Assembly: GCF_004114915.1 (NCBI RefSeq)
Contig: NZ_CP022219.1
Location: forward strand, 3,130,501-3,194,500
DNA from: Bradyrhizobium guangxiense
Lineage (GTDB): Bacteria; Pseudomonadota; Alphaproteobacteria; Rhizobiales; Xanthobacteraceae
Reading direction: 5' to 3'
Length of the DNA stretch: 64,000 bases
The translations under genes were made by a program, and so were the position numbers. Within the stretch, counting starts at the first letter, position 1. Each line of letters opens with the position of its first letter. Positions 1 through 64,000 of the stretch are shown piece after piece. The notes below the pieces were generated by a model. The model ran no database searches. It saw nothing but the letters and a program-made list of their open reading frames with translations, and had not been told where the DNA came from.

Positions 1-95
1 GTCAAAAATTGACCATTGCCGGGCCGGGTTCCGGCGCAGGCCGCGCGGCAACACGCCCGCGAGGCGGGCGGTTCGGGTCGCGGTGAAAGCAGGCC

Positions 96-305
96 TTAGC
101 CGGCCGCGTACCAGCCGTCGGGAAATGGCAGGAGAGGCCAGGCACCATCATTGTCGTTGGCGGCCATCGGGGCTGTCCTGGACATCGCGTCAAAGTTCCC
201 CGAGCGCGGCACGAATTCCTGCTCCGGAGCGGAAGCGAAATCTTCAATGACCATGGCGTTCCGGACGGCATCCAGCAGCAAGTTGAATTCGGCTTCGCTT
301 CTCAT
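96..305 (-). CDS. small hypothetical protein, 69 aa
   Basis: I do not recognise a family. The predicted protein is acidic at its N-terminal end (begins MRSEAEFNLLLDAVRNAMVIEDF) with a possible short amphipathic helix and a Pro/Gly/Trp-rich tail (WPLLPFPDGWYAAG). It has no signal peptide and no membrane segment. Codon choice is G/C-rich at third positions like the rest of the window. The overlapping longer minus-strand frame is Arg/Pro-rich and looks like a shadow. The gene stands alone, with about 250 bp of non-coding DNA on its upstream side. Confidence 0.5.
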   Translation of the reverse strand: MRSEAEFNLLLDAVRNAMVIEDFASAPEQEFVPRSGNFDAMSRTAPMAANDNDGAWPLLPFPDGWYAAG

Positions 306-562
306 CGCATCCTCGCAAAACGCGGATGGCGCAATGTCGCAAAGCCGGTTTGTTACCCGATTGAGCCGATCGTTCGCATTTTAACGACCCGGCGATCTGG
401 GTTCGATTGGTTAGCGATTTCCAAATAATCCCCTGAGAAACGCTACGTTCCGTCCGGCCGTCCCCCGTGTGAAAGGGATCACATTCCGCGCAATTTTTTT
501 CTCCTACCCCTCTGCACGAGACCGGCCGAGAAAGCCGGGAGGCGGGCAGGGCAGAGAGGAGA

Positions 563-835
563 TTGGTCATGCAGGCGAGGTTCTTACGGTCTGCAGGTGT
601 GAAGAGCCGGGCGCGTCGCGCCTCGACGGTCGGGCTGTTCCTGACGCTATTTGCTTCCGTCGCCCACGCGCAGGGAACGGCCGAGCAGCGCCGGGCCTGT
701 GCGCCCGATGTCTATCGGCTTTGCGCGGGCGAAGTTCCCAACGTCCGCGCCATCACCGTCTGCTGCGGCATAACCGGTCGAATCTGAGCGAGGCCTGCGC
801 TCCGTCTTCGATCAGGGTGGCTGAACCGCCCTGCT
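563..835 (+). pseudogene. frameshifted secreted Cys-containing small protein
   Basis: The open part (563-787) encodes an N-terminal signal peptide ending around AHAQG, then the start of a small periplasmic domain (RRACAPDVYRLCAGEVPNVRAITVC) of a type I recall as common in Bradyrhizobium. In frame, the peptide ends abruptly in CCGITGRI. Shifting frame at about 763-768 restores the expected continuation (LRHNRSNLSEACAP). One missing C in the GTCTGC|TGCGG context explains the change. It is either a genuine pseudogene or a sequencing error. The right-hand end of the former gene is approximate. A purine-rich Shine-Dalgarno stretch (agagagg-aga) lies just upstream of the start. Confidence 0.6.
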
Positions 836-1255
836 TGTGGGTTTGTGCGCAGCAAGTGCCTCGCAGGGGCTCGCGAATCCGCCATGGTCGGCCTGTGGAT
901 ATGCTGTGGAAGACCAGTGAATTTGCTGCGGATGCCGGACGTGGATGCTTCGGTTCGGCGTCAGATCTCAATCGGCGATGTCGTATCTCTGTCAAACAGG
1001 TTCACCGAATGATGCGCCGATCGCGCAAATCGCTGCGTCGGCGGAGATGATGTGTCTATCCCGAATTCGGAATCCCTACCCGCGCCGCTGTGGCCTGCGA
1101 ACAGTTTTTGGGCAGCCGTTTGCCCAAATGTCGGGCGCGCTCCATCCAATTTTTTGTACGCCCGCGGACAAGCTTTTCGCGCCGCGCTCCCGCACGCTTC
1201 CTCTCCGATCACTGGACCATGGCAGGCGCCATGACATTTCGGAGGAACTGGCGAG
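788..1255. other. intergenic region upstream of the amide/ABC cluster
   Basis: This is about 420-470 bp with no convincing gene. ORFs here are low-complexity Arg/Ser-rich shadows. The first 50 bp hold the out-of-frame tail of the broken small gene. The only structured element I see is the dyad at 1107-1128. A good Shine-Dalgarno (GGAGG) precedes the ATG at 1256. Confidence 0.6.
1107..1128. promoter_or_regulatory. 22-bp dyad, candidate operator
   Basis: The sequence is a perfect inverted repeat, TTTGGGCA, six-base spacer, TGCCCAAA. It sits about 130 bp upstream of the ABC binding-protein gene. Its size and symmetry fit a dimeric repressor or activator site. It is not followed by a T-run, so a terminator is less likely. 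Which protein binds it is unknown. Confidence 0.4.
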
Positions 1256-2176
1256 ATGGAGAAATCGGTTTGGCCCCAGGCGCGGCGGGGAACGGCGCGC
1301 GCATCATTGCCACAGCGCAAGCTCATGCTCGGTGCCGCCATCGCTTTCGGCCTCGTCGTCGCCGCGCCGCTGAGCGCGCAGGCCGCTGCGCCCGCCGCCT
1401 GCGCCACGCTCCAGGAGAAGTACCCGGACTGGAAGGGCAAGACGCTCGTCAACGCCATCAACCCGCACACGCCGGGCTATGAGACGATCGATCCCAAGGA
1501 CCCCAGCAAGTACATCGGATTCGATATCGATCTCGGTGAAGCCATCGGCGAATGCCTCGGCTTCAAGCTGACCTACAAGCCCGTAGTGTTTGCGGCACTC
1601 CTGACCACGCTCGCGGCCGGCCAGGCCGACATCGTGATCTCCGACATCTACGCCACCAAGGAGCGTGCCAAGGCGGCCGACTTCATCACCTATTCGAAAG
1701 TGTTCGACGGCGTGCTGGTCGCCAAGGGCAATCCGAAGGGCATCAACGGCATCAACATGTCGATGTGCGGCGCGGCTGCCGCCGAGAACACCGGCTATGT
1801 CGAGGTGCCCCTGATTCAGGCCTTGATCCCGGAGTGCAAGAAGGCCGGCAAGGCGGAGCCGACCATCCAGCTCTACGACAACAACGCCAACTGCATCCAG
1901 GCGATCCTCGCCGGCCGTGCCGACACCTATGTCAACGACGTCAACACCGTCGACAGCGCGGTGAAGGCCTATCCGGACAAGCTGGAGAAGGCGATCGCGG
2001 TGACGATCCCATATTCGGTCGGCATCGCCGTTCCCAAGGACAAGCCGAAATTCCGCGACGCCGTGCTCGCCGCCCTCATCGAGGTGCAGAAGGCCGGCAC
2101 GCATATGGAGCTTCTGAAGAAGCATGGGCTCGATGTGAACAACTTCAAGGAGCCGGACATTCTGACGGCTGACTGA
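1256..2176 (+). CDS. ABC transporter substrate-binding protein, polar amino-acid type (SBP family 3)
   Basis: A 306-aa periplasmic binding protein. It has a basic N-terminus and a hydrophobic core at about residues 22-42 (LMLGAAIAFGLVVAAPLSAQA) with cleavage near AQA-A. The mature part has typical family 3 features: YIGFDIDLGEAIGECLGFKL, then AGQADIVISDIYATKERAKAADF, the segment carrying the ligand-contacting Arg/Asp, and VGIAVPKDKP in the second lobe. The mature protein has several Cys pairs. The start is chosen for the GGAGG box 8-9 bases upstream. Its stop overlaps the next start (TGATG), so it is translationally linked to the permease-ATPase. The neighbouring amide hydrolases suggest an amide- or amino-acid-like ligand; that is inference. 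Confidence 0.9.
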   Translation: MEKSVWPQARRGTARASLPQRKLMLGAAIAFGLVVAAPLSAQAAAPAACATLQEKYPDWKGKTLVNAINPHTPGYETIDPKDPSKYIGFDIDLGEAIGECLGFKLTYKPVVFAALLTTLAAGQADIVISDIYATKERAKAADFITYSKVFDGVLVAKGNPKGINGINMSMCGAAAAENTGYVEVPLIQALIPECKKAGKAEPTIQLYDNNANCIQAILAGRADTYVNDVNTVDSAVKAYPDKLEKAIAVTIPYSVGIAVPKDKPKFRDAVLAALIEVQKAGTHMELLKKHGLDVNNFKEPDILTAD

Positions 2177-3798
2177 TGTCGCTGTTCCTCCACTATCTGA
2201 GCATGCCGTATCTGCTCGAGGGCATCGAGCTCACCCTGGAGGTGACTGCCCTCGGGCTCGGCGGTGGATTGATCCTCGGACTGATCCTCGCCGGCATGCA
2301 GCTCTCGCGCTTTTGGCTCCTCTCGGGGATCGCCAGGGCCTACACCGTGATCTTCCGCGGCACGCCGCTGATCCTGCAAATGGTGTTCGCCTACGACGCG
2401 CTGCCGCATATCGGCATCAAGCTGCCGGCGGTGCTGGCCGCCGGTCTCGCGCTCGCCTGCAACGAGGCGCCGTTCATCGCGGAGATGCTGCGGGCCGGCG
2501 TACTCGGCGTCGACCGCGGGCAGCTGACTGCGGGGCAGGCGCTCGGCATGACGCCGTCAGTGCTGATGCGCAGGGTCATCGCGCCGCAGGCCATCCGCAC
2601 CATGATCCCGGCCTTCGGCAACGAGGCGGTGAGCGCGCTGAAAAATTCCTCGCTCGCCTCCGTCGTCGCGGTGCAGGAGCTGACCTTGCGCTCGACCCAG
2701 CTGGCGTCCTCGACCTTCGACTTCTTCTCGATCTTCTTCGCTTCGGGTCTGCTCTATCTGGTGCTGACCGCGACCATCAGCGTCATCCAGCTCTTCATCG
2801 AATGGTTGCTCGATCTCGACCGTGCCAAGGGCCGCGAGCGCAAGCTCGTCGATTATCTGCCGTGGCGCCGCGTCGATCTCGTCGCCAGGCTCGAACTCGC
2901 CGATGCGACCGTCGCCGATCCCGGGCGCGCACCAGCAGAGTTGACCGACACGCCGCCGCTGGCCTTGACCCGTGAGGAGCGCGCCCGCCGCGCCGCGACC
3001 ATCGCGCGCAACAACATCGCGGTCGAGGTCAAGGATCTCACCAAGAGCTACGCCCCGCAGAAAGTGCTCCACGGCCTCGACCTCACGGTGCGGGTCGGCG
3101 AGGTTGTCGCACTGCTCGGGCCGAGCGGCTCAGGCAAGAGCACGCTGCTCCGCTGCATCAACCATCTCGAAAACTGGGACGCCGGCACCGTGCGCGTCGG
3201 CGGCCGCCGCCTTGGCTTTGGCGAAGACGGCAAGCCACTGTCGCCGCGCGCCATCGCCAACGAGCGCGCCAGTGTCGGCGTCGGCATGGTGTTCCAGCAG
3301 TTCAATTTGTTCGCTCATCTGTCGGCGAAGGAGAACATCGCGGGCCCATTGCGCTGGGTCCATGGCATGACCCGGATCGATGCCGATCGCCGCGCCACCG
3401 AGCTGCTCGACCGCGTTGGCCTCTCGCATCGCGCCGATGCGCTGCCGCGGCATCTCTCCGGCGGCCAGCAGCAGCGCGTTGCCATCGCCCGCGCGCTCGC
3501 ACCCAATCCAAGTGTGTTGCTGCTGGACGAGCCGACCTCCGCGCTCGATCCCGAATTGGTCAACGAGGTGCTGGAGGTGATCCGCCGCCTCGCCATCGAC
3601 GACGGCCTCACCATGATCATCTCGACACACCAGATCCGCTTCGCCGACGAGGTCGCCGACCGCGTCGCTTTCCTGAGCGGCGGTGCGATCATCGAGGAGG
3701 GGCCCGCGCACGAGGTGCTCTCCAATCCCCGCAATCCGCTGACGGCGCGTTTCCTCAGTGTGATGGAAGCCGACAAGACGCTGGAGACGGTGCGATGA
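2176..3798 (+). CDS. fused ABC permease and ATP-binding protein, polar amino-acid type
   Basis: A 540-aa single polypeptide. Residues about 1-225 are a HisMQ-type inner-membrane permease (several hydrophobic segments; EAA loop around EMLRAGVLGVDRGQLTAGQALG). A charged linker of about 60 residues follows, then an ATPase at about 280-535. The ATPase has Walker A GPSGSGKST, Q-loop VFQQFNLF, signature LSGGQQQRVAIARAL, Walker B LLLDEPTSALD and the H-loop STHQ. In most species these are separate genes. With one polypeptide carrying both functions, a homodimer would make the complete transporter. It overlaps the binding-protein stop by one base and is followed by the acetamidase gene after 42 bp, which suggests one operon. 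Confidence 0.92.
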   Translation: MSLFLHYLSMPYLLEGIELTLEVTALGLGGGLILGLILAGMQLSRFWLLSGIARAYTVIFRGTPLILQMVFAYDALPHIGIKLPAVLAAGLALACNEAPFIAEMLRAGVLGVDRGQLTAGQALGMTPSVLMRRVIAPQAIRTMIPAFGNEAVSALKNSSLASVVAVQELTLRSTQLASSTFDFFSIFFASGLLYLVLTATISVIQLFIEWLLDLDRAKGRERKLVDYLPWRRVDLVARLELADATVADPGRAPAELTDTPPLALTREERARRAATIARNNIAVEVKDLTKSYAPQKVLHGLDLTVRVGEVVALLGPSGSGKSTLLRCINHLENWDAGTVRVGGRRLGFGEDGKPLSPRAIANERASVGVGMVFQQFNLFAHLSAKENIAGPLRWVHGMTRIDADRRATELLDRVGLSHRADALPRHLSGGQQQRVAIARALAPNPSVLLLDEPTSALDPELVNEVLEVIRRLAIDDGLTMIISTHQIRFADEVADRVAFLSGGAIIEEGPAHEVLSNPRNPLTARFLSVMEADKTLETVR

Positions 3799-3840
3799 GC
3801 GGCGCCTCCACAAGCTCAAGACTCCCTACGAGGCCACCTC

Positions 3841-5082
3841 ATGAAGCATGTCACGCTCCCGGTTTCGCCGAAAACGGTCCATTGGGGCTATTTCTCCAAG
3901 ACAGTCACGCCGGCCCTGACGCTGCGCTCCGGGGATCGCGCCACCATCGAGACGCTGACCCATCATGCCAACGACGACTATGAGCGCATGATCCAGGGCG
4001 ATCCAGGCGCCGAGAGCGTGTTCCAGTGGACGCGCGAGCACAAGGCGGTCGCGCGCCGCGGCTCAGGCCCGGTCGAGGGCCCCTTCATTCGCGGCGCAGG
4101 CGAGGGGATCGGCGTGCATTTGCTCACCGGCCCTGTCGCGATCGAGGGCGCCGAGCCCGGCGACATTCTGGAGGTGCGCATCCTCGATATCAGGCCGCGG
4201 CCGAGCTGCAGTGCTTGCCATGCCGGCCGCTGCTTCGGCTCCAATGTCGCCGCCAACTGGGGCTTTCACTATCACGACCTGATCGAGGAGCCGAAGCCAC
4301 GCGAGGTCATCACCATCTTCGAGCTCGACACCTCCGGCGAGCCCTTTGCAAAGGCCGTCTACAATTACGTCTGGACGCCGCAGACCGATCCTGACGGCAT
4401 CGTGCATCCGACCATCGACTATCCCGGCGTCCGCGTCGATCACGCCACCATCAGGAAACGCGAGAACATCCTCTCCAGCGTGAAAGTGCCCGCACGATTG
4501 CACTTCGGCACCATGGGCCTTGCGCCGTCGGAAGCCGATTTCGTCAGCTCGATTCCGCCGAGCTATACCGGCGGCAATATCGATGACTGGCGCATCGGCA
4601 AGGGCGCGCGAATGTTCTATCCGGTTGCCGTCCCCGGCGCCTATTTTTCTGTCGGCGATCCCCATGCCGCGCAAGGCGACAGCGAGCTCGGTGGCACCGC
4701 GATAGAGACCTCGCTGACCGGCGATTTCGAATTCATCCTGCACAAGAAGGCCGACCTTGCCGGCACCAGCCTCGAAGGCCTCGACCATCCCATGCTCGAG
4801 ACCGACCACGCCTGGTCGTTCTACGGCTTCACCTATCCGAACTATCTCGCCGCGCTCGGCTCCGACGCGCAAACGGAGATCGCCAATCACAGTAGTCTCG
4901 ACCGTGCGATGCGCGATGCGTTCAGAAAACTTCGCCGTTTCCTGATGACCGTGCATCGCCTCAGCGAGGACGAGGCGATCTCGCTGATGTCGGTCGGCGC
5001 CGATTTCGGCGTCACCCAGGTGGTCGATGCCAATTGGGGTGTCCACGGCACGATCCGAAAGAACATGTTTCGATGCGACTGA
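3841..5082 (+). CDS. acetamidase/formamidase family protein
   Basis: A 413-aa cytoplasmic hydrolase of the FmdA/AmdA family (PF03069 type), predicted to cleave a short amide to ammonia and an acid. Family landmarks are VHWGYF near the start, SGDRATIETLTHHAND, GPVAIEGAEPGDILEVRILDI, the GDPHAAQGDSELGGTAIE core, and the C-terminal SVGADFGVTQVVDANWGVH. It is unusual in having Cys123-x-x-Cys126-His127 and Cys131 in a loop where the fused paralogue downstream has no Cys. There is no signal peptide, so this is probably not a haem site. It lies in the operon of the ABC importer and directly upstream of the AraC-acetamidase fusion. The true substrate cannot be read from sequence. Confidence 0.9.
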   Translation: MKHVTLPVSPKTVHWGYFSKTVTPALTLRSGDRATIETLTHHANDDYERMIQGDPGAESVFQWTREHKAVARRGSGPVEGPFIRGAGEGIGVHLLTGPVAIEGAEPGDILEVRILDIRPRPSCSACHAGRCFGSNVAANWGFHYHDLIEEPKPREVITIFELDTSGEPFAKAVYNYVWTPQTDPDGIVHPTIDYPGVRVDHATIRKRENILSSVKVPARLHFGTMGLAPSEADFVSSIPPSYTGGNIDDWRIGKGARMFYPVAVPGAYFSVGDPHAAQGDSELGGTAIETSLTGDFEFILHKKADLAGTSLEGLDHPMLETDHAWSFYGFTYPNYLAALGSDAQTEIANHSSLDRAMRDAFRKLRRFLMTVHRLSEDEAISLMSVGADFGVTQVVDANWGVHGTIRKNMFRCD

Positions 5083-5175
5083 ATCTCTGTTCGCGCTTGC
5101 GCGCGCGCCGGAATGACGAATAGGGCTCGCCATACTCTAACACTTTGAGGAATCTTCCAGTTCCCGGATGAACTC

Positions 5176-7605
5176 TTGACCAACGACCCCCATTTGCGGC
5201 CCGTCGCTGCGACGGATGACCGCGTACGTCTGGCACAGAGGTTGCTTCGATCGACCGCAATCTGGGTCGATCCGATGAGCTTCCGGCCGTTCACGAGCGA
5301 GTCCTACGCGCAAGACGACCGCCCCGAAGCCTGGCGGGACGTGCTGGCGGCGGTCGGCCTGCAGCCGGCAGGCGGTCATTCCTTCTTTGACGGGCACGCG
5401 ACCGCCTCGCATCGCCATGCCGCAGGTGTTGCGCTGACGCGCATGGCCGCGGGCGCGCAGAGCGTCGGTCCGCTCTCACGAGCGAACGAAGACCTTCCAA
5501 TCGCGCTGATACCGGTCGAGGATGGCATGGTGCTCAGAAGCGCCGGCGGTCACCGCATCGTTCCCGTCGGCCATCTCGTGCTGCTGCCCCGCAGCGGTGA
5601 CTGGAGCATCGTGTTCCAGCGCGACATGCGCGCCATCGTGCTGTCGGTCACGTCGGAGGCGCTGCACGGACGCCTCTCGGGCAAGCCACGGCTCGGCGAG
5701 CCCTGTGTCGTTCCGTCCGGCGGCTTTGCCGATGTGTTCTCGCGCCTGCTGGACGCGACCGCGCGCACGCTGGATAGTTTGAGCGATTCCGAATGGAATT
5801 CGCTCGCGCAGTCGCTGGTCGATCTGCTGTTGACGCTCGCGCATCAGCTGGCGGCCTCGAGCTCCGATGCCGGATCGAGTGCGACGCAGGCTGCGCTGCT
5901 GCACCGGATCTGCCAGACCATCGAGCGTCGCCTCGACGATCCCGATCTGGTGCCCGCGCGCGTCGCGCAAGCCGAGGGCATTTCCGAACGTTATTTGCAA
6001 AAGCTGTTCGAGACGGTCGGCGACAACTTCACCCACTACGTTCGCGAGCGTCGTCTCCAGCGCGCCTGGGCGGATCTTTCCAACCCGACCGAGGCGCATC
6101 GCTCGATCTCGGAGATCGCCTACGCCTATGGCTTTGGCGACTCCGCGCATTTCAGCCGCGCCTTCCGCCATCGCTTCGGCCTGCCGCCGCGCGAGTTTCG
6201 CCAGCAGGAGGCGGAGCGAGCGACGGCACAGCACGGCGTCGCCGGCCAGCGCGGCTGGCCGCAGCAGGCGCTGACGCAATTGCGCGCGCATCAGAGCCTG
6301 GAGGGCCGCGGCAACGTCGCCTGTGCCAGTGCCGAGGAGCGCGCGAGCACGGAGCGCAGACATCACCATCTTGCGGTCGAGGCCAGCCGCGTTCATTGGG
6401 GCTATTTCAGCCGCTCGCTGCCGCCGCAGATCGAGATCGCATCGGGCGACACCATCACCATCGAGACACTGACGCAGCACGCCTCTGACGCCCCTGACAT
6501 GATGATCGCCGGCGATGCCGCCGCCGAAAGCGTGTTCGGCTGGACGCGGAACAAGAAGAACGTCGACCGTCGCGGCGCAGGACCGATGGATGCCAGCGTG
6601 TTCGGCCGCGGTGCCGGCGAGGGGTTTGGCGTGCACATCTGCACCGGGCCCGTCGCGGTGAAGGACGCCCAGCCTGGCGATGTGCTGGAGGTGCGTATCC
6701 TCGACATCGTGCCGCGGGCGAGCCGGAGCCCGAACCACGCCGGGCGCGTGTTCGGCTCCTCGGTGGCGGCCTGGTGGGGCTATCACTACAACGAGTTTCT
6801 CGGCGGTCCCAAGCCACGCGAGACCGTGACCATTTACGAGATCTTTGACGATGTGGACGCGCCGCATGCCCGCGCGCTCTATTCTTATCGCTGGGAGCCG
6901 CAGACCGATCCCTTCGGCGTCGTGCATACCACCTACGACTATCCCGGCGTTCCCGTTGTACCCGCCACGATCAAGCGCCGGCACGCCGTGCTCGACGGCA
7001 TCAAGATTCCTCTGCGGCCGCATTTCGGCGTGATCGCACTGGCGCCGCGCGAGGTCGATTTCATCGATTCCGTGCCGCCGTCCTATTTCGGCGGCAATCT
7101 CGACAATTGGCGGCTGGGGAAGGGGGCGACCGTCTATCTTCCGGTCTCCGTGCCCGGCGCGCTGCTGTCGGTCGGCGATCCCCACGCAGTGCAGGGCGAT
7201 GGCGAGCTCAGCGGCACCGCGATCGAATGCTCGATGACCGGCACCTTCGAGGTGACCCTGCACAAGAAGGCCGATCTCGCCGGCCGTCCCTTCGCGGATC
7301 TCTCTTATCCCCTGATCGAGACCGAGAGCGACTGGGTGCTGACCGGCTTCAGCCACCCCAACTACCTCGCCGAATTCGGCGCGCAGGGGCAGAGCGAAGT
7401 CTACGCAAAATCCTCGCTCGATCTCGCCATGAAGGATGCGTTCCGCAAGATGCGGCGCTTCCTGATGAACGTCAAAGGCCTCAGCGAGGACGAGGCGATC
7501 GCGCTGATGTCGGCGGCGGTCGATTTTGGCGTGACGCAAGTCGTCGACGGCAATTGGGGCGTGCACGCCATCCTCAGCAAGCGCCTGTTTCAGGACGCAC
7601 CTTAA
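5176..7605 (+). CDS. AraC-type regulator fused to an acetamidase/formamidase
   Basis: An 809-aa ORF from a TTG start; an ATG at 5275 (MSFRPFTSESYAQDD) gives 776 aa and is at least as plausible. Counting from the TTG, residues about 40-210 are an AraC sensor-like domain. Residues about 235-340 are an intact double helix-turn-helix (VARVAQAEGISERYLQKLF region; then ISEIAYAYGFGDSAHFSRAFRHRFG). Residues about 341-398 are an Ala/Arg/Gln-rich linker. Residues about 399-805 are a full acetamidase/formamidase (RVHWGYFSR, GPVAVKDAQPGDVLEVRI, GDPHAVQGDGELSGTAIE, VDFGVTQVVDGNWGVH). No stop or frame change separates the parts. The enzyme half closely resembles the upstream 413-aa enzyme, so duplication then fusion is likely. 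It may act as a trigger enzyme that senses its own substrate; that is inference. Confidence 0.85.
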   Translation: MTNDPHLRPVAATDDRVRLAQRLLRSTAIWVDPMSFRPFTSESYAQDDRPEAWRDVLAAVGLQPAGGHSFFDGHATASHRHAAGVALTRMAAGAQSVGPLSRANEDLPIALIPVEDGMVLRSAGGHRIVPVGHLVLLPRSGDWSIVFQRDMRAIVLSVTSEALHGRLSGKPRLGEPCVVPSGGFADVFSRLLDATARTLDSLSDSEWNSLAQSLVDLLLTLAHQLAASSSDAGSSATQAALLHRICQTIERRLDDPDLVPARVAQAEGISERYLQKLFETVGDNFTHYVRERRLQRAWADLSNPTEAHRSISEIAYAYGFGDSAHFSRAFRHRFGLPPREFRQQEAERATAQHGVAGQRGWPQQALTQLRAHQSLEGRGNVACASAEERASTERRHHHLAVEASRVHWGYFSRSLPPQIEIASGDTITIETLTQHASDAPDMMIAGDAAAESVFGWTRNKKNVDRRGAGPMDASVFGRGAGEGFGVHICTGPVAVKDAQPGDVLEVRILDIVPRASRSPNHAGRVFGSSVAAWWGYHYNEFLGGPKPRETVTIYEIFDDVDAPHARALYSYRWEPQTDPFGVVHTTYDYPGVPVVPATIKRRHAVLDGIKIPLRPHFGVIALAPREVDFIDSVPPSYFGGNLDNWRLGKGATVYLPVSVPGALLSVGDPHAVQGDGELSGTAIECSMTGTFEVTLHKKADLAGRPFADLSYPLIETESDWVLTGFSHPNYLAEFGAQGQSEVYAKSSLDLAMKDAFRKMRRFLMNVKGLSEDEAIALMSAAVDFGVTQVVDGNWGVHAILSKRLFQDAP

Positions 7606-7618
7606 CAAGGACATCCAA

Positions 7619-8002
7619 GTGAAATTCCACATGATCAGCGGCGGACCAAAGCCGGTCGCGCCCTTCAGCCACGTGGTGGAGACCGATGGCTTTGTGTTCG
7701 TCACCGGCCAGATGCCGGACACGCCGCAGACGCCGGGCGTGTTGCCCGATGGCATCGTCGCGCAGACGAAGGCCGTGATGGAGAATCTGAAGGTGGTTCT
7801 CGCCGGCCTCGATCTCGGCCTCGAGCATGTGGTGATGGCGCGCGTCTATTTGACGCGCTTCAAGGAAGACTATGCGGCCATGAACGAGACCTACCGCACG
7901 TTCTTCGCACCCGACCGCCTGCCGGCCCGTACCTGCGTCGGCGTCACCGGGCTTGCCTATGATGCGCTGATCGAGATCGATCTGGTGTGCCGGCGGCCGT
8001 AG
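7619..8002 (+). CDS. RidA/YjgF family protein
   Basis: A 127-aa cytoplasmic protein of the RidA family, which hydrolyses reactive enamine/imine intermediates, or acts in amide and pyrimidine catabolism in some members. Landmarks are the N-terminal SHVVETDGFVFVTGQM, the central VMENLKVVLAGLDLGLEHVVMARVYL, and the C-terminal motif LPARTCVGVTGLAYDALIEID with the conserved Arg that contacts the carboxylate of the substrate. The start is GTG, 13 bp after the fusion-gene stop, with a weak Shine-Dalgarno (aaggacatc). Position suggests it is the last gene of the amide cluster, perhaps clearing a reactive product. Confidence 0.88.
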   Translation: MKFHMISGGPKPVAPFSHVVETDGFVFVTGQMPDTPQTPGVLPDGIVAQTKAVMENLKVVLAGLDLGLEHVVMARVYLTRFKEDYAAMNETYRTFFAPDRLPARTCVGVTGLAYDALIEIDLVCRRP

Positions 8003-8303
8003 CGGAGAAAACAAACTCCGCCGACCTATGAATGCCCGAAACGATAGAAGCTGGGCCTTGCGCGTCTCGTCTCGCGCAGGCGTTGCGGAGTGCAGATCGA
8101 TGGGCGTTGAACGTTTCGATCGCGCGCCGACCCCGGCACCAAGACCCGCTCGTTCCGCGCGGAATAACGGCCGGCTGCCATGGCCCGGAGGAGGGGCGGT
8201 TCAGGCCCATCCTCAAGGACGTTCGGATGATGACGAATTCGTCCTTTGCAAGCGCAAGCGGCTTTGTTATACGCAGCCCCGCGCGAACGACTGGTTCGCC
8301 TTT
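8003..8303. other. intergenic region before tRNA-Asn
   Basis: About 300 bp. Two overlapping plus-strand ORFs and one minus-strand ORF exist, but they are Arg/Pro-rich, have no homology that I recognise and no clear ribosome site. I see no convincing gene, only the presumed tRNA promoter region. Confidence 0.5.
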
Positions 8304-8378
8304 TCCTCGGTAGCTCAGCGGTAGAGCATCCGACTGTTAATCGGATGGTCGCTGGTTCGAATCCAGCCCGGGGAGCCA
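8304..8378 (+). tRNA. tRNA-Asn (anticodon GTT)
   Basis: A full cloverleaf can be drawn. The acceptor stem TCCTCGG pairs with CCGGGGA (one G-T pair). The D-arm holds AGCTCAGCGGTAGAGC. The anticodon stem TCCGA/TCGGA closes loop CTGTTAA with anticodon GTT. The T-arm is GCTGG-TTCGAAT-CCAGC. CCA is encoded at 8376-8378. There is no variable-arm expansion and no intron. Confidence 0.97.
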
Positions 8379-8593
8379 AATCTTATCGCAAATTCAAAGT
8401 GTTATGAGCGCGCCTTCATGTGGTGCGCGACATCGCTGCATCATTTTCTGAGCGGTCCCTCCGCGATCCGCCGTCTGGAATCGCCTTCAACCGGATGTGT
8501 GCATGGGCGTTGTCGCGCCATACGGACGGCGTCAAATCGACTCAATTGAAACCGAGCTTTGCGGGTGCCGGATTGCTACGGAGCTGATTCCCT

Positions 8594-8773
8594 ATGCCAG
8601 ACATCCAGGTCGACCGTTCTGATATGGCCCCCTCGATTCTGCCGGCCGACGTTCCCGAGCTCAGCGACGATGAATGCCTCGCTTGTCTGGCGCGAGCGGT
8701 CGAGACGCCCGATTCGGCGCGGCTGGACGAAGTCGCGGCTCTGATCGGTCGCCTTGCGGTGGCGATCGAATAA
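8594..8773 (+). CDS. small hypothetical protein, 59 aa
   Basis: An ATG-to-TAA ORF with marked GC3 bias encodes an acidic 59-aa protein (MPDIQVDRSDMAPSILPADV, then an acidic DDE-CLACLARAV helix and a C-terminal LIGRLAVAIE helix). A Cys-x-x-Cys (CLAC) lies in the middle. There is no signal peptide or membrane segment. Third-position composition and amphipathic helix periodicity look coding, unlike the overlapping Ser/Arg-rich frame starting at 8559. Function is unknown. Confidence 0.55.
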   Translation: MPDIQVDRSDMAPSILPADVPELSDDECLACLARAVETPDSARLDEVAALIGRLAVAIE

Positions 8774-8912
8774 TCCGTTCCGGCTCCTGATCCGGTAAGA
8801 TGCGGACGCCTTAGTCGCGCCGGCTAACGGCCGTGTTGCGTTTTGGTCGAGCATGTTCCAAAGATGCCGCCAAATCATCTCAGCGGCATGGTCCGCATTG
8901 CAGGGTCCGCTA

Positions 8913-9575
8913 ATGTCCGGTTTCTCGACCGCGCGCCTTAAAATGGTCGATGGCCAGGTGCGCACCAATGACGTCACCGACCGTCGTATTCTCGATGCCA
9001 TGCTCACGGTTCCGCGCGAGGCCTTCGTGCCGGCCACCCGGCAGGCTCTGGCTTATCTCGATCTCGACCTCGACGTGAGCGAGGGCGCAGCCAAGCGCTT
9101 CCTGATCAAGCCGCAGCTGACCGGCAAGCTGCTGCAGGCCGCCGAAATCGGTGAGAACGACAACGTGCTGGTGGTGGGTTGCGCCACGGGATACGTCGCC
9201 GCGCTGGCCGCCAAGCTGGCCCGTCAGGTCACGGCAACGGAATGCGATTCGACCCTGGCCGCGAAGGCCAAGGATGCCTTCACGTCGTTGGGGATTGCCA
9301 ATGTCACCTGCAAGGCCGCGGCCTGCACCGAAGGCGATCCGTCCGCCGCGCCCTATGACGTGATCATCCTCAATGGCGCTGCCGAGGTGACGCCAGAAGC
9401 TGTGCTCCGGCAGCTGAAGGAGGGCGGACGCCTGGTGGGGGTCTCCGCCGCATCGAGGCCGCCGCGGGCCATGATCGTCACCCGGACCCACGGGGAATTC
9501 GGCCATCGGACCCTGTTCGACGCCGCTGCCCCGGTCCTTCCCGGGCTGGAACGGGCTGCTGCTTTCGTCTTCTGA
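8913..9575 (+). CDS. protein-L-isoaspartate O-methyltransferase-like SAM methyltransferase
   Basis: A 220-aa class I SAM-dependent methyltransferase of the PCMT family. The SAM-binding glycine motif is VLVVGCATGYVAALAA, followed by an acidic-end strand (VTATECD) and the YDVIILNGAAE strand. The N-terminal MVDGQVRTNDVTDRRILDAM matches alphaproteobacterial members annotated as isoaspartate methyltransferase. The substrate-side motif that I expect near residues 50-60 (TISQPY-like) is not evident; RFLIKPQLTGKLLQ stands there. Repair of isoaspartate is therefore not assured. I prefer the ATG at 8913 (MSGFSTARLKMVDGQ) over the in-frame ATG at 8853. TolC follows 188 bp downstream. Confidence 0.8.
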   Translation: MSGFSTARLKMVDGQVRTNDVTDRRILDAMLTVPREAFVPATRQALAYLDLDLDVSEGAAKRFLIKPQLTGKLLQAAEIGENDNVLVVGCATGYVAALAAKLARQVTATECDSTLAAKAKDAFTSLGIANVTCKAAACTEGDPSAAPYDVIILNGAAEVTPEAVLRQLKEGGRLVGVSAASRPPRAMIVTRTHGEFGHRTLFDAAAPVLPGLERAAAFVF

Positions 9576-9763
9576 CGGCGTAAAACCCGATAAAATCCCG
9601 TTCTGAATCAGAAGTGTGGCCGGGATGCTGCACGTGAAGAGTTTCCACCGAGAACTCTCCTGAGGTAGTTCCGTCGCGCCAATCCGCATCCTATGTTGCG
9701 GCGGGGCAACGACTCCACTCGGTAGACGGTAACCCAGCTCGCGGGCACGAGGTGGGCGTTAGA

Positions 9764-11167
9764 ATGAACGGAATTTTTGGGATGCATGGGGTGAAGCTCT
9801 TCACCGGAGCTGCGGTTTCGGTCCTGCTGCTGGCGCTTGCCGGGCCGACGCCTGCCTTGGCGGACACGATCGAGGCCGCACTGGTGCGCGCCTATCAGAA
9901 CAATCCGCAGCTCAACGCACAGCGTGCCCAGGTGCGCTCGACTGACGAGAATGTGCCTCAGGCCTTGTCCGGCTACCGGCCCAAGGTCAATCTGACGGCG
10001 ACCGGTGGCTATCAATATCAGGATTTGCAGAGCGGCGTTGGGACTAACTCTATCTATGGAACGAGGGTGCCTCGCAGCGTTGGAGTGACCGCGACGCAGA
10101 CGCTCTACAATGGCAACCAGACCGCCAACAAGACCCGCGCGGCGGAGAGCCAGGTTTCCGGTGCCCGCGAAGCATTGCGCAGCCTCGATCAGAGCGTGCT
10201 GCTGAGCGCTGCCACGACCTACATGGACTATCTGCGCGACGCTGCCACGCTCGAAGTCCAGCGTAGCAACGTGCGGGTGCTCGAGCAGACGCTCAAGCAG
10301 ACCCGTGATCGTTTCAACGTCGGCGAAGTGACCCGCACCGACGTCGCCCAATCGGAAGCGCAGCTGGCGGCCGGCAGGACGCAGGCTCTGACCGCGGAAG
10401 CAAACCTCACCACGACGCGCGCGAACTTCCGCCGCATCATCGGCAACGAGCCGACGAACCTGGCGCCCGGCTCGCCGGTGGACCGTTTCCTGCCCGCGAC
10501 GCTCGCAGCCGCCGTCGAGCTCGGTCTCGTCGAGCATCCCAACGTCACGGCCGCAATGTTCGGCATCGACGTCAATTACTTGCAGGTCAAGGTCGCCGAG
10601 GGCGCGCTGCTGCCGACCCTTTCGCTTCAGGCAACGGCCCAGCGGGCAGACGAACAATCCTTGATACAGATGCGATCGTACACCGCATCGGCGGTCGCGC
10701 AGCTCTCCGTGCCGATTTATAATGGCGGCGGTGAGTATTCGCTGATCCGCCAATCCAAGGAAAACCTGGCGCAGCAACGTCTCAACCTCGAAAACACCCG
10801 CGACCAGACGCGCGCGACCGTGGTGCAATGGTGGGGTTCGTTGCAGGCGGGCAAGGCGCAGGTGCAATCGGCGCAGGCGCAGGTCACGGCGTCCGAGATC
10901 GCGCTGAACGGCGTGCGCGAAGAGGCCAAGGCCGGTCAGCGCACGACCCTCGACGTCCTCAACGCGCAGCAGGCGCTGGTCAATGCGCGCGTGGCGCTCG
11001 TGACTGCGCAGCACGACCGGGTCGTCGCGTCGTACAACGTCCTCGCCGCCGTCGGCCGTCTGGCGCCGCAGGTCCTCGGCCTGGCGACCTCGGTTTACGA
11101 TCCCAGCGTTCACTACCATCAGGTCCGCGACAGTTGGATCGGCGTACGCACGCCCGACGGGCGCTGA
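9764..11167 (+). CDS. TolC-family outer-membrane efflux protein
   Basis: A 467-aa outer-membrane channel protein for tripartite efflux or type I secretion. A signal peptide runs to about residue 34 (cleavage near ALA-DT). The mature part begins with DTIEAALVRAYQNNPQLNAQRAQVR, the typical TolC start. Two long coiled-coil repeats follow, each rich in Gln/Ala/Arg: about 120-200 (SVLLSAATTYMDYLRDAATLEVQR) and about 330-420 (TVVQWWGSLQAGKAQVQSAQ). The repeat at the ends of the two halves (GEVTRTDVAQSEAQL and GQRTTLDVLNAQQAL) is the usual TolC duplication signature. A GTG twelve bases upstream is an alternative start. No membrane-fusion or inner-membrane partner is adjacent. Confidence 0.92.
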   Translation: MNGIFGMHGVKLFTGAAVSVLLLALAGPTPALADTIEAALVRAYQNNPQLNAQRAQVRSTDENVPQALSGYRPKVNLTATGGYQYQDLQSGVGTNSIYGTRVPRSVGVTATQTLYNGNQTANKTRAAESQVSGAREALRSLDQSVLLSAATTYMDYLRDAATLEVQRSNVRVLEQTLKQTRDRFNVGEVTRTDVAQSEAQLAAGRTQALTAEANLTTTRANFRRIIGNEPTNLAPGSPVDRFLPATLAAAVELGLVEHPNVTAAMFGIDVNYLQVKVAEGALLPTLSLQATAQRADEQSLIQMRSYTASAVAQLSVPIYNGGGEYSLIRQSKENLAQQRLNLENTRDQTRATVVQWWGSLQAGKAQVQSAQAQVTASEIALNGVREEAKAGQRTTLDVLNAQQALVNARVALVTAQHDRVVASYNVLAAVGRLAPQVLGLATSVYDPSVHYHQVRDSWIGVRTPDGR

Positions 11168-11472
11168 TTCCCGTAAGTACCCGGTCAGCCTCGCGAGTAG
11201 CCGAGGCTGGACCGGCGCTTTGCTTGCAATCGTCAAAATCCCTGACATAGCCTTGCCAAGATAATGCGGGTCGATTCGGCTCGCATTGATACCGTGTGCG
11301 TAAAGCTTGAGTGCCGGGGGCAGGGGCGCACCGCCGCACGTTGAGCCGTGATCTGGGGACAAGTCGGGCTGCCGCGACGAAAATGGCGGGCCACTTGGTG
11401 CGGAACCGGCCAATCCTGTCGTGCTTGGTGTAAAACAACGCATGCGAGGGCGTTGATGATGTGGAGTCGGAG
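11168..11472. other. intergenic region tolC-popZ
   Basis: About 305 bp containing no convincing ORF. A weak promoter-like stretch with CTTGCAAT and GATAAT about 11230-11265 can be seen, but the spacing is not convincing. Confidence 0.4.
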
Positions 11473-12237
11473 ATGACGCAGCCTGCAAAGGTCACAGAAC
11501 CCTCGATGGAGGAGATTCTGGCCTCGATCCGGCGCATCATTGCCGACGACGAGGCCAAGCCGCCGCCGGCAGAGACCGCCAAGCCCGAGAAAGCTGCAGC
11601 CCCTGCCGCGCCGCCAAAGCCGCAGGCGATGACTGACATTCCGCCGTCCAAGGTCGCACCGGCCAAACCGGCCGCCGAGAAGCCCGCTCCACCCCCGGCC
11701 GCAAAGCCGGCGCCGGCCCCGCCACCTGCAGCGGAGGCATCCAACAGCCAAGACGACATCGACGCGCTGCTGGCGGGGCTCGATGCGGCCACGCCTGCGG
11801 CCGAGGTCCGCGCACCCGAGCCGGAGCCAGAACCAGAACCCGACGTGCTCGAATTGACCGACGAGATGGCGGTGGATCCGATGCCGCCCCCGCCGCCGCC
11901 GAGCTTCCGCAAGGTCGAGCCGCGCGACGACCTCGAATTTTCCGAATCGCCGCCGCGTCCGACGCCGCCGCCACCGTCCTACGCGCCGGTGGACTTCGAT
12001 GCGCCGCCGCTGCCGCCGCAACAGCCGATCCTCGCGCAGTCGACGGTCTCGGCGGTCGAATCCGCCTTCAACTCGCTGGCCCACACGGTGCTCAGCAGCA
12101 ATGCGCGGACGCTGGAGGATCTGGTCAAGGAAATGCTGCGTCCGATGTTGAAGTCCTGGCTCGACGACAACCTGCCGGGCCTCGTTGAACGCATCGTGAA
12201 GGCCGAAATCGAGCGGGTCTCGCGCGGCGGCCGCTGA
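11473..12237 (+). CDS. DUF2497/PopZ-like polar-organising protein
   Basis: A 254-aa low-complexity protein. The N-terminal conserved helix (EPSMEEILASIRRIIADDE) and C-terminal helical domain (LEDLVKEMLRPMLKSWLDDN followed by LPGLVERIVKAEIERVSRGG) are the signature of the alphaproteobacterial PopZ/DUF2497 family. Family members make polar scaffolds that anchor the chromosome origin through ParB. The middle (about 30-185) is Pro/Ala/Glu-rich and probably disordered, with an acidic PEPEPEPEP patch near residue 120 and poly-Pro tracts. A GTG at 11461 in the same frame is an alternative start. It lies directly upstream of valS. Confidence 0.85.
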   Translation: MTQPAKVTEPSMEEILASIRRIIADDEAKPPPAETAKPEKAAAPAAPPKPQAMTDIPPSKVAPAKPAAEKPAPPPAAKPAPAPPPAAEASNSQDDIDALLAGLDAATPAAEVRAPEPEPEPEPDVLELTDEMAVDPMPPPPPPSFRKVEPRDDLEFSESPPRPTPPPPSYAPVDFDAPPLPPQQPILAQSTVSAVESAFNSLAHTVLSSNARTLEDLVKEMLRPMLKSWLDDNLPGLVERIVKAEIERVSRGGR

Positions 12238-12365
12238 GGCCGGCCGTACGGCCCCGATAAAGCCCTGCTCCCAGGGCATATTCGGCCCGCGGACTGGGCT
12301 TGAAAGCCTTTTGCCGCTGAGCTTTCCGTTGACTTGGCCCGCCCACGCGGCTTTCTAGCAGCCCC

Positions 12366-15242
<2,877 letters not shown>

Positions 15243-15249
15243 TCTGGCT

Positions 15250-15329
15250 GTCATTCCGTGGCGATGCGTAGCATCGAACCCGGAATCTCGAGATTCCGGG
15301 TTCGGCTCTGCGAGCCGCCCCGGAATGAC
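15250..15329. repeat. interspersed palindromic repeat, bidirectional terminator candidate
   Basis: An 80-bp inverted-repeat element bounded by GTCATTCC and GGAATGAC. Inside it is a perfect 28-bp palindrome at 15276-15303 (13-bp arms GAACCCGGAATCT / AGATTCCGGGTTC around CG). This is the form of interspersed repeat I know from Bradyrhizobium intergenic DNA. It separates convergent valS and the glycosylase gene, so it may serve as transcript end for both. Confidence 0.8.
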
Positions 15330-15331
15330 GA

Positions 15332-15934
15332 TCACTTCGGAAACGGCTTGCTCAAGAATTTCGAGCCCCTGACGCCGTAGCGCCAGGGCAGCTCGACGGC
15401 CTTGGTGATGCCGATCCGGATTCCGGTCGCGACCTCGACGTCGCCGGTCCGCGCATGCAGTGCGAACGGCGGCCGGTCCAAGGGCAGGGTGTTGTGCGCG
15501 ATGCTGATCCCGAGCGCTTCGGTCAGCTTGCCGGGGCCCGAGCACAGCGCATGCAGATCCTGCAGATGGCGACGGCGACGCATCGCAGCTAAGCCGTGCG
15601 TCGGCTGCAGCGCGCGGATCAGCACGGCGCTGGCCGAGCCTTCCTCCTCGCAGACGAAATTGACGCACCAGTGGATGCCATAGGAGCGATACACGTAGGC
15701 GTAGCCGGGCGGACCAAACATCACCTGGTTCCGCGGCGTCGGGCCATTGTAGGAATGCGCCGCCGGCTCGGTATGATGATAGGCCTCGACCTCGACGATG
15801 ATCCCGCCGACGCCGTCGACCAACATGGTGGCCCCGATCAGGTCGTGGGCGACCTCGCGGACGTTGCGCGCGAAAAAGCCACGCTTCAGGGTCTTGCCAA
15901 GCCGTGGTGTGGAAGGTTTCGAGACTGGAGCCAT
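15332..15934 (-). CDS. 3-methyladenine DNA glycosylase (AAG/MPG family)
   Basis: A 200-aa base-excision repair enzyme removing alkylated purines. Landmarks are [39 protein letters not shown] (containing the catalytic Glu within VEVEAY), [20 protein letters not shown], and [12 protein letters not shown]. The length is typical. Start [13 protein letters not shown] at 15934. It is transcribed toward valS; lipA is divergent 130 bp away. Confidence 0.95.
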
Positions 15935-16064
15935 TCGAGGTGAGAATCGCTTGAGAACAGAGCAGGATATTGCCCATATCTGCCATGTTCCCTGAAGTGG
16001 CGCGAGCCGGGTTGCGATGCCAGGCCAGACCGACTAGGTAGGACCTGAACAGACCGGACAGACC

Positions 16065-17021
16065 ATGGTCGTTATTGTCGATACCATTTCGAACCCGCTG
16101 CGCCCGCGCCACCCCGAAAAGGTGAAGCGTCCTGACTCCGCTTCGCCGCCGAAGCCGGACTGGATCCGCGTGCGCGCGCCCAACACCCGCGGCTATGCCG
16201 ACACCCGCAACATCGTGCGCTCCAACGGGCTGCACACGGTGTGCGAGGAGGCGGGCTGTCCGAATATCGGGGAGTGCTGGGACAAAAAGCACGCCACCTT
16301 CATGATCATGGGTGACACCTGCACCCGCGCCTGCGCGTTCTGCAACGTCAAGACCGGCCTGCCCAACGCGCTGGACACGGCCGAGCCGCAGAACGTCGCC
16401 GAGGCGACCGCCAAGCTGGGCCTCGCCCACGTCGTCATCACCTCGGTCGATCGCGACGACCTCGCCGATGGCGGCGCCGAGCATTTCGCCCAGACCATCC
16501 GCGCCATCCGGGCCGCATGTCCCTCGACCACGATCGAAATCCTGACACCCGACTTCCTGCGCAAGGAGGGAGCGCTCGAGGTGGTCGTCGCCGCCAAGCC
16601 CGATGTCTTCAATCACAATCTGGAGACAGTGCCGTCGCGCTATCTCACGGTGCGGCCCGGCGCGCGCTATTTCCATTCGATCCGGCTGTTGCAGCGGGTC
16701 AAGGAACTCGATCCCACCATTTTCACCAAATCCGGCATCATGGTCGGCCTCGGCGAGGAACGCCATGAGGTGCAGCAGGTGATGGACGATTTGCGCTCCG
16801 CCGACGTCGATTTCCTGACCATCGGCCAATATCTGCAGCCAACCCGCAAGCACCACGCCGTGATGCGCTACGTGCCGCCGGACGAATTTTCGTCGTACGA
16901 GAAGATCGCCTACACCAAGGGCTTCCTGATGGTGTCGGCGAGCCCGCTGACCCGCTCGTCGCATCATGCCGGCGAAGACTTTGCGAGACTGAAGGCCGCG
17001 CGGGCAGCTAGCGCCCGCTGA
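16065..17021 (+). CDS. lipA: lipoyl synthase
   Basis: A 318-aa radical-SAM enzyme inserting sulfur into octanoylated lipoyl domains. The auxiliary cluster motif [13 protein letters not shown] (about 66-78) and the radical-SAM motif [13 protein letters not shown] (about 85-97) are both intact. [17 protein letters not shown] and a C-terminal RSSHHAG segment (serine ligand of the auxiliary cluster) are also present. The next gene starts six bases after its stop region, consistent with an operon. Confidence 0.97.
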
Positions 17022-17027
17022 ACCGCC

Positions 17028-17522
17028 ATGCCCAAATTTTCGAGCAAGCGCCGTGTCAATCACAGCGCATCCGAGATGTTCGACCTGGTCGCCGACGTCG
17101 AGCGGTACCCGGAATTCGTGCCGCTCTGCAGCGCGCTGAAGGTGCGGCAGCGGATGGCGAAGCCCGACGGCACCGAGGTGCTGGTGGCCGACATGACGGT
17201 GTCGTTCAAGCTGATCAAGGAATCCTTCACCAGCCGGGTGACGCTCGACCGCACCAACTTGAAGATTCTCGTCGAGTATCTGCAAGGTCCTTTCAGCAAT
17301 CTCGAAAACCGCTGGACGTTCGAGCCCAAGGGCCAGGACCAGGGCCAAGAGCAGGGCCATGGCGTCTGTGACGTCGGATTCTTCCTGTCCTACGAGTTTA
17401 GGAGCCGCATGCTGGCGATGCTGATGGGCTCGATGTTCGATGCCGCCTTCGCGCGGTTCTCGACCGCGTTCGAAAAGCGGGCGGATGCGATCTACGGCCG
17501 GCCGAAGCTGGCGCCGACATAG
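17028..17522 (+). CDS. Coq10/RatA-type START-domain protein
   Basis: A 164-aa cytoplasmic SRPBCC/START-like protein. It begins with MPKFSSKRRVNHSASEMFDL and VERYPEFVPLC, the typical helix-grip start of the Coq10/RatA family, and ends with the long amphipathic C-terminal helix. Family roles are ubiquinone binding (Coq10) or ribosome association (RatA); sequence alone does not choose. Its position after lipA is frequent in alphaproteobacteria, as far as I recall. Confidence 0.85.
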   Translation: MPKFSSKRRVNHSASEMFDLVADVERYPEFVPLCSALKVRQRMAKPDGTEVLVADMTVSFKLIKESFTSRVTLDRTNLKILVEYLQGPFSNLENRWTFEPKGQDQGQEQGHGVCDVGFFLSYEFRSRMLAMLMGSMFDAAFARFSTAFEKRADAIYGRPKLAPT

Positions 17523-17537
17523 GCACACTCTTTCCGC

Positions 17538-17591
17538 CGTCATTGCGAGCGTAGCGAAGCAATCCAGAGTCTCGCCGCGGCGGGACTCTGG
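17538..17591. repeat. partial interspersed palindromic repeat
   Basis: Starts CCGTCATTGCGAGCGTAGCG, a motif I recall as frequent in Bradyrhizobium and Rhodopseudomonas intergenic DNA. It folds with arms CCAGAGTC (17564-17571) and GACTCTGG (17584-17591). The usual right half (return to AATGACGG) is missing, so this is a truncated copy. Confidence 0.7.
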
Positions 17592-17626
17592 AAAGCCGAA
17601 ATTCTGTAAAGGCGAATGTTTTTGTT

Positions 17627-17646
17627 GCGGGCGGTTGACCGCCCGC
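17627..17646 (+). terminator. hairpin, candidate terminator
   Basis: Eight-bp perfect GC stem (GCGGGCGG / CCGCCCGC) with TTGA loop, followed by a T-rich tract (TTGTGTGTTTT). It is placed about 105 bp after the Coq10/RatA-type gene, so it could end the lipA operon transcript. Confidence 0.6.
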
Positions 17647-17693
17647 TTGTGTGTTTTGCCTGTCGGGCAACGCAACGGCTTGTAGGCTTCTAG

Positions 17694-17719
17694 CCCGGAT
17701 GAGCGCAGCGACATCCGGG
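17694..17719. repeat. short REP-like hairpin
   Basis: Arms CCCGGATG and CATCCGGG enclose a ten-base loop (AGCGCAGCGA). The unit 'tagcccggatgagcg' is, to my knowledge, a recurring rhizobial intergenic element. Confidence 0.6.
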
Positions 17720-17848
17720 ACTTACGCAGACGGTGGTACCGAGTCTCGCTTCGCTCCCCCGGCGACGCGACCGTGTTCCGCCTCGGCCGTCGCGGGATCA
17801 TTTGGCATCGCGGTGCGTTCTCAACGCATTGTCCGGGTTGGAGCCGCC

Positions 17849-18628
17849 ATGACCATCAATTTCGACACGCTGAAAGCCTCGCTCGTCCTCTATGGCCTCA
17901 ACGCGATCTATGCGGTCCTGCTGCTCGCGATCGGCTGGGATCTGTCCGGCGCCATGCAGCGCTTCGTGACGCGCCTGCTGAGTGTCACGCACCGCGTCGA
18001 TCCGCTCGTCACATTGTTCGTGGGCAGTCTCGCGCGCTACGGCGTGCTGGCCGTGGTCGGGATCGCCGTGCTTCAGCTGTTCGGCATCCAGACCGCGAGC
18101 CTGGTTGCCGTACTGGGCGCGACATCACTCGCCATTGGTCTGGCGTTACAGGGCACGCTCTCCAATCTTGCCGCCGGCGTGATGCTGTTGTTGTTCCGGC
18201 CGTTTCACATCGGCGACGACGTCGAGGTCGCCGGCAAGGCGGGCAAGGTGAAATCGCTGTCGCTGTTCATGACCGAGTTGGTCGCGACCGACAACACGCA
18301 GATCCTCCTGCCGAACGGGCAGGTGTGGGGCGCGGCCATCATCAACCACAGCGCCTATCCCGGCACGGGCGAGGTCAAGGTGGCGTTTCCGGTCCCGGCC
18401 GGTGCGGCCAATACGCTGGCGGATCGCATCCTGACGGAGTTGCGCAACGATTCCCGCATCGAGACTCAGGCGCAACCTACCGTCTCCGTGACGAAGGTCC
18501 TCGATGTCGGCAATCCCGCGGCACCGATCCTGGAATTGACGGTCAGCGCGAGGGCGAAACCCTCGGAGGCCGGCGCGGTCAAGCAGTGTGTGCTCGACCA
18601 TGCGAGCGCGCTGCTTGCGGCGGCGTGA
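17849..18628 (+). CDS. small mechanosensitive channel, MscS family
   Basis: A 259-aa inner-membrane protein. Three predicted membrane helices: about 10-30 (LYGLNAIYAVLLLAIGWDL), about 55-75 (FVGSLARYGVLAVVGIAVLQL) and the pore helix about 85-115 (LGATSLAIGLALQGTLSNLAAG). The MscS beta domain follows (FRPFHIGDDVEVAGKAGKV). It is minimal MscS size. The longer in-frame ORF from 17651 would start in repeat DNA, so I choose the ATG at 17849. It converges with cinA, with five bases between stops. Confidence 0.9.
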   Translation: MTINFDTLKASLVLYGLNAIYAVLLLAIGWDLSGAMQRFVTRLLSVTHRVDPLVTLFVGSLARYGVLAVVGIAVLQLFGIQTASLVAVLGATSLAIGLALQGTLSNLAAGVMLLLFRPFHIGDDVEVAGKAGKVKSLSLFMTELVATDNTQILLPNGQVWGAAIINHSAYPGTGEVKVAFPVPAGAANTLADRILTELRNDSRIETQAQPTVSVTKVLDVGNPAAPILELTVSARAKPSEAGAVKQCVLDHASALLAAA

Positions 18629-18633
18629 GGTCA

Positions 18634-19242
18634 TCAGCCCCGCGGTGAGCGTGGCGTCCGCCGTTTGGCCGCATGCCGTCGCGGCGAACGCGTCACGCGG
18701 GGACGCAGGCGGCTCGCGGCTTCGCGTCGCGGCTTGGCCTGGGCTTGCGGGCCCCGGGCCAGATCCATCAGCATGCGCAGCGCCTCGACCACCGAGCGGG
18801 CGCGCACGGCGCTGCGGCCGATCGCGCCGAAGCGGTGCTCGCGGTGGATGATGCGGCCGTCGCGGGCAGCGGCGGCGAAATGCACGAGGCCGACCGGCTT
18901 GCCGGGCGTCGCGCCGCCGGGGCCGGCAATCCCGGTAATGGCGACGGCGAGATCGACGCCGGCGCGCTCCAGCGCACCGACCGCCATCGCGGTTGCTGTT
19001 TCCTTGCTGACCGCACCGAAATTGGCGAGCGTGCCGGCTTCGACCCCCAGCATCGCGCGCTTGGCGTCGTTGGAATAGGTGACGAAGCCGCGATCGATGA
19101 CGTCGGAGGAGCCGGGAATGTCGGTCAGCGCGCCGGCGACGAGTCCGCCGGTGCAGGATTCAGCGGTCGCGATCGTCAGCTTGCGCATCCGACACAGATC
19201 GAGCAGCGAGCGGGAGAGGGCGCGTGCGTCGCTGCCGCCCAT
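18634..19242 (-). CDS. CinA C-terminal domain protein (nicotinamide-nucleotide amidohydrolase type)
   Basis: A 202-aa protein. Residues about 1-160 form a CinA C-domain (TAESCTGGLVAGALTDIPGSS with the catalytic-type Ser, and VAITGIAGPGGATPGKPVG). This family deamidates NMN in the pyridine-nucleotide cycle. The last 40 or so residues are a strongly basic Arg/Pro/Ala tail (RPRVTRSPRRHAAKRRTP), not part of the usual domain. The start is three bases after the ispDF stop, so the two are co-transcribed. Confidence 0.88.
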   Translation of the reverse strand: MGGSDARALSRSLLDLCRMRKLTIATAESCTGGLVAGALTDIPGSSDVIDRGFVTYSNDAKRAMLGVEAGTLANFGAVSKETATAMAVGALERAGVDLAVAITGIAGPGGATPGKPVGLVHFAAAARDGRIIHREHRFGAIGRSAVRARSVVEALRMLMDLARGPQAQAKPRREAASRLRPRVTRSPRRHAAKRRTPRSPRG

Positions 19243-19245
19243 GGC

Positions 19246-20427
19246 CTAGATGCTCCAGGGAAGACGGATCGTGGCGCTCGCGGTGGCCGCGATGCCTTCC
19301 TCGCGGCCGGTGAAGCCGAGCCGCTCGCTGGTCGTGGCCTTCACCGCGACGCGCGAGACGTCGACGCGGGAGATCTCGGCGATGCGCGCACGCATGCCAT
19401 CGCGCAACGGGCCGATCTTCGGCCGCTCGCAGATCATGGTGACCTCGAGATTGGCGACGCGACCGCCACGCGCCGTGACACGCTCGATGGCGTATTTGAG
19501 GAACTGGTCGGAGGAGGCGCCTTTCCACTTCGCATCGCTCGGCGGAAAGTGCGAGCCGATGTCGCCGTCGGCGAGCGCGCCGAGGATGGCGTCGACCAGC
19601 GCATGCAGGCCGACATCGCCGTCGGAATGGGCGAGAAAGCCCTTGGTGTGCGGCACGCGCACGCCGCAGAGCATGATGTGGTCGCCCTCGCCGAAGGCGT
19701 GCACGTCGTAGCCGGTGCCGGTCCTGATGTCGCCGAGCTGGGCAGCAAGGCGCGCTTCCTCGCGCACGAAATCCTCGGGAGTGGTGAGCTTCATGTTGGC
19801 AACATCGCCTTCAAAGGTTGCAACCGTCAATCCCGCCCATTCGGCAATCGCAGCATCGTCGGTGAAATCAGAGCGCCCGTCCTTCGCCGCGCGACGATGC
19901 GCTTCGAGGATGACGTCGAAACGAAAGGATTGCGGCGTTTGCGCGATTCGCAGGCGCGCGCGATCCGGCGTGCCCTCGACATGGCCGGCCTCGCCGGTGA
20001 GCTTGATGGTGTCGGTGACGGGAATGGCGGGGATCGCAGCGCCGGTGCGATCCGCCGCCTCGATCGCACGCGAGATCAATCCTTCCGAGACGAAGGGGCG
20101 CGCGGCGTCGTGAATCAGGACGATATCGGGCTTGTGCTTGACGAGCGCCTCGAGGCCGGCGAGCACCGAAGCCTGTCGCGTCGCGCCGCCATTGGTGGGC
20201 GGCTCGTGCTTGAGGCCGGCGACCGCGGCCGTGAACATGGCGGTGTCATCGGGGTTCACCACCGGCTGCACCGCAAACACGCCGGCGTGTCGGCTGAAGG
20301 CTTCCATGGCGCGGTAGATCACCGGCACGCCGCCGATCTCGCGATATTGCTTCGGCCCGCCGGCGCCTGCACGCAGTCCACGCCCGGCTGCGACGAGAAC
20401 GACTGCGGTGCGCTGTGATTTCGCCAT
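19246..20427 (-). CDS. ispDF: bifunctional IspD/IspF
   Basis: A 393-aa fusion of two non-mevalonate isoprenoid enzymes. Residues about 1-230 are CDP-ME synthase ([22 protein letters not shown], the CTP-binding loop; [10 protein letters not shown]). Residues about 235-393 are MECDP synthase ([20 protein letters not shown] with the metal ligand Asp/His; [34 protein letters not shown]). This fused form is normal in alphaproteobacteria. A long ORF extends upstream in the same frame across dusB, but [15 protein letters not shown] is the natural N-terminus. Confidence 0.96.
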
Positions 20428-20601
20428 AGGACTCAAATACTCAGTTGGTGATGGAGAGAGTCGGGGAGTGGGGTGATTGCCGCATGCCTCTAGCACGGCA
20501 GGCCCGCAAAAAAAGGGGGTTTCCCTGGATTGTGGGAAACAGCATTTTGCTGCACTGCACTTGAAAGATCTACAGAATTGTCTAAACTGTAGGCATGACG
20601 C

Positions 20602-20630
20602 TTGACTGCACAAGAATTGTGCGCAAGATA
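20602..20630 (+). promoter_or_regulatory. dusB-ntrBC promoter with embedded NtrC-type operator
   Basis: A -35 like TTGACT (20602-20607), a 17-base spacer, then a weak -10 like AAGATA (20625-20630). The spacer contains a perfect 15-bp dyad GCACAAGAATTGTGC (20608-20622). Its half-site geometry, GCAC-N7-GTGC, equals that of enteric NtrC sites (GCAC-N7-GTGC in TGCACCN5GGTGCA). Binding there would block RNA polymerase, giving negative autoregulation of the operon. Confidence 0.55.
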
Positions 20631-20677
20631 GATCATGGCAGGCGCGATGAGGCCTCTGCCCAGTCGACGAGACCCCT

Positions 20678-21712
20678 GTGACCGGTTCGGTAGTATCCGG
20701 CTCTAAGCCGTTGAAAATAGGCGATATTGACGTCGCCACCCCGGTCTTCCTGGCACCGATGTCGGGGGTGACTGACTCGCCCGTCCGCCGGCTGGCCGCC
20801 GAACTGGGGGCCGGTCTCGTCGTGTCCGAAATGACCGCCAGCGATGAGCTCGCCAATGGCCACCGGATGTCCCGGTTGCGTTGCGAAGCCACGGGGGTAG
20901 GCCCGCACGTGGTCCAGCTCGCCGGCTGCGAGGCGCACTGGATGGCCGAAGGCGCCCGGATCGCCGAGGCCGAAGGCGCCGATATCATCGACATCAACAT
21001 GGGCTGCCCGGCGCGCCACGTCACCGGCGGCCAGTCCGGCTCGGCCCTGATGCGCGATCTCGACCACGCCGTCAGCCTGATCGATGCGACGATCGCGGCG
21101 GTGAAGGTGCCGGTGACGCTGAAGATGCGGCTCGGCTGGGACGATCGCACGCGCAACGCGCCGGAGCTGGCGCGGCGCGCGGAGGCCGCCGGCGTCAAGC
21201 TCGTCACGGTGCACGGCCGCACCCGCAGCCAGTTCTACAAGGGCGAGGCTGATTGGGATGCAGTCCGCGCCGTGCGCGAGGCCGTCGCCATTCCGCTCGT
21301 CGTCAATGGCGACATCACCTCCTACGAGAAGGCGGTCGTGGCACTCGAGGCGTCCGGCGCCGACGCCGTGATGATCGGCCGCGGCGCGCAGGGCCAGCCC
21401 TGGCTGCCCGGCCAGATCGGCCGCCGCCTGAAGGGCGGGGCAGAGGAAGCCGTGCCCTCGCTCGAAACACAGCTGCATTATGTCCGCATACTCTATGAGG
21501 GCGTCTGCGCGCTCTATGGCCTGCGCATCGGCCTCAGGCACGCCCGCAAGCATCTCGGCTGGGCGCTCGACGTCGCGGCGCAGGCGAGCCGCGCGCCGGC
21601 GGAGACGCTGAAGGCCTGGCGCCAGAAGATCCTCACCTCCGAGGACCCGCGCCTCGTTCACAGTTCACTGCAAGATGCCTTCGACGACTTCGCATGGAGC
21701 GCTGCTGCATGA
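20678..21712 (+). CDS. dusB: tRNA-dihydrouridine synthase (DusB/NifR3)
   Basis: A 344-aa FMN enzyme reducing uridine to dihydrouridine in tRNA D-loops. Landmarks: [20 protein letters not shown] at the N-terminus, [19 protein letters not shown] carrying the catalytic Cys, [31 protein letters not shown] and [11 protein letters not shown] phosphate loops. Start is GTG. Its stop overlaps the ntrB start (ATGA), the classic nifR3-ntrBC arrangement of alphaproteobacteria. Confidence 0.96.
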
Positions 21713-22884
21713 GCTCAGCCGCTGAACATCGTCGGCCGCTTTTGTCCGACAGCGAGGCGATCCTGGACGCGCTTCCCAATCCCGTGCTCATGATCGGGCC
21801 GGATGGCAAGATCGTCGCCGCCAACATCGCCACCGAGGCCTTCTTCGAGCTCTCGACGCAGTTCCTGAAGCGGCAGTCGTTGCAAGAACTGGTGCCGTTC
21901 GGCAGCCCCTTGCTGGCGCTGATCGACCAGGTGCGCTCGTCGAACTCGCCGGTCAATGAATACAAGGTCGATCTCGGAACGCCGCGCATGGGCGGCGACC
22001 GCCAGGTCGACCTGCATGTCGCCCCGCTCACCGAGCGGCCCGGCCATATCGTGGTGATGCTGCAGGAGCGCACCATCGCCGACAAGATGGACCGCCAGCT
22101 CACCCATCGCAGCGCGGCGCGCTCGGTGATCGCGCTGGCTGCGATGCTGGCGCACGAGATCAAGAACCCGCTCTCTGGCATCCGCGGCGCGGCGCAGCTT
22201 CTGGAGCATCAGGCCTCGTCCGAGGACCGCATGCTGACGCGCCTGATCTGCGATGAGGCCGACCGCATCGTGACGTTGGTCGACCGCATGGAGGTGTTCG
22301 GCGACGAACGTCCCGTGGTGCGGGGCCCTGTCAACATCCATTCGGTGCTCGACCATGTGAAGCGGCTGGCGCAGTCCGGCTTTGCCCGCAACATCCGCTT
22401 CATCGAGGATTACGATCCTTCGCTGCCGCCGGTGCTGGCGAACCAGGACCAGTTGATCCAGGTGTTCCTCAACCTCGTGAAGAACGCCGCAGAGGCGCTG
22501 ATCGACGTGCCCGACGCCGAGATCCAGCTCACCACCGCGTTCCGCCCCGGCGTGCGTCTGTCAGTCCCCGGTCAAAAATCCCGGGTATCCTTGCCGCTCG
22601 AATTCTGCGTGAGGGACAACGGACCAGGCGTGCCGGACGATCTTCTGCCCAACCTGTTCGACCCCTTCGTGACCACCAAGCAGACCGGCTCGGGTCTGGG
22701 CCTTGCGCTGGTCGCCAAGATCGTCGGCGATCACGGGGGCATCATCGAATGCGAATCTCAGCCGCGCAAAACCACTTTCCGTGTGCTGATGCCGATGTAT
22801 TCCACATCGGTGAAACATGCCGATCAAAGCAGTCGCGCCGACTCTGCCGGGAAGTCGTCGCCTGCGTCACAGGGGGCAAAATGA
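21709..22884 (+). CDS. ntrB: nitrogen regulation sensor kinase NtrB (GlnL)
   Basis: A 391-aa cytoplasmic histidine kinase. An N-terminal PAS domain (about 15-125) is followed by the DHp box [20 protein letters not shown] with phosphorylated His149, then the ATP-binding N box ([10 protein letters not shown]), G1 ([11 protein letters not shown]), and G2 ([19 protein letters not shown]). It has no membrane helices. It is expected to be controlled by PII binding and to phosphorylate NtrC. The ATG at 21709 overlaps the dusB TGA; an in-frame ATG five codons upstream is possible. The C-terminal tail is Ser/Lys-rich. Confidence 0.97.
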
Positions 22885-22893
22885 GGATTAACA

Positions 22894-24336
<1,443 letters not shown>

Positions 24337-24349
24337 ACGATCGGCCGGT

Positions 24350-24383
24350 GGCTCAGCTCCCCCTACCAAGGCAGAGCTGAGCC
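24350..24383 (+). terminator. hairpin after ntrC
   Basis: Perfect 10-bp stem GGCTCAGCTC (24350-24359) / GAGCTGAGCC (24374-24383), 14-base loop, 13 bases after the ntrC stop. There is no U-run, so it may be an attenuated or 3'-stabilising hairpin rather than a strong intrinsic terminator. Confidence 0.55.
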
Positions 24384-24499
24384 TGTCCGGATCGCGCTGG
24401 CCGTTGTGGCTGACGCGGTGAGCAGAAGTCGCGGTGGGGCTGAAATGTTCCGCCGGACCCTTCCTAATCGGTACGGCACGGCGTCGCACCTACAGGACG

Positions 24500-24593
24500 A
24501 TGAGATTTAGATGAATCGTCATCGCGCTTTAGGTAATTGTTTGCGCATGATCTTTCCGGAAAACGGCTTCGCACTTTTCCGCATCATGCTTTA
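24500..24593. repeat. interspersed repeat with GCATGAT/ATCATGC ends
   Basis: Contains 'agatttagatgaatcgtcat' followed by an imperfect hairpin with ends GCATGAT (24545-24551) and ATCATGC (24583-24589), and inner TTTCCGGAAAA / TTTTCC. I recall this as a highly repeated intergenic unit of Bradyrhizobium. The stop codon of the small minus-strand gene lies at its right edge. Confidence 0.7.
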
Positions 24594-24734
24594 GCGGATC
24601 AAATGGCCTGCCGGCATGAGGCTGGCGACATTTGCCGGCGGTTCCTGCAGGCCGGCGCCATTGACCAGCAGGTCCGAGGCCACGATCAGGACCAGCACGG
24701 CCGACACCATCATCGCGAGAAAAAATCTATCCAT
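24591..24734 (-). CDS. small membrane peptide, 47 aa
   Basis: An ATG-to-TAA ORF encodes MDRFFLAMMVSAVLVLIVAS and a short Pro/Ala-rich tail. One hydrophobic segment covers residues 3-20, so it is a single-pass membrane peptide or uncleaved signal anchor. It lies between ntrC and ntrY in the opposite direction to both. An upstream in-frame ATG at 24863 gives a 90-aa version whose added part looks non-coding. Function is unknown; hydrophobic composition argues against a random GC-rich shadow. Confidence 0.55.
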   Translation of the reverse strand: MDRFFLAMMVSAVLVLIVASDLLVNGAGLQEPPANVASLMPAGHLIR

Positions 24735-24910
24735 GCCGGGATCAAGCCGGGATGGGGGGAATCCGTTCCCGTCCGCCGGCATATCCTTGTGGACGCGCCC
24801 ATTCCATGCGGAAAGGGCGCCGCGGAATTGTCGCAATTCGGCAACAATGTGGTACGAATACATCAGTATCCGCCCGTCGCGGACCTGTTTTCATCACCAC
24901 CATTGCCGGA

Positions 24911-27301
24911 ATGACCAGCGCAGAGACCTCGGCCGCACACTTTGACACGGCCCCAGCGGAAGAGACCCGGCGTTGGTCGGTACGACGCTGGCTGGCGCCG
25001 TTTGCCGTGGCGCTGGCCCTGCTGTCGGCTTTCCTCACCTTCCTGGTCCTGACCGGCCTGACCAAGATCGAGCCGACGCCCGAGGTGGTCCGCTCGTTCT
25101 ACCTGATCAATGCGGCCACGATCCTGCTCCTGGTCGGGATCATCGTCCGCGAGCTCTGGCAGCTGATCCTGGCGCGGCGGCGGGGCAGGGCGGCCGCGCG
25201 CCTCCATGTCCAGATCGTCAGCCTGTTCTCGATCGTCGCGGTGCTGCCGGCGGTGCTGGTCGCCGTCGTCGCCAACGTCACCATCGAGCGCGGCCTCGAC
25301 CGGTTGTTCTCCGGGCCGACCAAGGAGGTGATCCAGAACTCGTTGACGATCGCGCGGGCCTATATGCAGGATCATGCCCAGCTGATCCGCGGCGACATCC
25401 TCGGTATGGCCAACGATATCGCGCATGCCCGGCCGCTCTTCGACCAGGATCGCCGCTCGTTCCGCGAGATGCTTACCGCCAGCGCCGGCTCCCGCAATCT
25501 GCCGGGCGCGATGATCATCGACAAGAACACCAACATCCTGGAATCCGCCGAGACCGGCATGCGGCTCGCTTATTCGCCGCCCGCGCCTGACTTCCTCAGC
25601 AACGTCAACGAGAACGAACCCGAGATCGCGGTGCTGCCGGACGCGAGCTATGTTGCCGCGGTGATCCGCTTGCGCGCCTTCAACGACACTTTCCTCTACG
25701 TGGCCCGTCCGCTTGATCCGAATGTCGTCAACCAGCTCAAGCAGACCGAGGTCAGCGTCGCCGAATACGCCCAGATCGAATCGCGCCGGCTCGGCATCCA
25801 GGTCGCCTTCGCGCTGATGTTCGCGGTGATCGCGCTGACCATCCTGATGGCCTCGGTGCTGATCGGCCTCAACTTCGCCAATTCGCTGGTTTCGCCGATC
25901 CGGCGGCTGATGAACGCAGCTCAGACCGTCTCGACCGGCGATCTCCATGTCCAGGTGCCGGTGCACCAGTCGGAAGGCGATCTCGCTCAGTTGGGTCAGA
26001 CCTTCAACAAGATGACGCAGGAATTGCGCAGCCAGCGCGATGAGCTCGTCAACGCCAGCGACCTCATCGACAGCCGCCGCCGCTTCATCGAGGCCGTGCT
26101 GTCCTCGGCCAGCGCCGGCATCATCGGCGTCGATGCCTCCGGCAGCGTCGGCATTCTAAACCGCTCCGCCGAGAAGCTGATCGGGCACGCCGAATCCGAG
26201 ACGCTCGGCCATCCGCTCTCCGAGGTGCTGCCCGAGCTCGACGAGATGATGAAGGCGGCGCGGGAAGGGACCCAGCGCCTGGTGCAGGGTCAGATCACGA
26301 TCACCCGCGACGGGCAGGAACGTAATCTGTCGGTCCGCGTCAGCGCCGAGAAGAACCAGCCGCACGACAGCTATATCATCACGCTCGACGACATCACCGA
26401 GCTGGTCTCAGCGCAGCGCACCTCGGCCTGGGGCGACGTGGCGCGCCGCATCGCCCACGAGATCAAGAACCCGCTGACTCCGATCCAGCTCTCCGCCGAG
26501 CGCATCCGCCGCAAGTTCGGCAAGACCATCACCGAGGACAAGGACAAGCAGATCTTCGACCAGTGTACCGACACCATCGTGCGCCAGGTCGACGACATCA
26601 GGCGCATGGTCGACGAATTCTCGCGGTTCGCGCGGATGCCGAAGCCGGTGATGGAGGGCGAGGACGTCGCCGACACCGTGCGGCAGGCGGTCTTCCTGAT
26701 GAAGGTCGCGCATCCCGAGATCGATATCGAGGCCGAATTCAAGCAGGATCCGCTGCGCGCCCAGTTCGATCGGCGGTTGATCTCCCAGGCCGTCACCAAC
26801 ATCGTCAAGAACGCCACCGAGGCGATCGAGCAAGTCCCGCCGGAGGAGCTCGGCAAGGGCCGCATCGATGTCGTCGTGTCGCGCGAAGGCGAGGACGTGC
26901 TGATCGACGTCATCGACAACGGCATCGGCCTGCCCAAGGTCGCGCGCTCGCGGCTGCTCGAACCCTACGTCACGACGCGGGCCAAGGGTACCGGCCTTGG
27001 CCTTGCGATCGTCGGCCGCGTGCTGGAAGACCATGGCGGACGGATCGAGCTGAAGGATGCCTCCGACTTCCGCGCAGGCCAGCGCGGTGCCTGGATGCGG
27101 ATGCGCTTTGCCATCTCAGGACGGCCAGCGAAGTCCGACGGAGCCGAGCCGGCACTGGCGGCCAAGGACATCACCGGGGACGCTGGGACGGAGCCGGTGA
27201 AGGACGCGGCGCCGGAAACAAAACAGCCGGCGGCCGAAACCAAAGAGCCCGCTGAAAAGACCAATGATTCAACGAAAATCGAAGCCTCAACAGGCAGCTG
27301 A
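24911..27301 (+). CDS. ntrY: nitrogen sensor histidine kinase NtrY
   Basis: A 796-aa membrane kinase. N-terminal helices lie at about 25-50, 62-82 and 95-122. An extracytoplasmic region follows, then another helix (IQVAFALMFAVIALTILMAS) leading to a HAMP (VSPIRRLMNAAQTVSTGDLHV), a PAS (ASAGIIGVDASGSVGILNRS), and a DHp box with His516 in [21 protein letters not shown]. The ATP-binding motifs are NIVKNATEAI, VIDNGIGLP and GTGLGLAIVGRVLEDHGG. The extreme C-terminus is a Lys/Glu/Pro-rich disordered tail. The ATG at 24911 gives normal NtrY length; the in-frame extension to 24752 is non-coding. ntrX follows in 17 bp. Confidence 0.95.
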   Translation: MTSAETSAAHFDTAPAEETRRWSVRRWLAPFAVALALLSAFLTFLVLTGLTKIEPTPEVVRSFYLINAATILLLVGIIVRELWQLILARRRGRAAARLHVQIVSLFSIVAVLPAVLVAVVANVTIERGLDRLFSGPTKEVIQNSLTIARAYMQDHAQLIRGDILGMANDIAHARPLFDQDRRSFREMLTASAGSRNLPGAMIIDKNTNILESAETGMRLAYSPPAPDFLSNVNENEPEIAVLPDASYVAAVIRLRAFNDTFLYVARPLDPNVVNQLKQTEVSVAEYAQIESRRLGIQVAFALMFAVIALTILMASVLIGLNFANSLVSPIRRLMNAAQTVSTGDLHVQVPVHQSEGDLAQLGQTFNKMTQELRSQRDELVNASDLIDSRRRFIEAVLSSASAGIIGVDASGSVGILNRSAEKLIGHAESETLGHPLSEVLPELDEMMKAAREGTQRLVQGQITITRDGQERNLSVRVSAEKNQPHDSYIITLDDITELVSAQRTSAWGDVARRIAHEIKNPLTPIQLSAERIRRKFGKTITEDKDKQIFDQCTDTIVRQVDDIRRMVDEFSRFARMPKPVMEGEDVADTVRQAVFLMKVAHPEIDIEAEFKQDPLRAQFDRRLISQAVTNIVKNATEAIEQVPPEELGKGRIDVVVSREGEDVLIDVIDNGIGLPKVARSRLLEPYVTTRAKGTGLGLAIVGRVLEDHGGRIELKDASDFRAGQRGAWMRMRFAISGRPAKSDGAEPALAAKDITGDAGTEPVKDAAPETKQPAAETKEPAEKTNDSTKIEASTGS

Positions 27302-27318
27302 CAAGACAGGCGCGACCC

Positions 27319-28689
27319 ATGGCAAGTGAAATTCTGATTGTCGATGATGAGGCCGATATTCGGGATCTCGTTGCGGGCATTCTCGAGGACGAGGGCTTCG
27401 TGACCCGGACCGCACGCGACAGCGATACGGCACTCGCCGAGATCGCCAACCGCAGGCCGCATTTGGTGTTCCTCGACATCTGGCTGCAGGGCTCCAAGCT
27501 GGACGGCTTGCAGCTGCTGGAGCAGGTCAAGAAGGACAATGCCGACCTTCCGGTCGTGATGATCTCCGGCCACGGCAACATCGAGACCGCGGTCGCCGCG
27601 ATCAAGCGCGGCGCCTATGACTTCATCGAGAAACCGTTCAAGGCCGATCGCCTGATCCTCGTCGCCAACCGCGCGCTGGAGAACTCGCGGCTGAAGCGCG
27701 AGGTCAAGGAGCTGAAGCAGCTCGCGCCGAGCGCCAGTCAGCTCGTCGGCCGCTCGCCCAGCATGAACCAGCTGCGCCAGACCATCGAGCGCGCCGCCAA
27801 GGCCAACAGCCGCATCCTGATCGTCGGTCCCGCCGGCGCCGGCAAGGAATTGACCGCGCGCACGCTGCACACGGCCTCGGGCCGCGCCGACGGTCCATTC
27901 GTCGTCATCAACGCCGCCGCGATCACGCCCGAGCGCATGGAGCACGAACTGTTCGGTGTCGAGCAATCCAACGGTGAGCATCCGCGCAAGCCCGGTGCGC
28001 TCGAAGAAGCCCATGGCGGCACGCTGTTCATCGACGAGATCGCGGACATGCCGCGTGAGACCCAGAACAAGATTCTGCGCGTGCTGGTCGAGCAGTCGTT
28101 CCAGCGCGTCGGCGGCACGGCCAAGGTGCAGGTCGACGTCCGCATCATCTCGTCGACCGCGCGCAATCTCGAAGAGGAGATCGCGGCCGGCCATTTCCGC
28201 GAGGACCTCTATCATCGGCTCTCGGTGGTGCCGATCCGCGTGCCGGCGCTCTCGGAGCGGCGCGAGGACATTCCGGAGTTGATCGACTACTTCATGGAGC
28301 AGATCTCGGCCGGCAGCGGCTTGCCGAAGCGCCAGATCGGGCAGGACGCGATGGCCGTGCTGCAATCGCATGTCTGGCCGGGCAATGTGCGCCAGCTGCG
28401 CAACAACGTTGAAAGAGTCATGATTCTTGCCGCGGGCGGGCCGGAGGTCATCATCACGGCCGACATGTTGCCGCAGGACGTCGGCTCCATGGTGCCGGCG
28501 ATGCCGACCAGCAACAATGGCGAGCACATCATGGGTCTACCGCTGCGCGAGGCGCGCGAAGTGTTCGAGCGCGACTATTTGATTGCCCAGATCAGCCGTT
28601 TTTCAGGAAATATTTCTCGTACGGCTGAGTTTGTGGGCATGGAACGTTCGGCCTTACACCGGAAGCTGAAGGCGCTCGGGGTCGGCTGA
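27319..28689 (+). CDS. ntrX: response regulator NtrX
   Basis: A 456-aa NtrC-family regulator paired with NtrY. The receiver has Asp53 (VFLDIWLQG) and Lys in FIEKPFK. The AAA+ domain has Walker A GPAGAGKE and Walker B GGTLFIDEIADMP. The loop that carries GAFTGA in NtrC is absent; here the sequence runs LFGVEQSNGEHPRKPGALEE. It is therefore unlikely to open sigma-54 promoters, which agrees with what I recall for alphaproteobacterial NtrX. A C-terminal Fis-type HTH (NISRTAEFVGMERSALHRKL) is present. Confidence 0.96.
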   Translation: MASEILIVDDEADIRDLVAGILEDEGFVTRTARDSDTALAEIANRRPHLVFLDIWLQGSKLDGLQLLEQVKKDNADLPVVMISGHGNIETAVAAIKRGAYDFIEKPFKADRLILVANRALENSRLKREVKELKQLAPSASQLVGRSPSMNQLRQTIERAAKANSRILIVGPAGAGKELTARTLHTASGRADGPFVVINAAAITPERMEHELFGVEQSNGEHPRKPGALEEAHGGTLFIDEIADMPRETQNKILRVLVEQSFQRVGGTAKVQVDVRIISSTARNLEEEIAAGHFREDLYHRLSVVPIRVPALSERREDIPELIDYFMEQISAGSGLPKRQIGQDAMAVLQSHVWPGNVRQLRNNVERVMILAAGGPEVIITADMLPQDVGSMVPAMPTSNNGEHIMGLPLREAREVFERDYLIAQISRFSGNISRTAEFVGMERSALHRKLKALGVG

Positions 28690-29028
28690 ACGTCTGCGGG
28701 ACCAAGTGGATACTGACCAGCATACAGAAGACGCATCATCTGCAGGGCTCGAAGGACTCGTTGGCGCGACGGGAGCCGGATTCCGACGCTGCGGCTACAG
28801 CTCGGGGATAAGCGAGGAAAATCATGGATTTCCGTAGTTTTTCGGGGCAATACGGCGGCGGCCGGCGCGTGAAGCGGCTTGCCTAATAGGCCTACCTAGC
28901 CTCTAATCACATGGCTGTTCCTTCCGAGGGGGATCTCATGAAGGACCGGCAACCGGGAGAGGCTCCGGACGTCACAAAGAGAGCCGCAACCGGCGCAATA
29001 AAAAGAAACTCAAAGCGAGAAAAGAACA
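28690..29028. other. ntrX-hfq intergenic region
   Basis: About 340 bp without a convincing gene. It should contain the hfq promoter(s). A short open frame from an ATG near 28938 runs into hfq in another frame, but it has no supporting features. Confidence 0.5.
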
Positions 29029-29277
29029 ATGGCGGCAGACCGCGCACAAAACCTACAGGACACCTTCCTTAATCACGTTCGCAAAACCAAGACGCCACTG
29101 ACGATCTTTCTGGTCAACGGAGTGAAGCTCCAGGGCATCGTGACCTGGTTCGACAATTTCTGTTTGCTGCTTCGGCGCGATGGTCATTCGCAGCTCGTCT
29201 ACAAGCACGCGATCTCGACCATCATGCCGGGTGCGCCGATCCAGCTGTTCGAAGGCGGCGAGGATCAGCCGGCTTGA
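29029..29277 (+). CDS. hfq: RNA chaperone Hfq
   Basis: An 82-aa Sm-like hexameric RNA chaperone. Sm1 is [21 protein letters not shown] and Sm2 is [13 protein letters not shown]-terminal [15 protein letters not shown] forms the proximal U-rich RNA site (Gln, Phe). The C-terminal tail is short (about 15 residues), as normal in alphaproteobacteria. hflX follows 11 bases downstream. A good AAGAGAA purine stretch precedes the ATG. Confidence 0.98.
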
Positions 29278-29288
29278 GAGTGATCTGA

Positions 29289-30671
29289 TTGGAACCCCGG
29301 AATTTCGACGGGGATGCCGACCGTCTACGGTCGGCAGGGGCTAAACAGACGGGGCGGGGGCTGGTCATCGGCCCCTATCTGCGAGTGCGCGCGGGAGCTG
29401 CCGACGCGCAATCGGAGAGCCATGTCGTGCGAGACGCCGAGGCCCGGCTCGATGAAGCCGCGGGCCTCGCGCGCGCGATCGACCTCGTCATCGCCGACGC
29501 CATCATCGCGCCGATCAGCCAGATCCGCCCCGCCACCTATATCGGCAAGGGCAAGGTCGAGGAGATCGCCGGACTGATCAAGAGCCTCGACGTCGAGCTC
29601 GTCGTGATGGATTGCGCGCTGGCGCCGATCCAACAGCGCAATCTCGAGAAGGAGCTCCAAACGAAGGTGCTGGACCGCACCGGGCTTATCCTGGAGATCT
29701 TCGGCCGCCGCGCCAAGACGCGGGAAGGTTCGCTACAGGTCGAGCTCGCGCATCTCAATTACCAGCGCTCGCGCCTGGTGCGTTCATGGACCCATCTGGA
29801 GCGCCAGCGCGGCGGCTTCGGCTTCATGGGCGGTCCCGGCGAGACGCAGATCGAAGCCGATCGCCGCCTGATCCAGGAGCGCATCTCCAAGCTCGAGAGC
29901 GAACTGAAGAAGGTGCAGGCGACGCGGCGCCTGCATCGTGCGGGGCGTCAGCGCGTGCCGTATCGCGTGGTCGCACTGGTCGGTTACACCAATGCCGGCA
30001 AGTCGACGCTGTTCAACCGCCTGACGCGCGCCGACGTGCAGGCGGCCGACATGCTGTTTGCGACGCTCGACCCGACCTTGCGCGCACTGAACCTGCCGCA
30101 TGGCGGCAAGGCGATGCTGTCGGATACGGTCGGCTTCATCTCCAACCTGCCGACCCAGCTCGTCGCCGCCTTCCGGGCCACGCTGGAGGAGGTGCTTGAA
30201 GCCGACGTCATTCTCCATGTCCGCGACATCTCGCATGAGGACGCGGAGGCGCAGCAGAGCGACGTCGACGCGGTGCTGCGCCAGCTCGGCATCAATCCCG
30301 ATGATTCAGGCCGCATCATCGAGGTCTGGAACAAGATCGACCGTTACGATGCAGAGCAGCGCGAAGAGCTGTTGAACATCGCGGCGCGCCGGCCGGAGGA
30401 TCATCTGGCCATGCTGGTCTCTGCCGTCACGGGCGAGGGCATCGACGCGCTGCTCGCCGCGATCGAGGAGCGGTTAGCCGCCAAGCGCACCACGCTCGAC
30501 CTCTCCATCGACGCCGCCGACGGCGCCGGCATCAGCTGGCTGCATCGCAATGCCGAAGTGCTGGCGAAAGAGCTGCATGACGGCCGCTTCGACATGACGG
30601 TGCGGGTGGACGAGACCAAGCGGGACATCGTGGTGTCGAGGTTCGATGCCGTGCCGCATCACGCGACGTAG
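29289..30671 (+). CDS. hflX: GTPase HflX
   Basis: A 460-aa ribosome-associated GTPase that splits stalled ribosomes. The N-terminal HflX domain (about 40-195) contains GKGKVEEIAG and GFMGGPGETQIEADRRLI. A coiled-coil follows, then the G domain with G1 GYTNAGKSTLFNRL, the switch region LFATLDPTLRAL, G3 DTVGF and G4 NKID. The start is TTG at 29289, since no ATG in frame precedes the conserved region. It forms an operon with hfq. Confidence 0.95.
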   Translation: MEPRNFDGDADRLRSAGAKQTGRGLVIGPYLRVRAGAADAQSESHVVRDAEARLDEAAGLARAIDLVIADAIIAPISQIRPATYIGKGKVEEIAGLIKSLDVELVVMDCALAPIQQRNLEKELQTKVLDRTGLILEIFGRRAKTREGSLQVELAHLNYQRSRLVRSWTHLERQRGGFGFMGGPGETQIEADRRLIQERISKLESELKKVQATRRLHRAGRQRVPYRVVALVGYTNAGKSTLFNRLTRADVQAADMLFATLDPTLRALNLPHGGKAMLSDTVGFISNLPTQLVAAFRATLEEVLEADVILHVRDISHEDAEAQQSDVDAVLRQLGINPDDSGRIIEVWNKIDRYDAEQREELLNIAARRPEDHLAMLVSAVTGEGIDALLAAIEERLAAKRTTLDLSIDAADGAGISWLHRNAEVLAKELHDGRFDMTVRVDETKRDIVVSRFDAVPHHAT

Positions 30672-30720
30672 ACGCGTGCGGCTTGCCACACGAGTTGCAC
30701 GACGGCTTCCCCAACAACAC

Positions 30721-30877
30721 TGTCGTCCCGGACGAGCGTAAGCGTAGATCCGAGATCCATAGCCACGGGATATAGTTAGACGAAGCCTCGTGGTTGTCAG
30801 CTCGCCGATACAACTGCTCCCTGGGATTATGGGTCCTGGATCTGCGCGCGCTTGGGGCGCGCTTGTCCGGGACGACA
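30721..30877. repeat. 157-bp composite palindromic repeat
   Basis: Outer ends TGTCGTCCCGGAC and GTCCGGGACGACA are inverted copies. Inner blocks (AGATCC...ATCC and 'gggattatgggtcctggatctgcgc') form additional imperfect arms. It fills nearly all the gap between convergent hflX and mazG and could act as a bidirectional terminator. The unit resembles long intergenic repeats I know from Bradyrhizobium. Confidence 0.75.
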
Positions 30878-30884
30878 GGGGAAG

Positions 30885-31736
30885 CTAGCGGCGGACTAGA
30901 TTGCCTCCTGACGATGATTTGTCGTCACCCTTCGCCGCATTCCACAGCGCGTCCATCTCCGCCAGCGACGCCTGCGCCAGAGTCCGCCCCTGCGCCTCCA
31001 GCGCGCGCTCGATATAGGCAAAGCGCCGCTCGAATTTCGCATTGGTTACGCGCAGCGCGGTTTCCGGATCGGCGTCGACATGACGGGCGAGGTTGACCAA
31101 AGCGAACATCAGATCGCCGGTCTCTTCGGCGATCTCCTGCTTGTCATTGCGATTCAGCGCCGCCTCGATCTCGTCGGCTTCCTCGCGGATCTTTTGCAGG
31201 ACCGCGCGCGGGTCGTTCCAGTCGAAGCCGACGGTGGAGGCCTTGCGCTGCAGCTCCATGGCGCGGGTCAGTGCGGGCTGGCCAGCCTTCACGCCTGATA
31301 ACAGTGACTTGTGGGTCGGGGTCTCTTCCGGCGGACGGCGTGCGGCGCGCTCGGCCTTCTCCTCGGCCTTGATGCGGTCCCAGACCTCCTTGACGTGGGA
31401 GGAGGCGAGATTGCCGTCCTTGTCAGCGAACACATGGGGATGGCGCCGGATCATCTTGCGGGTGATGGCCTCGACGACGTCGCCGAAAGCAAAGGCGTTC
31501 TGCTCGGAAGCCATCTGGGCGTGGAACACCACCTGGAGCAGGAGGTCGCCGAGCTCCTCGCGGAGATCATCGAGATCGCCGCGGGTGATGGCATCGACCA
31601 CCTCATAGGCCTCCTCGATCGTATAGGGCGCGATCGTCGCAAAGTTCTGCTCGAGGTCCCAGGGGCAGCCGGTCACCGGCGTGCGCAGCGCCGCCATGAT
31701 CTCGATCAGGCGGGAAATGTCGCGGGAAGGGGTCAT
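30885..31736 (-). CDS. mazG: MazG nucleoside triphosphate pyrophosphohydrolase
   Basis: A 283-aa all-alpha NTP pyrophosphohydrolase with two MazG-type domains. Domain one begins [28 protein letters not shown], followed by the metal-binding [13 protein letters not shown]. Domain two has [10 protein letters not shown] and the second [16 protein letters not shown] motif. The length and motif order match E. coli-type MazG. Possible roles are cleansing of non-canonical NTPs or modulation of (p)ppGpp. Confidence 0.95.
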
Positions 31737-31862
31737 TGCGGGGCCATTCTCCTAGCTCCCAGCGTTATGCCAAAACCGGGCCGCCGTTCCCAGCGCAGGC
31801 GTGCGGAACGGGCCGATTTCCACCGATTGGCTGAGACGTGCCACAATGCTAAAGCGCGAGCC

Positions 31863-32576
31863 ATGAGCGACACATTTTCATCAGAAACCGCGCTGGTGCT
31901 GTTTTCCGGCGGCCAGGACTCCACCACCTGCCTTGCCTGGGCGCTCAGCCGTTTTGCCCGCGTCGAAACGCTGGGATTCGAGTACGGCCAGCGCCATGCC
32001 ATTGAGCTCGCCTGCCGCGAGCGGCTGTTTGACGGCGTGAAGGCGCTGCGCGCGGATTGGGCCGCCAAGCTCGGTGAGAGCCACACGCTATCCATTCCGA
32101 CGCTGGCCGCAGTGTCCGAGACTGCGCTGACGCGGGACGTCGCGATCGCGATGGGGGCCGACGGACTGCCGAATACGTTCGTGCCGGGCCGCAATCTGGT
32201 ATTCCTGACCTTCGCCGCGGCGCTGGCCTACCGGCGCGGCATCAGCCACATTGTCGGCGGCATGTGCGAGACCGACTATTCCGGCTATCCCGATTGCCGC
32301 GACGAGACCATCCGCGCCATGCAGACGGCGCTCTCGCTCGGCATGGCGAGGCCCTTCGAGCTGCATACGCCCTTGATGTGGATCGACAAGGCTGCGACGT
32401 GGAAGCTCGCTCAGGATCTCGGCGGCGAGGGGCTGGTCGATCTCATCCGCGAGCACTCCCACACCTGCTATCTCGGCGAACGCGGCGCGCAGCACGATTG
32501 GGGCTACGGCTGCGGCGAGTGCCCGGCATGCAGCCTGCGGGCGAAGGGGTGGCGGGAGTATGTGGCGGGAAGGTAG
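31863..32576 (+). CDS. queC: 7-cyano-7-deazaguanine synthase
   Basis: A 237-aa ATP-dependent enzyme of queuosine biosynthesis that converts CDG to preQ0. The PP-loop is [18 protein letters not shown]. Zinc ligands are C-terminal: [29 protein letters not shown]. The start [17 protein letters not shown] fits; the longer in-frame ORF from 31311 overlaps mazG and is a shadow. Other queuosine genes are not adjacent. Confidence 0.95.
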
Positions 32577-32602
32577 TGCCTCCAGCCGCCATCACCACAA
32601 CT

Positions 32603-32700
32603 GTCATCACCCGCGAAAGCGGGTGATCCAGTATTCCAGAGACCGTGCGTGAGCCGAGAAGCCGCGGCGTATTGGATTCCCCACTTTCGCGGGGAATGAC
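32603..32700. repeat. 98-bp palindromic repeat, terminator candidate
   Basis: Ends GTCATCACCCGCGAAAGCGG and CCGC..AATGAC form inverted copies (left arm CCCGCGAAAGCGGGTGATCCA, right arm TGGATTCCCCACTTTCGCGG). It lies between convergent queC and the nitrile hydratase operon, consistent with a shared transcript end. Confidence 0.75.
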
Positions 32701-32741
32701 AGCGGAGAACTTGGCTCGCCTGTGCCTCTTGCCGAACTAGT

Positions 32742-33122
32742 CTAGCCAAAATCCTCCGGCCGCAGCTCGATCGGCTTGCCATGCGGCGTGCGATCGGCGG
32801 CGTGGTCCCAGGCGTCGCGATAGCGGTGCAGCGTCTCCAGCGACGCGACGCCCTTGCGTGCGACGAGGCCTTCCAGCGTGGCCAGCCAGTGCAGATAGTA
32901 GGTTTCGCCGGTGTCGGGATCGCCGGCGGCCTGCGCGCGCTTGATCTCGGAGGCCAGCGCCGCGGCCCATTCCGGCCATGTGAACACGCCGCGCTCGTGC
33001 AGCGTCAACGCCATCGCGAAGGCATGCGCCTCCCACGGCGCACGGAACACCGGGCCGTCGTCGTCGCGCGGGATGCTTGGAATGGCCGCCGTCGCCGCGG
33101 CAGCAGCGCTGACGGTCATCAT
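32742..33122 (-). CDS. nitrile hydratase accessory protein (activator/chaperone)
   Basis: A 126-aa protein similar in sequence to the beta-subunit N-terminal half. This is the class of small activators (P14K/e-type) that load cobalt into nitrile hydratase. Recognisable parts are PVFRAPWEAHAFAMALTLHERGVFTWPEWA and SLETLHRYRDAW. It overlaps the beta gene by an ATGA. It is third in the operon alpha-beta-accessory. Confidence 0.9.
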   Translation of the reverse strand: MMTVSAAAAATAAIPSIPRDDDGPVFRAPWEAHAFAMALTLHERGVFTWPEWAAALASEIKRAQAAGDPDTGETYYLHWLATLEGLVARKGVASLETLHRYRDAWDHAADRTPHGKPIELRPEDFG

Positions 33123-33778
33123 GCCGGATCCAGATAAGGCTCGAACGCGTCGATCGAAACTTTCAGCGTGGGATCGCCATCCTCGCCCCAGAGATCACGC
33201 CCCTCGAACACGACGGTGTAGAGCCATTGCGGGTTTTCGCCGAGCTCCATCGCGGCCGAATCCGGAAACACGTGGCAGCCATGGTTCAGCTCGACCACGC
33301 CGACATGGCCGCGCACGTAGCGTGGCAGCCTTGTGTGCGTTGCCGGATGCATGTTCTTTGCGCGCACGCGATCGCCGATGTTGAATTTGGCCGGGGCCGG
33401 GGCGGGGCGACCGAACTTGCCGCGGACCATGATGCGCTCGACCTGGGTGAGATCAAACTTGCCGTGCTTGAGCGCCTTTCCGGGCTGCATCGCGTGACCG
33501 GCGGCGACCTCCTCGCGGGTGAGGTAGCCTTTGTCGATCAGCATCTCCTCGAGCCCGAGAAACCATTTCTTGTAGTAGGAGCTCGACAGGTACACGTGCG
33601 GCGGCAGCGTCTCGCGAAAATAGCGCGAGGTGTCGATGTTGAAGGCGCCGGCCGCGCCCATCGCGCGCACCATCGCCAACACGCGGGACTCCCACTCCTC
33701 GTGAAACACCGGCTCGTTGGCCTCCGGCTCGACCTTGCCGAACCCGTCCATGCCGCCCATGTCGTGCACGCCGTTCAT
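33119..33778 (-). CDS. nitrile hydratase beta subunit
   Basis: A 219-aa subunit that with the alpha chain hydrates nitriles to amides. N-terminal [16 protein letters not shown] is the family signature. The helical middle ([22 protein letters not shown]) and C-terminal SH3-like barrel ([26 protein letters not shown]) are present. ATGA overlaps join it to alpha upstream and the accessory gene downstream. A longer frame extending into the alpha gene is a shadow. Confidence 0.95.
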
Positions 33779-34404
33779 GAGGGCGCTCCGGGCTTGCTCG
33801 GGAAGCCGGTGCCGATCATGGAGTCGCGTGTGACGAGCTCGGCGAGCTGCGCCTCGCTCCACCCCTCGGTGCCGGCGGGGCGCATCGGCAGAACCAGGAA
33901 ACGCGTCTCGGCGGTGGAGTCCCACACCCGGATCTCGATGTCCTTCGGCACGCTGACGCCGAAATCGGCGAGCACGCCGCGGGGATCCTTCACGGCGCGG
34001 GAGCGGTAGGGCGCGGCCTTGTACCAGACCGGTGGCAGTCCCAGCATTTCCCAGGGGTAGCAGGAGCACAGCGTGCACACGACCATGTTGTGGCGCTCGG
34101 GCGTGTTCTCGACCACGACGAGATGGTCGCCGACGCGGCTGACGTGGCCGAGCGTGCCGATAGCCTTGCTGCCGTCCTCCAGCAGCGCCTTCTTGAAGGC
34201 CGGATCGGTCCAGGCCTTGGCGACGACGCGCGCGCCGTTGTGCGGGCCGATCTTGGTCTCATAGGCCTGGATGATGGCATCGAGCGCGGCTGGCTCGACA
34301 TAGCCTTTTTCCGTCAGGATCGTCTCGAGCGCGCGCACGCGCAGCTCGGTTTCCGACAGCTCGGAATGGTCGTGATCGTGGTGATGTTCGTGATCGTGGC
34401 TCAT
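33775..34404 (-). CDS. nitrile hydratase alpha subunit, cobalt type
   Basis: A 209-aa catalytic subunit. The metal-binding motif is [10 protein letters not shown]; Thr at the third position marks the cobalt class (iron enzymes have Ser). Both claw cysteines that are oxidised to sulfinic and sulfenic acid are present. The N-terminus is striking: [15 protein letters not shown] has eight His in fifteen residues, a likely metal-storage tail. There is no amidase gene beside the operon to use the amide product. The gene is divergent from an enoyl-CoA hydratase across about 120 bp. Confidence 0.95.
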
Positions 34405-34522
34405 GGCGGCGAAGATAGGCGCAATGGCCCGGGCCTGTCGAGTATGCGTTGCGGCGCGACCGGGTCCCATATTCGTGAGATCGGATGTAGGCTAGGATCG
34501 CCGCAAAGCAGATCGGGAGACG

Positions 34523-35332
34523 TTGGTGGCGGACTATGTGAAGATCGAAAAGGGCCTCGGGCCCGAGGGGCGGGTTGCGGTGGTGCGTTTCGATCGCGGC
34601 GACGGCATCAATGCCTTGTCACCCGAGGCGTTGCGGCAGCTGACCGCAGCGGCACGCAGCTTCGAGGACGACGCCGCAACTTCCGTCGTGGTGTTGGCAG
34701 GCAGCACCAGCGCGTTCAGTGCCGGCTTCGACCTCAAGGATGCCGAAGGACGTTCGCGCAAGGAGATGGATCTCGGCACGCTGCGGCGGCATCTCAAGCT
34801 CGGTCCGCGTCTGACACAGGCCTGGCAGGAGATGGAGCAGATCACCATCGCGGCGATCGAGGGCTTCTGCGTCGGCGGCGGCGTGGCTCTCGCCGTCGCG
34901 CTCGATTTCCGCATCATGGGGCGGGATGCGCATTTGCGCGTGCCCGAGATCGGGCTCGGCATGAACATGAGCTGGCAGAGCATCCCGCGCATGCTGCATC
35001 TGATGGGGCCCGCCCGCACCAAGCAGGCGGTGATCCTGGCCGATCAGCGCATCTCGGCGGATGAGGCCCATGAATGGCATCTGGTCGAGCAGGTCGTCGA
35101 TCCCGGCCATGCCTTCGATGCCGCCATGGATCTCGCCCGCAAGGTCGCCGCGCAGCCGCCACTCTCGGTTGCGATGACGAAGCTGACGGTCAACCGGCTC
35201 GCGCATGCGCTGGACGATCTCGCCAGCCACATGGACGTCGATCAGTTCGCGCTCGCCAGCCTCAGCGAGGATCACAAGGAAGGCGTCGAGGCGTTCTTCG
35301 CCCGCCGCAAGCCGCGCTTCAAGGGACGATAG
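34523..35332 (+). CDS. enoyl-CoA hydratase/isomerase family protein
   Basis: A 269-aa crotonase-fold protein. The oxyanion-hole segments are GSTSAFSAGFDLKDA and IEGFCVGGGVALAVALDFRIMG. The C-terminal trimerisation helices follow. The usual catalytic Glu pair cannot be placed with confidence, so the reaction (hydratase, isomerase or other) is open. The TTG at 34523 or GTG at 34526 are alternative starts; a GATCGGGAG lies upstream. Confidence 0.9.
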   Translation: MVADYVKIEKGLGPEGRVAVVRFDRGDGINALSPEALRQLTAAARSFEDDAATSVVVLAGSTSAFSAGFDLKDAEGRSRKEMDLGTLRRHLKLGPRLTQAWQEMEQITIAAIEGFCVGGGVALAVALDFRIMGRDAHLRVPEIGLGMNMSWQSIPRMLHLMGPARTKQAVILADQRISADEAHEWHLVEQVVDPGHAFDAAMDLARKVAAQPPLSVAMTKLTVNRLAHALDDLASHMDVDQFALASLSEDHKEGVEAFFARRKPRFKGR

Positions 35333-35443
35333 ATCCATGCCAGGCCATTGATCGCATCATCGACAGTCCGTATACGCCCGCGCCGGGACAAGAGCAGCCC
35401 GGCCAACGGGTGCACGATGTGACGGCAATCGAGGGGAGGACTC

Positions 35444-36916
35444 ATGGCCGCTGGTTCGCAGGCGCCTGAAGCAAAAGGGTTTCGCTGGAAACTTGTCGCA
35501 CCGCTCGTGGTGTGGCTGGCAATCTATCTGTGGCCGGTACCGACTGGCCTCAACGTCAATCAGTGGCACTATTTCGCCGTATTCGCGGCCGTCATAACCG
35601 GGCTCATCCTGGAATCGATGCCGGTCGGCGCGGTCGGGCTGATCGGCCTCACCGTTGCCGGCATCAGCGGCTATATCGACCCCGATCCAACCAAATCGTT
35701 GCGGTGGATGCTGGCGGGCTTCGCCGAGAGCACGGTGTGGCTGATTGTCGGCGCCTTCGTGTTCTCGATCGGCTATCGCAAGAGCCAGCTCGGCAGGCGC
35801 ATTGCATTGGTGTTGGTGCAGCGGCTCGGCCGCAACACGCTCGGCCTTGGCTATGCGGTGGCCATGTCGGACTTCCTGCTCGCGCCGGCGACGCCATCGA
35901 ACACTGCGCGCAGCGGCGGCATTGTCTATCCCATCATCAGCAACATCCCGCGCATCTATGGCTCCGAGCCGGGGCCGACCGCCGGCAGGATCGGCACCTA
36001 TGTGATGTGGACGGCCTTTGCCGCGACCGCCGTCACAAGCTCGCTGTTCTTCACGGCGCTGGCGCCCAATGCGGCGGCGCTGGCGATCGCCAAGAAGACC
36101 GCAGGCGTCGAGGTGAGCTGGGGCCAGTGGTTTCTCGGCTTCGCGCCGCTCGGCATCCTGCTGATGGTTCTCGTGCCGCTGCTCAGCTACGTAGTCTGTC
36201 GCCCCGAGGTGAAGCGCAGCCCGGAGATCTCCGCATGGGCGGCCAGGGAGATCCAGGCGATGGGCCCGATGTCGCGCAACGAGTGGATCATGCTCGGCCT
36301 GATCGTGCTCGCGATGTTCCTGTGGATCGCGGGCTCGAGCCCCGACATCCACGTGCCCGTGCTCGGCTCGAACTTCGTCAATGCCACCACCGTCGTGTTC
36401 ATCGTGATCTCCTTGATGCTGGTGACCGGGGTCATCGCGTTCGCCGACATCGTCAGCGAGAAGAGCGCCTGGGAGGTGTTCTTCTACTTCACCTCGCTGC
36501 TGACGCTGGCCTCGGGCCTCAACGAGATCGGCTTCATCAAATGGTTCGCGACCGAATACGCAAAACCGCTCGCCGGGCTGTCGCCGTCGACGGCGATGCT
36601 GCTGCTGGTCGGGCTGTTCTTCTGGATCCACTATTTCTTCTCGAGCATTACCTCGCATGCCGCCGCCGTGCTGCCGGTCGTGCTCGCGGTCGGATCTGGC
36701 ATCCCCGGCCTGCCGGTCACGACGCTCGCCATGCTCTGCATGTATTCGCTCGGCCTGATGGGCGTGATCTCGCCCTATGCGACGGGGCCGGCGCCGATGT
36801 ATTTCGGCAGCGGCTATATCGGGAAGGGGCAGTTTTGGGGATTCGGGCTGATCTTCGGACTGCTCTATTTCGCCGGGCTCCTGCTGATCGTGCTGCCCTG
36901 GCTGCAGATGCAGTGA
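35444..36916 (+). CDS. SLC13/DASS-type anion or dicarboxylate transporter
   Basis: A 490-aa inner-membrane symporter with about 11-12 hydrophobic segments. The SNT-type loops characteristic of the DASS family appear as SDFLLAPATPSNTARSGGI (first half) and FFSSITSHAAAVLPVVLA (second half). Family members import di- or tricarboxylates or sulfate with sodium. Good Shine-Dalgarno GGGGAGG precedes the ATG. It is a single gene, 110 bp after the crotonase. Confidence 0.9.
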   Translation: MAAGSQAPEAKGFRWKLVAPLVVWLAIYLWPVPTGLNVNQWHYFAVFAAVITGLILESMPVGAVGLIGLTVAGISGYIDPDPTKSLRWMLAGFAESTVWLIVGAFVFSIGYRKSQLGRRIALVLVQRLGRNTLGLGYAVAMSDFLLAPATPSNTARSGGIVYPIISNIPRIYGSEPGPTAGRIGTYVMWTAFAATAVTSSLFFTALAPNAAALAIAKKTAGVEVSWGQWFLGFAPLGILLMVLVPLLSYVVCRPEVKRSPEISAWAAREIQAMGPMSRNEWIMLGLIVLAMFLWIAGSSPDIHVPVLGSNFVNATTVVFIVISLMLVTGVIAFADIVSEKSAWEVFFYFTSLLTLASGLNEIGFIKWFATEYAKPLAGLSPSTAMLLLVGLFFWIHYFFSSITSHAAAVLPVVLAVGSGIPGLPVTTLAMLCMYSLGLMGVISPYATGPAPMYFGSGYIGKGQFWGFGLIFGLLYFAGLLLIVLPWLQMQ

Positions 36917-37030
36917 TCCCCGCCGGAGGCTGATATCCCTGGAGGAATATTCTTCTCCTGGGCGCGATTAGAGAATCTTCATCCATCTCCTAGCAAATAT
37001 CTGAAATTGCAAGAAAGACCGGAAAAGACA

Positions 37031-37163
37031 ATGGTGCGTGCTGCGGTGCAGCGCGCTGCCCTCTGAGGCGTTTGTTGCTGTTCCACCCCAGTCGCTGAAG
37101 CGACCCGCTCTCGTTTGCCTTTTCGGGCAGGCAAGAGAACGATTATGCATGAAGGCCGCCTCC
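37031..37163 (+). promoter_or_regulatory. metN leader with hairpins and a possible 11-codon uORF
   Basis: An ATG at 37031 opens a short peptide MVRAAVQRAAL stopped at 37066. Two hairpins follow: GTCGC-TGAA-GCGAC (37091-37104), and a TCTC(GT)TTGCC / GGCAAGAGA helix ending just before the metN start. I do not recognise a SAM-II or other riboswitch consensus. A translational or attenuation leader for methionine transport is only a suggestion. Confidence 0.3.
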
Positions 37164-38300
37164 ATGAACGCTCACCAATCGCTCGCCGTCGGACAGCCGA
37201 TTGCGCCGCCTGAAGCGATTTCACCTGACGCTTCCGAACCCGACGCGATGGTCCGCTTCGCCGGGATCTCCAAGACCTATCCGGCCTATCGCGGCAAGCC
37301 CGGGGTCAACGCGCTGCAAGATATCGACTTCGCGATACCGCGCGGTTCCATCACCGGCGTAATCGGTCGCTCCGGCGCCGGCAAGTCGAGCCTGGTCCGC
37401 CTCATCAACGGCCTGGAGAAGCCGACCACAGGCCATGTGATCGTGGACAACAGGGATATCTCTGCGCTCGCGGGCCGGGAGCTGCGGCTGGCGCAGCGCT
37501 CGATCGGCATGATCTTCCAGCATTTCAACCTGCTGTCGTCGCGTACCGCGGCCGACAATATCGCGCTGCCGCTGGAGATCGCCGGCTGGTCGAAAGCCGA
37601 CATCAAGGCCCGCGTCACTGAGCTGCTTGCGCTCGTCGGCATCGCCGACAAGCACGACCGCTACCCTTCAGAGCTTTCCGGCGGGCAGAAGCAGCGCGTC
37701 GGCATTGCCCGCGCGCTGGCGACGCGGCCGAGCGTGCTCTTGTCGGACGAGGCGACCTCCGCGCTCGATCCGCAGACCACGCGCGCGATCCTCGATCTGC
37801 TCGCCAACATCAACCGCGAGCTGGGCGTGACCATCGTGCTGATCACCCACGAAATGTCCGTGGTGCGCCAGCTTGCTAGGGACGTCGTCGTGCTCGATGC
37901 CGGCCGCGTGGTCGAGAGCGGCCATGTCGCCGATATCTTCACCCATCCCAAGCATCCGATCACGCAGTCCTTTCTCGCCGAAGTGGTCGGCGACAGCCTG
38001 CCGGTCTCGCTGGCGAGCCGGATCGTTTCGGAGCGGCCAGTCGGCGGGCAGGCCGTGATCCGCATTCAGGTGCGCGGGGCGGGGGCCGGCGACACCGTGG
38101 TGGCGCGGCTCGCCCGCGAGCTCGGTCTCGACGTGTCGCTGCTGTCGGCCCGCATCGACGAGATCGGCGGACAGCACGTGGGCTCGCTGACCTTGGGCAT
38201 TCCTCTCAGTATTTCTGGCGGCGAGGGCGCAGTGACGCGCACGCTCGCCTGGCTCTCTCAATATCAATTCTCGGCGGAGCATCTCGGCTATGTCGCCTGA
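37164..38300 (+). CDS. metN: methionine ABC transporter ATP-binding protein
   Basis: A 378-aa ATPase of the D-methionine importer MetNI. Walker A GRSGAGKSSLV, signature LSGGQKQRVGIARAL, Walker B VLLSDEATSALD. The C-terminal NIL domain (about 300-378), which in E. coli MetN binds methionine and closes the transporter, is present (GQAVIRIQVRGAGAGDTV...). Start at 37164 has AAGG nine bases before it; ATG at 37149 is the alternative. It overlaps metI by 11 bases. Confidence 0.93.
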   Translation: MNAHQSLAVGQPIAPPEAISPDASEPDAMVRFAGISKTYPAYRGKPGVNALQDIDFAIPRGSITGVIGRSGAGKSSLVRLINGLEKPTTGHVIVDNRDISALAGRELRLAQRSIGMIFQHFNLLSSRTAADNIALPLEIAGWSKADIKARVTELLALVGIADKHDRYPSELSGGQKQRVGIARALATRPSVLLSDEATSALDPQTTRAILDLLANINRELGVTIVLITHEMSVVRQLARDVVVLDAGRVVESGHVADIFTHPKHPITQSFLAEVVGDSLPVSLASRIVSERPVGGQAVIRIQVRGAGAGDTVVARLARELGLDVSLLSARIDEIGGQHVGSLTLGIPLSISGGEGAVTRTLAWLSQYQFSAEHLGYVA

Positions 38301-38955
38301 ACTCATCAACCTGATCATCCAGGCCACGGGCGAGAGCCTGTACATGGTCGGCATCGCGGCGCTGCTCGGCACCGCGTTCGGCCTGCCGCTCGGCATCTTC
38401 CTCGCCACCAGCCGGAAGGGCGAGCTGTTCGCGGCTCCCGTCGCCAACCGCGTGCTCGGCATCGTCGTCAATGCGACGCGGTCGACGCCCTTCATCATCC
38501 TGGTCGTCGCCATCATCCCGTTCACGCGGCTCGTCGCCGGCACCTCGATCGGCTCCACCGCGGCGATCGTGCCGCTGACCATCGCGTCGGCGCCGTTCAT
38601 CGCCCGTCTGGTCGAAGCTGCGATCCGCGAGGTCGACGGCGGCCTGATCGAGACCGCATCCTCGTTCGGCGCCTCGCCGCTTCAGATCGTGTTCAAGGTG
38701 CTGATCCCGGAGGCGCTGCCGGGACTCCTCCTGGCGCTGACGCTCGCCGTGGTCAGCCTGCTCGGCTACTCCGCCATGGTGGGCGCGGTCGGCGGCGGGG
38801 GCCTCGGCGATCTCGGTATCCGCTACGGCTATCAGCGCTTCATGCCGGAGATGATGCTGGCCGTCGTCGTCGTGCTGATCGCGCTGGTCCAGCTCGTGCA
38901 GAGCGCCGGCGACTATCTGGCGCGCCGGGTCAATCGCCGGCTGCGGCATCGCTGA
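38290..38955 (+). CDS. metI: methionine ABC transporter permease
   Basis: A 221-aa membrane permease with five hydrophobic segments and the EAA-type loop (VDGGLIETASSFGASPLQIVFKVLIPEALPG), ending ...VVVVLIALVQLVQSAGD. The match to the MetI family is clear (TRSTPFIILVVAIIPFTRLVAGTSIG). It overlaps the metN end and lies directly before the metQ remnant. Confidence 0.95.
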   Translation: MSPELINLIIQATGESLYMVGIAALLGTAFGLPLGIFLATSRKGELFAAPVANRVLGIVVNATRSTPFIILVVAIIPFTRLVAGTSIGSTAAIVPLTIASAPFIARLVEAAIREVDGGLIETASSFGASPLQIVFKVLIPEALPGLLLALTLAVVSLLGYSAMVGAVGGGGLGDLGIRYGYQRFMPEMMLAVVVVLIALVQLVQSAGDYLARRVNRRLRHR

Positions 38956-38983
38956 TATCACGATCCCCAAACTGGAGACCCCC

Positions 38984-39058
38984 ATGCGTTTTCTCGCAAC
39001 CCTCGCGGTTGCGCGTCCCTTCCGCGCCATCGCGGGAGGGAGCGCTCCGTCGAGTTGA
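38984..39058 (+). pseudogene. metQ remnant (5' end only)
   Basis: Directly after metI, a good Shine-Dalgarno (CTGGAG) and ATG begin a signal-peptide-like start MRFLATLAVA, as expected for a methionine-binding lipoprotein. After codon 10 the sequence switches to unrelated RPFRAIAGGSAPSS and ends at TGA after 24 codons. Nothing further downstream resembles a binding protein. The rest of metQ has been deleted, and the binding protein must come from elsewhere or be lost. Confidence 0.65.
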
Positions 39059-39254
39059 TCGTGCGCCTCTAGAGAGATTCCAAATTCGAAGTTGACGCGA
39101 CTTCATTCGCGCCTGAGTACATTCGTCGCACGTCCTGCGCACACGTCTGGAGAAATTCTAACCCTGTTCCTATCGCACTCCGAGACCGCCTGAGTTAGGG
39201 CGGGACACCAAAAATGATACCGGCGAAGCCGGCAGTGCGTGGGGCCTCAAAGAC

Positions 39255-41546
39255 GTGACCGACTTCCAACTTTCTTCGCGTGAGGACACGCGTCGTCGAC
39301 AGATTCGAATGCTGCTTCTGGGGGCGGCCAGCACCTTCTCCCTCGTCATTCCCTTCGATTCCGTGGAGGCGCAGACGCAGATTCCCGCTGTTACCGTCGA
39401 TGCGCCGACGCAGCGCGCCCGTCCCGCGGCAGTTGCTGCCTCGCAAAGGGCGGCGACACGCACCTCTCGCGCCAATCATCGCGCGGCCGCGCAACAGGCC
39501 GCGCCGGCCCAATCGGCATCGGGCGGCGCGACGGAACGCGCCAACGGCCCGGTACGCGGTTTCGTCGCGACGCGGAGTGGCACCGCCAGCAAGACCGACA
39601 CTCCGTTGATCGAAACCCCGCAGTCGGTGTCCGTCGTCACCACCGACCAGGTCAGGAACCAGGGCGCGGTTTCGATCGGCGAGGCGCTGCGCTACAGCGC
39701 CGGTGTCAGCGGCGACGTCAATGGCGGCTCGGACACCCGCTTCGGCGCTCTCCAGATTCGCGGCTTCGACACCACCATGTCGGGCCTCTACATCGACGGT
39801 TTGCGGATCCCCTCCAGCAACTACGTGCATTTCAACGGCCTCGATCCCTATGGCGCCGAGCGGCTCGAAATTCTCAAAGGGCCGTCCTCGGCGATGTATG
39901 GCGGCAGCGGCACCGGCGGCATCCTCAACTACGTGACCAAGCTGCCGACCGCGCAGCAGTTCGGGGAAGTCTCGATCTCCGGCGGCAGCTTCAACCGCTA
40001 TCAGGGCCAGTTCGACATGGGCGGTCCCGCCAACAAGGAAGGCACCGTGCTCTGGCGCCTGACCGGCGTCGTCCGCGACGGCGAGACCCAGGTCGACTTC
40101 ACCAAGGACAACCGCGTCTTCATCGCGCCCGCGGTCACGTTCAAGCCGAACGAGGACACGTCGATCACGCTGCTCGCCAACTACCAGCGGGACCGGGCCG
40201 GGTGGGGCCTGCAGTTCCTGCCGGCCTCGGGCACGGTGTGGCCGAACAACGGCCGCACCATCCCGGTCTCGTTCTTCGCGGGTGTGCCCAGCTTCAACGC
40301 GTTCAACACCGAGATTGCGACCGCCGGCTACCAGCTATCGCACAATTTCACCGACAACATCACGTTCCGGCAAAACCTGCGCTATGCCTATCAGCACAAC
40401 GAGGAGAAGACCTTCTACGGCACCGGATACACCGACGAGGCGGCGGGGCAGCTGGGGCGTTTCGGCAGCTACAGCAATTCCTACATCAACTCCTTCGCGG
40501 TGGATAACCAGCTCCAGGGCAAGTTCACCACCGGCATCCTCAGCCACACGACCCTGGTCGGGCTCGACTATCGCAACACCGCGTTTCGCGACACGGCCTT
40601 TGCCGTCACGACGTCGGCGCCGGAGATCAACGTCTTCAACCCGGTCTACAGCTACGACTGGGCTCTCGGCGGCCTGTACGACAACAAAGGCATCAAGCAG
40701 TCGCAGCTCGGCCTCTATGCGCAGGACCAGATCAAGCTCGACCGGCTCTCGTTCCAGCTCAGCGGCCGCCAGGACTTCGTGACGACACAGCTCGACACCA
40801 ATCTACCGCCGGTCGAGACTTCCGCCGCGAAGGACTCCTCGGCGTTCACCGGCCGCGCCGCCGTGATGTACAATTTCGACAACGGCATCGCTCCCTATTT
40901 CAGCTATTCCGAGTCGTTTCTGCCGCAGCTCGCGACCAGTCCGTCCGGACAGATGCTCGATCCCGAGACTGGCGTGCAGTACGAGGTGGGCGTCAAGTAT
41001 CAGCCGCTGGGCTGGAACGCGCTGTTCACTTTCGCCGCCTTCGACCTGACGCGTGACAACGTCGCTGTGTACGTGCCTGCAACCACCTCTTACGAACAGC
41101 TCGGGCAGGTGAAATCGCGCGGCATCGAGCTCGAAGGCACGATGTCGCTCGCCGACGGCTGGAACCTGCGGGCGGCCTATGCCTATATCGACGCCATGGT
41201 CACGCAGGATCCGGTCAATGTCGGCAAGGCGCCCGTCACTGTGCCGCTCAACCGCGCTTCGTTGTGGAGCGACTACACGCTTCAGAACGGCATGCTGGCG
41301 GGCTTGCAGTTCGGCGGCGGCGTTCGCTATGTCGGCGCGACCTGGGGTGATGATGCCAACACGTTCAAGGTGGGATCAGCCACGGTGCTGGACGCGCTCC
41401 TTGCCTACACCAGGGACAATTGGCGGCTGTCGCTGAACGTCACCAACCTGGCGGACACGCGCTATGTCGCGGCTTGCTATGGCTTCTCGGGCTGCATGTA
41501 TGCCGAGGGGCGGAAAGCCATCGGCAAGCTGACCTATCGCTGGTGA
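39255..41546 (+). CDS. TonB-dependent siderophore receptor
   Basis: A 763-aa outer-membrane receptor. A signal peptide comes after a basic start (MLLLGAASTFSLVIPFDSVEA). An Ala/Arg/Gln-rich spacer follows, then the plug (about 115-240: TPLIETPQSVSVVTTDQVRNQGAVSIGEALRYSAGV and RLEILKGPSSAMYGGSGTGGILNYVTK), then a beta-barrel with a terminal aromatic residue (GKLTYRW). It resembles the FhuA/ferrichrome-type branch. GTG at 39255 is the longest start; ATG at 39309 also gives a usable signal peptide. The PepSY protein downstream suggests an iron-uptake pair. Confidence 0.93.
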   Translation: MTDFQLSSREDTRRRQIRMLLLGAASTFSLVIPFDSVEAQTQIPAVTVDAPTQRARPAAVAASQRAATRTSRANHRAAAQQAAPAQSASGGATERANGPVRGFVATRSGTASKTDTPLIETPQSVSVVTTDQVRNQGAVSIGEALRYSAGVSGDVNGGSDTRFGALQIRGFDTTMSGLYIDGLRIPSSNYVHFNGLDPYGAERLEILKGPSSAMYGGSGTGGILNYVTKLPTAQQFGEVSISGGSFNRYQGQFDMGGPANKEGTVLWRLTGVVRDGETQVDFTKDNRVFIAPAVTFKPNEDTSITLLANYQRDRAGWGLQFLPASGTVWPNNGRTIPVSFFAGVPSFNAFNTEIATAGYQLSHNFTDNITFRQNLRYAYQHNEEKTFYGTGYTDEAAGQLGRFGSYSNSYINSFAVDNQLQGKFTTGILSHTTLVGLDYRNTAFRDTAFAVTTSAPEINVFNPVYSYDWALGGLYDNKGIKQSQLGLYAQDQIKLDRLSFQLSGRQDFVTTQLDTNLPPVETSAAKDSSAFTGRAAVMYNFDNGIAPYFSYSESFLPQLATSPSGQMLDPETGVQYEVGVKYQPLGWNALFTFAAFDLTRDNVAVYVPATTSYEQLGQVKSRGIELEGTMSLADGWNLRAAYAYIDAMVTQDPVNVGKAPVTVPLNRASLWSDYTLQNGMLAGLQFGGGVRYVGATWGDDANTFKVGSATVLDALLAYTRDNWRLSLNVTNLADTRYVAACYGFSGCMYAEGRKAIGKLTYRW

Positions 41547-41593
41547 GTTCGATTTGATGCGTGACGTCATGGAATCCTGGTGAGATCTGAGTG

Positions 41594-42883
41594 ATGAGGG
41601 CGATATTCGGCAGGCTGCATCGCTGGGCGGGACTGCTCACGGCAGGATTCCTGTTCTTCTCCGGCATCACGGGCGCGATCATCTCGTGGGATCACGAGAT
41701 CGACGAGGTCCTGAACGGCCATCTGTTCGACGTCAGCAGCAAGGGCCCGGCGATACCCTCGATCGAGCTCGCCAAGATGATCGAGCAGCGCGATCCGCGC
41801 GCGCGCGTGGTCTATCTCTTCATGACGCCGGAGCAGGGCCACTCGCTGTGGTTCTTCGTCATGCCGCGGATCGATCCCGCAACCGGCAAGCGCTACCCGC
41901 TCGACTATAATCAGGTCTTCCTCGATCCCAACACGGGGGCGGAGCTCGGCCGGCGCTATTGGGGCGCGGTCTGGCCGGTCACGCGGGAGAATTTCGTCTC
42001 GTTTCTTTACAAGCTGCACTACACGATGCACATCCCCGAGTTCTGGGGCAGCGACCGCTGGGGCATGCGCGTGCTCGGCGTGATCGCCATCATCTGGACC
42101 GTCGATTGCTTCGTCGGCTTCTACCTGACGCTGCCCTCACGCCGGCGCGCCAGGGCGGCGCGGGCGCCCGCAATCACACGTCAGCTCGAACGCGGCTTCT
42201 GGGCACGCTGGGCGCCGGCCTGGACCATCAAGACCTCGGGCAGCGCCTACCGCATCAATTTCGACATCCATCGCGCCTTCAGCCTGTGGACCTGGGGCGT
42301 GCTGTTCATCATCGCCTTCACGGCGTTCTCGCTGAACCTCTATTTCGAGGTGTTCTCGCCGCTGATGAAGATGGTCTCGAACTACACGCCGACCCCCTAT
42401 GAGCAGCGGCCGTATCGCGATCTCGACGATCCCATCGAGCCCAAGGTCAGCTTCGCCGACATCGCCGCGCGGGCGGCGGCCGACGGCAAGGCGCGCGGGT
42501 GGACGGTCCCGGTCGGGTCGATCAATTACGGCCCGGCCCATGGCGTCTATGCCGCCGCCTTCTTTCACCCCGGCGACGATCACGGCGCCGGCGGGGTCGG
42601 CCCGGCGCAGCTCTATTACGACAGCGAGGACGGCCGTCCCATCGGCGAGCGGCTGCCCTGGGTTGGCACCGCCGCCGACATCTTCGTCCAGGCCCAGTTC
42701 CCGCTGCATTCGGGCCGCATCGTCGGCTTGTTCGGCCGCATCCTGATCTCGATCATGGGGCTCGTGGTGGCGGTACTGTCGGTCACCGGCGTCGTGATCT
42801 GGTGGCGCAAACGCCGCGCTCGTGTCCGCGTGCGCGAGACCTCGGCCGTGCGCCTGAACCGGCAGCTGACGCCGGCGGAGTAG
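41594..42883 (+). CDS. PepSY-associated transmembrane protein
   Basis: A 429-aa inner-membrane protein with the PepSY_TM layout: a first helix (LHRWAGLLTAGFLFFSGITGAIISW), a periplasmic domain, helices near 150-175 (GVIAIIWTVDCFVGFYLTL) and 235-260 (LWTWGVLFIIAFTAFSLNLYFEVFS), and a C-terminal helix (GRILISIMGLVVAVLSVTGVVIWW) with basic tail. Conserved His residues in helices (HRWAG, DIHRAF, HSGR) fit haem or flavin/iron reduction. Such genes commonly follow siderophore receptors and may reduce ferric siderophores at the inner membrane. GTG at 41591 is an alternative start. Confidence 0.9.
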   Translation: MRAIFGRLHRWAGLLTAGFLFFSGITGAIISWDHEIDEVLNGHLFDVSSKGPAIPSIELAKMIEQRDPRARVVYLFMTPEQGHSLWFFVMPRIDPATGKRYPLDYNQVFLDPNTGAELGRRYWGAVWPVTRENFVSFLYKLHYTMHIPEFWGSDRWGMRVLGVIAIIWTVDCFVGFYLTLPSRRRARAARAPAITRQLERGFWARWAPAWTIKTSGSAYRINFDIHRAFSLWTWGVLFIIAFTAFSLNLYFEVFSPLMKMVSNYTPTPYEQRPYRDLDDPIEPKVSFADIAARAAADGKARGWTVPVGSINYGPAHGVYAAAFFHPGDDHGAGGVGPAQLYYDSEDGRPIGERLPWVGTAADIFVQAQFPLHSGRIVGLFGRILISIMGLVVAVLSVTGVVIWWRKRRARVRVRETSAVRLNRQLTPAE

Positions 42884-42967
42884 GGCCCCCGCCGGCCGTT
42901 GCGATGAACCTTCCCGCCTCGCAACCGCACCAAGTTGGGAGCCATCTCCCAACTCCGCGGACGTTGA

Positions 42968-43783
42968 ATGAAATCGCTTGCCTTGCTCTGCCTGCTCGTC
43001 GTGACGACGCCCGTCCATGCGGCGACGCCCGAGCAGACCTATCTCGACCTGCGTGATCGCTACATTGCGAAATTTTCCAACGCCAAGGAAAACGACGAGA
43101 CCTTCAAGCAGCATGACGCCGCGCTCGAGGAGCTGGCGCGCGTCCTCCGCGGCGTGGTGGGCCCGATCACGATCAAGAGCCTCCCGACAGACGGCAAGTC
43201 GAACGTCGACACCCTATTCAGCGGCGATTCAGGCTTCGGCCATCTCGACGGCCTTGGCTTTGCTTCCGAAGGCGATAAGATGCAGGCTGTGGTGACCACC
43301 ACGGCGCTGCTCAAGCACTGGCTGCGCGAGCACCGCGAGGACGGCATGCCGCAGGAGATCGGCGCGGCCTTCAAGTCCGACCGCTTCTACTATCAGGCGA
43401 TTCAGGACGCGGCCTTCGCCAAATATGCGGAGCTGCCGATCATAAAGCCCGCATCAGCGAGCGCTGCGGTCGCCGTGCTCGGCCTGCGCGGCAATGGCGG
43501 CCTGAAGGGAGCGCCGCAAGAGATCGACGTCGTCGCGATCAAGGACGACAGGGTCTTCTTCCTCGCCAACACCGAGGCCGTGAAGACGGCCGAGATCCCG
43601 GCCTGCGAAAAGGTCTGGAACCAGATGACGGCAAAGAAAGCGCCGAGGGACGCCATGGCCAGGGAAGACCGGGCGATGGATGCCTACACCAGATGCTTCG
43701 CCAAGGAAGCGCCGAGCCAGCGCTGGTATGCAGCGGCCGTGAAGAAGGCGCAGAGCGAGCTGGAGCTGCTGCTATCGCGATAA
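42968..43783 (+). CDS. secreted hypothetical protein, 271 aa
   Basis: The signal peptide (residues 1-18, MKSLALLCLLVVTTPVHA-AT) is followed by a mostly helical N-terminal half (YLDLRDRYIAKFSNAKENDE, then ALEELARVLRGVVGPI). The C-terminal part carries two Cys (ACEKVWNQM and TRCFAKE) that could pair. I do not recognise a family. It follows the PepSY gene in the same direction by about 85 bp and converges with nosX. A role in the periplasm is all that can be said. Confidence 0.75.
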   Translation: MKSLALLCLLVVTTPVHAATPEQTYLDLRDRYIAKFSNAKENDETFKQHDAALEELARVLRGVVGPITIKSLPTDGKSNVDTLFSGDSGFGHLDGLGFASEGDKMQAVVTTTALLKHWLREHREDGMPQEIGAAFKSDRFYYQAIQDAAFAKYAELPIIKPASASAAVAVLGLRGNGGLKGAPQEIDVVAIKDDRVFFLANTEAVKTAEIPACEKVWNQMTAKKAPRDAMAREDRAMDAYTRCFAKEAPSQRWYAAAVKKAQSELELLLSR

Positions 43784-43807
43784 CGTGCCCCGGCGCGCTT
43801 TGCTCCA

Positions 43808-44803
43808 CTACGCGGACAATTCGACCGACTTGCCGGCGCCATCGATCAGATGCACGCGCTCGATGTCGACGCGCGGCAACAATGCTCGAATCTCGTCTTC
43901 GTGCATCAGGCTGAACGCCGTCGACAAGGCGTCCGCGGCGGTCGCGCTGCGGGACACGGTCGTTACGCTGCGGTAGCGGCGCGCGCAGGCGCCCGATCGG
44001 GGATCGAACAGATGGTTGAAGCATGCCGCGGGATCGAACTGGAAGCCGTAGCCGCCCGAGGTGGACACGGCGCGATCGACGATCGGCAGCACCATATTCG
44101 TCTGACTCACGAGGTCCGGATCGGCGATACCGACGTCCCAGGGGCGCCCGTCCGGACGGGAGCCGATCGCGCGGGCCTCACCCATGTCGACCAGGCTGTG
44201 AGAAACGCCGTTCGCGCGCAGTAGCTCGACCACCTTGTCCGTGACGTAGCCCTGGGCGATCCCGTTCAGGGTGACGGCCATGCCGCGAGGCATGGCGATC
44301 CGGTCGCGGCTGATCGACAGCCGGCCGCTGCCGATGCGCGCCAGCGCGCTCTGAATCTCGGCGGCTGCAGGGCCGGCCGGATCGGCGTCATCGCGCGCGA
44401 AATGGCTGGCATAGAGCTCCCACAGCGGCTGCACCGTGACGTCGAACAGGCCGCCGGTCAGCGTGGAATAGCGCTGCGAGATCGACAGCAGATCGACCAT
44501 GTCGGCGGCAGGATCGATCAGGATGCCGGTTCGGTTCAACGCGACCAGGGCGGACTCGTCCCGGTAGAGGCTGAACAGCCGCTCGAGCCGCCGCGCCTCG
44601 GCGCAGGCCAGCGAGATCAGCCGCTCCGCGCGGCTGCGGTCTTCGTCATGGATGTGCATCGTCGCGACGGCGCCCAGCAACGTGCCGCGCCAGGTCACCG
44701 GCGCGACCTCTGCACGAACGGGATGTCCGGGCGACAGCGCGCCGAGGCTCGCTGCCGCCGCACTGATCCGGATGAAGCGTCGGCGCGTCAGGGTTCGCAT
44801 CAT
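43808..44803 (-). CDS. nosX: NosX, ApbE-type FAD:protein FMN transferase
   Basis: A 331-aa periplasmic enzyme that covalently attaches FMN to NosR. A Tat-type signal is present (LTRRRFIRISAAAASLGAL). ApbE motifs: GTLLGAVATMHIH-type start of the mature domain, LVALNRTG, LNGIAQGYVTDKVVELLRANGV, SLVDMGEARAIGSRPDGRPW, and AVSTSGGYGF. It is last gene of nosRZDFYLX, overlapping nosL by an ATGA. Length is normal. Confidence 0.93.
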   Translation of the reverse strand: MMRTLTRRRFIRISAAAASLGALSPGHPVRAEVAPVTWRGTLLGAVATMHIHDEDRSRAERLISLACAEARRLERLFSLYRDESALVALNRTGILIDPAADMVDLLSISQRYSTLTGGLFDVTVQPLWELYASHFARDDADPAGPAAAEIQSALARIGSGRLSISRDRIAMPRGMAVTLNGIAQGYVTDKVVELLRANGVSHSLVDMGEARAIGSRPDGRPWDVGIADPDLVSQTNMVLPIVDRAVSTSGGYGFQFDPAACFNHLFDPRSGACARRYRSVTTVSRSATAADALSTAFSLMHEDEIRALLPRVDIERVHLIDGAGKSVELSA

Positions 44804-45375
44804 GGCGTTCTCCTCGATCGTTCGCCCGGGGGGCCTTCGGGCGCTTCATCGGCCGCAGCAGCGCCGGCGGCATTCGCCGACGACGTCAGGACGTAGTCCC
44901 GGGGCACCGCCTCGAAGCCGACGATCCTGCCCCCGTTGTCAGCGGCGAACTTCTCCGCTGCCGCCCGGTCCGAGAACGGAACGGCCTCGTCGCCGCCCAT
45001 GCCGCTCTTGGCCCGGCTCTCGATCACGAACAGGGCCTTGCGCGCGTCGATCCAGTTGTCGGCGCCGGGCTTGCCCCAGTCAGGTGCCTTGCCCATGTCG
45101 GACACGTAGATCGCCTGGATGTCCCTGGGCTCGTCCGGCAGCATGGTGAAGGCGATTGTGTCCCGCACCGACGAGAACCACACGGGCTCGATCAGGCTCG
45201 CGACGAAAATATGGCCCTTCGGTCCCGGATGCTCGAGCACGTTCATGCCGCAGTAATGGCCGATATCTTCCGCGGTCATCCGATGCGGCGGCGGGATTTT
45301 CGCGGCCTGCTTGTCGTTGCAGCCCGCGAGCGCGAGCGGCACGAGCAGGGCGAGCAGCAGCGTACGGCGCCTCAT
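44800..45375 (-). CDS. nosL: NosL copper-chaperone lipoprotein
   Basis: A 191-aa lipoprotein. Lipobox LALAGC with Cys at residue 19. The mature domain has HYCGMNVLEHPGPKGHIF (copper-binding Cys/Met), WFSSVRDTIAFTMLPDEPRDI and YVSDMGKAPDWGKP. It delivers Cu(I) toward NosZ through NosDFY. The C-terminal Ala/Glu/Pro-rich tail is probably disordered. Overlaps nosY by ATGA. Confidence 0.93.
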   Translation of the reverse strand: MRRRTLLLALLVPLALAGCNDKQAAKIPPPHRMTAEDIGHYCGMNVLEHPGPKGHIFVASLIEPVWFSSVRDTIAFTMLPDEPRDIQAIYVSDMGKAPDWGKPGADNWIDARKALFVIESRAKSGMGGDEAVPFSDRAAAEKFAADNGGRIVGFEAVPRDYVLTSSANAAGAAAADEAPEGPPGERSRRTP

Positions 45376-46199
45376 AGCTCCCTCCGCGAGAAGGCGAGCG
45401 CGGCCAGCCCCAGCGGCAGCAGCGTCCAGCCGAGCAGGGCGCTCAGCAGGACCGGTACCGTCAGGGATGTGCTTTGGGCAAGGCCGGCCATGCCGGCGAA
45501 GGTGCTGACATTGGCAAAGCCGGTCAGGTTGATCAGCCGGTAGGCGTCGGTCGGATTCACCAGCAGCATGGCGTTGAGCACGGGTGCCGAGATGCTGCGT
45601 CCCTGGTCGAGCGCAAGCACGCCCAGCAGCGCCATGTCGTAGATCAGCACCAGCAGCAGCCACAATCCGATGCAGATGCCGGCAGCCGTTCCGCGGTCGC
45701 GCACGAGCGCGCTGACCAGGTATCCAATCGCGACGAAAGTTGCCCCGAGCAGCACCGAGGAGCCCACCATGGCCGCGAACGCCAGGAGACTATCGCCATC
45801 CATCTGGCTGCCCGTCGCCGCCAGCGCGCCGACGGCCGCGCCGTAGCCGAGGCAGGTCGCAAAGGCGAGGACGGTGAGGTGGCCCACGAACTTGCCGAGC
45901 AGCACCTGCCATCGCGCGACCGGATAGCTCAGCAGCAACAGCATCGTCCCCCGTTCCATCTCGCCGACGATGGCGTCGTGGGAGATCAGAAGCGCGATGA
46001 GCGGAACGAGAAAGATCGTCAGGCTCGACAGGCTGACGACAACCACATCCAGCGCGCGAACGCCGACGTTTCCGGTTGGCGCGCTGCCGAGAAAGGTCAG
46101 TGACAAAGCAAGCCCGGCGAGCAGGAGCGTTGCGGCAAGCACCCAGCGATTGCGGATGGCCTGGTGAACTTCCTTGGCGGCGATGATCAGGACATTCAT
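45372..46199 (-). CDS. nosY: NosY ABC transporter permease
   Basis: A 275-aa inner-membrane permease with six hydrophobic segments (first: VLAATLLLAGLALSLTFLGS; then VVVVSLSSLTIFLVPLIALLIS). The signature HDAIVGEMERGTMLLLLSYPVARWQVLLGKF of NosY-type proteins is clear. With NosF it forms the transporter that supports CuZ assembly. Overlaps nosL and nosF by four bases each. Confidence 0.94.
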   Translation of the reverse strand: MNVLIIAAKEVHQAIRNRWVLAATLLLAGLALSLTFLGSAPTGNVGVRALDVVVVSLSSLTIFLVPLIALLISHDAIVGEMERGTMLLLLSYPVARWQVLLGKFVGHLTVLAFATCLGYGAAVGALAATGSQMDGDSLLAFAAMVGSSVLLGATFVAIGYLVSALVRDRGTAAGICIGLWLLLVLIYDMALLGVLALDQGRSISAPVLNAMLLVNPTDAYRLINLTGFANVSTFAGMAGLAQSTSLTVPVLLSALLGWTLLPLGLAALAFSRREL

Positions 46200-47116
46200 G
46201 GGGCCTGCTCCGACTGCCGGAGGAAATGAGCATAGAGCTCGTCGAGGGTCGGCGGGACCACGTCGACGTCCTCGACGGAATTGCCGGCGGCGGTCGCACG
46301 GTGCAAAAGCTCGATCTTCCGCCCCGGCGCGGCGTCGATCTCGACGATGTGGCCGTTGAGACGCCGGCAGGTCACGTCTTGCGGGGCCCAGGGCGGCATC
46401 TCGCTCGGCGCGAGGCCAGCCACCTTGAGACGGATTCGGGTGGGGAGCCGGGCCAGACGGCGCAGTTCGTCGATCGATCCGTCTGCGACCTTGATGCCGC
46501 GATTCATGATGATGACCCGGCCGGCACGCTCCTCGAGCTCGGTCAGCGCATGCGACGACAGCAGCCCCGTCGCGCCTGCGGCTGCGAGCCGCTCGATGAT
46601 GTCGTAGAAGGTCTGCCGCAGCTCCGGATCGAGACCGCTGGTCGGCTCGTCCAGCAGCAGCACGCGCGGCTCGCCAAGCAGCGCCTGCGCGAGCCCGAGC
46701 CGCTGACGCATGCCTTTCGAATAGGTGCTCACCCGGCGGCGGCTGGCAGCACCCAGTCCGACGGCGTCAAGCAGCTCCAGTGCCTTGGCAACCGGCTCCC
46801 GCTTCAGCCGGGCGTAGAAGGCCTGCGTCTCGCGGCCGGTGAGGGCAGGGTCGAAGGAGACGTTTTCCGGGAGGTAGCCGAGCTGCCTCCGGCCGGCGAA
46901 TTCGCCGGCGGCGGGATTGTCTCCGAGAACCTCGATGGCGCCGCGGGTCGGCCGGATCAACCCGAGCATGAGCTTCATGAGCGTGGTCTTGCCGGCGCCG
47001 TTATGGCCGATCAAGGCGACCAGCTCGCCTTGCCCGAGCGTGAACGAAGCATCGCGCACGGCCTCGACCCGGCCATATGCCTTGGTGACGTCGCTGACGC
47101 GTACCGTGCTGGTCAT
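46196..47116 (-). CDS. nosF: NosF ABC transporter ATP-binding protein
   Basis: A 306-aa ATPase. Walker A GHNGAGKTT, Walker B VLLLDEPTSGLDPE and the helical-domain context STYSKGMRQRLGLAQAL (signature) are intact. The start MTSTVRVSDVTKAYGRVEAV overlaps the end of nosD by ATGA. The in-frame ORF continuing to 47272 overlaps nosD and is a shadow. Confidence 0.95.
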   Translation of the reverse strand: MTSTVRVSDVTKAYGRVEAVRDASFTLGQGELVALIGHNGAGKTTLMKLMLGLIRPTRGAIEVLGDNPAAGEFAGRRQLGYLPENVSFDPALTGRETQAFYARLKREPVAKALELLDAVGLGAASRRRVSTYSKGMRQRLGLAQALLGEPRVLLLDEPTSGLDPELRQTFYDIIERLAAAGATGLLSSHALTELEERAGRVIIMNRGIKVADGSIDELRRLARLPTRIRLKVAGLAPSEMPPWAPQDVTCRRLNGHIVEIDAAPGRKIELLHRATAAGNSVEDVDVVPPTLDELYAHFLRQSEQAP

Positions 47117-48471
47117 CGCGGCTCCTTCGGCGCAGTGCTGCGCGGCGGCGACACCAGCGGATGGCTGTCGACCACGCCGCCCGGCAGCAGCGCCGGAAAC
47201 TGCGCCTGCGCCCAGCGGATCACCTGGACGGCCGGGCTGTTGATCAGGACCTTCGCAGCCGGCGCCGTCCACAGCACGCGGTCGATGAGATCGTTCGGCC
47301 GGTACGCCGTGTCGGCAATTCCGTCGCCGTTCAGGTCGAATGCCGGATTATCGCTCCAATAATTGCCGCGCCCACCGGTCGACCAGTCGAGGTGCCGGGT
47401 GCCGACATATTTCACCTGGTTGGCGTTGCTGACGAAGGCGTTGCCCGTGATCTCGTTGCCCTCTGAGCCGGCCGTGAAGTGCACGCCGATGGCGCAGCGT
47501 TCGAACCAGTTGTTGCGGAATTTGTTGTGATTGGTGTTGTAGATGAACACGCATTTCTCCGGCCCGCTTCGAAGCGTGCTCTCCCGCTTCTGTTGCGGCA
47601 GCATGCCTCGCTCGTCGTCGGGACCGTCTTCCGTCTTCTGCATCATTGCGCCGAGCGGGCCGCCGGTGACCCGGTTGTCCTCGATCTGGGCATAGTTCGC
47701 GTAATTGAAGAGAAATCCATAGTCGCGATCTCGGTCGGAGGAGTTGCCGCGGATCGCCAGGCGGTTCGAATACATGATGGCGTAACCGACATGGTTGCCG
47801 ATCGAGACGTTGCCGCTGATTTCGCTGTCGTTGGTGTACATGTAGTGGACGGCGAAGCGGAGCTGCTCGAAGCGGTTGTCGACGAAGCGGTCCTTGCTGC
47901 TGGAGATCGAGAAGATGCCGTCACGGCCATAGCGGAAAATGTTGTTCGCAATGGTGACATCGGGCGCATTCCACAGCGAGACGCCGTTGCCGGCCTCGCT
48001 GAGACGTACCGCGCGCAGGCCCTCGATCTCGTTGCGCACGACGAGGGAGCCCCTGGCGCCATGCACATAGACGCCGAACAGATTACCCACCAGCCGGTTG
48101 TCCTCGACCTTGGCGCGCTCGGCCGTCTTCTGCAGGAAGATTCCGGAATTCATCGCCTGCAGATCGCGGCCGGATGCACGGATGGTCAGACCGCGAATGG
48201 TCACGTTGGGCGCGCTGACGGTGATGACGTTGCCGGAGCCGTCGCCGTCGAGCACCGCGCCGCGACTCCCGACCAGCTGCAGGGGACGGTCGATCCGGAT
48301 CGCGCCGTGATATTCCCCCTCGGCGAGCTCGACGACGTCGCCTGCACTTGTGCCATCCAGCACCGCCTGCAGCGGCTGTGTGGGCACAGCCGTCACAGTC
48401 GCCGCATCGGCGGAGCCGGACAATCCGGCGGCGACCAACGCCGCCGGAAACATGCGTAATAATGGACCCAC
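47113..48471 (-). CDS. nosD: NosD copper-assembly protein
   Basis: A 452-aa periplasmic parallel beta-helix protein of the carbohydrate-binding/right-handed helix type. Signal peptide MFPAALVAAGLSGSADA (the start is GTG at 48471 with a GGAGCGACCTC box; ATG at 48453 is possible). Repeats of the DNR/GNF form occur along the chain (VEDNRLVGNLFGVYVHG, VVRNEIEGLRAVRLSE, IANNIFRYG, IRGNSSDRD). It acts with NosFY to assemble CuZ in NosZ. Confidence 0.95.
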   Translation of the reverse strand: MGPLLRMFPAALVAAGLSGSADAATVTAVPTQPLQAVLDGTSAGDVVELAEGEYHGAIRIDRPLQLVGSRGAVLDGDGSGNVITVSAPNVTIRGLTIRASGRDLQAMNSGIFLQKTAERAKVEDNRLVGNLFGVYVHGARGSLVVRNEIEGLRAVRLSEAGNGVSLWNAPDVTIANNIFRYGRDGIFSISSSKDRFVDNRFEQLRFAVHYMYTNDSEISGNVSIGNHVGYAIMYSNRLAIRGNSSDRDRDYGFLFNYANYAQIEDNRVTGGPLGAMMQKTEDGPDDERGMLPQQKRESTLRSGPEKCVFIYNTNHNKFRNNWFERCAIGVHFTAGSEGNEITGNAFVSNANQVKYVGTRHLDWSTGGRGNYWSDNPAFDLNGDGIADTAYRPNDLIDRVLWTAPAAKVLINSPAVQVIRWAQAQFPALLPGGVVDSHPLVSPPRSTAPKEPR

Positions 48472-48495
48472 GAGGTCGCTCCGATCAGACCGACT

Positions 48496-50439
48496 TCAGA
48501 CCGATTTCGGCTCGACGAACATCCGGCCCTTCATCTCCATGTGCATGGCGTGGCAGAACCAGGAGCAATAGTACCAGTAGACTCCCGGCCTGTCGGCCGT
48601 GAATGTCACGGACGCCGTCGCCATCGGCCCGATTTCCATCTGGATGCCGTAGTTCACGATGCAGAAGCCGTGCGTCAGGTCTTCGACGGCGTCGATATTG
48701 GTGACGAAGACGGTGACCTCGTCGCCTTGCTTGACCTGGAACTGATCGAGGCCATAGGCGGGGGCGGGGGATGTCATGTAGACGCGCACCTTGTTGCCGT
48801 CGCGAATGACCTTCGAATCCGCCTCGAGGTTGATGCCGTCGGCCTTGGCTTGCTTGACCGCATCGGCAAACATCGGATCCGCGCGGTCGTAGATCGAGAT
48901 CGGGTTGATCTTGGAGCGGTGGACGATGGTCGCGTCATGCGGCTCGGCGAAGCTCGGGCCGTCATGCACCAGCTTCATCTGATCGCCCGAGATGTCGATC
49001 AGCTGATCGTTCTCGGGCTTGAGCGGGCCGACGTTCAGGAAGCGGTCCTTCGAGAATTTGTTCAGCGAGATGAGCCACTTTCCATCCGCCTCCTTGGTCT
49101 GACCCATCGAAGAATGGTTGTGACCCGGCTGATAGTGCACGTCGAGCTTCTGAAGGATGGGATTGACCTTCTCACCCTTGAAGGCTCGCTTGGCGAGATC
49201 GATGTTCCATTTGCAGACCTGGCTGTCGAGGAACAGCGTCGTGTAGGCGTTGCCCTTGCCGTCATAGGCGGTATGCAGCGGGCCGAGGCCGAGCTCGGGT
49301 TCTGCAACGACGACATCGCGCGGCTTGATCTTGTCGTCGAACAATTGGTCGAACAGGCGCACGTCCATCACGGTCACGGTCGGCGAGAGCTTGCCGGCCG
49401 CGACGACGTGGATGCCGTCGGGGGCCGTGTTCATGCCATGCGGATTGTTCGAGACCGGGACGTAGCGGGTGTAGGCCGAGCCCTTGCGGCCGTCGATGAC
49501 GGGCACGCCGTTCATTTCCTTGAAGTCGCCCTTCTTGACGGCCTCTTCGATCCGCTTGATGTTGAAGATGACGACCCAATCCTGTTCGCTGGCGGTCATT
49601 TCCGCGAGCGTGACGCCTTCCTCACCGTTGTAGCAGGTCGCAAAGCAGTACTTGCCCTGATAGTCGGCGTCGACATTGTCGAGGTTGCCGCTGACGATCA
49701 CCTGCCAGGCCAACTTCATCGTGTCGCCGTCGATCGCACTGAAGATCGAGCGATACTGCTTGGGATCGTCGAGGACCTTGCCGTCGTTGGGTAGCGGCAC
49801 GCCATCCTCGCCGTTGGCGAACACATAGCCCGTGCGCGGATATTTCTGCAGGCGCAGGCCGTGGACCGTGTGCTGGTTCGGCAGTTCGATGATCTTGTCG
49901 CATTTCATGATGTCGAGACGCACCCGCGCGACGCGGCTGTTGGCCTTGTCGTTCATGAAGGCATAACGACCGTCATAGGTGCCATCCGTGAACGAGATGT
50001 GCGGGTGGTGGAGGTCGCCGTTCAGGAACGTGCCGCCGCGGTTCTTGAGGAATTCGCGGGTGGCGGGCTGCATCCCTTCGGTCAGAACCTTGAGACTCTC
50101 ATTGGTCTGGCCCCAGCCGGTCGCGCTGCAGCGATTGAACACCGGAACACGCATCAATTCGCGCATCGAGGGGAGGCCGATGATCCGCATCTCGCCGGAC
50201 TGGCCGCTCGAGAAGAACACGTAATATTCGTCGAGCTCGCCGGGCGCGACCTCGGTCTTCAGCACGGCGGGGCGGGCGGCGGGGGCCTTCGGAGCGGCAT
50301 TCTTGGTCTGCGCGTCCGCAGACGAGACCAAGCCGTCGGTCAACGCCACGCCGCCGGCAAGGCCCACGCCCGCCGCAGCCGCCGTCGTTCCCAGCACTGT
50401 TCGTCGGCTGACGCCCTTTGCCTTGTCGTTCTCACTCAT
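48496..50439 (-). CDS. nosZ: nitrous-oxide reductase, clade I
   Basis: A 647-aa multicopper enzyme reducing N2O to N2 in the periplasm. A Tat signal is present ([18 protein letters not shown], cleavage near ADA). The seven-bladed propeller carries the His ligands of CuZ in [32 protein letters not shown] and EPHDATIVH. The C-terminal cupredoxin CuA site is [12 protein letters not shown] (Cys625, Cys629, His633, Met636) preceded by [10 protein letters not shown]. The Tat signal and this order mark clade I. Shine-Dalgarno GAGGAGG lies seven bases before ATG. Second gene of the nos operon. Confidence 0.97.
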
Positions 50440-50461
50440 GATTGCCTCCTCGGCTTCCGGT

Positions 50462-52756
50462 TCAGTTGGGTGGTGGAGAGATGGTGGCTGAAGCGCCGAC
50501 AGGTTTGCCGCCGGCGGTGATGACAGTCGCAGGACCCTTGCCGCCCGAGCGCATCGTGGGCGAAGACATGGCCGCGAACTTCTCGCGCTTGAGCCGCACT
50601 TGAATCATGTGCGGGCAGCGGTGATCGTCGTAATAGAGTTCCTGACAGTGCATGCAGTAGATGCACTCATTGACGTTGATGTGCCCCTCGGGATGGATCG
50701 ACTGCACCGGGCATTCCTTGGCGCAGCGCTGACAGGGCGAGCCGCATTCGGACCAGCGGCGCAGCCATTCGAACGTCCTGATGCGGCCGGGAATGGCGAG
50801 CGCCGCGCCGAGGGGGCACAAGTAGCGGCAAAAGAAACGCTCGATGAAGAGGCCGATGACGAGCAGGGCGACCGCATAGGCCACGAACGGCCAGCCCCGC
50901 GCAAACTTCAGGATGATCGCCGTCTTGAAGGGTTCGACCTCGGCGAACCGCTCGGCCATGTCCACGGAGTAGAGCGAAAGGCCGAACAGACCGAGGAAGA
51001 TGATGTACTTGATCGGCCATAGCCGTTCGTGCAGCCCCCACGGCACCGTGATCTGCGGCACCTTCAGCCATTTCGCGGCCGTGTTGGTGAGCTCCTGGAG
51101 TGCCCCGAAAGGACACAGCCAGCCGCAGAACGGGCCGCGGCCCCAGAACAGCAGCCCGCCGGCCGTCGCCGCCCACAGAATGAAGATCAGGGGCGCGGCG
51201 AGGAAGAATTCCCAGCGGAAGCCGGTCACCAGCGCATTGGTGAAGGTGACGACGTTGACGACGGAGAGCTGCGCGTTCGCGTACCAGCCCAGCCAGAGCA
51301 GAACGAAGGCGAGATAGCTCCGCCGCACCCAGGTGTATAGCACCGGTCGACGCACGAGCAGGTTCTGGAAGAAGAAGATGCCAGTGAGGGCGGCCAGCAT
51401 GAAGGCGGTGATGCCGATCGAAACGGTGCTCGATCGCCAGATCCGCATCCAAAGCGGCTCGTCGGCCTCCACGGGCGGTGCGGTCGCAGCGGATGCCTGC
51501 GACGGCGGAGAGGCCGCAGTCTCGGGAACCGTCACCGTACGCTGCTCGCGGCGCATGTAGGCGTCGGGCAGGGCGTAGCTAAGGTCAAAGGTCAGGAATG
51601 CCTTATCGCGGCCGCCGAGGCTCCGCTGCACCAGCAGCTGAAGCTGCCAGGGCTGTGTCGGATCCAGGGTGAACTCGGGAGGCGTGACGAACAGGCCGAT
51701 TTCCTTGAACTCGGGTGCACCGACCGCATCCACTGCGCCAAGCCGGGCATGGTTGCGATCGCGGAAGCGGGTGCTGTTGCCTTCCTGAAGGATCTCGATG
51801 CGATCGAAGATGCCGCCGCGGACATAGGCTGAGCCCTTGAACGAGTAGGGGCCGTTGCCCAGGACGACGATCGCCTGCTGCCCCGGCTTCAGGTTGTCCC
51901 TCAAACGCCGATAGCCGTCCTCGCCGAGCAGGCTGCGGCCGATCGTGGGTGCGCTTACGAGTGCGACGTAAAGGTCGATGAAGGTCTCGCTGGCCTCGCC
52001 TGGTTCGGGGTACTGGATCGCCGCCGCGCTACCGGATTTTGCAAAGGCCTCGTTGATGTCGCCGATGCTGAGATGAAGCCTTCGGATCGAGCCGTCGCCG
52101 ACGAGACTCTCCCAGTCGCGGACTTCGCTGTGTTCGAGATCGAGCGTCTTGATCACTGAGGGCAGGGCTGCCGAAACCGCGGCGCCGTCGCCGCCGCCAA
52201 CGCGGCCGCTACGAATGATCTTGGACGCCGCGCGGACGACACTGTCGCCCATCACCAGCACGGTGACGGTCGCGCCGCTCACGATGTCGACCTGCGGCGG
52301 CCTCTCGGCACCCATCGCGACAGGCTTCATGTCTTTCCCGATCAGGGAATTCACGGCGGCAATGATGCGGGCTTCCGGAATGCCGACCAGCACGATCGGC
52401 TCCTTGTGATCGACGAGCTTGATGCCGGTGATCACGCCTTTCGGATCGATCCCGGCCAGCAGGTGAATCGGTTTGCCGGAGTAGCCGACGGAATTCGCGA
52501 AATCGGAGTTGAGGAAGACAAATCCCTGCAGCTGGTCGCCGCGGTAGACCGGCACGATCGGCGGATCGCCTTGTGGCGGGCCGAAACGATCCGCTCCCGG
52601 GAAGAAGTCCGTAGGCGCAATCTTCGGCAGGTATGTCGGCAAATCACCGGCGGCACGGGCCGGCGAAATATAAGTCATACACACCAGCAGCCAGCAAGCG
52701 AGCGCCAGAGCGGCACGCCTCGCGAAGGTGGTATCTTCATGCGGTCGCTTCGACAT
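50462..52756 (-). CDS. nosR: NosR, flavin/iron-sulfur electron donor and regulator
   Basis: A 764-aa membrane protein. After a signal ([19 protein letters not shown]), a periplasmic FMN-binding domain follows with the [18 protein letters not shown] attachment site (Thr of SGAT). Six or so hydrophobic helices come next, with two CxxxCP motifs ([12 protein letters not shown] and [11 protein letters not shown]). The C-terminal ferredoxin segment has eight Cys in [19 protein letters not shown] and [12 protein letters not shown]...CP. It is needed for nosZ expression and electron delivery. It is the first gene of the operon; its FMN would be added by NosX. Confidence 0.96.
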
Positions 52757-52935
52757 GTCGATTCAAATGCGATCTGCGCGACCAACCGGGTCACGCTTGC
52801 CTTGATAATCTTCGTCGATGATTTGTCGCCGCTGACGTGCAAAGCTCATCGTGTGCGACTAAGTCTGTCAACCCCGTTGGTGAAACTTGTGGTCGCGCGG
52901 AACCGGATCAGAAATCTGCATGTGGAGTCCTTGGT
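52757..52935. promoter_or_regulatory. divergent promoter region nosR / ferritin-like gene
   Basis: A 179-bp interval between two outward-reading genes. It must hold the nosR promoter unless this lies within the neighbouring gene. I searched both strands by eye for an FNR/FixK2/NnrR box (TTG-N8-CAA) and found none. A half-match (CTTGATAATC) occurs near 52801. Confidence 0.4.
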
Positions 52936-53814
52936 ATGCCATTCCTACGCACGTCATTGCTCAGTGCTGAGCCCGCGGGTGTATTGGAGTCGCTCGACGA
53001 GCTCTTTGCGCTAGCGCATGCAATGGAGCAGGAAGCGGCCAGCAAGTACGATTCTCTTGCCGAAGAGATGCGCGGGCAGGGCAAGGACGAACTCGCCGAG
53101 GTGTTCACGAAACTCGCGGCAGCCGAACGCGAGCACGTCGACAGCGTCACGCGATGGTCGCAATCGCGCCGAGGCATCCGCCCGGATCCCGCCATGGTGC
53201 GCTGGGAGGCGCCGGAAGCACTTCCTCCGGACGCGGCCGCCGAGGTGAAGACATCTCGTCTGATGACGCCGTACCGCGCGCTCGCGATGGCGGTCCGCAA
53301 CGAGGAGCGCGCCTTCGCCTTCTGGTCCTATCTGGCGGCTTACTCGCATGATCCCGAAGTCAAGAAGGCGTCCGAGGCGATGGCCAAGGAGGAACTCGGC
53401 CATGTCGCCACACTGCGGAAGGAGAGGCGCCGCGCTTATCATCATGAGCACGAGCGGGACCACGCCGAGGAATCGTCCTCGTCACGGCTGTCGCAAATCG
53501 ACGCACAACGGCTCGAGATGCGCCTGGTCGCGCAACTGGGCGATCTCGAACAACGCCTGAGCGGACCAGCCGCCGACCGGACCCGGGACCTGCGCCAGCA
53601 GGCCCTCGAGATGGCCGACGCTGCCGCAGGCCTCGGGAGCTTTCCGGCGGCCATGGAACGCAAGGAGCCGCTGCAGATCGCCGAGGCCCTCGTCGACGGC
53701 TATCTCGACGGCGCCGAGCGGTCGAACGATGCCACCCGCCTCGAACGCCTGCAGCACCTGGCGGAGCAAGCGATCTCGCGACTCGCCTGGCTGCGATCGC
53801 TGTCGGCGGCCTGA
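52936..53814 (+). CDS. ferritin-like (rubrerythrin-type) protein
   Basis: A 292-aa protein. The N-terminal half (about 15-155) is a four-helix ferritin-like domain with likely metal ligands in HAMEQEAA, AAEREHVD (ExxH), RNEERAFAFW and KEELGHVATL (ExxH). A His/Asp/Glu-rich loop follows (YHHEHERDHAEESSSS). The remaining 120 residues are a second helical region (LVAQLGDLEQRLSG, LEMADAAAGLGSF, LQHLAEQAISRLAWLRSL). The start MPFLRTSLL at 52936 has a GTGGAG box; the frame extends further upstream without coding character. It is divergent from nosR, so a role near nitrogen-oxide or iron stress is possible but not shown. Confidence 0.85.
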   Translation: MPFLRTSLLSAEPAGVLESLDELFALAHAMEQEAASKYDSLAEEMRGQGKDELAEVFTKLAAAEREHVDSVTRWSQSRRGIRPDPAMVRWEAPEALPPDAAAEVKTSRLMTPYRALAMAVRNEERAFAFWSYLAAYSHDPEVKKASEAMAKEELGHVATLRKERRRAYHHEHERDHAEESSSSRLSQIDAQRLEMRLVAQLGDLEQRLSGPAADRTRDLRQQALEMADAAAGLGSFPAAMERKEPLQIAEALVDGYLDGAERSNDATRLERLQHLAEQAISRLAWLRSLSAA

Positions 53815-54299
53815 CACGCTTGGCGCAACCTTCAGAGCCGCGAAGCTCACATATCGCATGGCGGATCGGCCGGGCGTCACCGCAGGTCGTGGGCAGCAGA
53901 GCAGGCGCAAGGCGGGCGAGAGCGGCTCAGGTCTGGCGAGATCTGTTCGACAGGCCGCGCGCGGTCGCAGCCTAATCCACAATTCGCATAAGGTATATTA
54001 TGGAATATCTTTATCTATAATTAGATCAGATATTTAGATGGAATTGCTGCCATCCCACCTTCGCAAAACGCAGAGTCTGCGTCGACGCCGCGAGCGTCCT
54101 CGCGGCTCCTGCCAGCTACAGTGCATGGGGTTGTTTTTCAGATTTTGACTCCGGCCGATGTGTCCGAAAGCCGATATTGCCGTGACCTTATCTGGCTGCA
54201 ATAAGCGAGGCCTCGCGAGATCGCAGATGACCTTCTGACCTGACGTCCGTATAGGTTTGCGTCTCAGAACAACAACAAACCTTCCGAGGAAGCAGACCC
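53815..54299. other. intergenic region with AT-rich patch
   Basis: About 485 bp. The patch 53981-54047 is strikingly AT-rich for this genome. It contains a consensus -10 TATAAT (54016-54021) inside the dyad ATCTA-TAAT-TAGAT (54013-54026), but no good -35 at 17 bases. A GCGAGGCCTCGC palindrome lies near 54208. No convincing gene. Confidence 0.5.
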
Positions 54300-55331
54300 A
54301 TGGTCTTTTCGACGCGCTTTTCCCGACGCACGCTTCTCAAGGCCTCCGCCGCGACCGCGGTCCTGGGAGGCCTCGGCGCGCCCCATGTGGCCCGCGCCCA
54401 GAGCGCCGAGTTCACCTACAAATATGCCAACAACCTGCCCGACTCCCATCCGCTGAACGTGCGCGCCAAGGAGATGGCGGCGGCGATCAAGGGCGAGACA
54501 GGCGGCAAGTTCGACCTCCAGATCTTCCCGAACAACCAGCTCGGTTCCGATACCGACATGCTGAGCCAGATCCGGTCCGGCGGCGTCGAGTTCTTCACGC
54601 TGTCTGGCCTGATTCTGTCGACCCTGGTGCCGGCGGCGTCCATCAACGGCATCGGCTTCGCATTCCCGGACTACGACACGGTCTGGAAGGCCATGGACGG
54701 CGACCTCGGCGGCTATGTCCGCGGCGAGATCAAGAAGGCCGGCCTCGAGGTCATGGACAAGATCTGGGACAACGGCTTCCGCCAGACCACGTCGTCGACC
54801 AAGCCGATCACCGGTCCGGACGACCTCAAGGGCTTCAAGATCCGCGTGCCGGTGTCGCCGCTGTGGACCTCGATGTTCAAGGCGTTCGACGCCGCGCCCG
54901 CCTCGATCAATTTCAGCGAGGTGTATTCGGCGCTGCAGACCAAGATCGTTGAGGGCCAGGAGAACCCGCTGGCGATCATCTCGACCGCCAAGCTCTACGA
55001 GGTGCAGAAATACTGCTCGCTGACCAACCACATGTGGGACGGCTTCTGGTTCCTGGCCAACCGGCGCGCCTGGGAAAAGCTGCCGCAGGACGTGCGCACG
55101 GTCGTTGCCAAGCACATCAACGCCGCCGCGGTCAACGAGCGCGCCGATACCGCCAAGCTCAATGCCAGCCTGCAACAGGAGCTCGCGACCAAGGGCCTGA
55201 CCTTCAACCAGCCCGCCGTGACGCCGTTCCGCGACAAGCTGCGCACCGCCGGCTTCTATGCCGAATGGAAGGGCAAGTACGGCGATCAGGCCTGGGACCT
55301 GCTGGAAAAGGCCGTCGGCAAGCTGTCGTAA
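54300..55331 (+). CDS. TRAP transporter substrate-binding protein (DctP type)
   Basis: A 343-aa periplasmic protein. A Tat-like signal is present (FSRRTLLKASAATAVLGGLG, cleavage near ARA-Q). DctP motifs: SHPLNVRAKEMAAAIKGETGGK, FDLQIFPNNQLGSDTDMLSQIRSGGVEF, and the central FKIRVPVSPLWTSMFKAFDAAP followed by SALQTKIVEGQENPL. The Arg in the FKIRVP strand is expected to bind the ligand carboxylate. Followed within 15 bp by a fused permease gene. The ligand is unknown, but the adjacent acyl-CoA ligase suggests a carboxylic acid. Confidence 0.93.
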   Translation: MVFSTRFSRRTLLKASAATAVLGGLGAPHVARAQSAEFTYKYANNLPDSHPLNVRAKEMAAAIKGETGGKFDLQIFPNNQLGSDTDMLSQIRSGGVEFFTLSGLILSTLVPAASINGIGFAFPDYDTVWKAMDGDLGGYVRGEIKKAGLEVMDKIWDNGFRQTTSSTKPITGPDDLKGFKIRVPVSPLWTSMFKAFDAAPASINFSEVYSALQTKIVEGQENPLAIISTAKLYEVQKYCSLTNHMWDGFWFLANRRAWEKLPQDVRTVVAKHINAAAVNERADTAKLNASLQQELATKGLTFNQPAVTPFRDKLRTAGFYAEWKGKYGDQAWDLLEKAVGKLS

Positions 55332-55346
55332 TCAGGTGGGGCCGTC

Positions 55347-57236
55347 ATGGCTCATGCCGAGATCGAGGTGATCGAAGTGGTGGGCGAGGGGACCATTCAG
55401 TCCCCTCGCCGACCTTCGTTGCTGACTTCGCTCGAGCGCGTGCTCGGTCTCGTCGTCGAGATTCCGGCGGCGATCCTGGTCGTCGCCGAGATCGTGATCC
55501 TGTTTGCCGGCGTGGTCGCGCGCTACGGTCTGCACCGGCCGCTGATCTGGTCGGACGAGCTTGCCTCGATCCTGTTCCTATGGCTCGCCATGCTGGGCGC
55601 GGCGGTCGCGTTCCGCCGCTCCGAGCACATGCGCATGACCGCGGTCGTCGCCAGCGCACGGCCGGCGATGCGGGCCTATCTCGATCTGGTCGCGACCTGC
55701 GCTGCCCTGGGGTTTCTGATCCTGATCGTGTGGCCAGCCTGCGACTACGCCTATGAGGAAAGCTACATCACGACGCCGGCGCTGCAGATCTCGAACATGT
55801 GGCGCGCCGCCGCGCTGCCGGCCGGCATCGGCCTGATGGCGGCCTTCGCCTTGCTGCGGCTGCTGCGCGCGGCCGATTGGCGGATGGTCGCGGCCGCAGT
55901 CCTCAGCGTTGCCGTCGTGATCGGGCTGTTCTGGCTCGCAGGGCCGTCGCTGCGGCCGCTCGGCAACCTCAACCTCGTCATCTTCTTTGTCGGTGTTGCC
56001 GGCTTCTGCGTGTTTGCCGGCGTTCCCATTGCGTTCGGTTTTGGCCTTGCGATCTTCGGCTATCTCGCGCTGACCACGCGCACGCCCGTGATGGTGCTGG
56101 TCGGGCGGATGGACGAGGGCATGAGCCATCTCATCCTGCTCTCGGTGCCGCTGTTCGTGTTCCTGGGGTTGCTGATCGAGATGACCGGCATGGCGCGGGC
56201 CATGGTGGCGTTCCTGGCCAGCCTGCTCGGCCATGTCCGCGGCGGCCTGCACTACGTGCTGGTCGGCGCCATGTACCTGGTTTCCGGCATTTCAGGCGCC
56301 AAGGCCGCGGACATGGCGGCCGTTGCGCCCGTGCTGTTTCCCGAGATGAAACAGCGCGGCGCCAAGCCCGGCGATCTCGTCGCGCTGCTTGCGGCCACCG
56401 GCGCCCAGACCGAGACCATTCCGCCGAGCCTCGTGCTGATCACGATCGGCTCGGGGACGGGCGTCTCCATTGCCGCCCTGTTCACCGGCGGCCTCTTGCC
56501 GGGCGTCGTGCTCGCGATCACGCTCTGCATGCTGGTGTGGTGGCGCTACCGCCACGAGGACATGAGCCACGTCCGTCGCGCCACGGTATCCGAGATCGGC
56601 AAGACCTTCGTCATCGCCCTGCCCGCGCTCGCATTGCCCTTCGTGATCCGCTACGCCGTGGTCGAAGGCATCGCGACCGCGACCGAGGTCTCCACCATCG
56701 GCATCGTCTATGGCGCGCTGGTCGGCCTCCTCGTCTATCGCCGCTTCGACTGGCGGCGGCTGTTTCCGATGTTGGTCGAGACGGCGGCGCTGTCGGGCGC
56801 GATCCTTCTCATCATCGGCACGGCGACCGGCATGGCCTGGGGCCTGACCCAGTCCGGCTTCTCGCGCTCGCTGGCCGCGGCCATGACCGGATTGCCGGGG
56901 GGCGCGGCAACCTTCATCGCCGTCTCGATCCTGGCCTTCACCATCCTCGGCAGCGTGCTGGAGGGCATCCCGGCGATCGTGCTGTTCGGACCACTGCTGT
57001 TTCCGATCGCCCGGGTCGTCGGCGTGCACGAGGTGCACTACGCCATGGTGATCATTCTCGCCATGGGTATCGGGCTATTCGCGCCGCCCTTCGGCGTCGG
57101 CTATTATGCCGCCTGCGCCATCGGACGCGTCGATCCTGCCGAGGGCATTCGGCCGATCTGGGGCTATCTGCTGGCGCTGCTGGTGGGACTGATCGTCGTC
57201 GCGATCTTCCCCTGGATTTCGATCGGATTCCTTTGA
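55347..57236 (+). CDS. fused TRAP permease (DctQ-DctM)
   Basis: A 629-aa membrane protein joining both permease subunits. Residues about 25-195 are the small DctQ part with four hydrophobic segments (VEIPAAILVVAEIVILFAG; WSDELASILFLWLAMLGAAVAF). Residues about 205-629 are the large DctM part with many segments (NLNLVIFFVGVAGFCVFAGVPIAF; MYLVSGISGAKAADMAAVAPVLFPEMKQRG). Fused DctQM is found in several TRAP families. It converges in direction with the ligase downstream; the gap to it is 24 bp. Confidence 0.93.
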   Translation: MAHAEIEVIEVVGEGTIQSPRRPSLLTSLERVLGLVVEIPAAILVVAEIVILFAGVVARYGLHRPLIWSDELASILFLWLAMLGAAVAFRRSEHMRMTAVVASARPAMRAYLDLVATCAALGFLILIVWPACDYAYEESYITTPALQISNMWRAAALPAGIGLMAAFALLRLLRAADWRMVAAAVLSVAVVIGLFWLAGPSLRPLGNLNLVIFFVGVAGFCVFAGVPIAFGFGLAIFGYLALTTRTPVMVLVGRMDEGMSHLILLSVPLFVFLGLLIEMTGMARAMVAFLASLLGHVRGGLHYVLVGAMYLVSGISGAKAADMAAVAPVLFPEMKQRGAKPGDLVALLAATGAQTETIPPSLVLITIGSGTGVSIAALFTGGLLPGVVLAITLCMLVWWRYRHEDMSHVRRATVSEIGKTFVIALPALALPFVIRYAVVEGIATATEVSTIGIVYGALVGLLVYRRFDWRRLFPMLVETAALSGAILLIIGTATGMAWGLTQSGFSRSLAAAMTGLPGGAATFIAVSILAFTILGSVLEGIPAIVLFGPLLFPIARVVGVHEVHYAMVIILAMGIGLFAPPFGVGYYAACAIGRVDPAEGIRPIWGYLLALLVGLIVVAIFPWISIGFL

Positions 57237-57260
57237 GGTTTGGTTTAGGGAGGGTTGTCG

Positions 57261-58910
57261 ATGAGTGAGCGGCAGAACCAGTACAATATCGGCCTCGACA
57301 GGACGCGCGCGAACTACGTGCCGCTGAGCCCGCTGAGCTTCCTCGCGCGCAGTGCCGCCGTTTATCCCGATCATGTCAGCACGGTCTATGAGGGGCGCAG
57401 CTTTACCTGGGCGCAGACCTTCGAGCGCTGCAAGCGCTTTGCGTCCTGGCTCGCGCGCAATGGCATCGGCGTCGGCGACACCGTCGCAGCGATGCTGCCG
57501 AACATCCCGGCGATGAACGAGGCGCATTTCGCCGTGCCCATGACCGGCGCCGTGCTCAACGCTCTGAACATCCGCCTCGATGCGCCGTCGATCGCATTTC
57601 AGCTCGACCATGGCGGCGCGAAGATCATCCTGGTCGACCCCGAGTTCTCCAGCGTGATCACCGATGCACTGGCGCAGATGACGGGCCCCAAGCCGCTCGT
57701 GGTCGACGTCGACGACGCATCGTTCAAGGGCGGCACGCGCATCGGCGAGATCGAATATGAGGCAGCCGTTGCGCAAGGCGATCCCGGGTTTGCGGCGGTC
57801 ACACCGAGCGATGAATGGAACGCGATCGCGCTGAGCTACACCTCGGGCACGACGGGCAATCCCAAGGGCGTCGTCACCCATCATCGCGGCGCCTATCTGA
57901 ACGCCGTCAGCAACATCCTCGCCGGCAATCTCGGCCAGCATCCGGTCTATCTCTGGACGTTGCCGATGTTCCATTGCAACGGCTGGTGCTTTCCCTGGAC
58001 CATGGCAGCCGCGGCCGGCATCAATGTCTGCTTGCGCAAGGTCGAGCCGACCAAGATCTTCGAACTGATCAGGAGCCACGGCGTCACCCATATGTGCGGT
58101 GCGCCGATCGTCTACAACACGCTGATCAACGCGCCGGATGCGCCCAAGGGGAATGTCGCGCGCCGCGTCGTCGGCCTGATCGCCGGCGCTGCACCGCCGG
58201 TTGCGGTGCTGGAAGGGGCCGAGAGCATCGGCATCAAGCTGACCCATGTCTACGGCCTGACCGAGGTCTACGGCCCCGCCTCCGTCTGTGCCGAGCAACC
58301 CGGCTGGGACGAGCTTGCCGCGCCCGAGCGCGCGCGCATGAAGCGCCGGCAGGGCGTGCCCTACCCGCTCCAGGAGAGCGTCACCGTCATCAATCCGCAG
58401 ACCATGCAGGAGGTGCCGCGCGACGGCGAGACCATCGGCGAGGTCATGTTCCGCGGCAACATCGTGATGAAGGGCTACCTGAAGAACGAGAAGGCGACCA
58501 AGGAAGCCTTCGAGGGCGGCTGGTTCCACACCGGCGATCTCGGCGTGCTCGACGAGCACGGCTACGTCATCATCAAGGACCGCTCCAAGGACATCATCAT
58601 TTCCGGCGGCGAGAACATCTCGTCGGTCGAGGTCGAGGACATCCTCTACAAGCACCCGGCTGTGCTGTTCGCCGCCGTGGTCGCAAAGCCCGATCCGAAA
58701 TGGGGCGAAGTGCCTTGCGCCTTCGTCGAGCTGAAGGACGGCGCAAGCGCCAGCGAAGCCGACATCATCGCGTTCTGCCGCTCGCATATGAGCGGCTTCA
58801 AGACGCCGAAGTCGATCGTGTTCGGGCCGATCCCGAAGACCTCCACAGGCAAGATCCAGAAATTCCTGCTGCGCAACGAGATCGGATCGGCGACGGCGAT
58901 CTCGAGCTGA
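57261..58910 (+). CDS. acyl-CoA synthetase (AMP-forming)
   Basis: A 549-aa member of the ANL superfamily. P-loop LSYTSGTTGNPKGV, motif II GEVMFRGNIVMKGY with the later GWFHTGDLGVLDEHGYVIIKDRSKDIIISGGENI, and the catalytic Lys near the C-terminus (KTSTGKIQKFLLR). It activates a carboxylic acid to its CoA thioester; I cannot tell chain length. Start ATG at 57261 (MSERQNQYN); a TTG six bases upstream is in frame. It shares the operon with the first TRAP system and ends at a perfect hairpin. Confidence 0.93.
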   Translation: MSERQNQYNIGLDRTRANYVPLSPLSFLARSAAVYPDHVSTVYEGRSFTWAQTFERCKRFASWLARNGIGVGDTVAAMLPNIPAMNEAHFAVPMTGAVLNALNIRLDAPSIAFQLDHGGAKIILVDPEFSSVITDALAQMTGPKPLVVDVDDASFKGGTRIGEIEYEAAVAQGDPGFAAVTPSDEWNAIALSYTSGTTGNPKGVVTHHRGAYLNAVSNILAGNLGQHPVYLWTLPMFHCNGWCFPWTMAAAAGINVCLRKVEPTKIFELIRSHGVTHMCGAPIVYNTLINAPDAPKGNVARRVVGLIAGAAPPVAVLEGAESIGIKLTHVYGLTEVYGPASVCAEQPGWDELAAPERARMKRRQGVPYPLQESVTVINPQTMQEVPRDGETIGEVMFRGNIVMKGYLKNEKATKEAFEGGWFHTGDLGVLDEHGYVIIKDRSKDIIISGGENISSVEVEDILYKHPAVLFAAVVAKPDPKWGEVPCAFVELKDGASASEADIIAFCRSHMSGFKTPKSIVFGPIPKTSTGKIQKFLLRNEIGSATAISS

Positions 58911-58913
58911 GCC

Positions 58914-58930
58914 GACGGCACAATGCCGTC
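58914..58930 (+). terminator. hairpin between convergent operons
   Basis: Perfect stem GACGGCA / TGCCGTC with CAA loop, three bases past the ligase stop. It could end the plus-strand operon. The opposing dctP gene ends at 58974. No long T-run follows. Confidence 0.55.
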
Positions 58931-58973
58931 CGCCCCCACACCAGAAGGCGGCGGGCGGAGGGCCTCGTGGTCC

Positions 58974-59951
58974 TCACATCTTCTTGTAGGCGTCGACGAC
59001 GGCCTGGCCGTCCGCCCCTGCCTTCTTCAGCCAGTCAGCCGTGAGCTGTTCGCCGATCTTCTGGAAGCCGGCCTTCAACGCCGGGCTGGGCGGCTCGACG
59101 TTCATGCCTTTCGCCTTGAGCTGATCAAGGTACCAGCTGCTCTTATCCTGCCAGGCCTTCCAGCCGCGGGTTTCCGCCGTCGCGGCCGCCTTGAGGATGG
59201 CCTCCTGGGTCGGCTTGTCGAGCGCGTCGAACGCGGCCTTGTTGACGAAGGTGTAATCCTTGGGAATCCAGGCCTGCACGTCATAGAAGTACTTGAGCGA
59301 CTCCCAGGCCTTTGCGTCGTAACCCGTGCCGCCTGACGACATGAAGGAGTTCACCACGCCGGTCGCGAGCGCCTGCGGCAGCTCAGCAGCCTGGATCGTG
59401 ACCGACTGCGCGCCGACCAGCTCGCCGATACGCGCGGTGCCGACGTTATAGGCCCGCCATTTCAGGCCCTTCATGTCCTCGATCGTGGCGAGCGGCTTGT
59501 TGACATAGACGCCCTGCGGCGCCCACGGCACGACGAACAGCAGCCTGAGACCCTGCGCATCGAGCTTCTTGGCGATCGCGGGCTTGGAGGCCTGATACAG
59601 CTTCATCGCGTCCGGGAAGCTGGTGGCGAGGAACGGCACGACATCGACGCCGAACAGCGGATCCTCGTTCTCGTGGATCGAGAGCAGCACTTCGCCCATC
59701 TGCGCCTGCCCGGTCACCACCGCGCGCTTGATGTCGGGCGCCTTGAACAGCGAAGCGCCGGGATGAACCGTGATTTGGAGTTTTCCGGATGTGGCGGCTT
59801 CGACGTCCTTGGCGAAAGCGACCAGGTTTTCGGAGTGCGGATTGTCGGCCGGATACGCGGCCGGCAGATTCCATTTGGTTTGCGCCAAAGCGGGCGTCGC
59901 AGCCGCCACCATTCCGGCGGCCAGGAATGCGCGACATAAACGTGACATCAT
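58974..59951 (-). CDS. TRAP transporter substrate-binding protein (second system)
   Basis: A 325-aa periplasmic protein with a Sec signal (LCRAFLAAGMVAAATPALA-Q). Mature start TKWNLPAAYPADNPHSENLVAFAKDV. Central motif KWRAYNVGTARIGELVGAQSVTIQAAELPQALATGVVNSF with the conserved Arg. C-terminal helix DGQAVVDAYKKM. It differs clearly from the first DctP in this window. Start ATG at 59951 or the next codon. It follows dctM with 32 bases between. Confidence 0.92.
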   Translation of the reverse strand: MMSRLCRAFLAAGMVAAATPALAQTKWNLPAAYPADNPHSENLVAFAKDVEAATSGKLQITVHPGASLFKAPDIKRAVVTGQAQMGEVLLSIHENEDPLFGVDVVPFLATSFPDAMKLYQASKPAIAKKLDAQGLRLLFVVPWAPQGVYVNKPLATIEDMKGLKWRAYNVGTARIGELVGAQSVTIQAAELPQALATGVVNSFMSSGGTGYDAKAWESLKYFYDVQAWIPKDYTFVNKAAFDALDKPTQEAILKAAATAETRGWKAWQDKSSWYLDQLKAKGMNVEPPSPALKAGFQKIGEQLTADWLKKAGADGQAVVDAYKKM

Positions 59952-59983
59952 CGGGCTTCTCCTCACGGTCAATTTGAATACGC

Positions 59984-61297
59984 TCAGTCTGGGAAGGCGA
60001 GCTTGGGCAGGAACATGACGATCTGCGGATACTCCGTGATGATGAACACGGAGGCGAGCAGCAGGACGAAGAACGGAAACGCCGCCCGCGCGACGGTGAA
60101 CGTATCGCGCCCGCTCATGTTCTGAAGCACGAAGAGATTGAAGCCGACCGGCGGCGTGATCTGCGCCATCTCGACGTGGATGATGAGGTAGACGCCGAAC
60201 CAGACCAGATCGAGACCGGCCTGCTTCACCATCGGCAGCACGATGACTGCGGTCAGCACGATCATCGAGATGCCGTCGATCAGGCAGCCCAGAATGATGT
60301 ACATGATGCTGAGATACAGCGCGAGCATGCCCGGCGTGAGCTGCTGTCCCTGCACCCAGGTCGCGAGCGCGGCCGGAATGCCCGTATAGGCCATCGCGGC
60401 CGTGGTGTAGGCCGCGCCTGCCAGGATCAGCATGATCATGCAGGTCAGGCGCGTCGCGCTCATGATGCTCTCGAGGAAGTTCTTCCGCGTCAGCGTGCCG
60501 CTCCACCAGGCCAGCAGCAGCGCGCCCGTGACGCCCCATGCCGCGCATTCCGTCGCTGTCGCGAAGCCGAGGACCAGCGAGAGGAACACCGCCAGGATCA
60601 GCAGCAGGCACGGCACGAGCTTGGCGGACTCGCGCAGCTTCTGCCGGAATGGCATCGGCGGATCGCGCGGCGGGATCTTGTCCGGATTGAGCAGCGACCA
60701 GATGATGATGTAGCCGGAGTAAAGCACCATCACGAGCGCACCCGGCAGGAAGCCACCGAGGAACACCTGGAGCACGGAGACGTTCGCCGTCACCGCGTAG
60801 ACCACCATCGGAATCGACGGCGGGATCAAGAGGCCGAGGGTGCCGGAGCCCGCGAGCGAGCCGAGGCTCAGGCCCTTGTCGTAGCCGCGCTTGTCGAGCT
60901 CAGGCAGCGCGATCTTGCCGATGGTCGCGCATGTCGCCGCCGAGGAGCCCGACACCGCCGCGAAGATGCCGCAGCCGATCACATTGACATGGGTCAGGCG
61001 CCCGGGCAGCCACTGCACCCAGGGCGACAAGCCGCGGAACATCTCTTCCGACAATTTGGTGCGGAAAAGAATCTCGCCCATCCAGATGAACAGCGGCAAC
61101 GCAGCTAGTGTCCAGGACGAGCTCGCACTCCAGGTGGTGGTCGCGAGCACCGTGCCAAGTGGCAGGCTGGTGGTCAGCGCCATCGCCACGAAGCCGACGA
61201 GCCCGAGCGACACGGCAATCCAGACCCCACTGCCGAGCAGCAGGATCATGACGCCGAGCAGGATGAACGACAGCTCGATCATGCCGAGATTGGCCAT
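59984..61297 (-). CDS. TRAP transporter large permease (DctM)
   Basis: A 437-aa membrane protein with 11-12 hydrophobic segments. DctM signatures are FAAVSGSSAATCATIGKIALPELDKRGYDKGLSLGSLAGSGTLGLLIPPSIPMVVY and the C-terminal AQITPPVGFNLFVLQN. ATG at 61297 is preceded by GGAGG, so the TTG further upstream is rejected. Two bases separate it from the small permease stop. Confidence 0.95.
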   Translation of the reverse strand: MANLGMIELSFILLGVMILLLGSGVWIAVSLGLVGFVAMALTTSLPLGTVLATTTWSASSSWTLAALPLFIWMGEILFRTKLSEEMFRGLSPWVQWLPGRLTHVNVIGCGIFAAVSGSSAATCATIGKIALPELDKRGYDKGLSLGSLAGSGTLGLLIPPSIPMVVYAVTANVSVLQVFLGGFLPGALVMVLYSGYIIIWSLLNPDKIPPRDPPMPFRQKLRESAKLVPCLLLILAVFLSLVLGFATATECAAWGVTGALLLAWWSGTLTRKNFLESIMSATRLTCMIMLILAGAAYTTAAMAYTGIPAALATWVQGQQLTPGMLALYLSIMYIILGCLIDGISMIVLTAVIVLPMVKQAGLDLVWFGVYLIIHVEMAQITPPVGFNLFVLQNMSGRDTFTVARAAFPFFVLLLASVFIITEYPQIVMFLPKLAFPD

Positions 61298-61299
61298 GG

Positions 61300-61881
61300 T
61301 CAACCTCCGCCGCCCTGCGAGATCCGTTCAACGAACTCTTCCGGCGTCTCGTCCGGCGAGCCCTTCTCGTAGCTCGGCCGGTTGCCGTTGACGACATTGA
61401 CCATTTCGTCGAGCAAGGCGATCGACAGGATCACCAGGCCGCCGGCAAAGCCGAGCTGAGGAATCCAGAGCGGAAGCGCGACAACGCCCTGCGCCACGTC
61501 GTTGAAGCGCCAAGAGTCATAGGTCATCTGCACGGCATGCCGGGTGAAGTAGAGAATGAAGACCGCCGCAATGCCGAGGGCGAGGATCTCGGCGACTTGC
61601 TTGGTGCGCCCGTGCAGCTTCTCCAGCAGCAGGCCGACGCGGATCATCTCGCCGCGCTTGAAGGTGTGCGCAAGACCGAGGAAAGCCATCGCGGCCATGC
61701 ACCAGGACGCGAAATCGTCGCCGGCGGGAATATTGATCGCAAACTGGCGGCCGACCGACATGATCATCATGATTGCAAAGATCGCAACCAGGAAGATGCC
61801 GGCGGCATAGCCTGCCCCGAGATAAAGGAGATCCAGCGCACGGCGCACCGGTCCCCCAGCCGTTACGTCATCCCCTGCCAC
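61300..61881 (-). CDS. TRAP transporter small permease (DctQ)
   Basis: A 193-aa membrane protein with four hydrophobic segments (YLGAGYAAGIFLVAIFAIMMIMSVG; DDFASWCMAAMAFLGLAHTF; AEILALGIAAVFILYFTRHAV; LPLWIPQLGFAGGLVILSIALLDEMV). GTG at 61881 is the chosen start; the longer frame to 61956 has an unlikely N-terminus. It is upstream of dctM and dctP in the minus-strand operon. Confidence 0.9.
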   Translation of the reverse strand: MAGDDVTAGGPVRRALDLLYLGAGYAAGIFLVAIFAIMMIMSVGRQFAINIPAGDDFASWCMAAMAFLGLAHTFKRGEMIRVGLLLEKLHGRTKQVAEILALGIAAVFILYFTRHAVQMTYDSWRFNDVAQGVVALPLWIPQLGFAGGLVILSIALLDEMVNVVNGNRPSYEKGSPDETPEEFVERISQGGGG

Positions 61882-62059
61882 GCAATCCCCATCTTCATAC
61901 GAGGCGTTTCGATTGACCCGGCGATCACATGTCGCGCGTCGCCGACCCAGCCTCAATATCGCCCTTGCCCGACGCCTGTCTTTCAGACGTTAGATCAACA
62001 TGATGCGACCCACGCAAGCAAGGAGTATGCCTGCCCGCGGCGGATTTTCTACCGCAGGT

Positions 62060-62857
62060 TCAGCGGGTCTCCAGCCGCAGCCCGTCAAAAGCGGGCACGA
62101 CGCCCTCGGGAAGCGATTGCCGGATGACCTCGTAATCGACGTCGGCCGTCATGTTGGTGATGACCGCGCGCTTCGGCTTGAACCTCTCGATCCAGGACAG
62201 CGCGTCGTTGATGCTGAAATGGCTGACATGGCTGGGGTAGCGCAAGCCGTCGACGATCCAGAGGTCCAGGTTTTCCAGCGCGCCCCAGCTCTCGCGCGGG
62301 ATGTCGTTGAGGTCGGGCGTGTAGGCCGCATCCCCGATGCGATAGCCGAGCGCGGGAATGTTGCCGTGCTGCACCAGAAAGGCGGTCAGGGTCACCGCGC
62401 CGCCCTTCCCCAGGATGGTCTGGCTTTCGCCCGCTTCGATCGAATGCCGCGTCAGGATCGGCGGGGAGTCGCTGCCCTCCGGCGAGATGAAGCAATAGGA
62501 GAACCGTGACAGGATGTCCTTGGCGGTCGACTGGTTGAAGTAGGTCGGGATCCGGCGGCGCATGTGCATCACGATCGAACGTAGATCGTCCATGCCGTGG
62601 GTCTGGTCGGCATGTTCATGCGTCAAGAACACCGCGTCGATGTGATCGACATTGGTCGAGAGCAATTGCTCGCGCAGGTCCGGCGAGGTGTCGATCACGA
62701 TGCGCGTGGTGCCGTGCTCGGAGGTCCGCTCGACCAGCAGCGAGCAGCGGCGACGGCGGTTCTTGGGATTGTTGGGATCGCAGGCGCCCCAGCCGAGCGC
62801 CGGGCGCGGCACGCCGGCGGAGGAGCCGCAGCCCAGGATCGTCAGAGTCAGCGTCAT
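62060..62857 (-). CDS. MBL-fold metallohydrolase, PhnP-like
   Basis: A 265-aa metallo-beta-lactamase fold protein. Metal motif TxHxHADxxHGMDDL is seen as THEHADQTHGMDDL. N-terminal LTILGCGSSAGVPRPALGWGACDPNNPKN is typical of the cyclic-phosphate diesterase PhnP branch. The C-terminal VSHFSINDALSWIERFKPKRAVITNMT carries further conserved residues. Substrate not known. Downstream of tatD by 13 bp, so likely an operon metG-tatD-this gene. Confidence 0.9.
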   Translation of the reverse strand: MTLTLTILGCGSSAGVPRPALGWGACDPNNPKNRRRRCSLLVERTSEHGTTRIVIDTSPDLREQLLSTNVDHIDAVFLTHEHADQTHGMDDLRSIVMHMRRRIPTYFNQSTAKDILSRFSYCFISPEGSDSPPILTRHSIEAGESQTILGKGGAVTLTAFLVQHGNIPALGYRIGDAAYTPDLNDIPRESWGALENLDLWIVDGLRYPSHVSHFSINDALSWIERFKPKRAVITNMTADVDYEVIRQSLPEGVVPAFDGLRLETR

Positions 62858-62870
62858 GCGGTCCCCGGTT

Positions 62871-63647
62871 TCAAGCTTTCACTTTCGAGAACAGGCGGAA
62901 GAAATTCTCGCTGGTCTGGCGCGAGATCTCGTCAAGCGACACACCGCGCGTCTCCGCCAGCACCTTTGCGACCTCGACCACATAAGCCGGCTCGTTGCGT
63001 TTGCCCCGGAACTTGCCGGGTGCAAGATAGGGCGAGTCGGTTTCGACCAGGATGCGGTCGGAGGGCAGTTCGGCTGCGAGCGCGCGCAAGGTCTCCGATT
63101 TCTTGAAGGTCAGGATTCCCGTGAAACCGATATAGAGCCCGAGCGACACCGCCTTCAGCGCCAGCTCGCGCCCGCCGGTGTAACAATGCAGCACGGCGCG
63201 AAACGATCCCTTTGCGGCCTCGTCTTCCAGGATGCGAGCGCAATCCTCGTCGGCTTCGCGGGTGTGGATCACCAGCGGCAGGCCGGTCGTGCGTGCAGCG
63301 GCGATGTGGGCACGGAAGCCCCTCGCCTGCGCCTCCGGCGAGCCGTTGTCGTAGAAATAGTCGAGCCCGGCCTCGCCGAGCGCCACGACCTTGGGATGCT
63401 CCGTCAACGCCACGAGCTCGTCGGGCGCGATGCCGTCCTCCTCATCCGCGTTGTGCGGATGGGTCCCGACCGAGCAATAGACGTCGTCATAGCGTTCGGC
63501 GATCGCGAGCAGGCCCTTTAGCCGCCGCACCCGCGTCGAGATCGTGACCAAGCGCCCGACGCCGGCCGCGCGCGCCCGTGACACGATCCCGTCGAGATCG
63601 TCGGCAAAGTCCGGAAAATCCAGATGGCAGTGGCTGTCGACCAGCAT
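62871..63647 (-). CDS. TatD family metal-dependent hydrolase
   Basis: A 258-aa TIM-barrel hydrolase with deoxyribonuclease activity in characterised members. Metal motifs: SHCHLDFPDF at the N-terminus, GEAGLDYFYDN, VIHTREADEDC, VLHCYTGG and LVETDSPYLAPG. Its place just after metG is common. Thirteen bases separate the two. Confidence 0.94.
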   Translation of the reverse strand: MLVDSHCHLDFPDFADDLDGIVSRARAAGVGRLVTISTRVRRLKGLLAIAERYDDVYCSVGTHPHNADEEDGIAPDELVALTEHPKVVALGEAGLDYFYDNGSPEAQARGFRAHIAAARTTGLPLVIHTREADEDCARILEDEAAKGSFRAVLHCYTGGRELALKAVSLGLYIGFTGILTFKKSETLRALAAELPSDRILVETDSPYLAPGKFRGKRNEPAYVVEVAKVLAETRGVSLDEISRQTSENFFRLFSKVKA

Positions 63648-63660
63648 CGCACGAACGCCT

Positions 63661-64000
63661 TCAGGCCGCCGGCTCGATGTAGCGCGGGAACGCCGGGGTC
63701 GGCGCCGGCAGCGTCGAACCGGGCGCGATGCGCTTGGCGCCGCCGAGCATGGCGAAGCTGCGCTCGGCTTCGGGGATACCGAGACTGTCGAGCAGCTTGC
63801 TGGAAGCGGTCGGCATCGCCGGCTGAGCCAGGATCGCGATCTGGCGCACGACTTCGGCGGTGACGTAGAGCACCGTCTTCTGCCTGGCAGGATCGGTCTT
63901 GGCGAGCGCCCACGGCGCCTCGGCCGCGAAATAGCGATTGGCTTCGGCGACCACGGCCCAGACCGCGTTGAGCCATTGATGGATCTGCTGCGTCGCCATA
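63661..64000 (-). CDS. metG: methionyl-tRNA synthetase, C-terminal part (cut by window end)
   Basis: Only the last 113 residues are visible. They match the helical anticodon-binding part of MetG: NQYFAAEAPWALAK-like EANRYFAAEAPWALAKTDPARQ, VLYVTAEVVRQIAILAQPAMP and LGIPEAERSFAMLGG. The gene extends beyond the window on its 5' side. It is transcribed ahead of tatD. Confidence 0.9.
   Translation of the reverse strand, partial: MATQQIHQWLNAVWAVVAEANRYFAAEAPWALAKTDPARQKTVLYVTAEVVRQIAILAQPAMPTASSKLLDSLGIPEAERSFAMLGGAKRIAPGSTLPAPTPAFPRYIEPAA

Follow-up and report, generated by a model that had tools for sequence, protein, structure and literature searches.

A single open frame on the forward strand (5176-7605) of a 64,000-nucleotide stretch of Bradyrhizobium guangxiense DNA (hereafter the window) joins an AraC-type regulator to an acetamidase/formamidase, carrying AraC_binding_2, HTH_18 and FmdA_AmdA domains in one chain (ORF list and Pfam; Table 1), and this fusion is real and old. 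Regulator-enzyme fusions are a known kind, of which the AraC-FmdA chain is a variant; judged from the DNA and its relatives, the protein most likely regulates the uptake and hydrolysis of amides locally, itself under nitrogen control.

Fused frame and its spread

The earlier note, made from this DNA alone, had proposed a complete AraC helix-turn-helix (HTH) region and a complete acetamidase/formamidase in one polypeptide, and Pfam bears it out, both domains being matched in 58 of 58 members of alignment A1 (HTH_18 in 58, AraC_binding_2 in 57). Retention of AraC_binding_2, together with the enzyme core residues present in 277 of 277 fused enzymes, likewise agrees with the view that the cupin-like domain is kept and that two potential pockets exist. 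Of the frame lengths offered, 809 or 776 aa, one frame with both domains stands and the longer form is probably wrong: translation most likely starts at ATG 5275 and not at the TTG, because a transcript from the sigma54-type promoter located between the two starts would exclude TTG 5176. The linker, put at about 58 residues, comes to 58 between the HTH end (about residue 314) and the enzyme motif VHWGYFS (373). Among 278 fused proteins its length varies from 53 to 113 residues (P0216 and P0226, shorter than 700 aa, were dropped), and RGxP occurs in 276 of them, in 94 as RGRP, the AT-hook core. One in-frame TTG codon lies in the window's linker, an internal start for a free enzyme there being without further support.

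Table 1. Features of the window around the fused gene (residue numbers refer to the 776-aa form)
Feature	Position	Strand	Remarks
Operator-like array before operon	1122..1172	+	three CAA at exact 22-bp phase, starts 1125, 1147, 1169
Core of operator-like array, CAATTTTTTGTACGCCCGCGGACAA	1147-1171	+	from an alignment
Family 3 solute-binding protein, amino-acid-type ABC transporter	1256..2176	+	PF00497; same place in 28/28 type 1 loci
ABC transporter permease and ATPase in one 540-aa chain	2176..3798	+	PF00528, PF00005; 28/28 type 1 loci
Stand-alone acetamidase/formamidase FmdA1, 413 aa	3841..5082	+	PF03069; 28/28 type 1 loci
Sigma54-type promoter of fused gene, TGGCACAGAGGTTGCTT	5231..5247	+	27 bases before ATG 5275; no mismatch
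Fused AraC::FmdA protein	5275..7605	+	776 aa; probable start ATG 5275, stop 7605
AraC_binding_2 (PF14525), N-terminal	5338..5835	+	residues 22-187; E 8.1e-7, 29.4 bits vs cut-off 27
HTH_18 (PF12833), AraC-type double HTH	5965..6207	+	residues 231-311; E 2.8e-22, 79.3 bits vs cut-off 33.6
Linker	6217..6390	+	residues 315-372; RGWP at 6250-6261
Acetamidase/formamidase domain (PF03069)	6391..7593	+	residues 373-773; 99.8 bits vs cut-off 27
Enzyme motifs	HFG 7021-7029; GGNLD 7090-7104; GDPHAVQGDGE 7174-7206	+	within fused enzyme domain
Rid-family (L-PSP) protein, last cluster gene	7619..8002	+	PF01042; 23/28 type 1 loci

The fusion persists in one open frame across Alpha-, Beta- and Gammaproteobacteria. 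Precomputed Pfam assignments place both domains in 120 of 120 and 119 of 120 homologues among the matches listed (two listings, 239 of 240 together), which takes the two-domain chain beyond chance. Stops, frameshifts or separate genes in near relatives had been named as what would overturn the fusion. Neither objection was borne out: the fused frame is present in 53 of 117 sampled genomes of the genus, and all 53 matches listed are stop-free. Closely matching free-standing hits with readable tails, among the matches listed, resemble fragments of the fusion or copies of it with a shifted frame. With such counts and the strong purifying selection described below, an artefact of sequencing error or mis-joined neighbours has a negligible probability. 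Nothing in the window points to it; a stop inside the enzyme part occurs in one relative from another genus of the same family (G226). A database name for the architecture exists (“acetamidase/formamidase/AraC-like DNA-binding protein”); no paper on it was recognised in open PMC full text, a scope outside which subscription papers and preprints mostly lie. FmdA-AmdA enzymes are described as around 45 kDa (PMC10781810), and the term “AraC” is absent from that text.

Enzyme half: origin, residues and selection

The earlier note took the stand-alone paralogue upstream of the fusion as a sign of local duplication followed by joining. The paralogue is indeed there (FmdA1, by ORF list and Pfam); the scenario is not supported by phylogeny of the enzyme half. 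In the main enzyme tree, built with long-branch stand-alones S_L134_9635p, S_L131_8658m and S_L153_5641p dropped, all fused enzymes lie together, apart from stand-alones (support 100/99), and a clade of type 1 fused enzymes with the neighbouring paralogue, a grouping picked for the AU test after seeing the first tree, is rejected (p-AU 0.011). Because the fused enzymes lie together, FmdA1, which neither tree nor AU test makes sister to the fused enzyme, was discarded as the source of the enzyme half. With the three long-branch rows in, as in the first tree, the fused group needs two changes, and only 37% of 200 bootstrap trees set it apart by a single branch; neither tree includes truncated S_L150. 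In the tree of AraC halves the fused rows need three changes and free-standing AraC proteins nest beside some fused ones; free forms may be ancestral or may have arisen by splitting. Three of the ten “free” rows (P0310, P0312 and P0316) seem to be pieces of fused genes, as perhaps is P0343.

The enzyme half matches the FmdA_AmdA family (PF03069) over the domain, aligning across residues 360-773 with core motif residues kept; the solved structure nearest to it in sequence, 3b9t from a Tat-pathway protein, covers the same span. Model NF045496 for formamidase gives 60 bits to the fused protein and 64 to the stand-alone neighbour, both below the cut-off of 500; therefore the model does not justify the name FmdA formamidase for the fused protein. 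Every one of the 277 fused enzymes retains H402, D405, H583, D610, D635, H637, Q640, D642 and E644 as well as the residues that make up the HFG, GGNxD and GDxHxxQGDxE motifs (L120, with a broken frame, is outside the set; four stand-alones dropped at the first motif count were included in a later recount). Misses of the first regular expressions (GDxHAxQGDxE in 9 of 277, GGN[ILM]D in 6 of 277 fused proteins) are explained in the alignment by Phe or Leu at the Ala position and Val at the [ILM] position. That the active site has degenerated in the alpha type 2/3 clade was considered and rejected, the core residues being present in the alignment. Two positions distinguish the fused branch from stand-alone enzymes: 401, occupied by Gln in 273 of 277 fused enzymes and by His in 56 of 58 stand-alones, and 622, where Tyr of stand-alones is Leu in 276 of the 277 fused proteins. 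Gln401 adjoins the invariant His402, and the H401Q replacement could weaken or abolish turnover.

Purifying selection acts on both the HTH and the enzyme. In 11 type 1 relatives dN/dS amounts to 0-0.16 for the HTH (residues 206-314) and 0.06-0.17 for the enzyme, against 0.07-0.53 for the AraC N-terminal domain and 0.15-0.88 for the linker; the N-terminal domain exceeds the enzyme in 10 of 11 comparisons, the values for L101 being nearly equal.

The FmdA domain more probably than not still turns its substrate over. An unlikely alternative would make it a ligand-binding sensor without turnover, the stand-alone FmdA performing catalysis and the fused copy reading substrate or product; such a division of labour would suit the replacements at 401 and 622 and the presence of a second FmdA-like gene beside the fusion in 28 of 28 type 1 loci and inside the 4-kb flanks of 67 of 80 other fused loci fetched by homology. 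Pure sensors, however, often lose part of the catalytic set, while here the three motifs are intact throughout and enzyme dN/dS stays low. Similarly improbable is a simple tether, with the AraC part sensing via its own N-terminal domain and the enzyme attached for joint expression or dosage, the halves not signalling to each other. AraC_binding_2, kept nearly throughout alignment A1, and the fast-diverging linker of variable length accord with it; yet frequent breakage would then be expected, and the genus copies are stop-free, the close free-standing hits resemble broken fusions, and it is the supposed sensing domain which evolves faster than the enzyme.

Operon, promoter and candidate operator

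The order transporter-FmdA1-fusion is kept in 28 of 28 type 1 loci. In type 2 loci the fusion is divergent from another FmdA gene (7 of 7), and in type 3 locus L125 from a TRAP transporter and gamma-glutamyltranspeptidase. Such gene context fits a regulator of amide use.

The consensus of sigma54 promoters is TGGCAC-N5-TTGC at -24/-12, and an element of this type precedes the fused gene in the window as the sole exact match there. With two mismatches allowed, seven matches are found against 3.0 expected, therefore only the exact one carries weight. Of 28 type 1 loci, 24 have TGGCA-N6-TTGC ahead of the fused gene, and a sigma54-type element lies 60-190 bp upstream in 19 of 78 further fused loci (two of 80 had too little upstream sequence).

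Each of the 28 type 1 loci has one match to the motif CAA-N6-GTRCG-N7-ACAA in front of its transporter/amidase operon; the motif core has one match in the 8.2 Mb genome, as does the reversed control. Exact phasing of three CAA triplets is seen in 15 of 28 type 1 loci versus 9 of 2540 background pieces, and with a looser first triplet in 19 of 28 versus 18 of 2540; close relatives do not contribute independent motif sites. In a held-out test, a model for which type 1 loci alone served as training set was scored at its best match anywhere in each locus and taken as passing above the best of 40 shuffled loci. It passes in 23 of 25 beta/gamma fused loci; in the 55 other fused loci it passes in 31 and fails in 24, several of the 55 having their best site kilobases away from the fusion. 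In types 2a/3 it passes in 8 of 9 loci and in type 4 in 0 of 2. Genomes found to have stand-alone FmdA but no fusion supply 17 loci, none of which passes, and L151, a stand-alone FmdA locus of a genome with the fusion, fails too; in draft genome G224, with the fusion on another contig, a passing site lies between a stand-alone FmdA gene and a divergent gene (L152). Of the 12 type 2-4 loci read, 11 lack the strict pattern and L130 alone has it. Counted from gene starts, this pattern lies no more than 500 bp ahead of the fusion in 7 of 80 fetched loci (relaxed pattern, 10 of 80), and most remaining beta/gamma sites are before the gene upstream of the fusion. A scan from stop-to-stop frames, with the searched region set by frame start rather than gene start and 28 of the 80 loci lacking a frame by regular expression, gave strict matches in 1 of 52 loci and relaxed ones in 2 of 52; 789 other pieces contained 21 strict matches.

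This candidate operator motif is a new finding here. The fused protein is very probably a DNA-binding regulator of the neighbouring operon. That a different regulator of this operon uses the motif, the fused protein acting elsewhere or mainly as an enzyme, seems quite improbable: the AraC-type direct repeats are deduced from spacing alone and part of the fused loci lack the motif, but it tracks the fused gene across different neighbourhoods and bacterial classes, and loci with stand-alone FmdA only do not pass.

Proposed switch and related systems

In many related bacteria the fusion is retained next to the amide-use genes that it probably controls, so its own substrate may be the signal by which it switches genes. 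Under nitrogen limitation the sigma54 promoter, as its sequence suggests, would turn the fused gene on; the AraC half would bind ACAAG-type half-sites repeated in direct orientation at 22-bp spacing before the transporter/FmdA1 operon and activate it, as co-occurrence of protein and DNA motif implies. The likely signal would be substrate amide bound by the chain's own FmdA domain, and its hydrolysis might switch the regulator back, so that transcription tracks amide supply. Chances of the entire scheme, from sigma54-driven local regulator through operon activation and sensing by the FmdA domain to the trigger-enzyme switch-back, are about even, and the sensor role of the FmdA domain taken separately is likewise an evenly balanced supposition; substrate sensing by the enzyme domain as a trigger enzyme is plausible. 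The AraC N-terminal domain, still recognisable, could be the true sensor.

Both the double HTH and the N-terminal ligand-binding/dimerisation domain of AraC/XylS proteins are present. With the FeaR-like branch the protein shares N-terminal AraC_binding_2, C-terminal double HTH, proximity to catabolic genes and a candidate site built from direct repeats spaced by about two helical turns; it matches NF007243 (FeaR) with E 9.3e-34 but 117 bits, below the 199-bit cut-off. FeaR, the regulator of aromatic amine use in E. coli, is without an enzyme domain, whereas here a complete amidohydrolase follows the HTH. The earlier statement that known AraC proteins sense through a cupin domain was too narrow: Ada and GlxA/DJ-1-type AraC proteins already join the AraC HTH to an enzyme or enzyme-like domain in one chain. 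In contrast to them, the enzyme domain here is an unrelated one that follows the HTH, and a stand-alone paralogue of it is usually encoded next door. PutA, a trigger enzyme in which a ribbon-helix-helix domain is combined with redox state, resembles it as one chain which catalyses a catabolic step and regulates its genes; here AraC HTH and amidohydrolase are combined, catalytic and gene-regulatory domains share a polypeptide by domain content, and their coupling is a proposal. Tentatively, these proteins may form a widespread undescribed class of one-component trigger enzymes, in which an intact amidohydrolase active site is coupled to an AraC DNA-binding domain, transcription of genes for amide uptake and hydrolysis reports enzyme occupancy or turnover rather than ligand binding by the usual AraC sensor domain, and a conserved operator of their own accompanies them across proteobacterial classes.

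If the coupling is real, a natural chain ties an amidohydrolase active site directly to promoter control, with candidate operator and target genes named. Whether a catabolic switch reads ligand or flux would then be testable, enzyme, sensor and DNA site being found in one protein and operon. Such coupling would also help to place stand-alone genes of the FmdA family in regulated pathways and might offer a possible base for amide biosensors.

Organization and distribution of the fused gene

The earlier note proposed that an AraC-type regulator and an acetamidase/formamidase occupy one reading frame, and the open frame together with its Pfam domains confirms this (table). In the 776-aa form AraC_binding_2 spans residues 22-187, HTH_18 residues 231-311 and FmdA_AmdA has its best stretch at 599-758, while the linker, put by the same note at about 58 residues, indeed counts 58 from residue 314 to VHWGYFS at 373. 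The regulatory half is a member of the AraC/XylS family, with FeaR as its closest NCBIfam model (score below cut-off); the enzyme half belongs to the PF03069 (FmdA) family, scores below the NCBIfam formamidase equivalog cut-off and has 3b9t as the nearest solved structure judged by sequence. Very long antisense open frames (5476-7755, minus strand, 759 aa; 11979-17801, minus strand, 1940 aa) are probably a by-product of high GC.

Features of the fused gene and its cluster
Feature	Position	Strand	Basis
Three CAA triplets in exact 22-bp phase, upstream of type 1 operon	1125, 1147, 1169		alignment
Solute-binding protein gene	1256-2176	+	Pfam
Permease-ATPase, single fused chain, 540 aa	2176-3798	+	Pfam
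FmdA1, stand-alone acetamidase/formamidase	3841-5082	+	Pfam
Sigma54-type element TGGCACAGAGGTTGCTT	5231-5247	+	pattern match
AraC::FmdA fusion	5275-7605 (open also from TTG 5176)	+	open frame, Pfam
RGxP motif in linker of fused gene	6250-6261	+
Rid-family gene	7619-8002	+	Pfam

Both domains in one chain, the combination whose distribution was to be mapped, are carried by 239 of 240 homologues (120/120 in one search, 119/120 in another, among the matches listed). Fused matches were found in 53/117 genus, 18/119 family, 8/249 order and 8/398 phylum genomes (E 1e-60 for the last two) from overlapping samples. A separate homology fetch kept 80 fused loci of 513 relatives, with Delftia, Variovorax, Paraburkholderia, Caballeronia, Pseudomonas, Methylophaga, Nitrincola and Afipia among the named carriers; 79 match both halves, L228 matches residues 339-782, and in all 80 the open frame puts the enzyme match at least 366 residues in. 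Stops in relatives, which would have spoken against a genuine fusion, are absent from the 53 genus matches, of which G016 is truncated where its contig ends. One family relative, G226, does have a stop within the enzyme half; its type 1 locus L120 keeps the gene order but has the fusion broken. Proteins more than 40% identical to the AraC half alone and having readable tails appear, among the matches listed, to be fused genes that are fragmentary, frame-shifted or cut off at a contig end.

Gene neighbourhoods and origin of the enzyme half

Four gene-order classes of fused loci are distinguished. In type 1, to which the window belongs, the order solute-binding protein, permease-ATPase, FmdA1, fusion and the 540-aa permease-ATPase chain are both kept in 28/28 loci read, the Rid gene is present in 23 of them, and a genus search found the stand-alone neighbour in each of 49 type 1 genomes. 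An FmdA-family gene adjoining an ABC transporter cluster is described in PMC3098086. Type 2 fusions are divergent from another FmdA gene (7/7 loci, L121-L124 and L128-L130), the N-terminus of which reads RRSFLR, Tat-signal-like, in the two inspected (L121 and L130), a stricter Tat regex being unmatched. In type 3, L125 has TRAP transporter genes plus a gamma-glutamyltranspeptidase gene (Pfam) running divergently from the fusion, and these neighbours suggest a different, perhaps gamma-glutamyl, substrate for this branch; in L126 and L127 the adjacent genes are similar in size. Type 4 comprises L131, preceded by a shorter FmdA and followed by an IlvD-type gene, and L132, whose contig begins at the fusion, with a 574-aa ORF after it. 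Genome G216 has two copies, one of type 1 and one of type 3, and a second FmdA-like ORF lies inside the 4-kb flanks in 67/80 fetched loci.

The adjacency of FmdA1 had been taken to support local duplication followed by fusion. In a tree leaving out three long-branch stand-alones, one branch with support 100/99 splits 38 fused representatives from 13 stand-alones; with these three kept, the split is not resolved. A clade of type 1 fused enzymes and neighbouring FmdA1, grouped post hoc, was rejected (p-AU 0.011). Since the fused enzymes group apart and their joining with FmdA1 is rejected, the upstream paralogue is not their recent source, and the local duplication scenario is rejected for the enzyme half. 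One fusion event would fit the unrooted tree best; the AraC-half tree is less clear than that of the enzyme. At L153 (5641-7699) unfused FmdA and AraC genes lie in reverse order about 8 bp apart, possibly a split or pre-fusion form.

Sigma54-type element and candidate operator

The single exact match of TGGCACNNNNNTTGCTT in the window is the sigma54-type element upstream of the fused gene (7 matches vs 3.0 expected with up to 2 mismatches), which is also the sole window match of the shorter TGGCA-N6-TTGC. The latter precedes the fused gene in 24/28 type 1 loci, where distance is overstated in four having the gene start set inside the gene; the four loci lacking it (L116-L119) count among the most remote. 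It lies 60-190 bp upstream in 19 of 78 further fused loci (those of the 80 with enough upstream sequence, close relatives included), against 10 matches elsewhere when both strands of some 779 kb are counted. Because the element ends 27 bases before ATG 5275, of the two starts offered by the earlier note the 776-aa one fits and the 809-aa one does not.

Upstream of the type 1 operon, exact three-CAA phasing occurs in 15/28 loci vs 9/2540 background pieces (19/28 vs 18/2540 with a looser first triplet). Four repeats at 22-bp phase instead of three precede the solute-binding protein gene in L115 and L109. The core CAA-N6-GTRCG-N7-ACAA has one match in each of 28/28 type 1 loci and recurs in the divergent intergenic region of L130 (a Delftia locus, same place as L162); it is unmatched in the 11 other type 2-4 loci and in L133-L153. 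The 8.2-Mb source genome holds one core match, that of the window, and the reversed control pattern also gives one.

A model of 29 columns, built from 22 distinct type 1 sites and given a cut-off of 12.5 (the best score among 40 dinucleotide-shuffled loci), scores the best match anywhere in a locus, site positions coming from separate scans. It passes 23/25 beta/gamma fused loci (L162-L164 being near-copies), 8/9 type 2a/3 loci, 0/2 type 4 loci and 0/17 loci from genomes with only stand-alone FmdA found. The contigs of the two beta/gamma misses, L168 and L182, start 7 and 165 bases upstream of the gene. Passes among other fused loci (31/55) count less in several cases, since the best site is kilobases from the fusion. 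Where beta/gamma loci have tandem order, the site mostly falls next to the start of the upstream FmdA gene, 1.66-2.3 kb ahead of the fusion (in L173 the upstream side showed no FmdA-like ORF), and where the order is divergent it falls in the interval separating the two genes; L183 and L184 have a strict site 2.7-3.1 kb downstream and only a relaxed one upstream. The unfused pair L153 scores 12.3. A score of 18.3 is reached by L152, where FmdA stands alone and the fusion is on another contig of the same draft genome; L151, of the same sort, scores 9.5. The L152 site (about 5815) lies between the FmdA gene and its divergent neighbour, a gene of 413 aa, is oriented towards the latter and may be a trans target.

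Constraint on the two halves and proposed mechanism

Compared with 11 type 1 relatives, the window gene shows dN/dS of 0-0.16 in its HTH and 0.06-0.17 in its enzyme part; the corresponding ranges are 0.07-0.53 in the AraC N-terminal domain and 0.15-0.88 in the linker. In 10/11 comparisons the value of the N-terminal domain is above that of the enzyme. Residues of the HFG, GGNxD and GDxHxxQGDxE motifs are kept in 277/277 fused enzymes, and the fused class differs from the stand-alones at two positions: 401 (Gln in 273/277 vs His in 56/58 stand-alones) and 622 (Leu in 276/277 vs Tyr in 55/58). Within the linker, 276/278 fused proteins have RGxP (151 RGWP, 94 RGRP) 11-19 residues into the stretch starting at reference residue 310. 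RGRP is the AT-hook core, and an extra DNA contact is possible; the motif may be an old regulator tail, because RGRP is likewise found close to the end of L062, a free-standing AraC relative.

The sequence data show a single chain joining the two domains, its conservation, its gene context and its co-occurrence with the motif. We propose that sigma54 would drive expression of the fused gene under nitrogen limitation, the AraC half would bind the 22-bp repeats and the bound regulator would activate the operon; the FmdA domain would sense substrate, and its hydrolysis would reset the switch. The enzyme domain is favoured as the sensor, short of proof, since the AraC N-terminal domain drifts faster and the enzyme core is strictly kept. 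Ada and GlxA-like proteins are known AraC-enzyme fusions and PutA is a trigger enzyme. Among the papers listed by searches of the open PMC library, none is recognisably on AraC::FmdA. This regulator-enzyme fusion is real, widespread and little studied, and it comes with a new candidate operator.
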